A stretch of 64,000 nt of DNA from Theodoxus fluviatilis (Eukaryota > Mollusca > Gastropoda > Cycloneritida > Neritidae). Where the stretch lies: positions 118,501 through 182,500 of the forward strand of contig JAWQFJ010000498.1 in the NCBI GenBank assembly GCA_034096865.1, given 5' to 3'. This document shows positions 1-64,000 of the stretch, in pieces. Numbering within the stretch: position 1 is the first letter of the stretch; each line of letters begins with the position of its first letter. The notes beneath the pieces were generated by a model, which ran no database searches, had not been told where the DNA came from, and saw only the letters and a program-made list of their open reading frames with translations. The position numbers were made by a program, and so were the translations under genes.

Positions 1-323
1 CACCAGACAATTTGGGACAAAAGTATCATCATTTTAAGGAGTACTTGTTTGAACATTTTCTGCATTTGTCAGTTTTTGAATCAATCTGCTGTAAAAATAA
101 TAAAAAGAATGAGATTTTTTTACAACGGGTGTATTGTGCGGGAGTTTGGTCATGTGCCATACACTTTTCTCTTTAAAATTGTCATGTATCACAGTACGCT
201 AGGTCATGGAAAATGTTGTTGAAGGTCATGGAAAGTCATGGAAAAGTCATGGAATTTTGTATCTAAAAACCTGTACGAACCCTGTGTGTGTGTGTCTGTG
301 CACTCACACACATTTCTGCCTAG
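1..323. other. Intron sequence at left edge
   Basis: I see no exon or recognisable element here. The 3' end has a pyrimidine-containing stretch, tttctgcctag, which I take as the splice acceptor of the first exon in the window. Confidence 0.5.
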
Positions 324-510
324 CTTACCTGCTTCTGGATCACAAGCTCAGGCCTGCATGTCAAGCCAGTGTTCGTGTTGCAGATGTGCAGGGCAGCGAG
401 CTGGTGGTGGTGGTACACCCTGTGGACTTGAAGAAAGAGCAGGTGGACCTGTCCACCAGCCTCAATGCCCTCTGTGTGTCGGAGGGCTATGCTGTCCGCA
501 TCGGGGACTG
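324..510 (+). CDS. Tudor protein exon 1 (of those in window)
   Basis: Encodes the end of an extended Tudor domain, including QASVRVADVQGSELVVVVHP and the typical closing element SLNALCVSEGYAVRIGD. Acceptor tttctgcctag and donor ACTG|GTAAGA. It starts with the last two bases of a codon and ends in phase 2. The exact acceptor is the least certain part; an AG at 350-351 is an alternative. A piggyBac-type element begins only about 30 bp after the donor. Confidence 0.8.
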
Positions 511-541
511 GTAAGAAACTTAACTCCATGCTTGCTCTTAA
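511..541 (+). other. Short intron stub and TTAA target site
   Basis: The donor GTAAGA at 511 is followed within 30 bp by TTAA (538-541), the left target-site copy of the element at 542-3451. Confidence 0.6.
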
Positions 542-800
542 CCCTTATCGTGGTAAGCACGGCATTTGCCGCGCTCGCCTTCGTGGTCCGCCAGTGGTAA
601 GCGCGGCATATGTCGTTTCTGACACCACGTGCGTTCTGGCTCTCTCCAAGTAGAAGCCTATCATATAGCTCTACGTTTACTGATGCCAGTTCATGCAGAA
701 GAGGCTTCTCTACAGTCTACAGCTTGGCCAATCAACAATCAGGGCGGTTCTATGCGCGTTATAGTAGAAATTATGGTCTACATCCTGTACGAATCGAAAT

Positions 801-1306
801 GGACGCTCGAGGCAACATGTCGCGATCGCAAAATCTGTTCGAAGATTTTAATCCTTCAGCTGCCGAAGATGAAGATGATGAGTAAACTTTGGATGAAATA
901 ATCAGGCAAGCTATAATTAGTTCTAGAATGCCGATCTCAAGCTGCGAGTGATCGAGAGGTAGGAGAAGATGATAGGGAGGGGTGGATGCGAACAGCTGAT
1001 GAGCGGCTAATCGTGCCGTTCACGAGATCGACTGACGCTGAGCCAATTGACTTTTTCAATCTATTCCTGGACGATACAGTTTTTAATTTGCTTATGGAGC
1101 AAACAAACATGTATGCTGAGAGGAAACTGGAAAGCAACGAGCCGTTTCCTCATTCGCGATTGTTACACTGGTCGCCTGTCAGCTGTGACGAAATGAAAAC
1201 ATTCCTTGCTCTTGTGATTCTCATGGGCATCGTTGTGAAATCGTTCATCTCAGCATATTGGAGCACAGATGGAGTCGATATAGCAATTTTCTTGATGCTT
1301 TTGTAG
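801..1306 (+). pseudogene. piggyBac transposase N-terminal fragment
   Basis: An acidic leader (FEDFNPSAAEDEDDE, ending in a stop at 885) is followed in another frame by a block with the N-terminal signature of DDE_Tnp_1_7 transposases: IDFFNLFLDDTVFNLLMEQT, then EMKTFLALVILMGIV and AYWSTD. The frame stops at 1306 before the region that would hold the catalytic aspartates. It is broken by at least one frameshift and a large deletion and cannot make an active enzyme. Confidence 0.75.
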
Positions 1307-1481
1307 TATTGCTGGTGTGAGGTAAGTTTTTGAAAATGTTTGTGTAGTGTGTAATGCCTTCTTGTGTCTCAATGACAAAAATCAGTAGAATTTTTCAGTT
1401 TTATTACAGACAAATGATCAAATCATGAATGTAGGAGACAAACTTTACTGCAGACTGTTTTCATGGTGAATTATCTAAATA

Positions 1482-2105
1482 ATAGGGTAACATAGAGCGT
1501 CCTTCAGGAATTCCGGTTCAGAATAATCTTCTATCGTAATGAGGCATTCTTGCATTCTACGTCACACCTTGTGCTGTCACGTGACATCCGGTGTCTGCGA
1601 TATGGTAATTCACAAGTTTCGCCGGAACGTATTCCTTCAAAACGGACGTTTTGCAAGACTCCTGTTTGGTGAGTATTTTTGCATTCTTCCCTTGTCCTAA
1701 CGTTACTGTAATCACAAGAAAATGATACCATGTCGTTTCAACTGCTGATTTGTAAAATTAAATGGCTTGACTGACAAACAGTAAACATTTCAGGCGTAGT
1801 TTAGTCGACCAACTGCTTCGACTACGGCGACCCAAAAGATGTCTCACTTCACGTTTTAAATTGCTCGATTTTCCTTACTAGTTAATCAAAACATCAAGTT
1901 ATGCGATGCTTGCCTTATTTTATGGGTAAATGGAAAGTCTGATGCTAAATGTATGGTTATTTAATCGTCAGACGGCTATTTTGTGAAATGTGACCCAATT
2001 CGATTCCATACATCGTGATCGTGATGCGTGATGCGCGCGCACCCTCATTACATATCAGATTATTCTGAACCGGAATTCCTGAAGGACGCTCTATGATTCC
2101 CTATT
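1482..2105. mobile_element. Foldback MITE with ~50-bp terminal inverted repeats
   Basis: The left arm AATAGGGTAACATAGAGCG (from 1482) continuing through CCTTCAGGAATTCCGGTTC is repeated inverted at 2056-2105. Weaker inverted similarity (GTAATGAGG) continues inward to about 65 bp. There is no coding potential. I could not fix a target duplication with confidence. It is nested in the piggyBac-type element at 542-3451. Confidence 0.8.
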
Positions 2106-2478
2106 GATGCTATTCAGTTTCTACATTTGCAATAATTTGAGGAATATTGCTTAAGATGAAAGGGAGTATAGGTAATCAGAATTACTTCATTTTGCCTCTC
2201 TAATGCCTGGATCATCGAATTTGCATTGTAATTTAAAGAGTGCATTTTGGTAAAAGAAAATAATACATTAGTATGCACAGATGATTAAAGCAAACATCCA
2301 GTAGGGTTTATAGGGTATTTACCCACTATTGCATAGTGATTTACCTGTTTTATTTCTCAAGAAGTGAAAAACACACAAATGTTTACCATTTAAAATTTGA
2401 CCTAAAAAAATCAGGATTTGAATAAAGACCATGAAATGCACACCAAAATATTGTTCATTCAATTTCAAGCATTTTGTG

Positions 2479-3318
2479 TTTTTGACTCACATGCGAAGCA
2501 AAAGTGAGTCTATGTACTCACCCGTTTCGGGCGTCCGGGCGTCAGAAAACTTTAACGTTGGATTTTTCTCGGAGACTATTAAGTCTATCAATACCAAATG
2601 TGGCTTGATGGTGTATGATGACAAGGCCTCAAAAAACATACATAGTGACTTGTCCTTGCTTCAAGGTCAAGGTCGCAGTGGCCATAAATGTTGTCTAAAA
2701 AACAGTCATTGTTCACATTTTCTCAATTTTCTCTGAAGTTTTTGAGATTGGATACCTGACCTTTATATGGTATATAGGGCAAAGTAAGCCCTATCTTTTA
2801 ATACCAGTTTGGTTGACCTTGCTTCAAGGTCAAGGTCACAGGAGCTCTTCAAAGTTGGATTGTATACATATTTTGAAGTGACCTTGACCCTGAACTATAT
2901 AAGATAACTGTTTCAAACGTTATAATTATGTGGGGCACATGTTATACTTTCATCATGAGACACATTTGGTCACATATCATCAAGGTCAAGGTCACTTTGA
3001 CCCTTATGAAATGTGACCAAAATGGGGTAGTGACCCACAAAAAAGTGACCATATCTCATGGTAGAAAGTGCCAATAAGCACCATTGTGCTTCCTATGTCT
3101 TGAATTAACAGCTTTGTGTTGCATGACCTTGGATGACCTTGACCTTGGGTCTAGGTCACATGTATTTTGGTAGGAAAAATGTGTAAATCATTTCTTAGTG
3201 TATGATGTCATTGGTAGGTTAAGTTGTTTGACCTTGACCTTGAAGGTCATCTGAAGGTCAAGGTCATAAAAAGGTCAAGGTCAAGCATGTGAGTCGTATG
3301 GGCTTTGCCCTTCTTGTT
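2479..3318 (+). mobile_element. Helentron/HINE-like element, copy 1
   Basis: Begins TTTTTGACTCACATGCGAAG and ends with GCATGTGAGTC, then the small hairpin GGGCTTTGCCC, then TTCTTGTT. GACTCACATGC is inverted between the two ends, and the 5' end also folds on itself (GACTCAC..GTGAGTC). The body is full of AAGGTCA/TGACCTT. No target duplication is visible. Terminal hairpin, short subterminal inverted repeats and T-rich flanks resemble Helentron-derived non-autonomous elements; the class is my inference. Confidence 0.75.
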
Positions 3319-3455
3319 ACTTTATGTGTCTATCTGTAACAGTTCATCAGCAATCTCAAAGTTAATGGAAGGTGTGCGTGTTGCTCAATTTGCTCGTGTT
3401 TTAGCACCACTGGCAGCCCATAACGTCACCGTTTTAGCACCACTGTAAGGGTTAA

Positions 3456-5147
3456 TTGGACAGTGAGGCAGTTTCAGCAGTGGTCTGTAGAGGGACTGGA
3501 AGGAGCTGTCACCCATGGCAAGCTTGCTGTTACACTGAGGAACTGTTGTGAAGGAGGTCCTGTTCTTAAGCTTCCGGTATGCGAAAAATGCAAGCAAGCA
3601 CCACCACTTCACTTTCATGGCTAATTGTGGACAATCCACATAATATTGCCAATAACGACAAGAAGGAAAGTTGTTTATAAAGGTTTCAAGAATGTGGGTG
3701 TAATTTGGTGTTAATCTGCCTGATTTCCGCCGAGAAAATACAAGCTGATTACGTAAAAGCACCCTTCGCCGCTACCGACACGCGATGGCACGGCAGAGTT
3801 TTGCATTTCACAACTCGGGTTGGTCTCTTCAAAACACTCGTCCGTCGAAGTTTCTCATTGGATCAAGTTGAAACTTTACAACCAATCAGAGAAAAGATTG
3901 CTCTTTCTTTCGGTATGCGTGCTAACTTCCGGTCAAAATTGAAAGGCGAGTTATGGAGGAAAGTTCGAATGACATCGGACATTTTTGTAAAATTTGCTCA
4001 CTCCCGCTTTTCCGATCATTTCGAACAGACACCCTCGGATTCTACAAGATTTTCTCTTTCCAACGCTATATTGGATGTTAATGTATGATGAATCAAGCGC
4101 CCGGATTGTGCGCTTGATAGGAGAAAACGGACGGAAATTTTCCACATGTCTGTGTGTACATTGGACGCAATGGCGATGTGTAGACGCGTGCGTGATTTCC
4201 ACATTCAGCAAGCTTTCATGCTTGTTTTATCAGCTAAACTTCTGCAACTTCGCAAGTATCAAGTCCAAGGATAAAAACAGCGATTTCTAGGAGTTTTTCA
4301 TCCCAATCAAAGCCTGCTCATTTATCCTTACACCCCTCGCGTGGTCTTTTTTTAGCACTGCCAAGCGATTCTCGTGAACTTTAAGTAGTCCTTGAGGGAG
4401 CATGGGTGTCGACTGTCCAAATAAGCCTACAATCATGCTGAGCGCTGTGATTTGTAGGCTGCATGTATTGTAGGCCTATTGGGGATTTTTTAATTATTAT
4501 TTTATTTTAATTTTATTTATTTTTTTTGGGGGGGGTGTGTGTCAGGAATTCCACGCATTTCACGTCGCTGAAAACAATATTAGAATCAAATGTGCATGTA
4601 TCTTGATGAGTTAAAAAAAATATTTAAAAATTTACTTTTTGGGGGAAGGATGGGGTCACTCAATGAAGCACAATGATGACAATTATGCATAATATTGGTA
4701 GAATTTCTGATGTTTTATGCATAGATACCTGAAATAAAATTCATTGTTTCATGCAAAAAAAAAACAAACATGAAAATTATGTAATCTTATGCAAATTAGC
4801 TGATGAAAATCACATCAAAAGCACTTTTTGATGACACCAGTGAATCCAGCATGTGTTTCTTAGTAAACTAGAGAAGTTTCTTTAGGATATTTCTATTGAT
4901 GGCAGAATTATGCTGAAATAGGTATAATTTCAGTGATCAGGCTGGTGCCATCCCAAATCTAGGCGTCTTCATAAATCCCACTAAATATTTTTGACCTTTG
5001 AATTACCATAACTTCGGTTCTAATTAACCGATTTCCAAAATTCAAATTGCATTGTGATAAGATCAATGAGTACTATCATCATAACTTGAAGTTATAATCA
5101 TTTGGTACATTTGAAAAAAAGGTCTGGCATTGCTGCTTAAGCATAAG
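3456..5147. other. Intron, no gene seen
   Basis: Unassigned intron sequence. A minus frame across 3385-3762 and several plus frames around 3705-4290 are short and without recognisable domains. A 9-bp perfect hairpin ATCAAGCGC/GCGCTTGAT lies at 4092-4118. AT-rich stretches occupy 4470-4800. Confidence 0.5.
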
Positions 5148-5325
5148 GAGCACCCTGTGGGATGGGGGTAAGAACAGACTCACTGTATCTCCTTATGTGA
5201 TGTTTATATAGGGAAATTGAAACTTATCTTACCCTAGCTAGCCCCAATGATTTTGTGTTCAGTGGCTGTACTTACATAGCCTACCGAGGCTGAGAGGATG
5301 TAAAGCTCCATTCACTCATTGATTT
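5148..5325 (+). repeat. SINE-like dispersed repeat, diverged copy
   Basis: Contains the family signature GGGATGGGGGTAAGAACAGA, then cttacatagcctaccgaggc, gctgagaggatgtaaagctc and a cattcactcatt tail. The same order of motifs recurs at 10785, 55140, 55925 and 58350 and inverted at 34430. Confidence 0.55.
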
Positions 5326-5539
5326 TGATTTTTCTTTGGCATAAGAAGTTTGGGTCAGAAAACTGGGAACACTGGCATAGAAGTACCATATTTAGCTCGA
5401 TTTTCCTCTTGCAACTTTTCCCACAGTTAGTTTCTTTAGTTTGACCATATGCATTTTTCAACCTATGTCAAACTGCTGGTCCTCCAGCAAAACTACAGAG
5501 GAAGTTATTGTCAGAAAGCTTGAAACTGGGGGTGCCATG

Positions 5540-6076
5540 ATAGCTGCAGCTTTCTGTCTAGTGCAGCTTTCTGTCATGCAGCTTTCTGTCTAGAGCAGCT
5601 CTCTGTCTAGAGTAGCTCTCTGTCTAGCGCAGCTCTGTCTAGAGCAGCTCTCTGTCTAGCGCAGCTCTGTCTTGCGCAGCTCTCTGTCTAGGGCAGCTCT
5701 CTGCTAGCGCAGCTCTCTGTCTAATGCAGCTCTCTGTCTACCGCAGCTCTGTCTAGCGCAGCTCTCTGTCTTGCGCAGCTCTCTGTCTAGCGCGGCTCTC
5801 TTTCTAGGGCAGCTCTCTGTCTAGCGCAGTTCTGTCTAGCGCAGCTCTGTCTTGCGCAGCTCTCTGTCTAGGGCAGCTCTCTTTCTAGGGCAGCTCTCTG
5901 TCTAGCGCAGCTCTGTCTTGCGCAGCTCTCTGTCTAGGGCAGCTCTCCGTCTAGCGCAGCTTTTTCTAGGGCAGCTCTCTGTCTAGCGCAGCTCTCTGTC
6001 TAGCGAAGCTCTCTGTCTAGGGCAGCTCTCTGTCTAGCGCAGCTCTCTGTCCAGCGCAGCTGTCTGTCTAGAGCAA
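5540..6076 (+). repeat. ~17-bp minisatellite GCAGCTCTCTGTCTAGC
   Basis: About 30 imperfect units of GCAGCTCTCTGTCTAGC with 15-bp variants lacking one CTCT and with changes such as GGGC, CTTGC or AGAGC at the junction. It lies in the intron 180 bp upstream of the 46-bp exon at 6320. Confidence 0.85.
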
Positions 6077-6319
6077 CTTTTTCCATAGTTTGAATACTTG
6101 AGTCATAGTCATGTTTACTTTTCAGCCTTAAATGAAGCCAAAGAAATCTTGCCCAGATTGCTGACATGAGTGTACATAGATGGGGAAATACACTTTGTGG
6201 CTCATAGTTTTTTCTTGCATAGAGTAGGCAGATAGAAACTTCAGTTCCTGGTTATTACAGGGAGTTGAAACTGTTTGTGTTGGATGCAGAGTTGTTGCAT
6301 CAACCCTCTGATATTGCAG

Positions 6320-6365
6320 GTCTGAAGTTGCAGCAACTCAGATGCAGAGTGAGGACTGTGACCTG
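6320..6365 (+). CDS. Tudor protein micro-exon 2 (46 bp)
   Basis: Bounded by ctctgatattgcag and CCTG|GTGAGC. Its first base completes the Trp codon split after exon 1, and the remaining fifteen codons read SEVAATQMQSEDCDL and end in phase 0, which is what the next exon needs. The phase fit is the main support, because the exon is very short. It sits between two repeat arrays, with a GT microsatellite starting 30 bp after the donor. Confidence 0.75.
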
Positions 6366-6395
6366 GTGAGCAATGGTGTCACTTTCTTGCTCTGT

Positions 6396-6397
6396 GT

Positions 6398-6429
<32 letters not shown>

Positions 6430-7007
6430 CCGTGTGTGTGTCTGTGTGCATGTCTGTGTCCGTGTGTGTGTGTGTGTGTGCATGTGTGTGTGTGTGTGCG
6501 TCCATGTGTTTGTGTCTGTGTGTGTGTGTCCGTGTGTGTGTGTGTGACCGTGTGTGTCTGTGTCCATGTGTGTGTCTGTCTGTCCGTGCGTGTGTGTCTG
6601 TGTCCGTGTGTGTGTCCCCCTTTGTGCGTGCGTGTGTGTCCGTGTCCGTGTGTGTGTGTGTGTGCGTGCATGTGTGTGTATCTGTGTCTGTGTGTCTGTG
6701 TCTGTGTGTGTGTATCTGTGTCTGTGTGTGTATCTGTGTGTGTGTGTATGTCTGTGTGCATGTGTTTGTGTGTGTGTGTGTGTGTGTCCCTGCATGCGTG
6801 CATGTGTGTGTGCATGCGTGCGTGTGTGTTCTTGTGTGTGCATGTGTGTGTGTGTGCGTGCGTGTGTCTGTGTGTGTGTATCTGTGTCTCTGTGCATGTG
6901 TGTGTATGTCTGTGTGTGTGTGTTTGTATGTGTGTTTACATGTGTGTACATGTGTGTGTGTCTCTGTGTTTGTGCATGTGTATCTGTGTGTGTGTGCATC
7001 TGTGCGT

Positions 7008-7039
<32 letters not shown>

Positions 7040-7117
7040 TAAAGTGTGTGTGCCTGTGTGTGGATGCGTGTGTGTGTGTGTGTGTGCCTGTGTGTGTGCG
7101 CATCTGTGTGTGTGGGT
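6396..7117 (+). repeat. Interrupted (GT)n microsatellite, ~720 bp
   Basis: Imperfect GT repeat interspersed with CTGTGT, CATGTG, CCGTGT and GCGTGC. It opens long Cys/Val or His/Thr frames on both strands, which I regard as non-coding. Confidence 0.95.
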
Positions 7118-7440
7118 GCATAAGCACAAGAGAATATTTTGTCAAGTGCCTGAGTGGTTTGGAGAGTAATAGTGCATACAAAAAGTTCCTACACTCTTCT
7201 CCTATGGTGGATTCATCCATGAAATCATGTCTTTAATTCTAAAAAGGTGCCTTAGAATTTTTTATAATCCCTTGGGGGCAAGAGACAAGTGCTAGTTTAG
7301 TGTCTTCAAATCTAGCTACAAACAGAGCTGACTAAGGCTGCCCTAGCCAAGCTGCAAAGGAAATGCCTCGCTGATGGCAGCACTGATGCTCAGCACTGTA
7401 GATGTTTCATAGTTCCCGTTAGACCTCTCCAAACATTTGG
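7118..7440. other. Intron, nothing recognised
   Basis: No exon or repeat signature found between the GT tract and the Helentron-like copy. Confidence 0.4.
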
Positions 7441-8298
7441 TTTTTGACTCACATGCGAAGCAAAAGTGAGTCTATGTACTGAGCCGTGTCGTCCGTCCGT
7501 CCGGGCGTCCGTCCGGGCGTCCGTAAAAAACTTAAACGTTGGATTTTTCTCGGAGACTATTAAGTCTATCAACACCAAATGTGGCATGATGGTGTATGAT
7601 GACAAGGCCTCAAAAAACATACATAGTGACTTGACCTTGCTTCAAGGTCAAGGTCACAGGAGCCATAAATGTGGTCTCAAAAACAGTCATTTTTCACATT
7701 TTCCCAATTTTCTCCCACGTTATTGAGAATGGCGACCTTAGCTACAAGTGGTATATAGGTCAAAGCAAGCCCTATCTTTTGATACCAGTTTGGTTGACCT
7801 TGCTTCAAGGTCAAGGTCACAGGAGCTCTTCAAAGTTGGATTGTATACATATTTTGAAGTGACCTTGACCCTGAACTATGGAAGATAACTGTTTCAAACT
7901 TAATAATTATGTGGGGCACATGTTATACTTTCATCATGAGACACATTTGTTCACATGTCATCAAGGTCAAGGTCACTTTGACCCTTATGAAATGTGACCA
8001 AAATGGGGTAGTGAACCACTAAAAGTGACCATATCTCATGGTAGAAAGTGCCAATAAGCACCATTGTGCTTCCTATGTCTTGAATTAACAGCTTTGTGTT
8101 GCATGACCTTGGATGACCTTGACCTTGGGTCAAGGTCACATGTATTTTGGTAGGAAAAATGTGTAAAGCATTTCTTTGTGTATGATGTCATTGGTAGGTT
8201 TAGTTGTTTGACCTTGACCTTGAAGGTCACCTGAAGGTCAAGGTCAAATAAAGGTCAAGGTCAAGCATGTGAGTCGTATGGGCTTTGCCCTTCTTGTT
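7441..8298 (+). mobile_element. Helentron/HINE-like element, copy 2
   Basis: Full-length copy of the family described at 2479-3318, with TTTTTGACTCACATGCGAAG at the start and the GGGCTTTGCCC hairpin plus TTCTTGTT at the end. I count about thirteen TCAAGGTCA sites on the two strands. Confidence 0.8.
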
Positions 8299-8482
8299 CC
8301 TCATGGTTTTTATATGACCATAATTATCCCCTAAAAAGCCATTTGCCACTAGGGTTTGCCAGTGCTGGGACAGACTTGCACCTGTCTGTCTTCCCTGAGC
8401 CTCCCCTCCCACCCCCAACCCTCTCACTGTACATGTAGATGCTTTCACAAGAAGACTGTTTTTTTAATCATTCTGGGGTTAA

Positions 8483-9886
8483 CTTTAGAGCGCCGCCGGC
8501 GCATTGATGCGCCACAGCGTACATTCCCCAGACGTCCGCCGGCGCATGAGTGCGCCGAGCGATAGTGACGTGCTTTGTTTACTTGCCTAACGCTGCCATC
8601 AAGTCATGCTGTTCTAAAAATATCACAGTCATGTGCAGGGATCACGTGGCAACAAGATCCGCCATTTTGGCGATTGAGATAACGTGGGGGAATTTTTTCA
8701 CGAAGTTGCGTCTTTCTCGTTTGTGAACGTAACTTTTTTCTTTGCCAGTATGGCGACTGACAAAGAAGTTGAAGCGCTTGTGGTGTTACATTTCGATTCT
8801 GACTCTCAGAATATGAATTCGAAGGCTTTACTGACATTGATGTGATGGGAGATGGAGGGATAGAGAGGCAAGCACGTGCTTCGACGGTGTGTTGTGTCTA
8901 AGATCGAGAGGAGCGAGAGCTTGATTCAGATGAAAATGACTCGGCTGACTTCTCTAGCGAAAGTAATTGTAAAATTTTTTGTTTTGTTTTACCCTAAAAC
9001 ATTTTCAGATGTATTTCCAAGTAATCAAAAGCTGTTGTATTCTTGAATAAATAGAGCAGTGTAGGAAAACGCAGTGCTTCGACCGATGTCAGTTGTGGTC
9101 TGTAGATCGAGACTGAGAGGAGCGGAAGCTTGATTCAGATGAAAATGACTCGGCTGACTTCCATACTGTAAGTAATTGTAGGATGTTTTGTTTTGTTTTA
9201 GTTTTACCCTAAAACATTTTCAGATGTATCTCCATTACTTGGAGACTCTATCTATGCACTTTTGCGTTTTCATCAAAAGCTGTTGTATTCTTGAATACAC
9301 AGACCTGCCAACCCACCATCATGCCAAAGAGTAGCATCCAGAGCTATTTGGAGTAGCATTGAAGAAATAGGCGTAGCCGAGGTTTGGGGGGGGGGGGGGG
9401 GGGGGGGGGGGATAAGGCTGTGAAGGCGGCACGATAAGCTGAACCGGCGGCATGAAGGGGGGGGGGGGGGGTGTTCTCCATCACGGTCAAAAGTTCAAGC
9501 ACGCGGGAAAAGCGTAGTTTTTACGGACGAGCGTAGCAGCGTAGCAAGCATGTCGAAAGCGTAGCATGCTACGCCTAAAGCGTAGCACTTGTCAGGTCTG
9601 AATACATAGAGCAGTGTAAGAAAACACAGTGAATTTGTTTGTTTTTTGTTGTTGTCTGTGTTCCAATATTTTTTTGCAGCTAAAAAAAACACATTCTATG
9701 GCATTTCATTAATTGCGCCATGTAGGCCATCCATTTTTCTACTCGCCCTCCCAAAATCTACTTCAAAGCTTGAATAGGTAATAAATGATGATTTTTAAAG
9801 TAAACATGGTGTTGAATTTGACCACACATAATAAAATGTGTGGCTCTGGGGTAAAGCAATGACGAAAATTGGCGGCGCTCGAAAGG
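8483..9886 (+). mobile_element. piggyBac-type non-autonomous element
   Basis: TTAA at 8479-8482 and 9887-9890. The ends match as inverted repeats: CTTTAGAGCGCCGCC at the left and CCTTTCGAGCGCCGCC (reverse complement) at the right. An ATG at 8750 opens a 31-codon frame (MATDKEVEALVVLHFDSDSQ...), which looks like an acidic transposase N-terminus that has decayed. Inside is a diverged tandem duplication of roughly 200 bp (around 8870-9060 and 9070-9300, sharing gcttgattcagatgaaaatg), and a CAGACCTG MITE has inserted at 9300. Confidence 0.8.
9300..9600 (-). mobile_element. CAGACCTG-end MITE, copy A
   Basis: Begins CAGACCTGCCAACCC and ends ..TTGTCAGGTCTG. It is flanked by a perfect 6-bp direct repeat AATACA (9294-9299 and 9601-9606). 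The body includes a long poly-G run at about 9389-9411 and another at 9459-9470. It is homologous, in opposite orientation, to the MITE at 11098-11474 (shared gagtagcatccagagc). Confidence 0.85.
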
Positions 9887-10183
9887 TTAAAGTAGCAAGA
9901 AACATTCTGGAAAAGAGAGATCTGAAATCTGTTCTGTCAGTTTCAGTTTTTGTTAAGATGTGCACAAATGTCCCTTTAAGCTAGAATAAATCATGTGATT
10001 GGTAGCTGTAATCTCCTCTCTTGCAAATAATATGCTATGTTTTGTGAGCTGAATATCCTTGCTTCATTCAGTGTTAATAAATGTACATACAACCATCAAT
10101 AGAGATGTGCAAGACTTTTCCACATCCCCACCACTCCCTCCCTGCTGCAAATGTCAGACTGCCTGCCTCTGTCTGCTTGACAG

Positions 10184-10455
10184 CCTTCAGCACCACTGGT
10201 CCTAGGGAAAATGGCCAAGCCTGCCCCTACCTCCAACAGGGCACGCCGGCCCCGTAATGTGCGCAAGGGCCGTATGGCTGCAAGGCTGGATCAGAAACTT
10301 GCCATCAACTTCCAGCAGCAGCTTCAGGGATTCGAGGAACCTGAGCAGACGAAGCTGTCGCCTGATGTCAATATTGAAGTGATCGTCAGCAGTTTTATGG
10401 CGCCAGACAATTTCCACCTGCAGGTTGCCACGGCTGGCCCGGACGGCCTGGATGG
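10184..10455 (+). CDS. Tudor protein exon 3
   Basis: Acceptor ctgcctctgtctgcttgacag, donor GATGG|GTGAGT; enters in phase 0 and leaves in phase 2. It encodes a basic linker with NRARRPRNVRKGRMAARLDQ, then the opening strand of the next Tudor module, PDVNIEVIVSSFMAPDNFHL. The Arg-rich stretch could be a protein- or RNA-binding linker or a nuclear signal; nothing proves which. Confidence 0.88.
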
Positions 10456-10784
10456 GTGAGTGCCATCAAAGCTTGAATAGTTGATGCCAGGATGGTTGCC
10501 ATCCCAGTAGCTGCAAGTAGGCTTTGCTTTTCATGAGTGGAATTGGGATGGTCATAGTTCGTGTTCCACATTTGTTTGTTGTTTTCAAGAATAGTCTCCT
10601 CTTGCTCTTGTGACTAACCCCAGGAATCTTTGTGACTGAGAAATTTTGGCCAATTTCACCAGACTGATTCATGTGTGCTTTGTGAATTTCATTTTCCCAA
10701 CCACCCAAAAAGTATGACACATAGGTATGCATGCTTGTCTTTCATTGGGTCTGGGAAGAAATGTGCATTGTCTGAACCTCCATG

Positions 10785-10950
10785 GAGTGCCCACTGCATA
10801 AGCCACCCCCTATGGGTTGGGGGGAAATAGTAGACCCACAGCATCTCCTCACGGGATGCATAAGAGGCGCACAACTATGGAAATCAAAGCTAATGGCTTT
10901 ACATAGCCTCTAAAGGCTGACAGGCTGTAAATCTCCATTCATCATCTACT
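10785..10950 (+). repeat. SINE-like dispersed repeat copy
   Basis: Contains ccccctatgggttgggggga, tagacccacagcatctc, taagaggcgcacaactatgg and tttacatagcctctaaaggc, then gctgtaaatctccattcatc. Same motif order as the copies at 55140 and 58350. It ends just before the CAGACCTG element at 10976. Confidence 0.65.
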
Positions 10951-11097
10951 TGTGTCAGGCTTGCTGTCCAGTGTGCAGACCTGGGTACCCGTATGTATTT
11001 TGCGTATTAATACGTGAGAAAAAATGGAATACGAAAATTACGCATCCCTCTGAAAAAATGCGCTGAAAAACATGCAGCTTTTGCTTATTCGTAAATG

Positions 11098-11474
11098 CAG
11101 ACCTGCCAAATGCTACGCCTTAGGCATAGCATGCTACGCTTTCGACATGCTTGCTACGCTGCTATGCTTGTCCATAAAAACTACGCTTTTCCCGCGTGCT
11201 TGAACTTTTGACCGCTATGGAGAATCTCATCTCCCCCCCCCCCCCCCCCCCCCGCTTTCACGCCGCCAGTGCAGCTTATCGCGCCGCCTCCACAGCCTTA
11301 TCTCTCTTCCCCCCCCCCCCCCCCCCCCCCCCCCGCTTTCACGCCACTGGGTCAGCTTATCACGCCAACCTCACAGCTTTATCTCTCCCCACCCCCGCTA
11401 CGCCTATTCCTTCAATGCTACTCCAAATAGCTCTGGATGCTACTCTTTGGCATGATGGTGGGTTGGCAGGTCTG
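11098..11474 (+). mobile_element. CAGACCTG-end MITE, copy B (nested)
   Basis: CAGACCTGCCAAATGC at the left and TTGGCAGGTCTG at the right, flanked by perfect TAAATG direct repeats (11092-11097, 11475-11480). Removing the element and one repeat restores continuity with the homologous copy at 39774, which has no insertion here. Two poly-C runs lie at about 11231-11254 and 11310-11334. Confidence 0.9.
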
Positions 11475-11943
11475 TAAATGTGCAATTTCGCGCGATACAA
11501 GTCCACGCCTGGCAAGCTTGGCCTGTATCCAGAACAGCGATTTATCTTTTTAACACTCGATTTATCCCCTAGCCCCGGGTTATCTGGATCGGTGAGATAA
11601 GGTACGCTCGTCAGAGGATCCTAGGTTGCGCTTTGCTATATATACTGGTTTCCAGCCAAGGGAGAGCGGAACAGACAGTTGGAATCGTCTGAGTTTACTT
11701 TAGAGATAAATCGGGGTTAAAATAACACGCCGTTCTGGATACGGGCCCTGTTTCCGTTAAAGTTTGAGTGGCACACACAGTCTGCGTCTGTGCGAGAACG
11801 CTCACGGTCACCATGAGTAGAGTAGAGTAGATTCTTCGGCTTGCTTAGGCGTCCAGGGCCTGTCGCTGATTCTCGTGGCTCTCTGGCTGAATTTTCATTG
11901 TTCTTATGGATACTGGTCTTTTGACCAGGCTTAGTCTAGACCT

Positions 11944-11946
<3 letters not shown>

Positions 11947-12021
<75 letters not shown>

Positions 12022-12190
12022 CTTTCTCTCTCTCTCCTCTCTCTCTGTCTCTCCTCTCTCTCTGTCTCTCTGTCTGTCTTTCCCTCTCTCTCACTCTCAC
12101 TCTCTCTCTCTTTCTCTCTCACCTTCCCTCTATGTGTGTGTGTGTGCATGTTTGTGCGTGTGTGTGTGTATGTGTGTGTGTGTGTATTGG
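11947..12190 (+). repeat. (CT)n and (GT)n microsatellites
   Basis: About 70 bp of pure CT, then interrupted CT with TCTGT and CTCA, then GT-rich sequence, all inside the CAGACCTG element. The same tract is present in the other copy at 40078-40312. Confidence 0.95.
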
Positions 12191-13172
12191 TTGTTTTATC
12201 CAACATGCACTGTACTGAAAATCATAGGCTTGATTACTTCAAGTTCCTGGAGAATATATGGTAAGCAAATATTTTTGGAAGAGGTTCCGTAGCCGTGCTG
12301 TACGGCTACCGAAATTATTTTGTAGGTAGCCGTACGGCCTCGTACGGTTACCCAGGTGCATGTTTGGATATATCAATAACATAACTCCATCCCACGTTTG
12401 ACTCTCAACGGGTGGTCCCTACGCCCTCTCCAGGGCCCAACGCTGATGTGACAAAAAGTAACACGTCCGGGTTTAGGTGAAACAATGCCTTCTGTGTCCT
12501 TACCTCATCCAGGTCGCGAGATGAATGCGGAGAGTGACTGCTGGTTCCACAGGCCTAGGGCCAGTGACCACCGCACTTTTCGCAGTGTGATTGCTCCACA
12601 TTGTTCGTGTTTATTTATTCGGTTATCTGCAGCACGACGGCTGCCCTGTGCTCCCAGAACTCTTTGACAGAACCCTTTCTAGCGTTCCTTTTGCCTTTCG
12701 ACTGCTGCTCAAACTTTTGATTGTATGCGTTTCGGTAGCATCACCGTTTCTTCAGAGAAGATTAATTTGCGCAGTTGAATTGTGATTTTGATTGTTTAGC
12801 CGCTTGGATACGTTTGAATACTGTGTGTGTGATGCTCTAGTTGCGAACATAAACAGTGTAACAGTAACTACGGTGAAACTCCCCGGACAAGCAAAGTCAG
12901 TCAGGCGGGGTGGCGGGTGCGGCCTAGGCTGAGCGCTATCGACCATTATAAGGCAGATCAAGTGTGTGTGTGCTCAAGGGGGAGTTAACTCTTCACTTGC
13001 ATTGCCTCTTTGTATGCAAACCAAAAGCGGCATTGTTGAAATTGTCGGTCAGCGCAAAAAATACGCACAGTTTTAAAAAAAAATACGCATATCTGAACCT
13101 GTGAGTACGCAGAGGCAAAATTTGGGGTGCCCAGGTCTGAGTGTGGGTGAAGAGAGCTGGTCCATCTTGCAG

Positions 13173-13323
13173 GCTGATGAAGGACCTGCAGGCTGCCTGT
13201 GCCAAGGGAATGGGGCCAGCAGATGGGGAGAAGTGGCAGAAGGAAGACTTCTGCGCTGCAGAGGTGGACGGAATGTGGTACCGCTGCTGCATCACAGCTG
13301 TCACAGAAGAGGGGCTGTATGAG
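13173..13323 (+). CDS. Tudor protein exon 4 (Tudor core, first half)
   Basis: Acceptor tggtccatcttgcag, donor TATGAG|GTGAGT; in phase 2, out phase 0. It encodes KWQKEDFCAAEVDGMWYRCC and ITAVTEEGLYE, the first strands of a Tudor barrel with the WYR signature. Confidence 0.92.
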
Positions 13324-13646
13324 GTGAGTTGCCATCAACAGCAGTCAAAGCCATGTTGAATGAATGATTTGGTGCCAAACCTTTGGATGAGTCCTGGGAA
13401 GTTACGAAGGTGTATGGTCATGAGGGTATGTACATGTAGTGAGAAATTGTGGCAGATAATTTTGCAGCTGAGATTGATGCCGTGTGACAGTGTGTACTTC
13501 ATTTCAATTCCTTCTTGTTATGTCCTGTAGCCCTACACTCCACCTTTCCCACCATTCCCATGCTGCTCCTTGCTGGCCCTTTGAAGGTGTGGGCTAGCCC
13601 CTCAACTAGCCCCCCAGACCATTGTGTGACTGTCAAATTCGGAACA

Positions 13647-14021
13647 GAGTCAGAGGAAAATATGAGAGGGAGCTACTGGAGAGATAGCCGACAGCTTGGT
13701 AGTAGTGAGAATGACAGCAAAGAGTCAGAGGAAAATATGAGAGGGAGCTACTGGAGAGATAGCCGACAGCTTGGTAGTAGTGAGAATGACAGCAAAGAGT
13801 CAGAGGAAAATATGAGAGGGAGCTACTGGAGAGATAGCCGACAGCTTGGTAGTAGTGAGAATGACAGCAAAGAGTCAGAGGAAAATATGAGAGGGAGCTA
13901 CTGGAGAGATAGCCGACAGCTTGGTAGTAGTGAGAATGACAGCAAAGAGTCAGAGGAAAATATGAGAGGGAGCTACTGGAGAGATAGCCGACAGCTTGGT
14001 AGTAGTGAGAATGACAGCAAA
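13647..14021 (+). repeat. Perfect 75-bp tandem repeat, 5 copies
   Basis: Five copies of a 75-bp unit (beginning gagtcagaggaaaatatgag) that appear identical to one another, in the intron between exons 4 and 5. Because 75 is divisible by three, frames stay open on both strands (a repeated SEENMRGSYWRDSRQLG on the plus strand), but no splice sites place it in the protein. The lack of divergence points to recent amplification. Confidence 0.95.
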
Positions 14022-14093
14022 GGCCAGAGAGAGGCAGCTTGAGACAAATGTTGACATACCAATCCATGCCATGAGTGCCATGCTTGATTGCAG

Positions 14094-14309
14094 GTACGCC
14101 TTGTGGACTACGGAGGACAGAGATCTGTCACAGAGGATGCCCTTTGCCCTCTGAACCCTGACCTCACCAAGCACCGACGCTTTGCCTTCCCCTGCAGCCT
14201 GTCAGGCATCACAGCCCCCGCACGCCTTCCCTCGGGCGACTGGCCCTCCACATCCAGAGATAGATTTCTTGCTATTATTGAAAAGAAACGCCTCTACATC
14301 AAGAGTGAG
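14094..14309 (+). CDS. Tudor protein exon 5 (Tudor core, second half)
   Basis: Acceptor catgcttgattgcag, donor AGTGAG|GTGAGT; phase 0 on both sides. It begins VRLVDYGGQRSVTEDALCPL, the DYGN position of the Tudor core with Gly in place of Asn, and continues to the SN-like part (FAFPCSLSGI, FLAIIEKKRLYIKSE). The Asn-to-Gly change may weaken dimethylarginine binding by this module. Confidence 0.93.
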
Positions 14310-14963
14310 GTGAGTGGATGGAGTGTCTCTCTGAGTGGGGTTTGGGCAGTGTGTGAGGTGAGTCAATGTGTGTTTGTGAGTTGGTGTGTGCCTGTATCCA
14401 TGTGTGTGTGTGCGTGTGCCACTGTGTGTGTGTATGTAGGTGTGTGTGATTATGGGCCTGCCTACCTGTTTGTCTCCATTTTATCTGTTTTTGTCTTTCA
14501 GTGTGTCTCTCTGCATGCTTTCCTTGTATTTATGTGACTCCTACCAAGGAGCGAAACGGTCACTGAGCCCTGTACAGTGGCAACCGGGGGTGAAATTCCC
14601 CCGAAAGAGTTTCCTTAAATAAAAATATGACACAATTAAGGCTTTATTATTATTATCATTATTATTATTATTATTATTATTATTTCCATGTATCTAAATT
14701 ATGTGTCCCTGATTGGCAGTATGTTTCAGTTTGTGTGGGTGTTTGGATACGTGTGTGTGTGTGTGTGTGCGTGCATGCGTGTGTATGTATGTGTGTGTGT
14801 GCAGAGTCCTGCATTTGGACATATTCATTATGTAACAATGTTAATTTTAAAATTATTATTCATTTTGTTCATGTTGTTCATTTTGCACTTGTGCATTAAT
14901 TACCCTGAAATAAAACTCATGTGAGCAGTTGAAGTCCAGTGAACAGGAACACTGACAAACTGC
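14310..14963. other. Intron with GT and (TTA)n tracts
   Basis: GT-rich stretches (14355-14450, 14750-14805) and an ATT/TTA tract (14645-14685). A compact segment at about 14545-14625, cggtcactgagccctgtaca followed by a CGGGGG..CCCCCG hairpin, resembles the tail of a SINE but is not assigned. Confidence 0.5.
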
Positions 14964-17900
14964 AGATTGCATGCAGCATAGATATACACAAGCCATGCAT
15001 GCTCTAGTTGTCAAAACCTACACAGGTCTGGCCATGTCAATGCCTCATGCAGCATAGATATAGACAAGCCATGTCAATGCCTCATGCAGCATAGATATAG
15101 ACAAGCCATGCATGCTCTAGTTGTCAAAACCTACACAGGTCTGGCCATGTCAATGCCTCATGCAGCATAGATATAGACAAGCCATGCATGCTCTAGTTGT
15201 CAAAACCTACACAGGTCTGGCCATGTAATGCCTCATGCAGCATAGATATAGACAAGCCATGCATGCTCTAGTTGTCAAAACCTACACAGGTCTGGCTGTG
15301 TCAATGCATCATGCAGCATAGATATAGACAAGCCATGCATGCTGTAGTTGTCGAAACCTACACAGGTCTGGCCTTGTCAATGCATCATGCAGCATAGATA
15401 TAGACAAGCCATGCATGCTCTAGTTGTCAAAACCTACACAGGTCTGGCCATGTCAATGCCTCATGCAGCATAGATATAGACAAGCCATGCATGCTCTAGT
15501 TGTCGAAACCTACACAGGTCTGGCCTTGTCAATGCCTCGTGCAGCATAGATATAGACAAGCCATGCATGCTCTAGTTGTCAAAACCTACACAGGTCTGGC
15601 CATGTCAATGCCTCATGCAGCATAGATATAGACAAGCCATGCATGCGCTAGTTGTCAAAACCTACACAGGTCTGGCCATGGCAATGCCTCATGCAGCATA
15701 GATATAGACAAGCCATGCATGCTCTAGTTGTCAAAACCTACACAGGTCTGGCCGTGTCAATGCCTCATGCAGCATAGATATAGACAAGCCATGCATGCTG
15801 TAGTTGTCGAAACCTACACAGGTCTGGCCTTGTCAATGCATCATGCAGCATAGATATAGACAAGCCATGCATGCTCTAGTTGTCAAAACCTACACAGGTC
15901 TGGCCGTGTCAATGCCTCATGCAGCATAGATATAGACAAGCCATGCATGCTCTAGTTGTCAAAACCTACACAGGTCTGGCCTTGTCAATGCCTCATGCAG
16001 CATAGATATAGACAAGCCATGCATGCTCTAGTTGTCAAAACCTACACAGGTCTGGCCTTGTCAATGCCTCATGCAGCATAGATATAGACAAGCCATGCAT
16101 GCTCTAGTTGTCAAAACCTACACAGGTCTGGCCGTGTCAATGCCTCATGCAGCATAGATATAGACAAGCCATGCATGCTCTAGTTGTCAAAACCTACACA
16201 GGTCTGGCCTTGTCAATGCATCATGCAGCATAGATATAGACAAGCCATGCATGCTCTAGTTGTCAAAACCTACACAGGTCTGGCCATGTCAATGCCTCAT
16301 GCAGCATAGATATAGACAAGCCATGCATGCTCTAGTTGTCAAAACCTACACAGGTCTGGCTGTGTCAATGCCTCATGCAGCATAGATATAGACAAGCCAT
16401 GCATGCTCTAGTTGTCAAAACCTACACAGGTCTGGCTGTGTCAATGCCTCATGCAGCATAGATATAGACAAGCCATGCATGCTCTAGTTGTCAAAACCTA
16501 CACAGGTCTGGCTGAGTCAATGCCTCATGCAGCATAGATATAGACAAGCCATGCATGCTCTAGTTGTCAAAACCTACACAGGTCTGGCCGTGTCAATGCC
16601 TCATGCAGCATAGATATAGACAAGCCATGCATGCTCTAGTTGTCAAAACCTACACAGGTCTGGCCGTGTCAATGCCTCATGCAGCATAGATATAGACAAG
16701 CCATGCATGCTCTAGTTGTCAAAACCTACACAGGTCTGGCCGTGTCAATGCCTCATGCAGCATAGATATAGACAAGCCATGCATGCTCTAGTTGTCAAAA
16801 CCTACACAGGTCTGGCCATGTCAATGCCTCATGCAGCATAGATATAGACAAGCCATGCATGCTCTAGTTGTCAAAACCTACACAGGTCTGGCCATGTCAA
16901 TGCCTCATGCAGCATAGATATAGACAAGCCATGCATGCTCTAGTTGTCAAAACCTACACAGGTCTGGCCGTGTCAATGCCTCATGCAGCATAGATATAGA
17001 CAAGCCATGCATGCTCTAGTTGTCAAAACCTACACAGGTCTGGCCGTGTCAATGCCTCATGCAGCATAGATATAGACAAGCCATGCATGCTCTAGTTGTC
17101 GAAACCTACACAGGTCTGGCCGTGTCAATGCCTCATGCAGCATAGATATAGACAAGCCATGCATGCTCTAGTTGTCAAAACCTACACAGGTCTGGCCGTG
17201 TCAATGCCTCATGCAGCATAGATATAGACAAGCCATGCATGCTCTAGTTGTCAAAACCTACACAGGTCTGGCCATGTCAATGCCTCATGCAGCATAGATA
17301 TAGACAAGCCATGCATGCTCTAGTTGTCAAAACCTACACAGGTCTGGCCGTGTCAATGCCTCATGCAGCATAGATATAGACAAGCCATGCATGCTCTAGT
17401 TGTCAAAACCTACACAGGTCTGGCCATGTCAATGCCTCATGCAGCATAGATATAGACAAGCCATGCATGCTCTAGTTGTCAAAACCTACACAGGTCTGGC
17501 CATGTCAATGCCTCATGCAGCATAGATATAGACAAGCCATGCATGCTCTAGTTGTCAAAACCTACACAGGTCTGGCCATGTCAATGCCTCATGCAGCATA
17601 GATATAGACAAGCCATGCATGCTCTAGTTGTCAAAACCTACACAGGTCTGGCCGTGTCAATGCCTCATGCAGCATAGATATAGACAAGCCATGCATGCTC
17701 TAGTTGTCAAAACCTACACAGGTCTGGCCATGTCAATGCCTCATGCAGCATAGATATAGACAAGCCATGCATGCTCTAGTTGTCAAAACCTACACAGGTC
17801 TGGCCGTGTCAATGCCTCATGCAGCATAGATATAGACAAGCCATGCATGCTCTAGTTGTCAAAACCTACACAGGTCTGGCCATGTCAATGCCTCATGCAG

Positions 17901-18574
17901 CATAGATATAGACAAGCCATGCATGCTCTAGTTGTCAAAACCTACACAGGTCTGGCCGTGTCAATGCCTCATGCAGCATAGATATAGACAAGCCATGCAT
18001 GCTCTAGTTGTCAAAACCTACACAGGTCTGGCCATGTCAATGCCTCATGCAGCATAGATATAGACAAGCCATGCATGCTCTAGTTGTCAAAACCTACACA
18101 GGTCTGGCCGTGTCAATGCCTCATGCAGCATAGATATAGACAAGCCATGCATGCTCTAGTTGTCAAAACCTACACAGGTCTGGCCGTGTCAATGCCTCAT
18201 GCAGCATAGATATAGACAAGCCATGCATGCTCTAGTTGTCAAAACCTACACAGGTCTGGCCGTGTCAATGCCTCATGCAGCATAGATATAGACAAGCCAT
18301 GCATGCTCTAGTTGTCAAAACCTACACAGGTCTGGCCGTGTCAATGCATCATGCAGCATAGATATAGACAAGCCATGCATGCTCTAGTTGTCAAAACCTA
18401 CACAGGTCTGGCCGTGTCAATGCCTCATGCAGCATAGATATAGACAAGCCATGCATGCTCTAGTTGTCAAAACCTACACAGGTCTGGCCGTGTCAATGCA
18501 TCATGCAGCATAGATATAGACAAGCCATGCATGCTCTAGTTGTCAAAACCTACACAGGTCTGGCCGTGTCAAGG
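14964..18574 (+). repeat. 76-bp satellite-like array, ~47 copies
   Basis: Unit of 76 bp containing catgcagcatagatatagac, aagccatgcatgctctagtt and gtcaaaacctacacaggtct. Consecutive start points differ by 76 (for example 15241, 15317, 15393). Variation is concentrated at a few positions (GCCATG, GCCGTG, GCCTTG or GCTGTG; CTCATG or ATCATG). The first copies are irregular, with a truncated unit around 15060-15100. Confidence 0.97.
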
Positions 18575-18702
18575 TGCATCATGGAGATTGCTCATGTGCA
18601 GTACGTATGTGCATCTTCCAGGTAGAAACAAAGGGTGAGGTTCATGATGTTTGATGATCTGCAGATGATGTGATGATGTTCCATGTGGATACTCTAATCC
18701 AG

Positions 18703-19300
18703 ATATGGTCAAGAGTACAGAGGTGCTGAGTATTGGTGTGACACAAATATTTCAAAATAACATTTCTGATACAGTAATGATACACTCTTCATTTCCCATA
18801 AATATGATGCATCAGGTGATGTATAAACTGTACAGAAAAGAAAAACTGAATGTAATCTTTAGTTTAGTTGTATTTTAAGAAGACAGTTTGGAGTCTCATC
18901 TTAACTTGACACCACCACTCATTCAGAAAAAGAGCCACAAAAAATAAACTATTCAACACAAAAACTTTATTGCAGCTTCAACATCCAAGTATTAATTTTT
19001 GCTTCTAGGTCAAGAAGAAATTTAATAAAACCTTAGAGGTTAGCATTCGTCTTAACTCAACTTTACACATGTCACACTTTCTCTCACTGACAGCATTCAA
19101 TCTTTCGCGCAAAACATGAAAAACATCAAAGTTGAAGAAGATTTATTGAGCATCAAACACATGTGCAGAAACATCGATCTTTTGTCAACAACATGAAACA
19201 AGTTTGGATTGTGTGAGTTGATGGTGTGAGGAGAAAGAGGCTGTTTTGAGGTAGGGTAGTGAAATCGGTGTACTCAGCACCTGCGTACTCTTGACCATAT
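18703..19300. mobile_element. ~600-bp MITE with 30-bp inverted ends, copy 1
   Basis: Left end ATATGGTCAAGAGTACAGAG..GTGCTGAGTA, right end its inverted complement (TACTCAGCAC..CTTGACCATAT). Closely related to 24324-24946. The flanks are TA-rich, consistent with a TA target, but the exact duplication is not resolvable. It is non-coding. Confidence 0.8.
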
Positions 19301-19706
19301 ACAAGAAACTTTGTTAAAAGTTTCCAGCTTTCATCTCTCAGCAGTCTGCTATCATCGCAAATGTTAGACTAATGTCCCCTGACATTCTGTATGCTGTGCA
19401 GATGCATCAGAACAAACAAAAGCATGATACATGGGTATAATGAAGTTCAACACACTGCAAGGTTGTCGCTGGATGCTATCCATAAATGAAAAAGACTACA
19501 GATTGTTTGCTCCTTACAGAGGAAAGAAGGGGATGAGTGTGTGGCTGTGTGCTTTGAACCGATGTGAAAGGCTACATATTGTTTGCTCTTTGCAGAGGAA
19601 GAAACGGTACTGTTTGCTGGAAATGGGTTTGGAAGGAAGGTAACAGGCGGTTTGCTCTTTACAGAGGGTAGGGGAGAATGGAATACCGACTCTATGCTCT
19701 AAACAG

Positions 19707-19882
19707 GGTGAAGAGGAGGATGGACGTGTACAGCTGGTAGACTTGTTGGTGGAGGAGGAAATTCCAGCCACAGCCCTTGAGCCTGTCACCAAGAAAATCT
19801 TCAGCCTTCGGCAGCGACTGCTGGACCTGGGCGTGGCCCTTCCCCTCAAGGCAGACCGCTCATCCCCAGGGCAGCTGCCACA
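19707..19882 (+). CDS. Tudor protein exon 6
   Basis: Acceptor tatgctctaaacag; donor CCACA|GTATGT, chosen because it gives phase 2 and the following exon starts with one base. It encodes GEEEDGRVQLVDLLVEEEIP and a helix-like segment IFSLRQRLLDLGVALPL that closes the module. A competing donor at 19893 would break the frame with the next exon. Confidence 0.88.
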
Positions 19883-20360
19883 GTATGTACAGGTCTACAT
19901 AACACAGGGAAAGAATGTTGCATCAAATGGGGTCTTTGATGATGGTTTGTGTGTGTGAGCATGTTAACTCTGGGAGCTTATCATTCATTTAGAAATGAAA
20001 GGTGTTGTGTGAGGAAGCGAGAGACGTTGAATAAAATGGAAGAGGTCATGGGATTTAGCTGTTTAAAAACAACTGAGGCTTGCAGAGACTCAGTCTTGAT
20101 GATGACATGCAGGGTGTGCGGGCATTGATGCCAGAAGGCCAAGTGTTGTTCAGGAGATGCAGAGGTTGAATGCATGGAGGTTTTCAGACTCTGAGTGGAC
20201 TCTTCCTTCCAAAATAATCTCAAACTAGTCCATGATACAAAAAGCCATGCAGAGAGAGAATCCTACTTAAAAAGAAGTGTTATTTTCCCATGCTACACAG
20301 CATAGCATCCCCGCCTGGCCAGGTTTTCCATACATTGTGTCTTATTGTGTGGATGCACCC
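19883..20360. other. Intron, nothing recognised
   Basis: Short stretch between exon 6 and the piggyBac element; no features found. Confidence 0.4.
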
Positions 20361-20419
20361 TTAACCCTTTTCTGACTACTGTCGCCAAAAAAGGAATAGC
20401 ACCCACCTCCTGGGGTTGC

Positions 20420-21400
20420 CAAAACAAAACAGCCAAAATACGGGTGGTGTTAGCAAAATCATAACTGCTTCCTTATCACGGGCTCAATTATCATGAAACT
20501 TTGGGATCTGACACAGAACGTATGTACGCTCATCATCTTGTGTGTTTTTCCCATAGTTTCCATGGAAACTACAAGACAGCCATATTGCAAAGGGGAATAA
20601 TTACTGAAATTTTGTATATAATCCTGTTCACAGCTGATTTGTATAACATTCAGAGCCTTAAATAACTGTTTTTAACTCTAAAACACAAGTTTGACATATC
20701 TACAATACTTACAATGCAGTCAGTAGGAAATAGTTTATTCAAAATAATTTAGACAGCTTCATAAATGTAGGAGTGCAAAGGCATCGAATTTGCAACATTA
20801 CAGCACCAAGTAGGTAGTCCACATAACTAACTATAGCCTCTACATTTCTGGCTCAATCTTCTTGAAACTTTAGAATATAACAGGAAAATGGTTCATGCTT
20901 CTCATGCAAGTGTTTTTATCTTGGTTGCCATGGAAACCATGGGGCAGCCATATTGCAAAGGGGAATAATTACAGAAGAATTTGAAAAAAATGCAAATCAA
21001 AGCTGATTTATACTAAAATCACAGCAGCAATTGACTACTTTTCACTCAGAAACAAAAGTATGACATATTGGCAGCACATAAAACACATTCAGCATGGAAA
21101 ATATTTGTTCATCATAATGTGGACAGCTGCACAAATGCGGTTGTGCAAAGGCATAGAATTTCCAACATTACAGCACCAAGTAGGTAGTCCACATAACTAA
21201 CTATAGCCTCTACATTTCTGGCTCAATCTTCTTGAAACTTTAGAATATAACAGGAAAATGGTTCATGCTTCTCATGCAAGTGTTTTTATCTTGGTTGCCA
21301 TGGAAACCATGGGGCAGCCATATTGCAAAGGGGAATAATTACAGAAAAAATGTTTAAAATGCAAATCAAAGGTGATTCATACTAAAATCACTGCTGCAAA
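20420..21400. repeat. ~363-bp diverged tandem repeat inside the piggyBac element
   Basis: The block cagcaccaagtaggtagtcc .. ggaaaccatggggcagccat is present at about 20810-20960 and 21170-21325 almost unchanged, and a weaker first copy lies at about 20470-20605 (shared cagccatattgcaaagggga). It is subterminal, downstream of the transposase. Confidence 0.85.
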
Positions 21401-21527
21401 TGACTAGTTTTCACACCAACATACAATATAGGAAGTTTGCAGCATAGAATTACACAAAGGATTCTTCAAATGAAATCACTAATGCAGCCCTTCCAACACC
21501 AGAAGTATTATTCGGTCTGCTGTAGAG

Positions 21528-21552
21528 CGAGTCTCCCTGGTCTAGTGGTTGT
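21528..21552 (+). other. tRNA-like A-box fragment
   Basis: tctccctggtctagtggttg resembles the 5' arm and A box of a Glu/Gly-type tRNA. No B box or 3' half follows, so it is at best the head of a truncated SINE or chance. Confidence 0.3.
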
Positions 21553-21699
21553 GCATCATTTCTGATATTCTTTTCATGCATAATGGATTATGTAGCACAT
21601 AAAGATTATACATGCAAATGCAACATTCTTGCACTGATATTGTACTGTTGTAATTCATCTTGGAATTGCAGGGTAGCAAATGTAGCATGCACACACACA

Positions 21700-21730
21700 C
21701 ACACACCCCCCCCCCCCCCCCCCCCCCCTC
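21700..21730. repeat. (CA)n followed by poly-C
   Basis: acacacacac then a run of about 22 C, 50 bp downstream of the transposase stop codon on the minus strand. Confidence 0.9.
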
Positions 21731-21775
21731 CAGTGATATCATGATTGCTCAGAGTCAACAGCACATGAGAGAGAA

Positions 21776-23194
21776 TCAGTCTTCATCACTGGATTCTTCT
21801 TCTTGGGCACCTGTTGCCCTTGGATTCAGGCGTCGCATCTCCCTCTTAAAGTCCTTGACAGTGTGGTACACCATATGACAGGGTGTCACACACAAAGCCA
21901 CCTTGCACTTCCTGCACTGGAACCGTGTTTCTTTTCTGTGTGTATACTGCTTACTCCTCTTGGTGTGCACTGAGCAGCGCACACATTTCTTTGCTGGCTT
22001 GGCCTTCTTTTCTGTGGGAGGAATCTCTTCAAGGAAGTGACGGCACCTTTGATCTTCCAGCCTTTCAGATTCCATAGGCTTTGCAATCTTCTGCCTCTTT
22101 CTTGGTGGCTCCTCCCCTCTTGGTCCAGCAGAAGGTTCTGGTTCTGGGTGCTGCCTGTGTTGAAGAGTAGGCAGGTCTTCACTGGCTGGCAGGCCTGCAG
22201 AGGTAGTTGGACCAGGCACTGGATCACTCAAGGTTTGTGACGATGATTCTTGAGTTTCTGTGGATGTGTCGCCAGCCAGCTGAAGGATCAACTGCAGGGT
22301 GAAATCCACCTGGGTGAGGCTCTTCCCTTCCTTCTTGTAGAGGATGAAGGCCTGGACTTTGGCCATGTGGATCAGATGAGTTGCTGCCCTTTTCCACCAC
22401 TTCATTGTTTTCCTATTGAAAGCATAGTAGCTCAAGTTTTGGTCAAGGGCATCCACTCCACCCATGTTGGCATTGTATTTGTGGACAATACCTGGTCTTG
22501 TAATGTCCACCTGGGTTCCATCTCTCGGCCTTTTCTTCTTTCCAGTTGCCACTGGTGCAGCTGTATGGGCAGTGCTGAGAAGCATGCAGTCACGTCTGTC
22601 ACGGAAGCGCATTGCAACAATGCCACCTTTCTGTCGCACAGCACACTCTCCCTTGGCCAGCCTCAGGGTCTTGCTTTTCAGGGATGGAGGGTTTCCCTTC
22701 CTCATTCTCAGGACAGTTCCACAGGCAGTGGTGCCAGATGCCAGGAGCTCCTGAAATAGTGCCACACTAGAAAAAAAAGAGTCCATGTAGATGCAATGGC
22801 CCATCTGCATGAACTCCCTTGTGACAAACTTCACAACATTGGGGCCATGGCCATGCTCCACAGACCCTCTCTCCTTGCCTGTGTACATCTTCATGCTGCA
22901 GATATATCCACTTGCAGACTCACAGCAGCAATACAGTTTTATGCCATACCTGATGGGCTTTTTTTGGATGAACTGCCTGAAAGACACTCTTCCCCTCCAT
23001 GGCACGATGCTTTCATCCACAGCAAGATTTTGTTCAGGGTAGTATGTCTCCCTGAACTTCTCACACAGATGATCAAACAGTTTCCTGATCTTGAAGATCT
23101 TGTCAGCATCAGGACTATTGGCAGGAGGCATCTGGCTGTTGTCAGCAAGGTGGAAAAAGGCCAGGATTGCCAGGAAACGGTCACGGGGCATGAT
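21776..23194 (-). CDS. piggyBac transposase exon 2 (catalytic and zinc-binding)
   Basis: Acceptor tttcccag|ATC at 23194 on the minus strand, stop at 21776. Joined to exon 1 it gives 694 residues. Catalytic aspartates of the DDD piggyBac type are visible: VDESIVPWRGR (D about 282), YMDSFFSS (D about 360), and NANMGGVDALDQ (D about 470, with a further D at 473). The C-terminus has a Cys/His cluster, KKCVRCSVHTKRSKQ, then FQCRKCKVALCVTPCHMVYH, the cysteine-rich domain that binds the element ends in piggyBac enzymes. No stop or frameshift interrupts it, so it could be active or recently active. Confidence 0.92.
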   Translation of the reverse strand: MMPRDRFLAILAFFHLADNSQMPPANSPDADKIFKIRKLFDHLCEKFRETYYPEQNLAVDESIVPWRGRVSFRQFIQKKPIRYGIKLYCCCESASGYICSMKMYTGKERGSVEHGHGPNVVKFVTREFMQMGHCIYMDSFFSSVALFQELLASGTTACGTVLRMRKGNPPSLKSKTLRLAKGECAVRQKGGIVAMRFRDRRDCMLLSTAHTAAPVATGKKKRPRDGTQVDITRPGIVHKYNANMGGVDALDQNLSYYAFNRKTMKWWKRAATHLIHMAKVQAFILYKKEGKSLTQVDFTLQLILQLAGDTSTETQESSSQTLSDPVPGPTTSAGLPASEDLPTLQHRQHPEPEPSAGPRGEEPPRKRQKIAKPMESERLEDQRCRHFLEEIPPTEKKAKPAKKCVRCSVHTKRSKQYTHRKETRFQCRKCKVALCVTPCHMVYHTVKDFKREMRRLNPRATGAQEEESSDED

Positions 23195-23516
23195 CTGGGA
23201 AATTAAAAAGGAAACAAATTTTCAGTTTTCAAGCTAAAAAAGAATGAATAAATCAGTTGCTAGTGAAGGGAATACAATTTACAATACTAACAGCAAAAAT
23301 CATATGCAGCATACATTGAAATGCATGATAGGCCAGAATTAATGTACAACCTTCCTTGGCAAAGTATTTAGCCTCATTCAATGAAACAAGAGCAAATGTA
23401 CTCGAGACAATCATGCATCAGAATATGGTTGTGTGTGTTTGTGTGTGTGTGTGTGTCTGAGAGAGAGAGAGAGATCAAAGTCAGGCAATAAGGAAGTAAA
23501 AAGGCTATATATTTAC
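23195..23516 (-). other. Transposase intron (322 bp)
   Basis: Donor GGCAAG|GTAAAT and acceptor TTTCCCAG|ATC on the minus strand; phase 0. It contains a short GT/GA microsatellite (forward 23430-23475). Confidence 0.85.
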
Positions 23517-24182
23517 CTTGCCAAAGAAAGGTGTCTCCAGCACTGGGTGGGTTGACCAAAAGTGTCGAAGCTCTGACTTATCTATAAGCCCCATGGCCAT
23601 GAGAAGAGCTATGAATTTCTTCATCTCGACTTGATTTGTCTGTTTCCACTTCTTGAGGTAGAAAAACCCTGGAATCTTCTCGGCAACCTTCTGTGCGTAA
23701 TCATTTGTCTCTTTGACAAACAAGTCAAACATTTCATCATCGATGAAAAGACCAAAATAATCTTTCGGCGTCTTTTCTCCAGGAATGGTTACTTTCAAGC
23801 CTGGTGCACCTGTAAAGGCAGGAATGTCACCAATCTCGCCGTATTCCACCTCTATCCATCCTTTATCAGCAGCTGGTGATGCCGTTCGCATGCCACGCCT
23901 ACTTCGACCTCGCACACTCGATTGAGTCCGGCATCGACTTGGCCGAGTGAAACTGGTCGAAGCACTCTCATAACTTGGACCGGGCACTGCCTCATCAGAT
24001 TCCGAATAATCTAGGTCAAAATCAGAGCTCTGATCGCTATCATAGACCTCACTTTCACTGTCTGAATCAAGGCATGGCTCTAAAAGCGATTGCTGGGTTG
24101 ATTCTCTCTCCATTTCTGTCATTTTTGCATGAAAAACGCCATCAAAACACTCGCGATTTCTTCGAGAATGCAGTTCGTACAT
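23517..24182 (-). CDS. piggyBac transposase exon 1 (N-terminal)
   Basis: 222 codons, ATG at 24182. An acidic leader (SDSESEVYDSDQSSDFDLDY) is followed by a basic stretch, then the family N-terminal block DYFGLFIDDEMFDLFVKETN, EMKKFIALLMAMGLI and FWSTHPVLETPFFGK. The splice joins ..FFGK to IMPRDRFLAIL.., the usual continuous motif of PGBD-like proteins, which confirms the intron. An alternative Met lies at residue 21. Confidence 0.9.
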
Positions 24183-24323
24183 TTATCCAAGGGAGGTAAC
24201 AATGTAAACATCCTGGGTTCTGTCTAAAGTACGAACTGAACCAAAAACGAATCATGGGGTCCTCAGACGTATATATATTTCTGCCGGTGACGGAGGCTGT
24301 TCAGCTGAGACGTGTATATATAT

Positions 24324-24946
24324 ATATGGTCAAGAGTACAGAGGTGCTGAGTATTGTGTGACACAAATATTTCAAAATAAACTTTCTGATACAGTAAATG
24401 AGTAATGATACACTCTTCATTTCACATAAATATGATGCATTAGGTGATGTCTAAACTGTACAGAAAAGAAAAACTGAATGTAATCTTTAGTTTATCTTTT
24501 GTGGCTCTTTTTCTGAATGAGTGGTGGTGTCAAGTTACGATGAGACTCCAAACTGTCTTCTTCAAATACAACTAAACTATTCAAAACAAAAACTTTATTG
24601 CAGCTTACACATCCAATTATTAATGATATTTTTGCTCCTAGGTCAAAAAGGAATGAAATAAAACCATAATTGTTAGTCAAATTAGAGGTTAGCATTCGTC
24701 TTAACGCAACTTTACACCGCAGTGTCACACTTTCTCTCATTCAATCTTTCGCGCAAAGCATGAAAAACATCAAAGGTGAAGAAGATTTATTAAGCATCAA
24801 ACACATGTGCAGAAACTTCGATCTTTTGTCAACAACATGAAACAAGTTTGGATTGTGTGAGTTGACAGTGTGAGGAGAAAGAGGCTCTGTTTTGAGGTAG
24901 GGTAGTGAAATCGGCGTACTCAGCACCTGCGTACTCTTGACCATAT
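24324..24946. mobile_element. ~600-bp MITE with 30-bp inverted ends, copy 2 (nested)
   Basis: Same family as 18703-19300, with identical orientation and terminal ATATGGTCAAGAGTAC. It is inserted in a TA-dinucleotide run inside the right end of the piggyBac element, so it is younger than that element. Confidence 0.85.
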
Positions 24947-25171
24947 ATATATATATATGTATATGTCTCCCGTCAGGAATGGGTTAAGCTGAAACATTAC
25001 TGTGGGTCTGAAAGGTTGAAGCTTGTTCCCATACATGCACTGAACTCTACCCAAGGGAGAATGACATGATACACTTCTAGCTTTCTGCCTATTTCCATAT
25101 GAAGTCAGGTTGGTTGCTGGAGAAGCTGGTGTGTTGGATAATTGGGAGGTCAATGTGTTGTTGACTTGCAG

Positions 25172-25314
25172 GCTTCCTGCAGCAGTGTCCTACACACCCA
25201 AGACCAACACAGTGACGTACAAGCCTCACCTGCTCCCTGCTGCCACCACCATGGACGCCATTCCTACCTACGTGGATGACGAGGGCTACATCTACCTGCA
25301 GCTCACCAGTGAAG
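25172..25314 (+). CDS. Tudor protein exon 7
   Basis: Acceptor tgttgttgacttgcag, donor GTGAAG|GTCGGC; in phase 2, out phase 1. It encodes a linker, LPAAVSYTPKTNTVTYKP, and the first strand of the next module, IPTYVDDEGYIYLQLTSE. The donor is non-ideal (GTCGGC), but the phase matches the next exon exactly. Confidence 0.87.
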
Positions 25315-25810
25315 GTCGGCCTCCCCAACTGTCTCCATGCACCCGCAGAACAGTCCCCTGGAGATTGGGTGTTGTCATGCACTTTAGATGGAAAGACCTT
25401 AAAGAATAGCGGCAACTTGTTATTTACGCAAGGCATGTTGTCCTTTGCGTAGCTGGCTGATTTGTTGTGGATCATGAAAAATACCAAATCCATTCCTAAG
25501 GCCTTCTGGCCCATTTCAAATGTTACAGGAGCAATGGTAACTTCTAAATGACTGCTCATCAAGACTGAAAATCAGGAAGATATAATGAGGATAATCTACC
25601 AAGTTTCTATAGGAATGACAACCTGATGTACATCAGATGCATCTAAGTGGGAATTAATGGTCAAAAGTTTCCTAATGTGAGCTGTGTATTCAACGAAAAA
25701 CTCATTTCTGTGGTTTCATCTATTTCTGTGGGCCAGAGGAGTGCTCAGTGTTTACTCTACAGCAGTCAGTCAGGAGGCATTACTGAGGCTTCTTGTTTCT
25801 TCGGTGCCAG

Positions 25811-25974
25811 AACCCATCAGGACAAGCCTGTGCAGTCGGCTGCAGGAGACTTATGCATACTCGGCCTATGAGGAGATCCAGTGGCGAGAAGGCTACGACT
25901 GCGTGGCACTGTACACGCTTGACAACGTCTGGGCCCGTGCTCGCATCCTCAGTTTGTCAGGCAACACTGCCAGG
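25811..25974 (+). CDS. Tudor protein exon 8 (Tudor core, first half)
   Basis: Acceptor cttgtttcttcggtgccag, donor CAGG|GTGAGT; in phase 1, out phase 0. It encodes EEIQWREGYDCVALYTLDNV and WARARILSLSGNTAR. The usual WYRA is WARA here, so one cage aromatic is missing. Confidence 0.92.
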
Positions 25975-26068
25975 GTGAGTCCTCTCTGGAGCACAGCCCC
26001 TCGTCTCGGACCTTGGAGTCAATGACATTGTGTGTACTGTATTTTTCAAACTACAAGGTGCTTCTTAA

Positions 26069-27179
26069 CTCATTGCTTACGCAGGGATAGCATTAGGAAC
26101 TTTACCTGTGTACGCAGTGTTTTTGCAAGTTTTCAAAAAATCACACAAAGTCCAAATTTAGAATAACTGTTTAATGGTTGGTACCACAAGAAAGATAATC
26201 ATTTGCACTTTCTAGCTGAAGTGCTGGATAGTTACAATATGCAGTAAGAAAATTGGGGAAATTAGGTTTTTAACACCAGGTACATGCAATTTTGATTTTC
26301 ATTTTTTTTACACCTAATGTATTGTAATAATAGTCAAGAGATAAATTTTGCACAACAGTTCTGAAATCAGTATTTCCGCATCAAACTATATTGATGAATG
26401 ATTGACTACAGGATAAAAAAATGCTTGAAAATGATTTTTTTTAGCAAGTCAGAGAGGGGAAATCAGAAAATATACACTTACTCACTGCAATCTGTCTCTG
26501 TTTGAATAGAAGAAAAGTCTCAAATGACCTGAGAGAAAGAAGGCGCCCTACTCAGCATAGTCCTCTTTTGTGTGGTACAGTTCATTGGAGGAGTAGAGAA
26601 GGTTTTCGGCATCCTCTGCATCCGAATCGATGTCTGTGTCTGCTGTAAAAACCGTTTCTATCTCTTCCTCTCTTTCTGACGCGACGGCGACGAAGTCAAT
26701 TCGTTTTCGTTTTCAGCCACGAAATCGATTCGTCTTCGTAATCAGCCACCGCTTCATTCTCGTTGACTGGGACTATTTCCGCATCAGAATCATAAAGATC
26801 TTCTTCAGAAGTCCAATATCCACCTAGATCTTCAATATCAGACCCTTCTTCCATCCACACTTCTAATACTTCGTCATTTTCATCACCGATCGATCACCTT
26901 TCGACAACGCGACGCCATGTTGACAAGCGCATAAACCCGACGTAGGGTGAGCGTAGCTTCTACTACATCTAGCTTTCTCACGGGGACTATACTAAAAGAA
27001 AAGGTAACTCCAGCAAACACACACTGGACAGAGAATAAAGAGCTGTACGATTTACTTCCCTTGAAACAGACACGGAGATAGGAAAAATTAATTACGGCGA
27101 CCGCAACACGTACTTGCGCTACGTAGCCAACGGGTGTTGGCGTTATCGCAACACGTCCTTGCGCTGCGTAAGCAATGGG
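26069..27179 (-). mobile_element. piggyBac-type non-autonomous element
   Basis: TTAA at 26065-26068 and 27180-27183. The ends match well: CTCATTGCTTACGCAG at the left and CCCATTGCTTACGCAG (reverse complement) at the right. The minus strand holds a decayed acidic transposase N-terminus. There is no catalytic domain. Confidence 0.85.
26620..26918 (-). pseudogene. Decayed acidic transposase N-terminus
   Basis: An ATG at 26918 opens a frame that stops after eleven codons. In other frames the same stretch is strongly acidic (YWTSEEDLYDSDAEIV, YEDESISW), as in the leaders of piggyBac transposases. At least two frame changes are needed; assignment rests on composition and position inside a TTAA element. 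Confidence 0.4.
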
Positions 27180-27183
27180 TTAA

Positions 27184-28304
27184 GATAAGGCACACCTCCT
27201 CTTTTTTATTTAAAGATCCATTTGAGCCATGTATAAGGAACATCACAGTATAAGGCTTATATCAAAGCCTTCAGTACCAAGCTGATTACTTGAAGGTGCA
27301 GAAAAGGTGAATACTTCATTAGGCAGTGTTGTGAATGAGTATGAAAATAAGATGAAAAATTCTGTGGATAGATAGCACTTTGTGATAAAATTTAGTACTC
27401 ACAAAAGCAACATGTGCTGATAAATTCATAGCAGCATGTGCACTAGCTGCACTAGGAAAATGATATGAATTTCTGTCTCGAGCATATTGTCCACAAATTA
27501 AGTTCTTCTATTGTACAATGCGCTTTTGTCACTTTGGAGGGAAAAAGTATCACCTTTTTGTCTGAAAGTTTAAGTACATCAAGTCACCCCATGTAGTGAA
27601 GCTTCATTTGCTTCACTTCTCCCCACCCAAGAGTAAAGCAGAGCACACATGAGGGCTGTGGTGACACACTGTAGAATAACTAACCTTTGTGAACCAACAT
27701 CAGGCTGGAATATTCCCCAGGGGGTGGAGATGGTGCCGGCACGTGTGTGGTTCCTATCTGGCAGTGCAATCACAGGCAGTAAAGGATTGATCAAGTGTCC
27801 CAGTGAGCAGGGAATAAAGGGTACAAGTAGTTTGAGCTAGAGACGTGAGTCCAAAGTAGCAGTGGAAATCCAGTACCTTTACCTGTATTTATAGGTGTGG
27901 CTGGCAGTGCTGGATACCAATCTCACAATGTCCAGACTTCTGTCAGAAAAGCCTGACAAAATTGACTGCTGCCGACCTCAGAAACATGAAGATTAGCAAT
28001 TTCCAGGAAATACCATTTGATGCAAAATGATAACCAGGTGTAAGGATTTTTTGTTAAGATCTACAAATCTGAAGCCTTCCACACATGCTATTTTAGGATG
28101 ACCAGTTTTTGTTGGTTTTCTTTTTAGGGGGAAGGGGGTGGGGATTCCTTGATCATCCGCTTCCACATGTTTTATTGCGCAGTTAGTTCTGCTTGTGGCA
28201 TTTTTTGTTTTCCCCCATCTTTGACCGACAGTGTTTGTGCATACTGAAGTGTGCCATGTGTTGTGTAGCATTTTGCTATATGCCTTGTCTGCACTGTGGT
28301 GCAG
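27184..28304. other. Intron, nothing recognised
   Basis: Short frames on both strands without domain features; the last 40 bp carry the acceptor of exon 9. Confidence 0.4.
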
Positions 28305-28427
28305 GTGCTGTTTCTGGAGTTTGGCAACGTGGAGGACGTGTCAGTGGAGGACCTGCGCGTGGCCACGGAGGAGATATTGGCGGTGCCCTTGCTGACCATG
28401 CTTGCCACCCTGCACACTGTGCACCCA
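28305..28427 (+). CDS. Tudor protein exon 9 (Tudor core, second half)
   Basis: Acceptor ctgcactgtggtgcag, donor CACCCA|GTGAGT; phase 0 both sides. It encodes VLFLEFGNVEDVSVEDLRVA, where the family DYGN motif is EFGN. A Helentron-like element begins 53 bp after the donor. Confidence 0.92.
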
Positions 28428-28480
28428 GTGAGTGCGGCTTCCTTTCCGTCTCTTCTCTTCCGCTCCTCTCTGAGTAAAAA

Positions 28481-29316
28481 TTTTTGACTCACATGCGAAG
28501 CAAAAGTGAGTCTATGTACTGAGCCGTTTCTTCCGTCCGTCCGGGCGTAAAAAACTTAAACGTTGGATTTTTCTCGGAGACTATTAAGTCTATCAACACC
28601 AAATGTGCCATGATGGTGTATGATGACAAGGCCTCAAAAAACATACATAGTGACTTGACCTTGCTTCAAGGTCACAGGAGCCATAAATGTGGTTTCAAAA
28701 ACAGTCATTTTTCACATTTTCCCAATTTTCTCCCACGTTATTAAGAATGGCGACCTTAGCTACAAGTGGTATATAGGTCAAAGCAAGCCCTATCTTTTGA
28801 TACCAGTTTGGTTGACCTTGCTTCAAGGTCAAGGTCACAGGAGCTCTTCAAAGTTGGATTGTCTACATATTTTGAAGTGACCTTGACCCTGAACTATGGA
28901 AGATAACTGTTTCAAACTTAATAATTATGTGGGGCACATGTTATACTTTCATCATGAGACACATTTGGTCACATATCATCAAGGTCAAGGTCACTTTGAC
29001 CCTTATGAAATGTGACCAAAATGGGGTAGTGAACCACTACAAGTGACTATATCTCATGGTAGAAAGTGCCAATAAGCACCATTGTGCTTCCTATGTCTTG
29101 AATGAACAGCTTTGTGTTGCATGACCTTGGATGACCTTGACCTTGGGTCAAGGTCACATGTATTTTGGTAGGAAAAATGTGTAAAGCATTTCTTTGTGTA
29201 TGATGTCATTGGTAGGTTTAGTTGTTTGACCTTGACCTTGAAGGTCACATGAAGGTCAAGGTAATGTAAAGGTCAAGGTCAAGCATGTGAGTCATATGGG
29301 CTTTGCCCTTCTTGTT
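28481..29316 (+). mobile_element. Helentron/HINE-like element, copy 3
   Basis: Full-length member of the family at 2479, with both ends preserved. One of the AAGGTCA repeats near 28670 is shortened and GTCATA replaces GTCGTA at the 3' end. Confidence 0.8.
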
Positions 29317-29496
29317 TTTCTTTTCTGTTGTTTTTCTCTTCCTTTCTATTGATGGCATTTTCAGTCTCATGGTGTCCCTTGTGCTTGTCAGATGTACAGT
29401 CTTCTCTGCTTTTGCCTCTTTTTCCTTTGTTTGCACCTTCACCACACACTCTCACCTATCCCGCCCTTTACTCTCTCCAGTTCTCTCATGCTCTCG

Positions 29497-29747
29497 CTCC
29501 TCCCTCCCTCCCTCCCTCTCTCTCTCCTTCCCTCCCTCCCTCCCTCCCTCCCTCCCTCCCTCCCTCCCTCCCTCCCTCCCTCCCTCCCTCCCTCCCTCCC
29601 TCCCTCCCTCCCTCCCTCCCTCCCTTCCACTTCCTCCCTCCCTCCCTCTTCCTCCCTCCCTCCCTCCCTCCCTCTTCCTCCCTCCCTCCCTCTTCCTCCC
29701 TCCCTCCCTCCCTTACCCTCTCGCTGTCTCTGTCTAACTGTCTATCT

Positions 29748-29821
<74 letters not shown>

Positions 29822-29822
29822 C
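29497..29822 (+). repeat. (CCCT)n and (CT)n microsatellites
   Basis: About 200 bp of CCCT with TTCC interruptions, then about 65 bp of pure CT, then three CTCTG units. Confidence 0.97.
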
Positions 29823-30173
29823 TCTGCTCTGCTCTGCTCTTCTTCCTATACTCTGTTTACAGATTTCCTGCTTTTTCCACTGCTTCAGAGCAATTATTTA
29901 GACAATGCTTTTGCATTTCTGGACGCATGGTAGGTTGTGAATTTGTGTGTGTATGTGAGAGAGAGAGACTGAGAGAGATAAATGAATTGAAGAGGGAACA
30001 ATGACAATGACTTTTTTGCTTGTACTCATTGGATTATTAATCTAGGTACAATTAGTCCATTTGGCCAACATGGGCCCTATCTTTGGACATGGTGTCCTTG
30101 TACAGATTTGCCTTTAGTACTTGTCAACAATGGCATCAACCCCAAAGAGGCTGTCTGGATGACCTTGTGAAGG

Positions 30174-30654
30174 GTGATCTTCATCTTGTCTTCCTCTTGC
30201 CAGAATACACAGCCTGGCTCCTTGATGACTGTGTGTAGCGTGATCTTCATCTTGCCTTCCTCTTGCCAGAATACAGAGCATGGCTCCTTGATGACTGTGT
30301 GTAGCGTGATCTTCATCTTGCCTTCCTCTTGCCAGAATACACAGCCTGGCTCCTTGATGACTGTGTGTAGCGTGATCTTCATCTTGCCTTCCTCTTGCCA
30401 GAATACACAGCCTGGCTCCTTGATGACTGTGTGTAGCGTGATCTTCATCTTGCCTTCCTCTTGCCAGAATACAGAGCATGGCTCCTTGATGACTGTGTAG
30501 CGTGATCTTCATCTTGCCTTCCTCTTGCCAGAATACACAGCCTGGCTCCTTGATGACTGTGTGTAGCGAGATCTTCATCTTGCCTTCCTCTTGCATACAC
30601 AGCCTCTCTCCTTGATGACTGAGTATCTTTTTCATATTTCCTTCCTCTTGCCAG
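30174..30654 (+). repeat. 66-bp array derived from a splice acceptor and exon start
   Basis: About seven units of 66 bp. Each contains cttcctcttgccagaataca and then (g)agcatggctccttgatgact or cagcctggctccttgatgact. The first 20 bases equal the real junction at 30654/30655 (tttccttcctcttgccag|AATACAGAGCATGGC). Starts at 30174, 30240, 30306 and so on. The last two or three units have small deletions, one of which creates an in-frame TAG at about 30498. Confidence 0.93.
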
Positions 30655-30741
30655 AATACAGAGCATGGCACCTGGAGCTTGGAAGGCCTGGAGGACCTGC
30701 ACGAACTTCTGGTGGGCAAACAGTGTAGAGTCACCATCAAG
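30655..30741 (+). CDS. Tudor protein exon 10
   Basis: Phase 0 at both ends; donor ATCAAG|GTAGGC. It encodes NTEHGTWSLEGLEDLHELLV and GKQCRVTIK, part of the SN-like lobe of the module. Several upstream copies of its acceptor exist in the adjacent array, so the true 5' end is the most proximal one that joins in frame. Confidence 0.88.
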
Positions 30742-31137
30742 GTAGGCTGCATGCTGAGTAGTGTGGTGAGAGTGGTGGAGTACTCTCAGCCTTTGTCACT
30801 GTGCTTGTTTGAGCTGTCTGTCCCAGAGAGTGGCAGTGCCTTATTAGAAACCAAGGAAATGCTCACTAGAAATGACATCTGACCAAATCCAAACTTTTTT
30901 ATACATACTCTCTACTCATGTATGTGCAAATACTTGCCATGAATGCATTTGAAGTTTTTTATAGCTGTCAGCAAGAATTGCTACCTTTCGCAAAACTCCA
31001 CTTGTAATGCCCCTTACCTATTACTTGGATGCAATCGGAGGCCTGGTGTCGATGTTATAAAACAAAAATGTTGTATGCCTTATTATTCTTATTTCTTTCT
31101 CCATGGCATGATTATGTAATGTAGTGTAGCTATTGGT

Positions 31138-31140
31138 TTA

Positions 31141-31208
<68 letters not shown>

Positions 31209-31212
31209 TTTA
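31138..31212 (+). repeat. (GT)n(TA)n microsatellite
   Basis: About 11 GT units followed by about 20 TA units. Confidence 0.95.
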
Positions 31213-31619
31213 TGTTTATGTGACTGGAATCTGGGGTTGAAAAGGCATTTTGTAGCTGTATATGGGCTTTTCCAAAAAGCTGGGTTGCTACACAGGTGTA
31301 ATGGGGAAAACCCTTTTTGAACTCCAAAACAACTCTTTTTCTCAATGTTATGGGTGTAAACCTCCCCCAAAATGATTTCAGAAATAGTATTGATAACTTC
31401 ACATTTATAGATTATCAGTGCATTTCAAATATTTGGCCCAAAAGTCGAAAAGTGGTTCAGAAGAAGGTCACGTGTTGTGACATGCTAGATATGCATTTAG
31501 TTGGGCATAGATTTGAATTGCAAGATAGCATATTAAAACACAATGAAATCATATTCGTATCTATTAATACTTACATAATTGTACCATTAGTTTGAAATAA
31601 TGATGTGTTTAGTATTTTC

Positions 31620-33170
31620 TGTCATATTAGCCCGAGTCCAATTTCCTGTCTTTCGTAACATGTGGTTTCCGAGTGTGAAGCCATCAAATAGCTCACTACG
31701 CTAGGCCAGTAAAGCGTAGGAATACATGACTGTGACGTTGCAATGAGAACGATGTGTTTCTAGGTCACTACACAGTTGCTGTTTTGTTTTCATTTATTAG
31801 GAAACATCAAGTTATGTTGATTTTAAAATTGTCCGCGAACATCGTTTCCGGTTTTGCTTGTTACGAAAGACTGTTCAAAAAAGGCGCGTACTCATTCTAG
31901 AATAAGAAAAGAAGGACTATTTTCTGTGTTCCATTACATCTTTCATGCGGATTGATATTAGAACGCAGTAGGTCCGGGTAAACAATATGGTTGGCGGGAT
32001 TTTCTTGTGGCGTTGTTTGGATTCCGGATCGTGTGGTCTTGTTACGAAAGACATGTTGTGTGCCATTAAACGCTTCAACAGGCGATTACGATAAGTTTGA
32101 TTGTGTTATGATTGAATTGGTGATTGATTTAGATTTACAATTTAATTTTTGTTGCATACAGTGTCAAATTCTTCACAGTTTATAGTTTATAATTTATAGT
32201 CAACCACCCGGGCCGTGATAGACTAGAGTACTCGGTGAGTCCTCGCGAACTGAGCAGCGCTTGTGCCGTGAAACGGCATGTTCAGGACGCGTAGCGATGC
32301 AAAGCGCTGCATGTGATTGGGCGCTTTGCAGCGCTGCGCCTCCTGAACAAGCCGCTGTTCAGGAGGGAAGCTTCGCGAGCGGTGCTGGACGATTCGCCCC
32401 AATTGCGATATTCGGAACGTCGTTTAGCTTCAGATTACACCCGAATCACGCAGACCGTTAAGGTGCATGGAGTACAGTATCGCCGAGCAAGACGTTTGTC
32501 ACAAAACGCAGATACATTAATGCGGCCGGATCTTAGCTAAACGACGTACACCCGTACACGCATGAGATCGCCTCCTGAACACGCTGAACTGAACTGATTT
32601 TATAAGTTTCTGCGTTACGCAAGACATATTTTACACCATTAAACGTAGGTAACTTATAGCTTAGAATTCCCTTGTTCCATGTTTTTATGTATTCAAGACC
32701 TTCTTTATACAGTAGAAAATGTGTTGGTTTTAAAGTAGAATCAAAACTGATCAGAAGAACGCAATTAAGATTTTTGTCGTTTGTTTGGTCTCCGTGTTAC
32801 AATAGACATCACTTTTTAAAAAATCAGAAATAGAATTATTGTATTAGAATTTTTAATTTGTCTTTGTGCTAGGTAATTATATTCAGCAATACACATTATT
32901 TCACTGTATGGTTGCATTTTCTTCTTTTTTTCCTTTGAGGTTAAAAAAAAACTTTTGTAAATGTTTACGACATGATTTGGTACATTCAAGTTAAACATCA
33001 TAGTACTGTATCAAAATATGTTGCATTGTCAAATTTTCTTGTGTATTTGCTGTTATTTAGTGAATGTTAAAAAGAATTGAATCATTTTGACAATTTTAAA
33101 CAGGACATTTGTTGTTTATTTATTGTCATTTGGTTTCCATGTTACAATAGACATTTCGCAGACTGGGCAC
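31620..33170. repeat. Diverged repeat region with TTACGAAAGAC/TTACAATAGACAT motifs
   Basis: Related segments recur: tttcgtaacatgtggtttcc near 31655, gttacgaaagactgtt near 31860, gttacgaaagacatgttgtg near 32041, cgttacgcaagacatatttt near 32613, gtgttacaatagacatcac near 32795 and catgttacaatagacatttc near 33140. Several are followed by ccattaaacg. I read this as an old, irregular repeat of several hundred bp; the unit is not clear. Confidence 0.5.
32339..32580. repeat. Foldback structure with nested inverted arms
   Basis: CCTCCTGAAC at 32339-32348, its complement GTTCAGGAGG at 32357-32366, and CCTCCTGAAC again at 32571-32580. Inside, ACGTCGTTTAGCT (32417-32429) pairs perfectly with AGCTAAACGACGT (32535-32547). 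It is GC-richer than its surroundings. Probably a MITE. Confidence 0.7.
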
Positions 33171-34047
33171 ATTCAACTATCTGCCACTTGAACACCAATC
33201 ACAAACTTATCTTCATATTTAGGTTTTATTGTCACTCAAACACAGTTTTTTCATATGCAATACAAAAATAAGCATTTCAGCTCATTTGGTTTTTTGCCAC
33301 TCATGTCACACAATTGGTCCCAGCTTTTTGGAAGGACCCATATAAAAGATGTCTAAAAGACCTGTAGTGGACATCTTTTTGGCAGACAGGAGTGTCGGAG
33401 GAATGCAGACTGAATGTAGAGTAGATGGTGAGGTACGGGCACCTGTAGCTCAGTTATCCCTGTGTATCTCCAGCTAGAGAAGGACAGGAAAAGATGGTTT
33501 CCTGTGAGTCTTTTCTGGACTCTCTTTTTCTGGAGTTGACCCTGCTTCATCCTGACATGGCAGCCTCCATGGAGAAGCACATGTACAGCTGCAGTGCTGT
33601 AAAGGCTTACAATGCAGCCTTTCAATGTCCTGATAGCACAGCAACTCTACCTCCGGGAATTGGTGCGGCCACATGAGCATTGAATGGCTTCCAGCAGCAC
33701 GCAGAGCTCCTAGGGAAAACCTGGCCTCTCTGAATGCAGGAGATAGCGCTTGAAATGTGCTCCGTTTACATCCAAGGGAGCGCACAATGCTAGAATGCTT
33801 CAGGTGAGGTCTCAAGACACACCTATTTGCATTACAAGGTGGACCTGGATAATGGTCAGCCGCTCCCTGGCTGTGCTACCTCTGTGGCTGTTCAATCCCC
33901 AACGGCGGTCGCAGGTAGTGTAGTACAACCTTGGATTACTTGGAACATGACTGTGAATCAAGCACCTAACAAATCATCATCATTGTCGTTATCATCACCA
34001 TCATCAAAACCACTATCATCATCTAAACCATCGTCATTAACATCATC

Positions 34048-34093
<46 letters not shown>

Positions 34094-34163
34094 TTATCAT
34101 CACATCATCAAAATAATTATCAAAAATCATCATTGTCATCATCACTAACTGGGTGCAATGCAG
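32600..34163. other. Intron with (ATC)n tract
   Basis: Mostly AT-rich sequence without coding signs. From 33964 to 34145 it is an ATC/ATCATCA repeat, which ends in actaactgggtgcaatgcag, a consensus-like branch site and acceptor for exon 11. Around 33790-33835 a plus frame reads GLKTHLFAL, reminiscent of LINE polymerase tails, but too short to call. Confidence 0.5.
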
Positions 34164-34316
34164 GACCACCGCAGCCAGGACCTGTACAGTGTGCGGATCA
34201 GGCTGGAGGACGGCACAGATGTGGCAGAGGCCATGTCCCTCCTGAACCACATCATTCTCCTGCATGACATGAAGAAATTTGAGCACCACAGCAACACCAT
34301 CCACACAGTCCTCAAG
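34164..34316 (+). CDS. Tudor protein exon 11
   Basis: Acceptor ggtgcaatgcag, donor CTCAAG|GTAAGA; phase 0 both sides. It encodes DHRSQDLYSVRIRLEDGTDV and AEAMSLLNHIILLHDMKKF, closing the third Tudor module. Confidence 0.92.
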
Positions 34317-34427
34317 GTAAGAACACCACCACCACTAAAACCACCAAGGGTATTTACCTTTATGTATGTCTCAGTCATGCTGCCTTTCTCCCCTCCATGC
34401 TGGCACTCTCGGTTTCCATAGTTATTC

Positions 34428-34650
34428 GCCTGTTGCTGATAGCGTAGGGAGACATGGTGAGTGTTCTTACCCCCAACCCATAGGGACCTTTTTCATGTAG
34501 GGAGTCTTTGCAAGGAAAACGGCATTTGGTCATTTCTAACATTGCACTCATTTCACATCCATGCAGCCATCAGTCAACCTGTCAAGTTATTTATTTAAAA
34601 AAATATTTCCTCTCGCTTTCTTTTCAGTTTCATCTTTTAGTTCGCCATCT
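34428..34650 (-). repeat. SINE-like repeat copy, inverted relative to 58200
   Basis: The reverse complement matches 58200-58440 nearly base for base over about 220 bp (shared ttgacaggttgactgatggc, gccgttttccttgcaaagac and the GGGTTGGGGGTAAGAACACT signature). A Helentron-like element has inserted directly at its end (34654). Confidence 0.8.
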
Positions 34651-34653
34651 TCA

Positions 34654-35451
34654 TTTTTGACTCACATGCGAAGCAAAAGTGAGTCTATGTACTCAGCCCA
34701 TCCGTCCGTCCGGGCGTAAAAAACTTAAACGTTGGATTTTTCTCGGAGACTATTAAGTCTATCAACACCAAATGTGGCATGATGGTGTATGATGACAAGG
34801 CCTCAAAAACATACATAGTGACTTGACCTTGCTTCAAGGTCAAGGTCACAGGAGCCATAAATGTGGTCTCAAAAACAGTCATTTTTCACATTTTCCCAAT
34901 TTTCTCCCACGTTATTGAGAATGGCAACCTTAGCTACAAGTGGTATATAGGTCAAAGCAAGCCCTATCTTTTGATACCAGTTTGGTTGACCTTGCTTCAA
35001 GGTCAAGGTCACAGGAGCTCTTCAAAGTTGGATTGTATACATATTTTGAAGTGACCTTGACCCTGAACTATGGAAGATAACTGTTTCAAACTTAATAATT
35101 ATGTGGGGCACATGTTATACTTTCATCATGAGACACATTTGTTCACATATCATCAAGGTCAAGGTCACTTTGACCCTTATGAAATGTGCCCAAAATGGGG
35201 TAGTGAACCACTAAAAGTGACTATATCTCATGGTAGAAAGTGCCAATAAGCACCATTGTGCTTCCTATGTCTTGAATGAACAGCTTTGTGTTGCATGACC
35301 TTGGTAGGAAAAATGTGTACAGCATTTCTTTGTGTATGATGTCATTGGTAGGTTTAGTTGTTTGACCTTGACCTTGAAGGTCACCTGAAGGTCAAGGTCA
35401 TATAAAGGTCAAGGTCAAGCATGTGAGTCGTATGGGCTTTGCCCTTCTTGT
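34654..35451 (+). mobile_element. Helentron/HINE-like element, copy 4
   Basis: Both ends are preserved. Compared with copy 2 it lacks about 40 bp around 35300 (one gaccttgaccttgggtcaag block). Confidence 0.8.
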
Positions 35452-35859
35452 GTTCTTGGTGTACCTGTCAAGTGATGACCTGTGGGAAGAGAGGTTAGAT
35501 CTCCACATGGCCTCTGAATGTATGATATTGGGTTTGAATGGGGAAATTGGAAAGCAAGCACACGAGTGCCCTGGGAGGCAAGGGGTTTGGTGTAGGAAAG
35601 ATGGATTGGGTGTTATGTAATATTTGGGGACATTCTGTTTTCTGGTGTGAGGAATGATGTGGCCACTGATCTATTGGGGAGAGTGGCAGCATTCTGTGAA
35701 AGGGAGTGAGAAACAGCATCAGCACTGGTCTCATGGTGGCTACATCAAGAGGGAGTGAGCACCTGTGTGGTGACAGCCTGTGCGCACGTGCAGTGGAGCA
35801 ACAGTTTGGTGCCACGTTGCAATTTATCTGCTGTCTGATTCACACCTTAGAGATGTTTG

Positions 35860-36452
35860 TACCTACTGTTGCTGCTGCTGCTGCTGTTGTTACTACTTCT
35901 ACTACTGCTGCTATTACTATTACTACTACTGCTGCTACTGCTGCTATCGTTACTCTTACTACTACTGCTGCTGCTATTACTATTACTACTACTGCTGCTA
36001 CTGCTGCTATCGTTACTCTTACTACTACTGCTGCTGCTATTACTATTACTACTACTGCTGCTACTGCTGCTATCGTTACTCTTACTACTACTGCTGCTGC
36101 TGCTGCAGCTGTAGCTGCCACCACTACTGCTGCTACTACTACCATCACTACTACTACTACCACCACTACTACTACTACCACCACCACTACTACTGCTACC
36201 ACCACTACTACTACTACCATCACCACTACTACTGCTACCACCACTACTACTATTACCACCACCACTACTACTGCTACCACCACTACTACTATTACCACCA
36301 CCACTACTACTGCTACCACCACTACTACTATTACCACCACCACTACTACTGCTACCACCACCACTACTGCTACCACCACCACTACTACTGCTACCACCAC
36401 TACTACTACCATCACCACTACCACCATCACTACTACTACCACTACTACTAGA
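35860..36452. repeat. Compound trinucleotide repeat (TAC/TGC/CAC)
   Basis: A 72-bp higher-order unit (ctactgctgctatcgttact..) appears three times at about 35900-36110, then CTA/CCA trinucleotides follow in CTACTACTACCACCA patterns to 36452. The long Thr, Ala, Val and Leu frames in it are by-products. Confidence 0.95.
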
Positions 36453-36619
36453 CTAGCACTCACCCTGATGAACATACCATAGCTAGCCTCAGATAGTGCA
36501 GCACACATTATTATGAGAATGCCACATAGTTTTCCATCCTGTGCAGTTTCAGCTCTGTATTAAAGCTGCTGTAAATAGCTTTGCTAGTGGCTCACTTTGA
36601 GTGACCTGAAGGTGCCTAG

Positions 36620-38273
36620 CACTTGATGGTGCACGATGGTGTCCAACTCTTGAACAGCTTGCTAGATGAAGCACTTGATGGTGCACGATGTGCCCAACTC
36701 TTGAACAGCTTGCTAGATGAAGCACTTGATGGTGCACGATGTGCCCAACTCTTGAACAGCTTGCTAGATGAAGCACTTGATGGTGCACGATGTGCCCAAC
36801 TCTTGAACAGCTTGCTAGATGAAGCACTTGATGGTGCACGATGGTGTCCAACTCTTGAACAGCTTGCTAGATGAAGCACTTGATGGTGCACGATGGTGTC
36901 TAACTCTTGAACAGCTTGCTAGATGAAGCACTTGATGGTGCACGATGTGCCCAACTCTTGAACAGCTTGCTAGATGAAGCACTTGATGGTGCACGATGTG
37001 CCCAACTCTTGAACAGCTTGCTAGATGAAGCACTTGATGGTGCACGATGGTGTCCAACTCTTGAACAGCTTGCTAGATGAAGCACTTGATGGTGCACGAT
37101 GGTGTCTAACTCTTGAACAGCTTGCTAGATGAAGCACTTGATGGTGCACGATGTGCCCAACTCTTGAACAGCTTGCTAGATGAAGCACTTGATGGTGCAC
37201 GATGTGCCCAACTCTTGAACAGCTTGCTAGATGAAGCACTTGATGGTGCACGATGGTGCCCAACTCTTGAACAGCTTGCTAGATGAAGCACTTGATGGTG
37301 CACGATGTGCCCAACTCTTGAACAGCTTGCTAGATGAAGCACTTGATGGTGCACGATGTGCCCAACTCTTGAACAGCTTGCTAGATGAAGCACTTGATGG
37401 TGCACGATGGTGCCCAACTCTTGAACAGCTTGCTAGATGAAGCACTTGATGGTGCACGATGGTGCCCAACTCTTGAACAGCTTGCTAGATGAAGCACTTG
37501 ATGGTGCACGATGGTGCCCAACTCTTGAACAGCTTGCTAGATGAAGCACTTGATGGTGCACGATGGTGCCCAACTCTTGAACAGCTTGCTAGATGAAGCA
37601 CTTGATGGTGCACGATGGTGCCCAACTCTTGAACAGCTTGCTAGATGAAGCACTTGATGGTGCACGATGGTGCCCAACTCTTGAACAGCTTGCTAGATGA
37701 AGCACTTGATGGTGCACGATGGTGCCCAACTCTTGAACAGCTTGCTAGATGAAGCACTTGATGGTGCACGATGGTGCCCAACTCTTGAACAGCTTGCTAG
37801 ATGAAGCACTTGATGGTGCACGATGGTGCCCAACTCTTGAACAGCTTGCTAGATGAAGCACTTGATGGTGCACGATGGTGCCCAACTCTTGAACAGCTTG
37901 CTAGATGAAGCACTTGATGGTGCACGATGGTGCCCAACTCTTGAACAGCTTGCTAGATGAAGCACTTGATGGTGCACGATGGTGCCCAACTCTTGAACAG
38001 CTTGCTAGATGAAGCACTTGATGGTGCACGATGGTGCCCAACTCTTGAACAGCTTGCTAGATGAAGCACTTGATGGTGCACGATGGTGCCCAACTCTTGA
38101 ACAGCTTGCTAGATGAAGCACTTGATGGTGCACGATGGTGTCTAACTCTTGAACAGCTTGCTAGATGAAGCACTTGATGGTGCACGATGGTGTCTAACTC
38201 TTGAACAGCTTGCTAGATGAAGCACTTGATGGTGCACGATGGTGTCTAACTCTTGAACAGCTTGCTAGATGAA
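36620..38273 (+). repeat. 52-bp minisatellite, ~32 copies
   Basis: Unit caactcttgaacagcttgct + agatgaagcacttgatggtg + cacgatggtgcc. Early copies mix a 51-bp form (gatgtgccc) and variants ggtgtccaac and ggtgtctaac in a repeating order; copies after 37400 are almost uniform, and the last three again carry the gtgtctaac variant. The stretch is intronic. Confidence 0.96.
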
Positions 38274-39120
38274 GAACCATCGAGCGCTCAATAGTCCACT
38301 GCAAATGGGTGACAAGTGTAAATACAAAATGGCTGCTTTTGAAGAATGGAAGGAAATCGCCATTAAAAAATGAACATAGCGGCACACATTTCCACCAGTG
38401 ATTAACATTCGATCTCTGTGAGAAGTTACAAGAAGTTAGGCTGATGTTCTTTCCTTTTTTTGAAGAATAACTGCTCTGAAGGTAACTCTGTAGCTTACAA
38501 TGTACAATAGCCTTTAGTTTGTTGTGAAATGTGCTTACACTGTAAGTCAGTATTTTTGTTTTGACATGATTTTCTGTTCGAGCGGTGCTGAGCCATGATG
38601 CGCAGCTGCAGCATGATATATCTTATCCACTTCCTCAAGGAACCACCAGTCTGCAGCTGCTGGTTTGCTCATTTGGTTGAGAAGTGCCCTCATAAACACT
38701 CCACAACAATGAGAATGTATTGTGGAGTCCATCTTCGTTGGTGCTTGGTCTAGTTGTCGTTAAAGAGTGACAATTTTGGCTTGTGGAGCACTGGATGGAG
38801 CACTCGGTGTCTTGATCAAGCTAAGGAGGACAGAAATAAAGGGCTGTGAGATGCAGACAAGGACCAAAAACTTGCCACCATGTGTACACCATTTTGTCTA
38901 CTTCAGTGCACCATGAGGTGGCGTCAGGCTGACTGCTCTGTGTGGAATGGGGAGAGTGCTGGTGCTGACCAGGCCCATCATTTGTCAGTCTTTGGGTCCC
39001 TGTCGGGGATGGGTCAAGTCGTCCAGTGATCAGCCATAGGGGAAGGCAGTTTGGTCCCCAGCTACGGGGCATGTCACTACATTCAACTCATGCCTTTGAA
39101 CCCTGACCATTATGCCACAG
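38274..39120. other. Intron, nothing recognised
   Basis: No domain or repeat found; the last bases ccattatgccacag form the acceptor of exon 12. Confidence 0.4.
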
Positions 39121-39207
39121 GTGGCCAATCCCTACCCAGACTTGGTGCTGATGCCTGTGGGCCAGTACTTCCCTGGTATCATCACCAACGTGGACCTGCC
39201 CAACGTG
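39121..39207 (+). CDS. Tudor protein exon 12
   Basis: Phase 0 both sides; donor AACGTG|GTAAGT. It encodes VANPYPDLVLMPVGQYFPGI and ITNVDLPNV, the opening strand of the last Tudor module. Confidence 0.9.
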
Positions 39208-39352
39208 GTAAGTACAGTCTCAAAGTACAGTCTCACTCCACCTGTCCTGGCTTGCCACTTATGTGCAGTGTGTGCTGCAATTAGCATCTGTCTACTCTGA
39301 TTGGCTGCCTAGTGTTATCCATTCCTGACGTTGCATGGCATGCTGATGACAG

Positions 39353-39515
39353 GTGTACGTGCAACACCAACCCCAGAGTCTAGAGGGGCTGGAGGGGGAG
39401 AAGTTGGCTCTGGCCCAGACCATCAATCGCAACTTGGAGGGGCTTCTGCAGCTGGCTGCCAGCATCAACCACAGTGCACCCCAGGCCCCCTTCTTCCAGC
39501 ATCCCCCTTTGCCGG
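39353..39515 (+). CDS. Tudor protein exon 13
   Basis: Acceptor catgctgatgacag, donor GCCGG|GTAAGC; in phase 0, out phase 1. It encodes VYVQHQPQSLEGLEGEKLAL and a helix-like stretch AQTINRNLEGLLQLAASIN before PPLPG. The preceding intron is only 145 bp. Confidence 0.92.
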
Positions 39516-39773
39516 GTAAGCCCTCTCTCCTCCTTCCAGCAACACACACAACCTCCATCCCCTCCTCACTTGTCATCCCACAATCCCCCACCACAGTTAT
39601 CCCCAACCTGCCACAACCCCCTCCCAGCCTCTTAGCCCCCTACTCCCCTAACCCCAGCCCCCTCCCAATGTGCCACTCCCCTTTTCCACCCTCCTTATAA
39701 ACTCTTCCTTTTGTATTCCTCAATAAGTCTGCCCTTTCCCATTTACCAAGTATCTCCACTCAGTAAATATCCA

Positions 39774-41305
<1,532 letters not shown>

Positions 41306-41544
41306 TATCCATGCCGTTGTTTAGAATGTTGAGGTAGAGATGTGAGCCTTGGTCGTTGCAATTTCTTGCACTCAGTTTCACTGACTGTAGACTTGTGTGT
41401 GTGTGTGTGTGTTTTCATATTAGCCATTACTTGAAATCTGGACTTCCTTTGCTCATGACAAACCTCTGATTACCAAGCAATGGATTATGGATTCCTTCTT
41501 TTGCAAATAGTGGGACAGTTGGGGGGTGGCAATGATTTTATTGG

Positions 41545-41547
<3 letters not shown>

Positions 41548-41615
<68 letters not shown>

Positions 41616-41616
41616 T
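41548..41616 (+). repeat. (GT)n microsatellite
   Basis: About 33 GT units with a single TAT interruption near the end. Confidence 0.97.
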
Positions 41617-41692
41617 TCCCAGATTCTGTTGCATGAAGACACTTTTCATCCCCCTTTTTAAAATGCAGATGTGCCTTTTTTCATCCCCGACC

Positions 41693-41985
41693 TTTTTGAC
41701 ACACATGCGAAGCAAAAGTGAGTCTATGTACTCACCCATGTCGTCCGTCCGGGTGTCCTGTCGTCCGTAAAAAAACTTTTACGTTGGATTTTTCTCAGAG
41801 ACTATTAAGTCTATCAACACCCAATTTGGCATGATGGTGTATGATAACAAGGCGTCAAAAAACATACATAGCGACTTGACCTTGCTTCAAGGTCAAGGTC
41901 GCAGGGGCCGTAAATGTTGTCTAAAAAACAGCCATTTTTCACATCCTCTCAGCATGTGAGTCGTGTGGGCTTTGCCCTTCTTGTT
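41693..41985 (+). mobile_element. Helentron/HINE-like element, copy 5 (internally deleted)
   Basis: Both termini are present (TTTTTGACACACATGCGAAG .. GGGCTTTGCCCTTCTTGTT), but about 550 bp of the body is missing; the sequence jumps from tttttcacatcctctc to agcatgtgagtcg. Retained ends with a missing body are typical of short derivatives. Confidence 0.8.
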
Positions 41986-42117
41986 CTCAGACAGGATGAT
42001 GAAAGGCTGTATTGCTTTCTGCAGACTGGGTGTATATGTAACATAAGCTTGAAGGAAGTTGAGCTTGCAGGAAGTCGAGCTTGGAGAGTTTAGTGCAGCA
42101 AAGTGTTGCTGTTGCAG

Positions 42118-42253
42118 GCCAACAGTGCTGTGCCCAGTTTTCCCTAGACAAGTGCTGGTACCGCGGACTGGTGGTTGAATCGGTGCTCAAGGGCAAAGCC
42201 TTCCTGGTGCTCTACGTGGACTACGGCAACTCTGAGGTGGTGACCCCAGACAG
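42118..42253 (+). CDS. Tudor protein exon 14 (canonical Tudor core)
   Basis: Acceptor gtgttgctgttgcag, donor GACAG|GTATGC; in phase 1, out phase 2. It encodes QQCCAQFSLDKCWYRGLVVE and FLVLYVDYGNSEVVTPDR. The aromatic residues and the Asn of DYGN needed for a methylarginine cage are all present, so this is the module most likely to bind PIWI tails. Confidence 0.95.
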
Positions 42254-42299
42254 GTATGCACTTCTTGTGCTGTCAGCTTTTCAGTGGCCTGGACTCCTG

Positions 42300-42912
42300 C
42301 CTGGACGTGTCCCGAGTTCTCATGTCTTGCTCATGTCTTGTCATGCCTTGTCATGCCTTGAGTTCTCATGTCATGCTCATGTCTTGTCATGTCTTGTCAT
42401 GCCTTGCTCATGTCTTGTCATGTCTTGTCATGTCATGCTCATGTCTTGTCATGCCTTGCTCATGTCTTGTCATGTCTTGTCATGCCGTGCTCATGTCTAG
42501 ACATGCCTTGAGTTGTCATGCCATATGTATGTCTGGACATGTCTTGTGTTGCCATGCCATGCTCATATCTAGACATGTCTCGTCATGCTGTGCTTATGTC
42601 TAGACATGCCTTGAGTTGTCATGTCATGTGTATGTCTGGACATGTCTTGTGTTGCCATGCCATGCTCATATCTGGACATGTCTCGTCATGCTATGCTCGT
42701 GTCTAGACATGTCTAGAGTTGTCATGCCATATGTATTTCTGGACATGTCTTGAGTTGTCATGCCATGCTCATGTCTAGACATGTCTTGTCATGCCATGCT
42801 CATGTCTAGACATGCCTTGAGTTATCATGCTATGTCTAGACGTGTCCTGAGGTAACATGACATGCTCATATGTAGATATGTCTTCAGTTGTCATGCCATG
42901 CTCATGTCTGAA
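42300..42912 (+). repeat. Irregular CATG-rich repeat array
   Basis: Starting 47 bp after exon 14, irregular units built from catgtcttgtcatg, tcatgccatgctcatgtc and tctagacatgtc. CATG recurs every 5-15 bp. It is not a simple tandem; nested units of about 60-120 bp are apparent. Confidence 0.85.
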
Positions 42913-42994
42913 TGGCACATGAGATGTTTATATATTTTTTTTCTCTAAATGGATTGCATTGTTTCTGTTTAGTAGGCATTCACTGAGTGACAGA

Positions 42995-43837
42995 TTTTTG
43001 ACTCGCATGCGAAGCAAAAGTGAGTCTATGTACTCACCCGTGTCGTCCGTCCGTCCGGGCGTAAAAAAACTTAAACGTTGGATTTTTCTCGGAGACTATT
43101 AAGTCTATCAACACCAAATGTGGCATGATGGTGTATGATGACAAGGCCTCTAAAACCATACATGGTGACTTGACCTTGCTTCAAGGTCAAGGTCACAGGA
43201 GCCATAAATGTGGTCTCAAAAACAGTCATTTTTCACATTTTCCCAATTTTCTCCCACGTTATTGAGAATGGCGACCTTAGCTACAAGTGGTATATAGGGC
43301 AAAGTAATCCCTATCTTTTGATACCAGTTTGGTTGACCTTGCTTCAAGGTCAAGGTCACAGGAGGTCTTCAAAGTTGGATTGTATACCTATTTTGAAGTG
43401 ACCTTGACCCTGAACTATGGAAGATAACTCTTTCAAACTTAATAATTATGTGGGGCACATGTTATACTTTCATCATGAGACACATTTGGTCACATATCAT
43501 CAAGGTCAAGGTCACTTTGACCCTTATGAAATGTGACCAAAATGGGGTAGTGAACCACTAAGAGTGACCATATCTCATGGTAGAAAGTGCCAATAAGCAC
43601 CATTGTGCTTCCTATGTCTTGAATTAAGAGCTTTGTGTTGCATGACCTTGGATGACCTTGACCTTGGGTCAAGGTCACATGTATTTTGGTAGGAAAAATG
43701 TGTAAAGCATTTCTTAGTGTATGATGTCATTGGTAGGTTTAGTTGTTTGACCTTGACCTTGAAGGTCACCTGAAGGTCAAGGTCATATAAAGGTCAAGGT
43801 CAAGCATGTGAGTCGTATGGGCTTTGCCCTTCTTGTT
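42995..43837 (+). mobile_element. Helentron/HINE-like element, copy 6
   Basis: Full-length, beginning TTTTTGACTCGCATGCGAAG and ending with the GGGCTTTGCCC hairpin and TTCTTGTT. Confidence 0.8.
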
Positions 43838-43870
43838 ACTGAGTTTGAATAGTATTAATTACTCCTTTAA

Positions 43871-44100
43871 TCCATTATGACCAGATCATGCAGATGCTAT
43901 GCGCGCGTTACATCTCCCTTTCTGACCAGATGCTACGCAGACGTAGCTTTTGACAGTGGTGTACTTCTTGTTACTAGGAAGTGTAGAAGTGAAGAAAAAA
44001 AATTTTTATGAGTGTTCTTGACTTTGTGTTTTTTCCTTTTTAAAAAAATCCTCAGGTTTTAGGAAGCCTGTTTTCATCACAATCTGTAGGTCATAATGGG
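43871..44100. mobile_element. Short piggyBac-type MITE
   Basis: TTAA at 43867-43870 and 44101-44104; ends TCCATTATGACC at the left and CCCATTATGACC (reverse complement) at the right. 230 bp, non-coding. Confidence 0.8.
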
Positions 44101-44159
44101 TTAATGCTGTTTGCTTGTAAAGTATTGGTGAAATGGAGAAGTAGTTAAAATTCAGCTGT

Positions 44160-44325
44160 GGGTTGGGGTGGGCGTAGACCCTCTGTGTCTCTCTTGCAGT
44201 TCACAAAAGGCAAAAAGCTGTGGACATTGAGATTTTTTTGTACTCTAAGCAGCCTTTGGTGTGTATAGTCATTGGCGAAAAATAGCCTACAAAAGCTGAG
44301 AGGCAGTAAACATTCATTCATTGTC
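44160..44325 (+). repeat. SINE-like repeat, degenerate copy
   Basis: gggttggggtgggcgtagac, ctgtgtctc and atagcctacaaaagctgaga followed by aacattcattcattg preserve the order of family motifs but with many changes. Confidence 0.45.
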
Positions 44326-44464
44326 ATAGAGAAGGCTTTAGTTGCAACTCCTGTGTGAGTGTTGTCAGCCTTTTCAGCTCCTTGTTTCATGAGTTGTCAC
44401 ATAAAGGTAAGGAATAACAGCTTGGCCCTTTTGAGTTTGGGTAACCTGGAGTAGCTTTTGATAA

Positions 44465-44823
44465 CCAGTTATACACACATACACAAACATGCATGTATGG
44501 ATGAACATTTACATGCACACACACTCATGCACATTCATGCATGCACACTCACAGTACTCAAACATGCACATGCACACGCACCATAAACACACTTATGTAT
44601 GATGGTGTGCACACACACTCGTACTTAAAACACTCAAACATGCATATGCACAAGTATCACAAGCACACACTTATGTATGATGGTGTGCATGATACACTCG
44701 TATACTCAAGCATGCATGCACCCCTGTACACACACACACCACATACAATCAATCACACATGCACGCACACACACTTACCTGCACATATATCACAAATACA
44801 CACACACACATAACCACACCCAC

Positions 44824-44885
<62 letters not shown>

Positions 44886-44894
44886 TCTCTCTCC

Positions 44895-44944
<50 letters not shown>

Positions 44945-44950
44945 CTCCCT

Positions 44951-45022
<72 letters not shown>
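44465..45022 (+). repeat. (CA)-rich then (CT)n microsatellites
   Basis: An interrupted CACA/CATGCA region to about 44828, then two pure CT tracts separated by ctccccctccct and gtgtgtctccctccct. Confidence 0.95.
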
Positions 45023-45025
<3 letters not shown>

Positions 45026-45124
45026 CACACATCCCCCACCCCCAGCAGAACTGCAGAACTGACAAGACATATCAGTATGTGTTTGCAGTGAAAGCACTCA
45101 ACTGTGTGTTGTTTCTGACTGCAG

Positions 45125-45281
45125 ACTGAGGGTGATGCCCAGACAGTACCAGGATCTGCCCCCCCAGGCCTTCCGATGCCGGTTGCATGGCTTGACCCCC
45201 CCTGGGGCTGTGTGGAGCTCTGCAGCCCTGGATGCCATGGTGTCTACCCTGGTCAACACCCCCCTGTCTATCTGCATCACA
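45125..45281 (+). CDS. Tudor protein exon 15
   Basis: Acceptor gtttctgactgcag, donor ATCACA|GTAGGT; in phase 2, out phase 0. It encodes LRVMPRQYQDLPPQAFRCRL, then WSSAALDAMVSTLVNTPLSI. Its last 45 bases and donor are repeated downstream many times; the first donor is used in this model because it joins exon 16 in frame. Confidence 0.88.
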
Positions 45282-46210
45282 GTAGGTGTCTACCCTGGTC
45301 AACACCCCCCTGTCTGTCTGCATCACAGTAGGTGTCTACCCTGGTCAACACCCTGCATGACAGTAGGTGTCTACCCTGGTCAACACCCCCCTGTCTGTCT
45401 GCATCACAGTAGGTGTCTACCCTGGTCAACACCCTGCATCACAGTAGGTGTCTACCCTGGTCAACACCCTGCATCACAGTAGGTGTCTACCCTGGTCAAC
45501 ACCCTGCATCACAGTAGGTGTCTACCCTGGTCAACACCCCCCTGTCTGTCTGCATCACAGTAGGTGTCTACCCTGGTCAACACCCCCCTGTCTGTCTGCA
45601 TCACAGTAGGTGTCTACCCTGGTCAACACCCTGCATCACAGTAGGTGTCTACCCTGGTCAACACCCTGCATCACAGTAGGTGTCTACCCTGGTCAACACC
45701 CCCCTGTCTGTCTGCATCACAGTAGGTGTCTACCCTGGTCAACACCCCCCTGTCTGTCTGCATCACAGTAGGTGTCTACCCTGGTCAACACCCTGCATGA
45801 CAGTAGGTGTCTACCCTGGTCAACACCCCCCTGTCTGTCTGCATCACAGTAGGTGTCTACCCTGGTCAACACCCCCCTGTCTGTCTGCATCACAGTAGGT
45901 GTCTACCCTGGTCAACACCCCCCTGTCTGTCTGCATCACAGTAGGTGTCTACCCTGGTCAACACCCCCCTGTCTGTCTGCATCACAGTAGGTGTCTACCC
46001 TGGTCAACACCCCCCTGTCTGTCTGCATCACAGTAGGTGTCAACACCCCCCTGTCTGTCTGCATCACAGTAGGTGTCTACCCTGGTCAACACCCCCCTGT
46101 CTGTCTGCATCACAGTAGGTGTCTACCCTGGTCAACACCCCCCTGTCTGTCTGCATCACAGTAGGTGTCTACCCTGGTCAACACCCCCCTGTCTGTCTGC
46201 ATTACAGTAG
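45282..46210 (+). repeat. 46/35-bp array derived from an exon end and its splice donor
   Basis: Two unit forms: GTGTCTACCCTGGTCAACAC + CCCCCTGTCTGTCTGCATCA + CAGTAG (46 bp), and a 35-bp form lacking CCCCTGTCTGT. The first copy of this sequence is the end of exon 15 itself (45240-45281). About 22 further copies follow, each with CATCACA|GTAGGTG, a full donor-like site. Confidence 0.95.
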
Positions 46211-46377
46211 GTTTTTTGGTGGTAGTGTGGTGGTGTTTTTGTAGATGGGCATGTATTAGGGGGTGAATGCAGTGGTAGAGAGTAATAATGTCCCATACTG
46301 CCTTTCCTCACCTCTTGCTGCAATTCCCACACTGCCCTTTGCTGCTAATCCCACACAGACCTTTCTCTCAGCTGCAT

Positions 46378-46735
46378 GGGAAGAGCAGCAAGGGGCAGTG
46401 TGGGATTGGCAGCAAGGGGCAGTGTGGGAATGGCAGCAAGGGGCAGTGTGGGAATGGCAGCAAGGGGCAGTGTGGGAATGGCAGCAAGGGGCAGTGTGGA
46501 AACGGCAGCAAGGGGCAGTGTGGGATTGGCAGCAAGGGGCAGTGTGGGAATGGCAGCAAGGGGCAGTGTGGGAATGGCAGCAAGGGGCAGTGTGAGAACG
46601 GCAGCAAGGGGCAGTGTGGGAATGGCAGCAAGGGGCAGTGTGGGAATGGCAGCAAGGGGCGGTGTAGGAATGGCAGCAAGGAGCAGTGTGGGAATGGCAG
46701 CAAGGGGCAGCATGGGGATGGTAGCAATTGCCATT
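46378..46735 (+). repeat. 24-bp minisatellite
   Basis: About 14 copies of gggcagtgtgggaatggcag + caag, with single-base variants (gggattgg, gaaacgg, gagaacgg). The flank gctgctaatcccacacagac at 46340 contains an inverted version of the unit. Confidence 0.95.
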
Positions 46736-47245
46736 GCCACCGCCATTGCAACTAGCATTGCCACTGCCACTACCACTGCCACTACTATTGCCATTACTAC
46801 CGCCATTGCCACTACCACTGCCACTACTATTGCCATTACTACCGCCATTGCCATTACTACCGCCATTGCCACTACCACTACTATTGCCATTACTACCGCC
46901 ATTGCCACTACCACTGCCACTACTATTGCAATTACTACTGCCATTGCCATTACTACCGCCATTGCCACTACCACTGCCACTACTACTGCCATTACTACCG
47001 CCATTGCCACTACTACCGCCATTGCCACTACCACTGCCATTGCCACTACCACTACTATTGCCATTACTACCGCCATTGCCACTACCACTGCCATTGCCAC
47101 TACCACTGCCATTGCCACTACCACTGCCATTGCCACTGCCACTACTATTGCCATTACTACCGCCATTGCCACTACCACTGCCACTACTATTGCCATTACT
47201 ACCGCCATTGCCACTACCACTGCCATTGCCACTACCACTGCAGTC
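46736..47245 (+). repeat. Hexanucleotide-based repeat (GCCATT/GCCACT/ACCACT)
   Basis: Imperfect array of gccattgccactaccactg and actattgccattactaccgc. It opens a long frame that continues into exon 16 in the same phase; the continuation is a coincidence of unit length rather than evidence of coding, because an acceptor lies at 47306-47308. Confidence 0.93.
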
Positions 47246-47308
47246 ATTGCCTTCACCACTGCCATTGTGGGTCTGGTACTGACAGCATCTCTACTTGTGT
47301 TGTTGCAG

Positions 47309-47836
47309 GCAGACAGCCCCGAAGTGGTGGTGCAGCTGTTCCAGACTGGGGCAACTGAGGGGCAGCTGGCCTATGAAAGCCTCGTACAGCAGGGCCTGGT
47401 GCTGATACAGGAGGAAGAGACCCAGCCCCCTTCCTCCCCGCTCTCCAATTCCCCTGGCTCTGTAGGTCCTTCTAGCCCTTTTGCCGCCCCTCGTGACGCC
47501 TCCACTCCCTCCTCTCTCCATGCAACCCCCACCCCCCAGATAAATGACATGGTGCCCCTCGGGATTGGAATACCCTCACAGTCGCCAGTCACGCAGCCTG
47601 CCCCCTCCCCTTCCTGCAGCAGCAGTGCCAGTTCCGGCATGAGCCACGCCAGTCCCAGCATGAGCCACGCCAGTCCCAGCATGAGCCACGCCAGTCCCAG
47701 CAACCAATCTTGGGCTGCCCAGGTGGATGCGGAGCTCAGCGAAGGCACGCTGACTCCCTCCTCCAGCTTGTTGGAGATGACCCTGGATGGATCTGATTTG
47801 GAAGTGGCCAGAATCACGGATGGGTCCTCAGTGTGA
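47309..47836 (+). CDS. Tudor protein exon 16 (C-terminus, stop)
   Basis: Acceptor acttgtgttgttgcag, phase 0, stop TGA at 47834-47836. It encodes ADSPEVVVQLFQTGATEGQL and AYESLVQQGLVLIQEEE, the end of the SN-like lobe, then a low-complexity tail with QPPSSPLSNSPGSVGPSS and three tandem MSHASPS units (21 bp each, 47638-47700), ending LEVARITDGSSV. The tail is likely disordered. Confidence 0.93.
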   Translation, partial: ADSPEVVVQLFQTGATEGQLAYESLVQQGLVLIQEEETQPPSSPLSNSPGSVGPSSPFAAPRDASTPSSLHATPTPQINDMVPLGIGIPSQSPVTQPAPSPSCSSSASSGMSHASPSMSHASPSMSHASPSNQSWAAQVDAELSEGTLTPSSSLLEMTLDGSDLEVARITDGSSV

Positions 47837-48119
47837 GCCGCGTTGGCTGTGTAAATGGCATGTCTGGGTGATGAGTTGTTGTGCTGGGAAATGAAAGGAA
47901 AGGGAGAGAGAGTGAAGCTGGCCATGGGTAATGAGAGTGTGGAAGATGCTGTGTGGATGGTAGGGTCAGATTTGCTGTGGGAACTTGAGGACTGGGTGGA
48001 ATGTGATGTGATAGAGTGCACATGCTTCACTGTTTGCCCTGGGTAGTCCCGACAGCTGCTTGAGTCGCCCGTCCTTCCTTGGCCCCCACATCTCACACCA
48101 TTGCCCTCTTCTCTGTACA
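47837..48119 (+). other. Possible start of 3' UTR
   Basis: No AATAAA is present between the stop codon and the 54-bp array, so either the UTR runs through the array or a variant signal is used. Confidence 0.4.
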
Positions 48120-51100
48120 CTTGCACCTTTCCCAGCATCATTGGATACATACATACCTATCATACACAGCACACTTGCACCTTTCCCAGCATCATTGGAT
48201 ACATACATACCTATCATACACAGCACACTTGCACCTTGCCCAGCATCATTGGATACATACATACCTATCATACACAGCACACTTGCACCTTGCCCAGCAT
48301 CATTGGATACATACATACCTATCATACACAGCACACTTGCACCTTTCCCAGCATAATTGGATACATACATACCTATCATACACAGCACACTTGCACCTTG
48401 CCCAGCATCATTGGATACATACATACCTATCATACACAGCACACTTGCACCTTTCCCAGCATAATTGGATACATACATACCTATCATACACAGCACACTT
48501 GCACCTTTCCCAGCATCATTGGATACATACATACCTATCATACACAGCACACTTGCACCTTGCCCAGCATCATTGGATACATACATACCTATCATACACA
48601 GCACACTTGCACCTTTCCCAGCATCATTGGATACATACATACCTATCATACACAGCACACTTGCACCTTTCCCAGCATCATTGGATACATACATACCTAT
48701 CATACACAGCACACTTGCACCTTTCCCAGCATCATTGGATACATACATACCTATCATACACAGCACACTTGCACCTTTCCCAGCATCATTGGATACATAC
48801 ATACCTATCATACACAGCACACTTGCACCTTTCCCAGCATCATTGGATACATACATACCTATCATACACAGCACACTTGCACCTTTCCCAGCATCATTGG
48901 ATACATACATACCTATCATACACAGCACACTTGCACCTTTCCCAGCATCATTGGATACATACATACCTATCATACACAGCACACTTGCACCTTTCCCAGC
49001 ATCATTGGATACATACATACCTATCATACACAGCACACTTGCACCTTTCCCAGCATCATTGGATACATACATACCTATCATACACAGCACACTTGCACCT
49101 TTCCCAGCATCATTGGATACATACATACCTATCATACACAGCACACTTGCACCTTGCCCAGCATCATTGGATACATACATACCTATCATACACAGCACAC
49201 TTGCACCTTGCCCAGCATCATTGGATACATACATACCTATCATACACAGCACACTTGCACCTTTCCCAGCATAATTGGATACATACATACCTATCATACA
49301 CAGCACACTTGCACCTTTCCCAGCATCATTGGATACATACATACCTATCATACACAACACACTTGCACCTTTCCCAGCATAATTGGATACATACATACCT
49401 ATCATACACAGCACACTTGCACCTTTCCCAGCATCATTGGATACATACATACCTATCATACACAGCACACTTGCACCTTTCCCAGCATCATTGGATACAT
49501 ACATACCTATCATACACAGCACACTTGCACCTTTCCCAGCATCATTGGATACATACATACCTATCATACACAGCACACTTGCACCTTGCCCAGCATCATT
49601 GGATACATACATACCTATCATACACAGCACACTTGCACCTTTCCCAGCATCATTGGATACATACATACCTATCATACACAGCACACTTGCACCTTTCCCA
49701 GCATCATTGGATACATACATACCTATCATACACAGCACACTTGCACCTTGCCCAGCATCATTGGATACATACATACCTATCATACACAGCACACTTGCAC
49801 CTTTCCCAGCATCATTGGATACATACATACCTATCATACACAGCACACTTGCACCTTTCCCAGCATCATTGGATACATACATACCTATCATACACAGCAC
49901 ACTTGCACCTTGCCCAGCATCATTGGATACATACATACCTATCATACACAGCACACTTGCACCTTTCCCAGCATCATTGGATACATACATACCTATCATA
50001 CACAGCACACTTGCACCTTGCCCAGCATCATTGGATACATACATACCTATCATACACAGCACACTTGCACCTTTCCCAGCATCATTGGATACATACATAC
50101 CTATCATACACAGCACACTTGCACCTTTCCCAGCATCATTGGATACATACATACCTATCATACACAGCACACTTGCACCTTTCCCAGCATCATTGGATAC
50201 ATACATACCTATCATACACAGCACACTTGCACCTTTCCCAGCATCATTGGATACATACATCCCTATGCAGTGGCCCTATCATACACTGTACACTTGCACC
50301 TTTCCCAGCATCATTGGATACATACATACCTATGCAGTGGCCCTATCATACACTGTACACTTGCACCTTTCCCAGCATAATTGGATACATACATACCTAT
50401 GCAGTGGCCCTATCATACACAGCACACTTGCACCTTTCCCAGCATAATTGGATACATACATACCTATGCAGTGGCCCTATCATACACAGCACACTTGCAC
50501 CTTTCCCAGCATAATTGGATACATACATACCTATCATACACAGCACACTTGCACCTTTCCCAGCATAATTGGATACATACATACCTATCATACACAGCAC
50601 ACTTGCACCTTGCCCAGCATCATTGGATACATACATACCTATCATACACAGCACACTTGCACCTTTCCCAGCATCATTGGATACATACATACCTATCATA
50701 CACAGCACACTTGCACCTTTCCCAGCATCATTGGATACATACATACCTATCATACACAGCACACTTGCACCTTTCCCAGCATCATTGGATACATACATAC
50801 CTATCATACACAGCACACTTGCACCTTTCCCAGCATCATTGGATACATACATCCCTATGCAGTGGCCCTATCATACACTGTACACTTGCACCTTTCCCAG
50901 CATCATTGGATACATACATACCTATGCAGTGGCCCTATCATACACTGTACACTTGCACCTTTCCCAGCATAATTGGATACATACATACCTATGCAGTGGC
51001 CCTATCATACACAGCACACTTGCACCTTTCCCAGCATAATTGGATACATACATACCTATGCAGTGGCCCTATCATACACAGCACACTTGCACCTTTCCCA

Positions 51101-51335
51101 GCATAATTGGATACATACATACCTATCATACACAGCACACTTGCACCTTTCCCAGCATAATTGGATACATACATACCTATCATACACAGCACACTTGCAC
51201 CTTTCCCAGCATCATTGGATACATACATACCTATGCAGTGGCCCTATCATACACAGCACACTTGCACCTTTCCCAGCATAATTGGATACATACATACCTA
51301 TGCAGTGGCCCTATCATACACAGCACACTTGCACA
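48120..51335 (+). repeat. 54-bp array, ~58 copies, with 67-bp variants
   Basis: Unit cacttgcacctttcccagca + tcattggatacatacatacc + tatcatacacagca. Common single changes are cctttc/ccttgc and catcatt/cataatt. Near the 3' end a 13-bp insertion (gcagtggccctat) makes 67-bp units; the block with these variants (50260-50500) reappears at 50850-51090, so a segment of about 590 bp was duplicated as a whole. Frames of hundreds of codons result from the unit being divisible by three. Confidence 0.97.
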
Positions 51336-51339
51336 TGGC

Positions 51340-53594
51340 TCCTCCATATGGATGGACGCCTTCTATAAGTCGTTCCTTTTCATCCGTGGATCCAGTATTA
51401 CCAGTGTATGGATAGTCTTATTTTCGTGTTCATGTGCCCCTGTCTTCTGAAGAAGGAATTCAGTTTGCAGAAAAACTTGTGTGAACTCAGGAAGAATGTT
51501 TCATGCTATACTTTTTTCCTGCCATTGAATTATGTTTGATAAAATTCACTCTGTAGCAGTACCAAATAATTGCTGCTCATGTTAGGGAGAAACTGTGTTG
51601 AAGATAAAGTATGTATTTCTCCTTTATGAACTCCAAGTTGTTTGATGCATAGAAAGATACTTGGAGAATGTATCAATTGAATGCATGTTTGCTTGGGGAA
51701 GTGGGTTGGCTTGGGAAATGACGATGTATGATAGGGGAGCAGTGGTCATCTGGAAAAAGTGTGTTTTCGAAAGCCAAAGCGTGAAGGTGTGTTGCTTTTC
51801 CACTTTGGTATTTCTTATTGATTTTGATGCACACGGTCTTAGTGATGGCATTTCCAGGAGGCACACAGTTTTTCATTTCCACCCCAGTTCTCTAGTCCTG
51901 TTCCAGTCAACTTGCTTACACTCATGGTGACTGTTTTCATTTCCACCCCAGTTCTCTAGTCCTGTTCCAGTCAACTTACTTACACTCATGGTGACTGTTA
52001 GAACATTTGCTTCCCATAACTCCACATTTACTGTGCAGTTCTCTGCATTCTATCTTTCTAAGAGGAGTCACATGGTTTATCATTACTCTCATACTCATTA
52101 TCATTGTCATCATTCTGATAACCCCTGGTGGCCAGATTGGCTGCTTGGGCTTCCTGTGGCTGAGCTACTGGAGTAGACCCTGAAAGCCAGCTAGCCAGGG
52201 GGTCCAGCTGATGAGGGAGCATTGAGCAGCTCTGACCTTGTGTTCTCTGTTACTCTGAAAGGAGGGTACTTGCTCTCTGTAGTCCCTGATCACAGTAAGG
52301 TGCTATTTGTTTGCTGAGAGCTTTGTTTGTGTTACTGCCGCAAGTGATTCATGGAGGAGGGTCAACTATGGAGTACTAGAGAGACAGGATTTCCATTTAG
52401 CTCTTCAGAGAAAGACAGATCAGGGACTCCTTTTGAAGGGCCAGGTGGGAGTGCTGAGGCTCTGGCTGTCTTCTGGAGTTGCATGATGAGCTGGGTGGTG
52501 TGCAAGGTTGTGTGTCTCGAGCTGGGTGGTATGCAAGGTTCTGTGTCTCAAGCACTGGTCTCGTGACTCAACATGGCACGACCATGATTTCCTGTCCATC
52601 TACAGACCTGGGCTGACAGAAGGTCGCACCACATACTCCATGGGGAGGAATGTATTCTTGTCGGGACAAAGAATGATTTTGAAGTGTTAATGACTAGGGC
52701 AAGCCTGCTGACGCTCAAAGGGATGAAGTATACCTCACGGGGCTTTGTGGAGAATTCTCTTTGGAGACTTGAACTGTGGAAGTAGAGGAGAGTTACGAGG
52801 TGCATCTTAACAGGGAGGATATGGTGGGGATGAGGTGATGGAACGTATGAAGTGTGGAAAGTATTGTTGCTCTCGCTTGAAATTTGGCGGTGGGATGGGA
52901 TGGTGCCACCTATAGCCTTGCAGACAAAGAGCCGAGTTTGAAGGCTGCTGTCCTTACCTGGTCAGCAGGGGGGGGGGGGGGGGGGGATCTGACCTGTGTC
53001 TGGCAAAGGCTGTTTTCCGATGAGGACATTACCCACCCCTCCACCCACCCACCCCTCCACCCACTCACCCCTCCACCCATCCACCGAGCTTATCTCAGTG
53101 TGAATTATGGTTCAGCTTTCTTTTCTGTTTCTTTTCTTATTTTTTAAGGCAAATAGATGAATGAAAATCAAAATTTGGTTTTCATACTAACAGTTGTTAT
53201 TTGTGGTTGAGATGTTATTGTATTGGAAATGCCTCTTTATGTAATTTTTGTTCTTTCTTTCTTTTGACAATCATGATTTGAATTTGTGTTTGAGTGATGG
53301 TGACAAAGTTCATTTCCTTTGAATAAAACGTTATGTGCTATGTTTTTGAAATGTAGAATTTAAGATATGGAGATATTGAATGTATGATAATGATGATAAG
53401 TTTTCAGGATATTCATATTGTCTTCTTTTTTCTTATTCTACCTTCCTACCACCTTTTTTTAAATATGAAGAGGTTGATTGTTGACAGGTTTATTACTCTG
53501 ATATTTGAGGCAGGATGCATTTGAATTTCGAGAGGTGGAAAATAAAAAGTTGTGTGCAGAAATCTCGTGTGTAATGCTTTCCTTGTCTTACGTG
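51340..53594. other. Intergenic or 3' UTR sequence
   Basis: No coding signs. A 65-bp direct duplication (tttcatttccaccccagttc .. actcatggtgact) lies at about 51865-51995. A poly-G run is at 52967-52987 and a CCACCCAC tract at 53030-53085. Confidence 0.5.
53541..53546 (+). terminator. Candidate poly(A) signal AATAAA
   Basis: AATAAA followed about 40 bp later by GT-rich sequence (gtgggtgtgtgtgtgtg), a suitable downstream element. Another AATAAA is at 53322-53327. If either serves the Tudor gene, its 3' UTR is over 5 kb and includes the 54-bp array. Confidence 0.35.
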
Positions 53595-53662
53595 GGTGTG
53601 TGTGTGTGTGCACGTGTATGCATGTGTGTGTGTGCATGCACGTGTGTGTGTGTGTGTGTGAT
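53595..53662 (+). repeat. Interrupted (GT)n
   Basis: GT repeat with CACGTG and CATGCA interruptions. Confidence 0.9.
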
Positions 53663-55135
53663 ATTATGTCATTAAACAGTGAAGAGAATACATGGCATCA
53701 TAAATGTAATTTGTATTCAGTCATAGGATAGTATATCCTTGAGTGGAATGTTTCATTCTGTGCAGCCTATCACCAAACACTTGAAATATCACAGCAATGC
53801 TGAATGGTTTGAGCCCCATAGACGTGCAGTGGCAGTGCTTGGTGTGTTTGGCCAGAAACAAGTGTTGCTGACGGTGCTGATATCCAGATGATGGTTTATT
53901 AACATTATACAAAAATACAAGTTGACACTTTTTACAAACAAATGTGCAATGCATTGCATATTGCATTGTCAACTGACAACATCCAATGTACAAATGACGT
54001 GAAGATGAGTACTCATTGAAGTATTGAAAGATGTTGTAATGGGTTTTGCAAACCACTGTAAAGGTATTCATCAGAATATAATGTTCTCAAAGCTCTTGCA
54101 TAAATCAACATCACATTAAAATACAGAAGAGTTTGAGGCTTACAAAAGGCTAAAACCTCGACTTACCAGAACACGGCTGTCCACTACAATATGCATGACC
54201 AACTGTTCTTGCCATCCCCAGCACATGGAAAGGGAATGGCAATTGATAGACAAATGGATCACGTGATAAATCAGAAATGTTGCACCAAACCATGTTTTCC
54301 ATGTCGCTTGCCTGCTTAGTGTGTCTCGTATTTGATTTTCACTCTACACGTCATTTCCAACAATGACTACTACTTTCACTGGCGTTCAGTCGTAGCTATG
54401 AGACCAGATGTAAATGCTCAACAAGTCCTGCGTGTCTGCAACCTATACATCAGATGGCTAACGAGCTCTGCACCACTCGATGAAAGGCGCCTTGTTTTCC
54501 CGTACATTTACATCGTAACTGGATTGCTTCAGCAAACTGAATGGTACATCTGGTGGATGGCTGAAAGTTTGCTGTCGCAGCTGTTGCTCAATTCAAAAAG
54601 GAACTGTAGAAGAAGTTTTGTGGAGAGACGTTGAATCTGGGTGTTTGAGGTCCAATGGACCACAACTCCTGAAGTCAAAGACATGCTCTCATGGCATGTG
54701 ACAAACGACTTTGCCACAGAACCACCAAGGAACGACTTAACTTCATCAAGCATCTCTGCATTTTTCAGACTCTGCATCTACTTAATCAATTACTATGTCC
54801 TGAAGATTTCTTGGTGTTGAACATACAATTTCACACTTGTACATGCACATGCCACAGATAGAAAGTAATTGACTGAGGGAGGGTGGGAGAAAACTTTGTG
54901 ATGCAGTCGTTTTCGATATAATCGATTTGAAAAGGGGAAAGTATATAAAGGGAGTCGTCACAGATTTATTCTGTCCGCAGATGTTCTTGAGTTGAGGCAG
55001 TGGAAAGCGTAGTATAGAAATGATCTGTCTATGACAGTTGCTATGATTTCATTGGTGTTCGTTCACATGAGCATTGTGCCCATTTACATGGCTGCCATGA
55101 AGAGGGCGAGGTTTGACAAGGGGGTGTCGCGGTAT
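53663..55135. other. Intergenic, nothing recognised
   Basis: A 100-codon plus frame at 54332-54634 has no recognisable domain and no repeat support; I do not call it a gene. Confidence 0.4.
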
Positions 55136-55139
55136 AGAA

Positions 55140-55565
55140 CTTTACGCCCCCTATGGATTGGGGGTAAGAACAGACCCCCAATGGATTGGGGGTAAGATTA
55201 GACCCCCTATGGATTGGGGGTAAGAACAAGAACAGACCCCCAATGGATTGGGGGTATGAACAGATCCCCTATGGATTGGGGGTAAGAGTAGACGCTCAGT
55301 GTCTCTATACGCGATCCCCCTGGGGGTTTGGGGTAAGAATTGACCCACAGCGTCTCCCTACGCAATTCGTAAGAGGCGAATAACTATAGGGACACCGTGA
55401 CTTGATTTGCATTCACTCTAAACTGTTCTAGTGATCTTCATGCTTATTGGCCTTACATAGCCTACAAAGGCTGAGAGGCTGTAAAACGCCATCCATCCTT
55501 TGGTCAATGGCCTTACAAAACCTACAAAGGCTGAAAGGCCGTTAAACCCCATCAGTCCAGTCCCA
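55140..55565 (+). repeat. SINE-like repeat with tandemly repeated head
   Basis: The family head ccccctatggattgggggta + agaacaga is repeated about five times (55145-55290), followed by the normal body (gcgtctccctacgcaattcg, taagaggcgaataactatag, ccttacatagcctacaaagg) and a second diverged tail from 55500 (ccttacaaaacctacaaagg). Confidence 0.7.
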
Positions 55566-55924
55566 TTCTTTAGTTTACGTTCAGTAGGGCATGTCCCATC
55601 ATTTTCTATGCAGTACATGCGTGTCAGAGGGAGACAGACATCTGTACAATTTGTTCATGATGTGCAGTCGTTGAAATGGGTTCAGAATGAACACTGAAGA
55701 CAGCACTAAGGATTTGGTGCTAAATGAAAATATTGAGGCTCAAAACCCTCGATCTCTCGGGAGGTGTTGCAATGTACCATGAAATAAGCTGATAAAGCAC
55801 GGCAGCTAATACAAAATACAAGCTTTTCAAAATTCTTTTGCTGTGAAACCCATACATGTTTTTGTGATAGTGGAGAAGAGCGCTGGGAGGTTGAAATCGT
55901 ACACCATTCAAACTCCGTTTCTTG

Positions 55925-56045
55925 TCCCTCTGTGGGCTGGGGGTAAGAATAGACCCACCGCGCCTCCCTACGCGATTCGTAAGAGGCGAATAACTAGGGA
56001 CATCTCGACTTGATTTGCGTTTATTCTAAACTGTCTGATCTGCTG
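55925..56045 (+). repeat. SINE-like repeat, short copy
   Basis: ctgtgggctgggggtaagaa, tagacccaccgcgcctccct, acgcgattcgtaagaggcga; truncated before the CATT tail. Confidence 0.65.
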
Positions 56046-56375
56046 CTCTGTTCTGTTTTAGGTGTGATGCCTTTTTCTTCTCCTTATGTCTATGCGTATG
56101 CGCACTGACTTTAGAAAATGTAGTCTTCCTAAAATATATTCCCCTTGCTTTCAGGGAGATTCAAAGAGGGGCTGATTATTCCTGTAGACCTTGAACCCAT
56201 TGTAGACATGAAATGCTCGTCCTGAGGAACAGGTGAAGCTTGGGGAATGGGAGAGGACTGGTGAGGGAGGGAAGGGGTGGGGTGGGTGGAGGTGGAGGAG
56301 CTTGTCCAGGAGAAGGGGTTCAAATGGATGAGATTATGGTCTATGGTAAGAGATCAAACAGGAAGGGGGACAGAC

Positions 56376-56376
56376 T

Positions 56377-56417
<41 letters not shown>

Positions 56418-56418
56418 C
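56376..56418 (+). repeat. Poly-G run
   Basis: About 40 consecutive G with one C near the end; possible G-quadruplex-forming and likely length-variable. Confidence 0.95.
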
Positions 56419-56519
56419 GGGGGATAGTTTGAAGGGACAGGTGGATAATTAGGATGGGAAGGAATGGGATGAGGTCTGAAGGGGGCGTGCAGATTGGGGC
56501 AGGAGATGAAGAACGGAGG

Positions 56520-57510
56520 GGATGGAGGAGAGAGGAGGGGAAGCCCCTCTACAAGTGGTAGTCGAGGTTTTCAGGGCTCTGGCTGTAGATGACAGGAGGG
56601 GAAGCCCCTCTACAAGTGGTAGTCGAGGTTTTCAGGGCTCTGACTGTAGGATTGGGGCAGGAGATGGAGAACGGAGGTGATGGAGGAGAGAGGAGGGGAA
56701 GCCCCTCTACAAGTGGTAGTCGAGGTTTTCAGGGCTCTGACTGTAGGATTGGGGCAGGAGATGGAGAACGGAGGTGATGGAGGAGAGAGGAGGGGAAGCC
56801 CCTCTACAAGTGGTAGTCCAGGTTTTCAGGGCTCTGACTGTAGGATTGGGGCAGGAGATGGAGAACGGAGGTGATGGAGGAGAGAGGAGGGGAAGCCCCT
56901 CTACAAGTGGTAGTCGAGGTTTTCAGGGCTCTGGCTGTAGATGACAGGAGGGGAAGCCCCTCTACAAGTGGTAGTCGAGGTTTTCAGGGCTCTGGCTGTA
57001 GATGACAGGAGGGGAAGCCCCTCTACAAGTGGTAGTCGAGGTTTTCAGGGCTCTGGCTGTAGATGACAGGAGGGGAAGCCCCTCTACAAGTGGTAGTCGA
57101 GGTTTTCAGGGCTCTGGCTGTAGATGACAGGAGGGGAAGCCCCTCTACAAGTGGTAGTCGAGGTTTTCAGGGCTCTGGCTGTAGATGACAGGAGGGGAAG
57201 CCCCTCTACAAGTGGTAGTCGAGGTTTTCAGGGCTCTGGCTGTAGATGACAGGAGGGGAAGCCCCTCTACAAGTGGTAGTCGAGGTTTTCAGGGCTCTGG
57301 CTGTAGATGACAGGAGGGGAAGCCCCTCTACAAGTGGTAGTCGAGGTTTTCAGGGCTCTGGCTGTAGATGACAGGAGGGGAAGCCCCTCTACAAGTGGTA
57401 GTCGAGGTTTTCAGGGCTCTGGCTGTAGATGACAGGAGGGGAAGCCCCTCTACAAGTGGTAGTCGAGGTTTTCAGGGCTCTGACTGTAGATGACAGGAGG
57501 GGAAGCCCCT
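56520..57510 (-). repeat. 61-bp array derived from the end of a coding exon
   Basis: On the minus strand each 61-bp unit reads atctacagtcagagccctga + aaacctcgactaccacttgt + agaggggcttcccctcctgtc. The first 42 bases equal the last codons and TAG of the mucin-like gene (encoding IYSQSPENLDYHL-stop). About 16 copies follow the real stop codon into the 3' region. The copies around 56640-56890 carry an extra about 40-bp insert (attggggcaggagatggaga). Confidence 0.95.
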
Positions 57511-57694
57511 CTACAAGTGGTAGTCGAGGTTTTCAGGGCTCTGACTGTAGATGACAGGATGCTGGCTGTCGCTGGAAGGAGGGGTGTTTTTGTTCGCGAC
57601 CTTGCCGTTGCTGAAGTGAAGGTCATCGAGTTGCGCCCCTGCATTGTAGTAGGATGCAGACTGCGTGCCCTTGAACCTTGCCGACTGCCGTCTC
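57511..57694 (-). CDS. Mucin-like membrane protein, last exon (cytoplasmic tail)
   Basis: Minus strand; acceptor cccgtgtctggcgctgcag at 57695, phase 2 entry, TAG at 57511. It encodes RRQSARFKGTQSASYYNAGA and QLDDLHFSNGKVANKNTPPS, ending PVIYSQSPENLDYHL. Basic residues at the start continue the stop-transfer cluster from the preceding exon. Several Tyr (YYNAG, VIYSQ, LDYHL) could be signalling or sorting sites; that is speculation. Confidence 0.85.
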
Positions 57695-57753
57695 CTGCAG
57701 CGCCAGACACGGGAGAAGGTCAACTCAATTAAATGCTGTATTCAGTTGAGGGG

Positions 57754-57895
57754 TGTCACGACAAAAAAGTTTATCCTGCCAAAAACGTTTGCAGATATAA
57801 ATAGAACAGTGCAATCTATTTCAGTTGACTGGAGGTTCCCAGATCTATTTATATCGATATAGCTTATTGCAGGACAATTGTTCATTGTCGTGACA
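57754..57895. mobile_element. 142-bp MITE
   Basis: Perfect 11-bp terminal inverted repeats TGTCACGACAA / TTGTCGTGACA and an exact flanking direct repeat AGGGG (57749-57753, 57896-57900). In the last intron of the mucin-like gene, 60 bp upstream of its acceptor. Confidence 0.75.
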
Positions 57896-58199
57896 AGGGG
57901 GTTCTGACTCGAACAGTGTTGTTCATCCCCCAACAGAAAGTGTCGGGATCATCAGATGACAAGGAGGGGAAAGTGGGAAGTGAACTATGGCTTTTGTAAT
58001 GAACTGAAAATGGCAGAGATCGAGAATGATTCAAGATCACGTGACTTGTAAGTGAGTTACTTCAGAACATTGATCAAGATGAAGACAGGACGAAGGCAAG
58101 GAGGAAAACAAGAAATGTATTGAAATGAACAGAAAAGGGTAGAGAAGAATAAGAAAAATGAAAAGAGGAGGAATGACGCAAACAGAAAAAAATGAAGAT

Positions 58200-59700
58200 G
58201 GCGAACTAAAAGATGAAACTGAAAAGAAAGCGAGAGTAAATATTTATTAAATAAATAACTTGACAGGTTGACTGATGGCTGCATGGATGCGAAATGAGTG
58301 CAGTGTTAGAAATGACCAAATGCCGTTTTCCTTGCAAAGACTCCCTACATAGAAAAGGGCCCTATGGGTTGGGGGTAAGAACACTCACCATGTCTCCCTA
58401 CGCTATCAGCAACAGGCGAATGACTATGGAAATCGAGACTTGACTGGGTGTTACTCTAACCAGCTCTAGAGAACTGGTAGTCAACAGTCTCACTTAGCCT
58501 ACATAGGATGTTACTCTAACCAGGTCTAGAGAACTGGTAGTCAACAGTCTCACATAGCCTACATAGGCTGTTACTCTAACCAGCTCTAGAGAACTGGTAG
58601 TCAACAGTCTCACTTAGCCTACATAGGATGTTACTCTAACCAGGTCTAGAGAACTGGTAGTCAACAGTCTCACATAGCCTACATAGGCTGTTACTCTGAC
58701 CAGCTCTAGAGAACTGGTAGTCAACAGTCTCACATAGCCTACATAGGCTGTTACTCTGACCAGCTCTAGAGAACTGGTAGTCAACAGTCTCACATAGCCT
58801 ACATAGGCTGTTACTCTAACCAGCTCTAGAGAACTGGTAGTCAACAGTCTCACATAGCCTACATAGGCTGTTACTCTGACCAGCTTTAGAGAACTGGTAG
58901 TCAACAGTCTCACATAGCCTACATAGGCTGTTACTCTAACCAGGTCTAGAGAACTGGTAGTCAACAGTCTCACATAGCCTACATAGGCTGTTACTCTAAC
59001 CAGCTCTAGAGAACTGGTAGTCAACATGCAGTCTCACATAGCCTACATAGGATGTTACTCTAACCAGGTCTAGAGAACTGGTAGTCAATAGTCTCACATA
59101 GCCTACATAGGCTGTTACTCTGACCAGCTTTAGAGAACTGGTAGTCAACAGTCTCACATAGCCTACATAGGCTGTTACTCTAACCAGCTCTAGAGAACTG
59201 GTAGTCAACAGTCTCACATAGCCTACATAGGCTGTTACTCTGACCAGCTTTAGGGAACTGGTAGTCAACAGTCTCACATAGCCTACATAGGCTGTTACTC
59301 TAACCAGCTCTAGAGAACCGGTAGTCAACAGTCTCACATAGCCTACATAGGCTGTTACTCTAACCAGCTTTAGAGAACTGGTAGTCAATAGTCTTACATA
59401 GCCTACATAGGATGTTACTCTAACCAGCTCTTAGAGAACTGGTAGTCAACAGTCTCACATAGCCTACATAGGATGTTACTCTAACCAGGTCTAGAGAACT
59501 GGTAGTCAATAGTCTTACATGGCCTACATAGGCTAATAGACCATACAACTTCATTCATTCATTTGTTCCTTGTTTATTTCATTTGTTCATTCGTTCGTTC
59601 ATCTATCCATTTTATTCGTGCATTCATCCATCATTTGCTCATTCATCCATCCATTCATTCATCCATTCGTTCATTCATCTGCCTGTTCATTCCATGGAAA
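58200..59700 (+). repeat. SINE-like repeat with internal 60-bp expansion
   Basis: The body from 58200 matches the inverted copy at 34428-34650 and continues with the family order (cctatgggttgggggtaaga, gcgaatgactatggaaatcg). From 58445 to 59545 an internal segment is tandemly repeated, and the copy then ends with a normal tail, caacttcattcattcatttg, and CATT/CATCC repeats to 59700. Confidence 0.75.
58445..59545 (+). repeat. 60-bp array, ~18 copies
   Basis: Unit tgttactctaaccagctcta + gagaactggtagtcaacagt + ctcacatagcctacataggc. Variants alternate between ctctaacc/ctctgacc, agctcta/aggtcta/agcttta and ggctg/ggatg. cttagcctacataggatgtt links it to the SINE-like tail. Confidence 0.96.
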
Positions 59701-59715
59701 GGCACAGACACTGAC

Positions 59716-59794
59716 CTCTTTCTGACTCCCATGACGGTGGCCACTACGGCTGCTAGAATGATGATGACGCCCACTATGACCATCAGAATGACCA
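59716..59794 (-). CDS. Mucin-like membrane protein, transmembrane exon
   Basis: Minus strand; acceptor ccatttctcactgcag, donor AAAGAG|GTCAGT; in phase 1, out phase 2. It encodes VILMVIVGVIIILAAVVATV then MGVRK, a clear transmembrane helix followed by a basic stop-transfer signal. Both phases agree with the neighbouring exons. Confidence 0.88.
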
Positions 59795-60241
59795 CTGCAG
59801 TGAGAAATGGCGCCGTCACAGTAGGGTCAACCGTAGACACTCATAGAAGTTGTGAGTGTCTTTGGGTCAACGTAATGCTTCTGCTATATCAATCTCATAG
59901 ATACAGTATGATCGAGAAACGATATTCTGGGGTAGGGGTTGGGGGCGAGGGTGGGGGGGCGGGGAAATTCGAGAAGTGATTATTGATAAGAGCTGTGAAC
60001 AAGGAGCAATTAGCGTTTTGTGTGTAGTTCGCATGTGAGTGAAATATCAAATGAAAATACTGCTTTACACACTTCATTTCTTCATCCAACCCTTCGAGTG
60101 GAGGAGGATTGCACACTGCAGTAGACAGAGATTTATGTCATTGGACCTATGGTCAATGAAACGCACAACAGTACTCTTGCCAGCCAACTTCCTAACAGCA
60201 GATACCCTGCAAGCTGAATAGCATAGGAAACATTGGCCATG

Positions 60242-60243
<2 letters not shown>

Positions 60244-60274
<31 letters not shown>

Positions 60275-60335
60275 GATAATGACGACAATGGTAATGATAA
60301 CAACGACGACGGCGATGACCACGATCATGATAACA
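60244..60335 (+). repeat. (GAT)n/(GAC)n tract
   Basis: gatgatgatgatgatggtga and related triplets in the intron of the mucin-like gene. Confidence 0.9.
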
Positions 60336-60659
60336 ACAATGATGTCTGAATAGGAGATTATGCCAGAACAAAACTTAATGTAACCATTATGCTTTTTTTT
60401 TCGGCCAAGCTTTTGCGGAGATACATGTAGGCCATGCCATGGCAGGGAGCTTGATAAACGTATGAACTGAAGAAGAACGATCGTCATAGTGGTCGTACGA
60501 ACTTGTCACTGAAGGCTTCTAAATATCTCCAATTACACATACGAACTTTATAGTGAGGGCCTTTAACACTCTCTACTGTCTGTTATGAAGGGTTTACTTA
60601 TTACATGAATGAAAAGGCAGACACCGTCATATCACTTTAAAGAGGAAACGGAAACTCAC

Positions 60660-61259
60660 AGGCCAGCATGCCCTGACTTAGTCCTGCGCCTGCCGTACTG
60701 GCTGACGAGGGAGATGGCTCTGCAGTGGCGTTCGTTGTCTCACTCGTGGAGACCTCGATCCCGTTTTCAGGAGTTGTCTGTTCTTGAGGAGTTATTTCCC
60801 CTGAACTACCAGCAGAGCTGTCGCTGGAAGGGTTCTGAGTTGTTGGGGATTGTGTGGTGGGGGGCTGGGTGGGTGGTGACATGGTGGGTGGTGACTGGGT
60901 GGGTGGTGACTGGGTGGGTGGTGACATGGTGGGTGGTGACTGGGTGGGTGGTGACTGGGTAGGCGAGGAGGCGGAGGACGTGGTAGGGGATTCTGTCGTT
61001 GGGTTGATAGTGGTGGGGGATGTGGTACTAGTGATAGTGGTGGGGGATGTGGTACTAGTGATAGTGGTGGGGGATGTGGTACTAGTGATAGTGGTGGGAA
61101 TTGTGGTTGTAAATGGTGTTGTGGTAGGCGCAGTAGTGGTGGTGGTAGACATGGTAGTTGTGGTGGGAGTGGTAGTGGTGGGACTGGTAGTGGTGGAGAC
61201 TGTGGTAGTCAGGGGAAAACCATCGCAAACAACTTGAATGCTGTCGTTCGATTGCACAT
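60660..61259 (-). CDS. Mucin-like membrane protein, Thr/Ser/Pro-rich exon
   Basis: Minus strand; acceptor tgatctttcttgcag, donor GGCCT|GTGAGT; phase 1 in and out. The 600-bp exon begins VQSNDSIQVVCDGFPL, perhaps the end of an upstream folded domain with its Cys, then about 130 residues of Thr-rich mucin-type sequence with tandem TITSTTSPT units (27 bp, three copies) and QSPPTQSPPTMSPPT repeats, then an acidic stretch, EITPQEQTTPENGIEVSTSE. Such stalks are heavily O-glycosylated at the cell surface. The 5' exons, with signal peptide, are upstream and were not found in the window. Confidence 0.88.
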
Positions 61260-61366
61260 CTGCAAGAAAGATCAAGGACTGATGCCAAACCAATGACGAA
61301 TGCTAACCGGGATGTCTTACACGAAACGACTTGCAACAATAGAAACATGAATTTCTTCCATACAAT

Positions 61367-61371
<5 letters not shown>

Positions 61372-61444
<73 letters not shown>
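61372..61444 (+). repeat. (GA)n microsatellite
   Basis: About 36 GA units in the intron upstream of the Thr-rich exon. Confidence 0.97.
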
Positions 61445-61449
<5 letters not shown>

Positions 61450-61610
61450 AACTATTGGTGGGGCCTCCGGCCCAATCCAAACAGTAAGTTTTCCAAAAGT
61501 TATCCAAAACAAACTTTTGTCGATAAGAACTTAATTTTTAAAAATTCACAAAACAAGGTCAAGACTGGCAACCAGTCATGCAAAGTTTTGCGAGTACAGA
61601 GGCAATAAAG

Positions 61611-62160
61611 TCACTTTCTGCGAGCGAAAGTCCGAAATGTCTCTGGTTTTCGTGCTTTCTGCGCATTCTGGGCTGGATTCGTTGAAGGCCTGCTTCTTGT
61701 CACCCTCGTGCTGCCCGTGTTGCATGAGACGCTGCCACTGCTGTTTTGTCTGGCAGTCAGCTGTTGGGTGCCCCGCAATGAGGCTGCTGTGATGGTGGAA
61801 AACTCAGCTGATGAAGGGAGGCGCGTCTGACGTGTAGATCTTGCTGGCTTGCTGGTGGAATTGTCAACAGATGGAACAATGGCTGGACCACACTCTGCTA
61901 GCGGCGGAGTTTCCTCAGAGTCCTCACCAAGATCCAAGGTACCAGGGGGTCCCGTGTTACTTCCACTTGTGTCAGGCTTCTTTTCCTGTCTCGTGCGTTC
62001 AACTGCTGCTGTTATTGACCGCTTCGAAACGAGCATCGAAGCCCCTCATCCACTTATCTTCCTCAAATGGATGACCCTTAGAAACAGTGGCACTGATGGA
62101 GGCATCATTTGGAGAGGAGTCTGTCAGCATCTCCGATACATCATTTTCTTCTGAGAGGAC
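61611..62160 (-). other. Broken frame, possible retroelement ORF1 piece
   Basis: A minus frame from 62160 (HPFEEDKWMRGFDARFEAVN) stops near 62005 and is overlapped by a second frame, 62036-61611, rich in Ser, Thr and Arg (STRQTRLPSSAEFSTITAAS). The first piece resembles the leader of LINE ORF1 proteins, but I cannot confirm it. Continuous coding would need a frameshift. Confidence 0.3.
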
Positions 62161-63153
62161 TGCTTTATTTTGCCACGAAATATGGTGTCGCCGAGAAGGT
62201 CACGGTCGTTGTAGGGGGGAAGGACGATGTCGAGGCACGGGAACATCGTGCAGCATCAGACGCTCTCGCAAATGGTATTCGCGGTAATTTCATCATTTTT
62301 TTCGACTAAATTAGAGAAATTCGCTCTCTCACCCAAGGCTCTGTGTTTCTGGGCACGCAACTGGTCACGTCGAAGCTGTGCAGGAGGTTTTCTTCTCCAG
62401 TGTCCGTGTGGAGTATGAGGAGCGAGTAATGGCTACCCGTCACTTACGGTTGAGAGTGAGTCTTTCCGTCATTCAGCGCCTCACTCTCAACCGTCTGGCA
62501 ACTTCTCTTTGAGAAACACCATCCTGGGCCCAACCCAGGGCTCGGCCACAATCAACAGTCCTCAGCTTTCTTCTTGCGACCATGTCTTTCTCTGCAGTGA
62601 TTTGGTAACATTTTCGTTTCCCTCTTTATCCAACTACCGTTGAAAACTGTTCATGGGACATTGGTCGGGCACGTGCATTTTGTTTTTTTATTTCAACAGC
62701 CATGTGTTACAAATGTAACGGGTCAGCGATTTGCATTCTTTTTCCCAAAAACGGCTTCGTTGTACCGCACGTGAACGCTTTTTCAACAAAGGGTAACGCG
62801 CTAAAGGCCCCTTCACACTGCAGAATAATGTCATACGCAACCACTGTCAAGCTTATGTCTGGTAACTCCTTTTTTCAGTTAGCATTGCAACAAATTGTAA
62901 TTTCATAAAATTTCAAGAGTGACCCTTAACTTATTGCGACTAGTGTACCTTTGGAGGGGGAGTTTTTGACGACTTCTTCAGTGTGTCTGCGATGTCTTGT
63001 AGCGTAGTTGCGGGCTTCGTTCCCCCTCATGCATCCGGCACGGAAATCAGGTGGCGGCGGCACGTAGTGAGCCTGATCTATGCGTGGGTGTGTTTCTGTG
63101 GCAGGTCTGTAGGAGCAGTCCCTGTCAAGGTTTCCCCCTCTCGTCTCGTAATC
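62161..63153. other. No gene seen; contains a long perfect hairpin
   Basis: No domain signs. A perfect 15-bp hairpin lies at 62446-62494; see the separate entry. Confidence 0.45.
62446..62494. repeat. Perfect 15-bp inverted repeat
   Basis: ACGGTTGAGAGTGAG (62446-62460), 19-base loop, CTCACTCTCAACCGT (62480-62494). Confidence 0.9.
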
Positions 63154-64000
63154 TCACGTACCGTAGTGTACCGGTCCCCGAGAGTGATGCTGCTCCTTTC
63201 CTTGTGCTGCCAACAGCGGTGTGCCACGGGCACAGACATGTTGGTCTTCGTCTAAGCTGCTGCAATAGGCGAACGGCAAGTAACCTTCGGCGTGCTGCTG
63301 GGTATCTTGTCTTGGTCTCCCCCATGTACCCTGGGTTACTGGTGCCCGAGACTGGTGCTGCTTCATTCCTTGCGATACCAATAGTGGTGTGCCACTGGGA
63401 TCGCCATGTAGATTCTCGTCGAGGTTGCTGTAATAGTCGAACGGCAAGCTAGTTTCTACGTGCTGCTGAAAATCTTGGCTCGGTCTCCATGTACCATGTG
63501 TTACCGGTCCCTGAGACGGGTGCTGCTTCATTCCTTGTGATACCAAAAGTGGTGTGCCACTGGGAGAGCCATGACGGTTTTTGTCGAGGTTGCTGTAGTA
63601 GGCAAACGGCAAAGAAGTTTCGATGTTGCCGAATATCTTGGCTTGGTCTCCTCCATGTATCGGTCCCAGATTTTCTTGTACCATTATGTCTCGGATGGTA
63701 CTGGTGTCTTGTAGAAGTAGTTGTTTGAGGCAAAGCCTGTTGTTTCTGAAGTATGCATGGTGTCCCTCGCGGCGGAGCTCTCGGAGAGTTTGGGCTTGAC
63801 TAGGCGCGAGTTCTCCCGAGATTCTTACTCCCAGTCTTCTGAGGGGGTCGCGGCCGTATTTCAGCAGGTTCATTTTGTTCAAGAACGTGTTGAGTTCTAC
63901 AAGAACCGGACGCCTTCCCTGTGATCTACCACTTGTGGCACCAAGTCTTTGCACCCGCTTGATGTCTTTCTCAGACCAGGCAGCTCCGAGTACGGTTTCG
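63154..64000 (-). CDS. LINE ORF1-like protein, partial
   Basis: Minus-strand frame open from the right edge to a stop at 63154-63156. The first part has the ORF1 signature: AAWSEKDIKRVQRLGATSGR, then RRPVLVELNTFLNKMNLLKY, LRRLGVRISGELAPSQAQTL and GHHAYFRNNRLCL, as in the C-terminal domain of L1-type ORF1 nucleic-acid-binding proteins. It is followed by three degenerate units of about 55 residues, each with (E)TSLPFAYYSNLD..H and SGTPLLVSQGMKQH. The repeated tail is unusual for ORF1. No polymerase is in the window. Confidence 0.6.
   Translation of the reverse strand, partial: ETVLGAAWSEKDIKRVQRLGATSGRSQGRRPVLVELNTFLNKMNLLKYGRDPLRRLGVRISGELAPSQAQTLRELRREGHHAYFRNNRLCLKQLLLQDTSTIRDIMVQENLGPIHGGDQAKIFGNIETSLPFAYYSNLDKNRHGSPSGTPLLVSQGMKQHPSQGPVTHGTWRPSQDFQQHVETSLPFDYYSNLDENLHGDPSGTPLLVSQGMKQHQSRAPVTQGTWGRPRQDTQQHAEGYLPFAYCSSLDEDQHVCARGTPLLAAQGKEQHHSRGPVHYGT

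Follow-up and report, generated by a model that had tools for sequence, protein, structure and literature searches.

A minisatellite built from an exon end and its splice donor in a Tudor-domain gene of the gastropod Theodoxus fluviatilis

Results and Discussion

A minisatellite across the end of exon 13

In the 64,000-nt stretch of genomic DNA analyzed here (the window; C497:118501-182500 of a 965-Mb assembly in 19,668 contigs), we found a minisatellite that begins inside a coding exon of a Tudor-domain gene, crosses the exon-intron boundary, and repeats the exon end together with its splice donor. In all probability, this is a boundary-spanning array of the kind termed "mirage", in which the donor closest to the exon body (donor 1) would be used, while the 22 intronic copies would act as losing decoys. 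The preliminary description of this DNA was correct, and the phenomenon is somewhat larger than described there: the gene harbors one more such array, and the structure recurs in myosin exons.

The host gene was modeled on the + strand as 14 exons between 10211 and 47836, which join as one open frame of 842 codons. A profile search detected Tudor domains in three stretches of the product (PF00567, E = 1.8e-61), and structures of TDRD1 match it as well (best E = 1.2e-15), identifying the host as a multi-Tudor, TDRD-like gene. Upstream of these exons, inspection by eye revealed at least one more stretch resembling an exon, near window positions 350-510. The gene is therefore incomplete in the model, and the exon number 15 given earlier is not fixed; what stands is that the array sits at an exon end, that of the 13th of 14 exons in the model starting at 10211. 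The features concerned are listed below, a slash denoting a splice junction.

10211..10455, + strand: first exon of the gene model, upstream limit not proven
42118..42253, + strand: exon 12 (gene model, Tudor domain), encodes the beginning of the last Tudor domain
45125..45281, + strand: exon 13 (gene model, Tudor domain, TDRD1 match), contributes to the last Tudor domain, with acceptor CTGACTGCAG/A and donor 1 ACA/GTAGGT
45239..46212, + strand: boundary minisatellite of 23 units of 46, 35 or 36 bp, made of the exon end plus GTA(G), the first unit lying in the exon
46210..46230, + strand: sequence following the array, GGTTTTTTGG..., taken as original intron; GGT in common with the start of the exonic unit
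47309..47836, + strand: exon 14 (gene model), last coding exon with the stop codon; phase 0 acceptor TTGTTGCAG/GCA

Exon 14 also contains a 21-bp coding repeat (MSHASPS; window 47627-47702), and an array of 5.1 copies of 75 bp with long open frames on both strands is located at 13646-14029, 65 bp ahead of exon 3.

Tandem Repeats Finder, applied to the 64,000-nt window, placed the exon 13 array at 45239-46212 with a period of 46, 23.1 copies, and a score of 1311. The array includes the terminal 43 bases of exon 13 and 931 of the 2027 bases of the intron between exons 13 and 14. Cut at the donor, it is composed of 23 units in the order ABCBDDDBBDDBBCBBBBBEBBF, with lengths of 46 bp (15 units; A, B, and F), 35 bp (seven units; C and D), and 36 bp (one unit; E). 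Depending on the register, a unit consists of 42 exon bases followed by GTAG or of 43 followed by GTA. The first unit alone is exonic, and the remaining 22 are found downstream; every one of the 23 is closed by GTAGGT, each time as ACA/GTAGGT. Both the repeat search and the parsing into units thus bear out the earlier claims that the minisatellite is built from an exon end and its donor and that each unit supplies a donor-like site. The number given earlier was about 22 repeats of 46 and 35 bp; the full count is 23, and a 36-bp form exists too.

The identical unit B accounts for 13 of the 23 units, and the exonic unit A and the last unit F each differ from it by one base. The 35-bp forms are short of 11 bases and the 36-bp form of 10 bases, and the deletions are flanked by short direct repeats, as judged by eye. 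Additionally, blocks such as DDBB recur within the array. Unit variants and recurring blocks are marks of ordinary minisatellite turnover, at which the deletion forms and repeated blocks of this single assembly hint. When the assembly was searched for the exon-end sequence and the best candidates were scored, all nine matches listed fell on the exon 13 array.

Donor choice at exon 13

The donors that come into question for exon 13 are the following.

45282..45287, + strand: donor 1, exon-proximal copy, probably the one in use (frame table, homologue alignment)
45363..45368, + strand: donor 3, adds 27 residues in frame without a stop (frame table)
45444..45449, + strand: donor 5, adds 54 residues in frame without a stop (frame table)

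For the frame table, each of the 23 donors was spliced in silico to exon 14 (phase 0) and the product was translated. The full frame was kept exclusively with donors 1, 3, and 5, which add 0, 27, and 54 residues, respectively. Donors 2, 4, and 6 resulted in a stop codon in exon 14, and donors 7-23 in a stop inside the array. It had been noted beforehand that 46 and 35 are not multiples of three, and the choice of donor indeed shifts the frame; however, 46 and 35 add up to 81, which is a multiple of three, so that pairs of units restore the frame. The expectation that some donor choices are workable and others are not was confirmed by donors 1, 3, and 5, among which the informative homologues favor the first.

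These homologues were obtained with residues 290-715 of the product as query, a search in which 7992 candidates were scored and 17 homologous proteins were found (best E = 9.8e-75); a search with the whole protein of the model scored 7991 candidates, none of which reached E ≤ 0.001. The best five of the 17 were aligned. The 27- or 54-residue insert is absent from the three that cover the junction (P0121, P0123, and P0124), and the other two are uninformative at this position, as P0122 is gapped there and P0125 ends earlier. Because the insert is lacking in the three junction-covering homologues, donor 1, which yields the junction peptide PLSICIT/ADSPEVVVQLF, is the parsimonious donor and, judged from frame and alignment, very likely the one used.

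Donor 1 reaches 6 of 9 in a simple consensus count, which is the score of the exon 4 and exon 5 donors and below that of the ten other donors in the model; 15.9% of all GTs in the window score at least 6 of 9 by this count. Since the donor is weak and the same letters are present in each copy, it must be position and not the letters that would explain why the first copy wins. An alternative donor, CACAGTAG/GTGTCT, also scores 6 of 9 and was rejected on the grounds of its phase 1, which is unfit for exon 14.

Another boundary array in the gene and recurrence in myosin exons

The same gene carries another array of this type, at the acceptor of exon 8.

30158..30673, + strand: another boundary minisatellite, eight units of 66 bp in which the acceptor CTTCCTCTTGCCAG recurs together with the opening bases of exon 8
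30655..30741, + strand: exon 8 (gene model), its acceptor within the 66-bp array

The AG of this acceptor is kept in seven of the eight units and lost in one. Among the seven acceptors, the frame is kept by one, namely the last and exon-proximal one, and the other six give stops. In both arrays, it is the copy beside the exon body that suits the protein (donor 1 and the last acceptor, respectively). A 13-bp duplication, with two copies of AAGTACAGTCTCA, adjoins the exon 10 donor (window 39207-39235) and may represent a boundary array in the making.

In order to see such arrays outside this gene, we surveyed 70 myosin-head exon matches of the same genome, which were picked regardless of repeats and for which exon limits were placed visually close to the profile matches. 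A boundary minisatellite was present at seven of the 70, on the acceptor side in six cases and on the donor side in one, and the overlap of these arrays with the exon amounts to 0-27 bases.

C29:18622, acceptor side: 28-bp unit; the array stops right at the acceptor, which it repeats without any exon base
C29:11389, acceptor side: 67-bp unit
C2609:103111, acceptor side: 41- or 82-bp unit
C2609:108347, acceptor side: 54-bp unit
C1946:27711, acceptor side: 67-bp unit; borders a run of N
C2609:90561, acceptor side: 46-bp unit; exon opening with GESGAGKTE
C1946:20223, donor side: 41-bp unit, 36.9 copies according to Tandem Repeats Finder

At least 150 bp of sequence were available on both sides of 60 of the 70 matches; the other ten (C5432:14114, for example, has 66 bp on one side) were viewed separately and showed no boundary array. 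Arrays that do not span a boundary were left out of the count (C1946:14416, where the array ends 29 bp before the by-eye acceptor, C2972:98094, C2972:114331, and C1946:8218), and so were simple repeats (C8280:74087, C5432:12369, C1328:226660, C2906:38970, and C2906:36345).

By strict patterns, the myosin arrays contain 53 decoy sites, five of which leave the frame open (four at C2609:90561 and one at C29:18622). The corresponding numbers are 2 of 22 for the exon 13 array and 0 of 6 for the exon 8 array, which gives 7 of 81 for the nine arrays together. Use of the extra splice sites would mostly damage the product.

Chance, tolerance, or preference for exon edges

Arrays make up 24-32% of the window gene, and two of its 26 exon boundaries are inside an array compared to 6.3-8.2 expected at random. 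Counted by locus, two of 11 arrays span a boundary compared to 3.2 under random placement (P(≤2) = 0.28). We therefore discarded the idea that arrays of the window gene are specially drawn to splice sites, the coincidence being no commoner than under random placement. For the myosins, unconditioned random placement predicts 9.0 exons compared to eight counted, the curated count being seven. Arrays placed at random reach a median of 302 bp into an exon, a depth attained by none of the 38 arrays counted. With deep exon overlap excluded by a 45-bp cut-off, which was set after the data had been seen, there are seven cases compared to 4.0 expected in the myosins (P = 0.035) and two compared to 0.5 in the window gene (P = 0.09). 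The resulting excess at exon edges is weak: the seven myosin cases share three contigs (two on C29, three on C2609, and two on C1946) and are therefore not independent, and the 60 stretches partly overlap, so that an array can count twice.

The safe reading of these numbers is tolerance, meaning that arrays are common and that those crossing a single exon edge persist since the exon and its splice site stay intact in the outer copy. A preference of arrays for exon edges is possible. The more far-reaching idea that exon edges seed minisatellites genome-wide, at roughly one exon in ten, with the exon-proximal site chosen among up to about two dozen equal donor or acceptor copies, is one that we put forward tentatively and with some doubt; if true, it would mean that exon definition rules, and not site strength or scanning order.

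Other elements in the window and the assembly

The window contains further long minisatellites with alike units at 15068-18572 (76 bp), 36618-38274 (52 bp), 48117-51301 (54 bp), 56533-57559 (61 or 97 bp), and 58449-59534 (60 bp). Frames of a piggyBac-like transposase are located on the - strand at 21776-24182; the part at 21776-23191 matches PF13843, and the frame up to 24182 was assigned by position and eye. A dispersed repeat with a start like GACTCACATGCGAAGCAAAAGTGAGTC and rich in AAGGTCAAGGTCA was seen by eye near 2450, 7450, 28490, 34655, 41690, and 43000, and words from this AAGGTCAAGGTCA-bearing repeat gave no match in the literature or in viral contigs.

Elsewhere in the assembly, there are four COX1 matches (L009-L012), two of which (L009 and L010) were translated with the invertebrate mitochondrial code. 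L009 matches, at 99% over 99% of the query, a protein cluster named Clithon retropictum (seven members; database clustered at 90%), which ranks first among the 120 matches listed from 7998 candidates scored; the following three are other gastropods at 94%. Clithon belongs to the Neritidae (Gastropoda), and the COX1 match favors a neritid snail or close relative as the source over amphioxus, which had been considered at first. L010 (294-3400) holds COX1 and COX2 in what looks like a nuclear copy, next to a frame that by eye resembles a reverse transcriptase; COX1 is followed by about a dozen bases and then COX2, and no tRNA was found in between (by eye and with ARAGORN, bacterial code), an arrangement that fits a gastropod. 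Two others (L011, 1501-2808, and L012, 1501-2094) are COX1-like without in-frame TGA and possibly represent bacterial contamination or a symbiont.

Alternative readings of the array

Since donors 1, 3, and 5 all give a stop-free frame and agree in the donor hexamer and the three exon bases preceding it, all three might be used, so that the array would generate protein variants with 0, 27, or 54 additional residues in the last Tudor-containing domain and its length polymorphism would alter the products. The first five units are indeed ordered such that 46 + 35 restores the frame. However, the added residues are mostly shifted-frame translations and the three informative homologues have no insert, and we regard this reading as unlikely. 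It is extremely improbable that the units act as small exons, a form of intron gain proposed for the globin mirages, where a unit-as-exon model is published (PMC3087553). Such a model can draw on AG and GT signals in each unit, on 12 pyrimidines among the 16 bases ahead of CAG in the 46-bp unit, and on a 42-base stretch of this unit, from TAG/ to /GTAGGT, that would be in frame. On the other hand, splicing between neighboring units would require an intron of four bases, the 46-bp unit has no match to the branch-point pattern YTNAY, and the frame would not be preserved by units of 35 bp.

Repeats are hard to assemble, and one of the surveyed arrays (C1946:27711) borders a run of N, which raises the question of whether the exon 13 array is wrongly sized or entirely false. 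We give an artefact very little credence: the window contains no N, the units at the edges are distinct from those further inside, variant units are interspersed, all nine listed matches to the exon end fall on this array, and boundary arrays recur in other genes. The copy number may be off even though the array is real.

Proposed origin

A boundary-spanning array with donor 1 in use could have arisen by a tandem duplication whose breaks lay inside the exon and just past the donor, whereby the exon end and GTA(G) would have been copied. The three bases GGT are read both at the start of the exonic unit and in the intron after the last unit; a single tandem duplication with 3 bp shared would therefore suffice for the initial pair of units. 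The array might then have expanded through slippage or unequal crossing over, which would also account for the deletion forms of 35 and 36 bp. The gene would still work because the exon-proximal copy would retain an intact exon and donor, with donor 1 used and the other 22 copies left in the intron, where they would lose as decoys, most likely via exon definition. Each of these arrays represents a natural experiment, in which 23 equal donors or seven like acceptors differ mainly in their distance to the exon. Such arrays could reveal the order in which the spliceosome prefers equal sites, and their length alleles how far mis-splicing limits the growth of repeats.

Comparison with known systems

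The exon 13 array shares the structure of the mirages of amphioxus, described as tandem repeats over exon-intron boundaries of the globin genes BflGb6 and BflGb9 and of Adh3 (PMC3087553); PGBD5 and troponin C are also named as carriers (PMC3902484). As in the described mirages, the units here span the boundary (43 bases of exon 13 and 931 of the intron, with the boundary taken from the gene model), hold the splice signal (GTAGGT in 23 of 23 units and the acceptor in 7 of 8 units at exon 8), occur on the donor or the acceptor side, and leave the outermost exon copy intact. In amphioxus, Adh3 data and RT-PCR of globins are reported to suggest that splicing is undisturbed, and length instability is reported as well (PMC3087553). 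For the exon 13 array, undisturbed splicing would be expected from frame and homologues. The systems differ in copy number, with 23 units here compared to three and six in two BflGb6 haplotypes (PMC3087553), and in the host, which is a gastropod here and a cephalochordate in both amphioxus reports (PMC3087553, PMC3902484).

A splice signal is also put into a repeat in the intron gain by tandem duplication described for potato RdRp (PMC4974935). Unlike there, the array occupies one end of the intron and duplicates do not flank the intron on both ends; the exon 14 acceptor is 1.1 kb beyond, with other repeats in between. Internal tandem repeats in human duplicated genes are another example of repeat variation that reaches exon-intron structure (PMC2812944). 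With ordinary intronic minisatellites, the array has in common the unit size, homogenized inner and diverged edge units, and internal deletion variants, whereas its outermost unit is coding and holds what is probably the functional donor.

Among the titles and abstract openings searched, mostly outside the subscription journals, no boundary array in a mollusc is reported. A Conus paper that contains the word "mirage" concerns simple repeats in introns (PMC3862624), and gastropod hemocyanin introns are treated in another study (PMC7931591). Mirages are treated as an amphioxus trait in the reports that describe them (PMC3087553, PMC3902484), and here we find arrays of this structure in Tudor and myosin genes of a snail. 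This occurrence suggests that boundary arrays may form in any genome where minisatellites abound and that a duplication across a single exon edge is tolerated since the outer copy continues to function.
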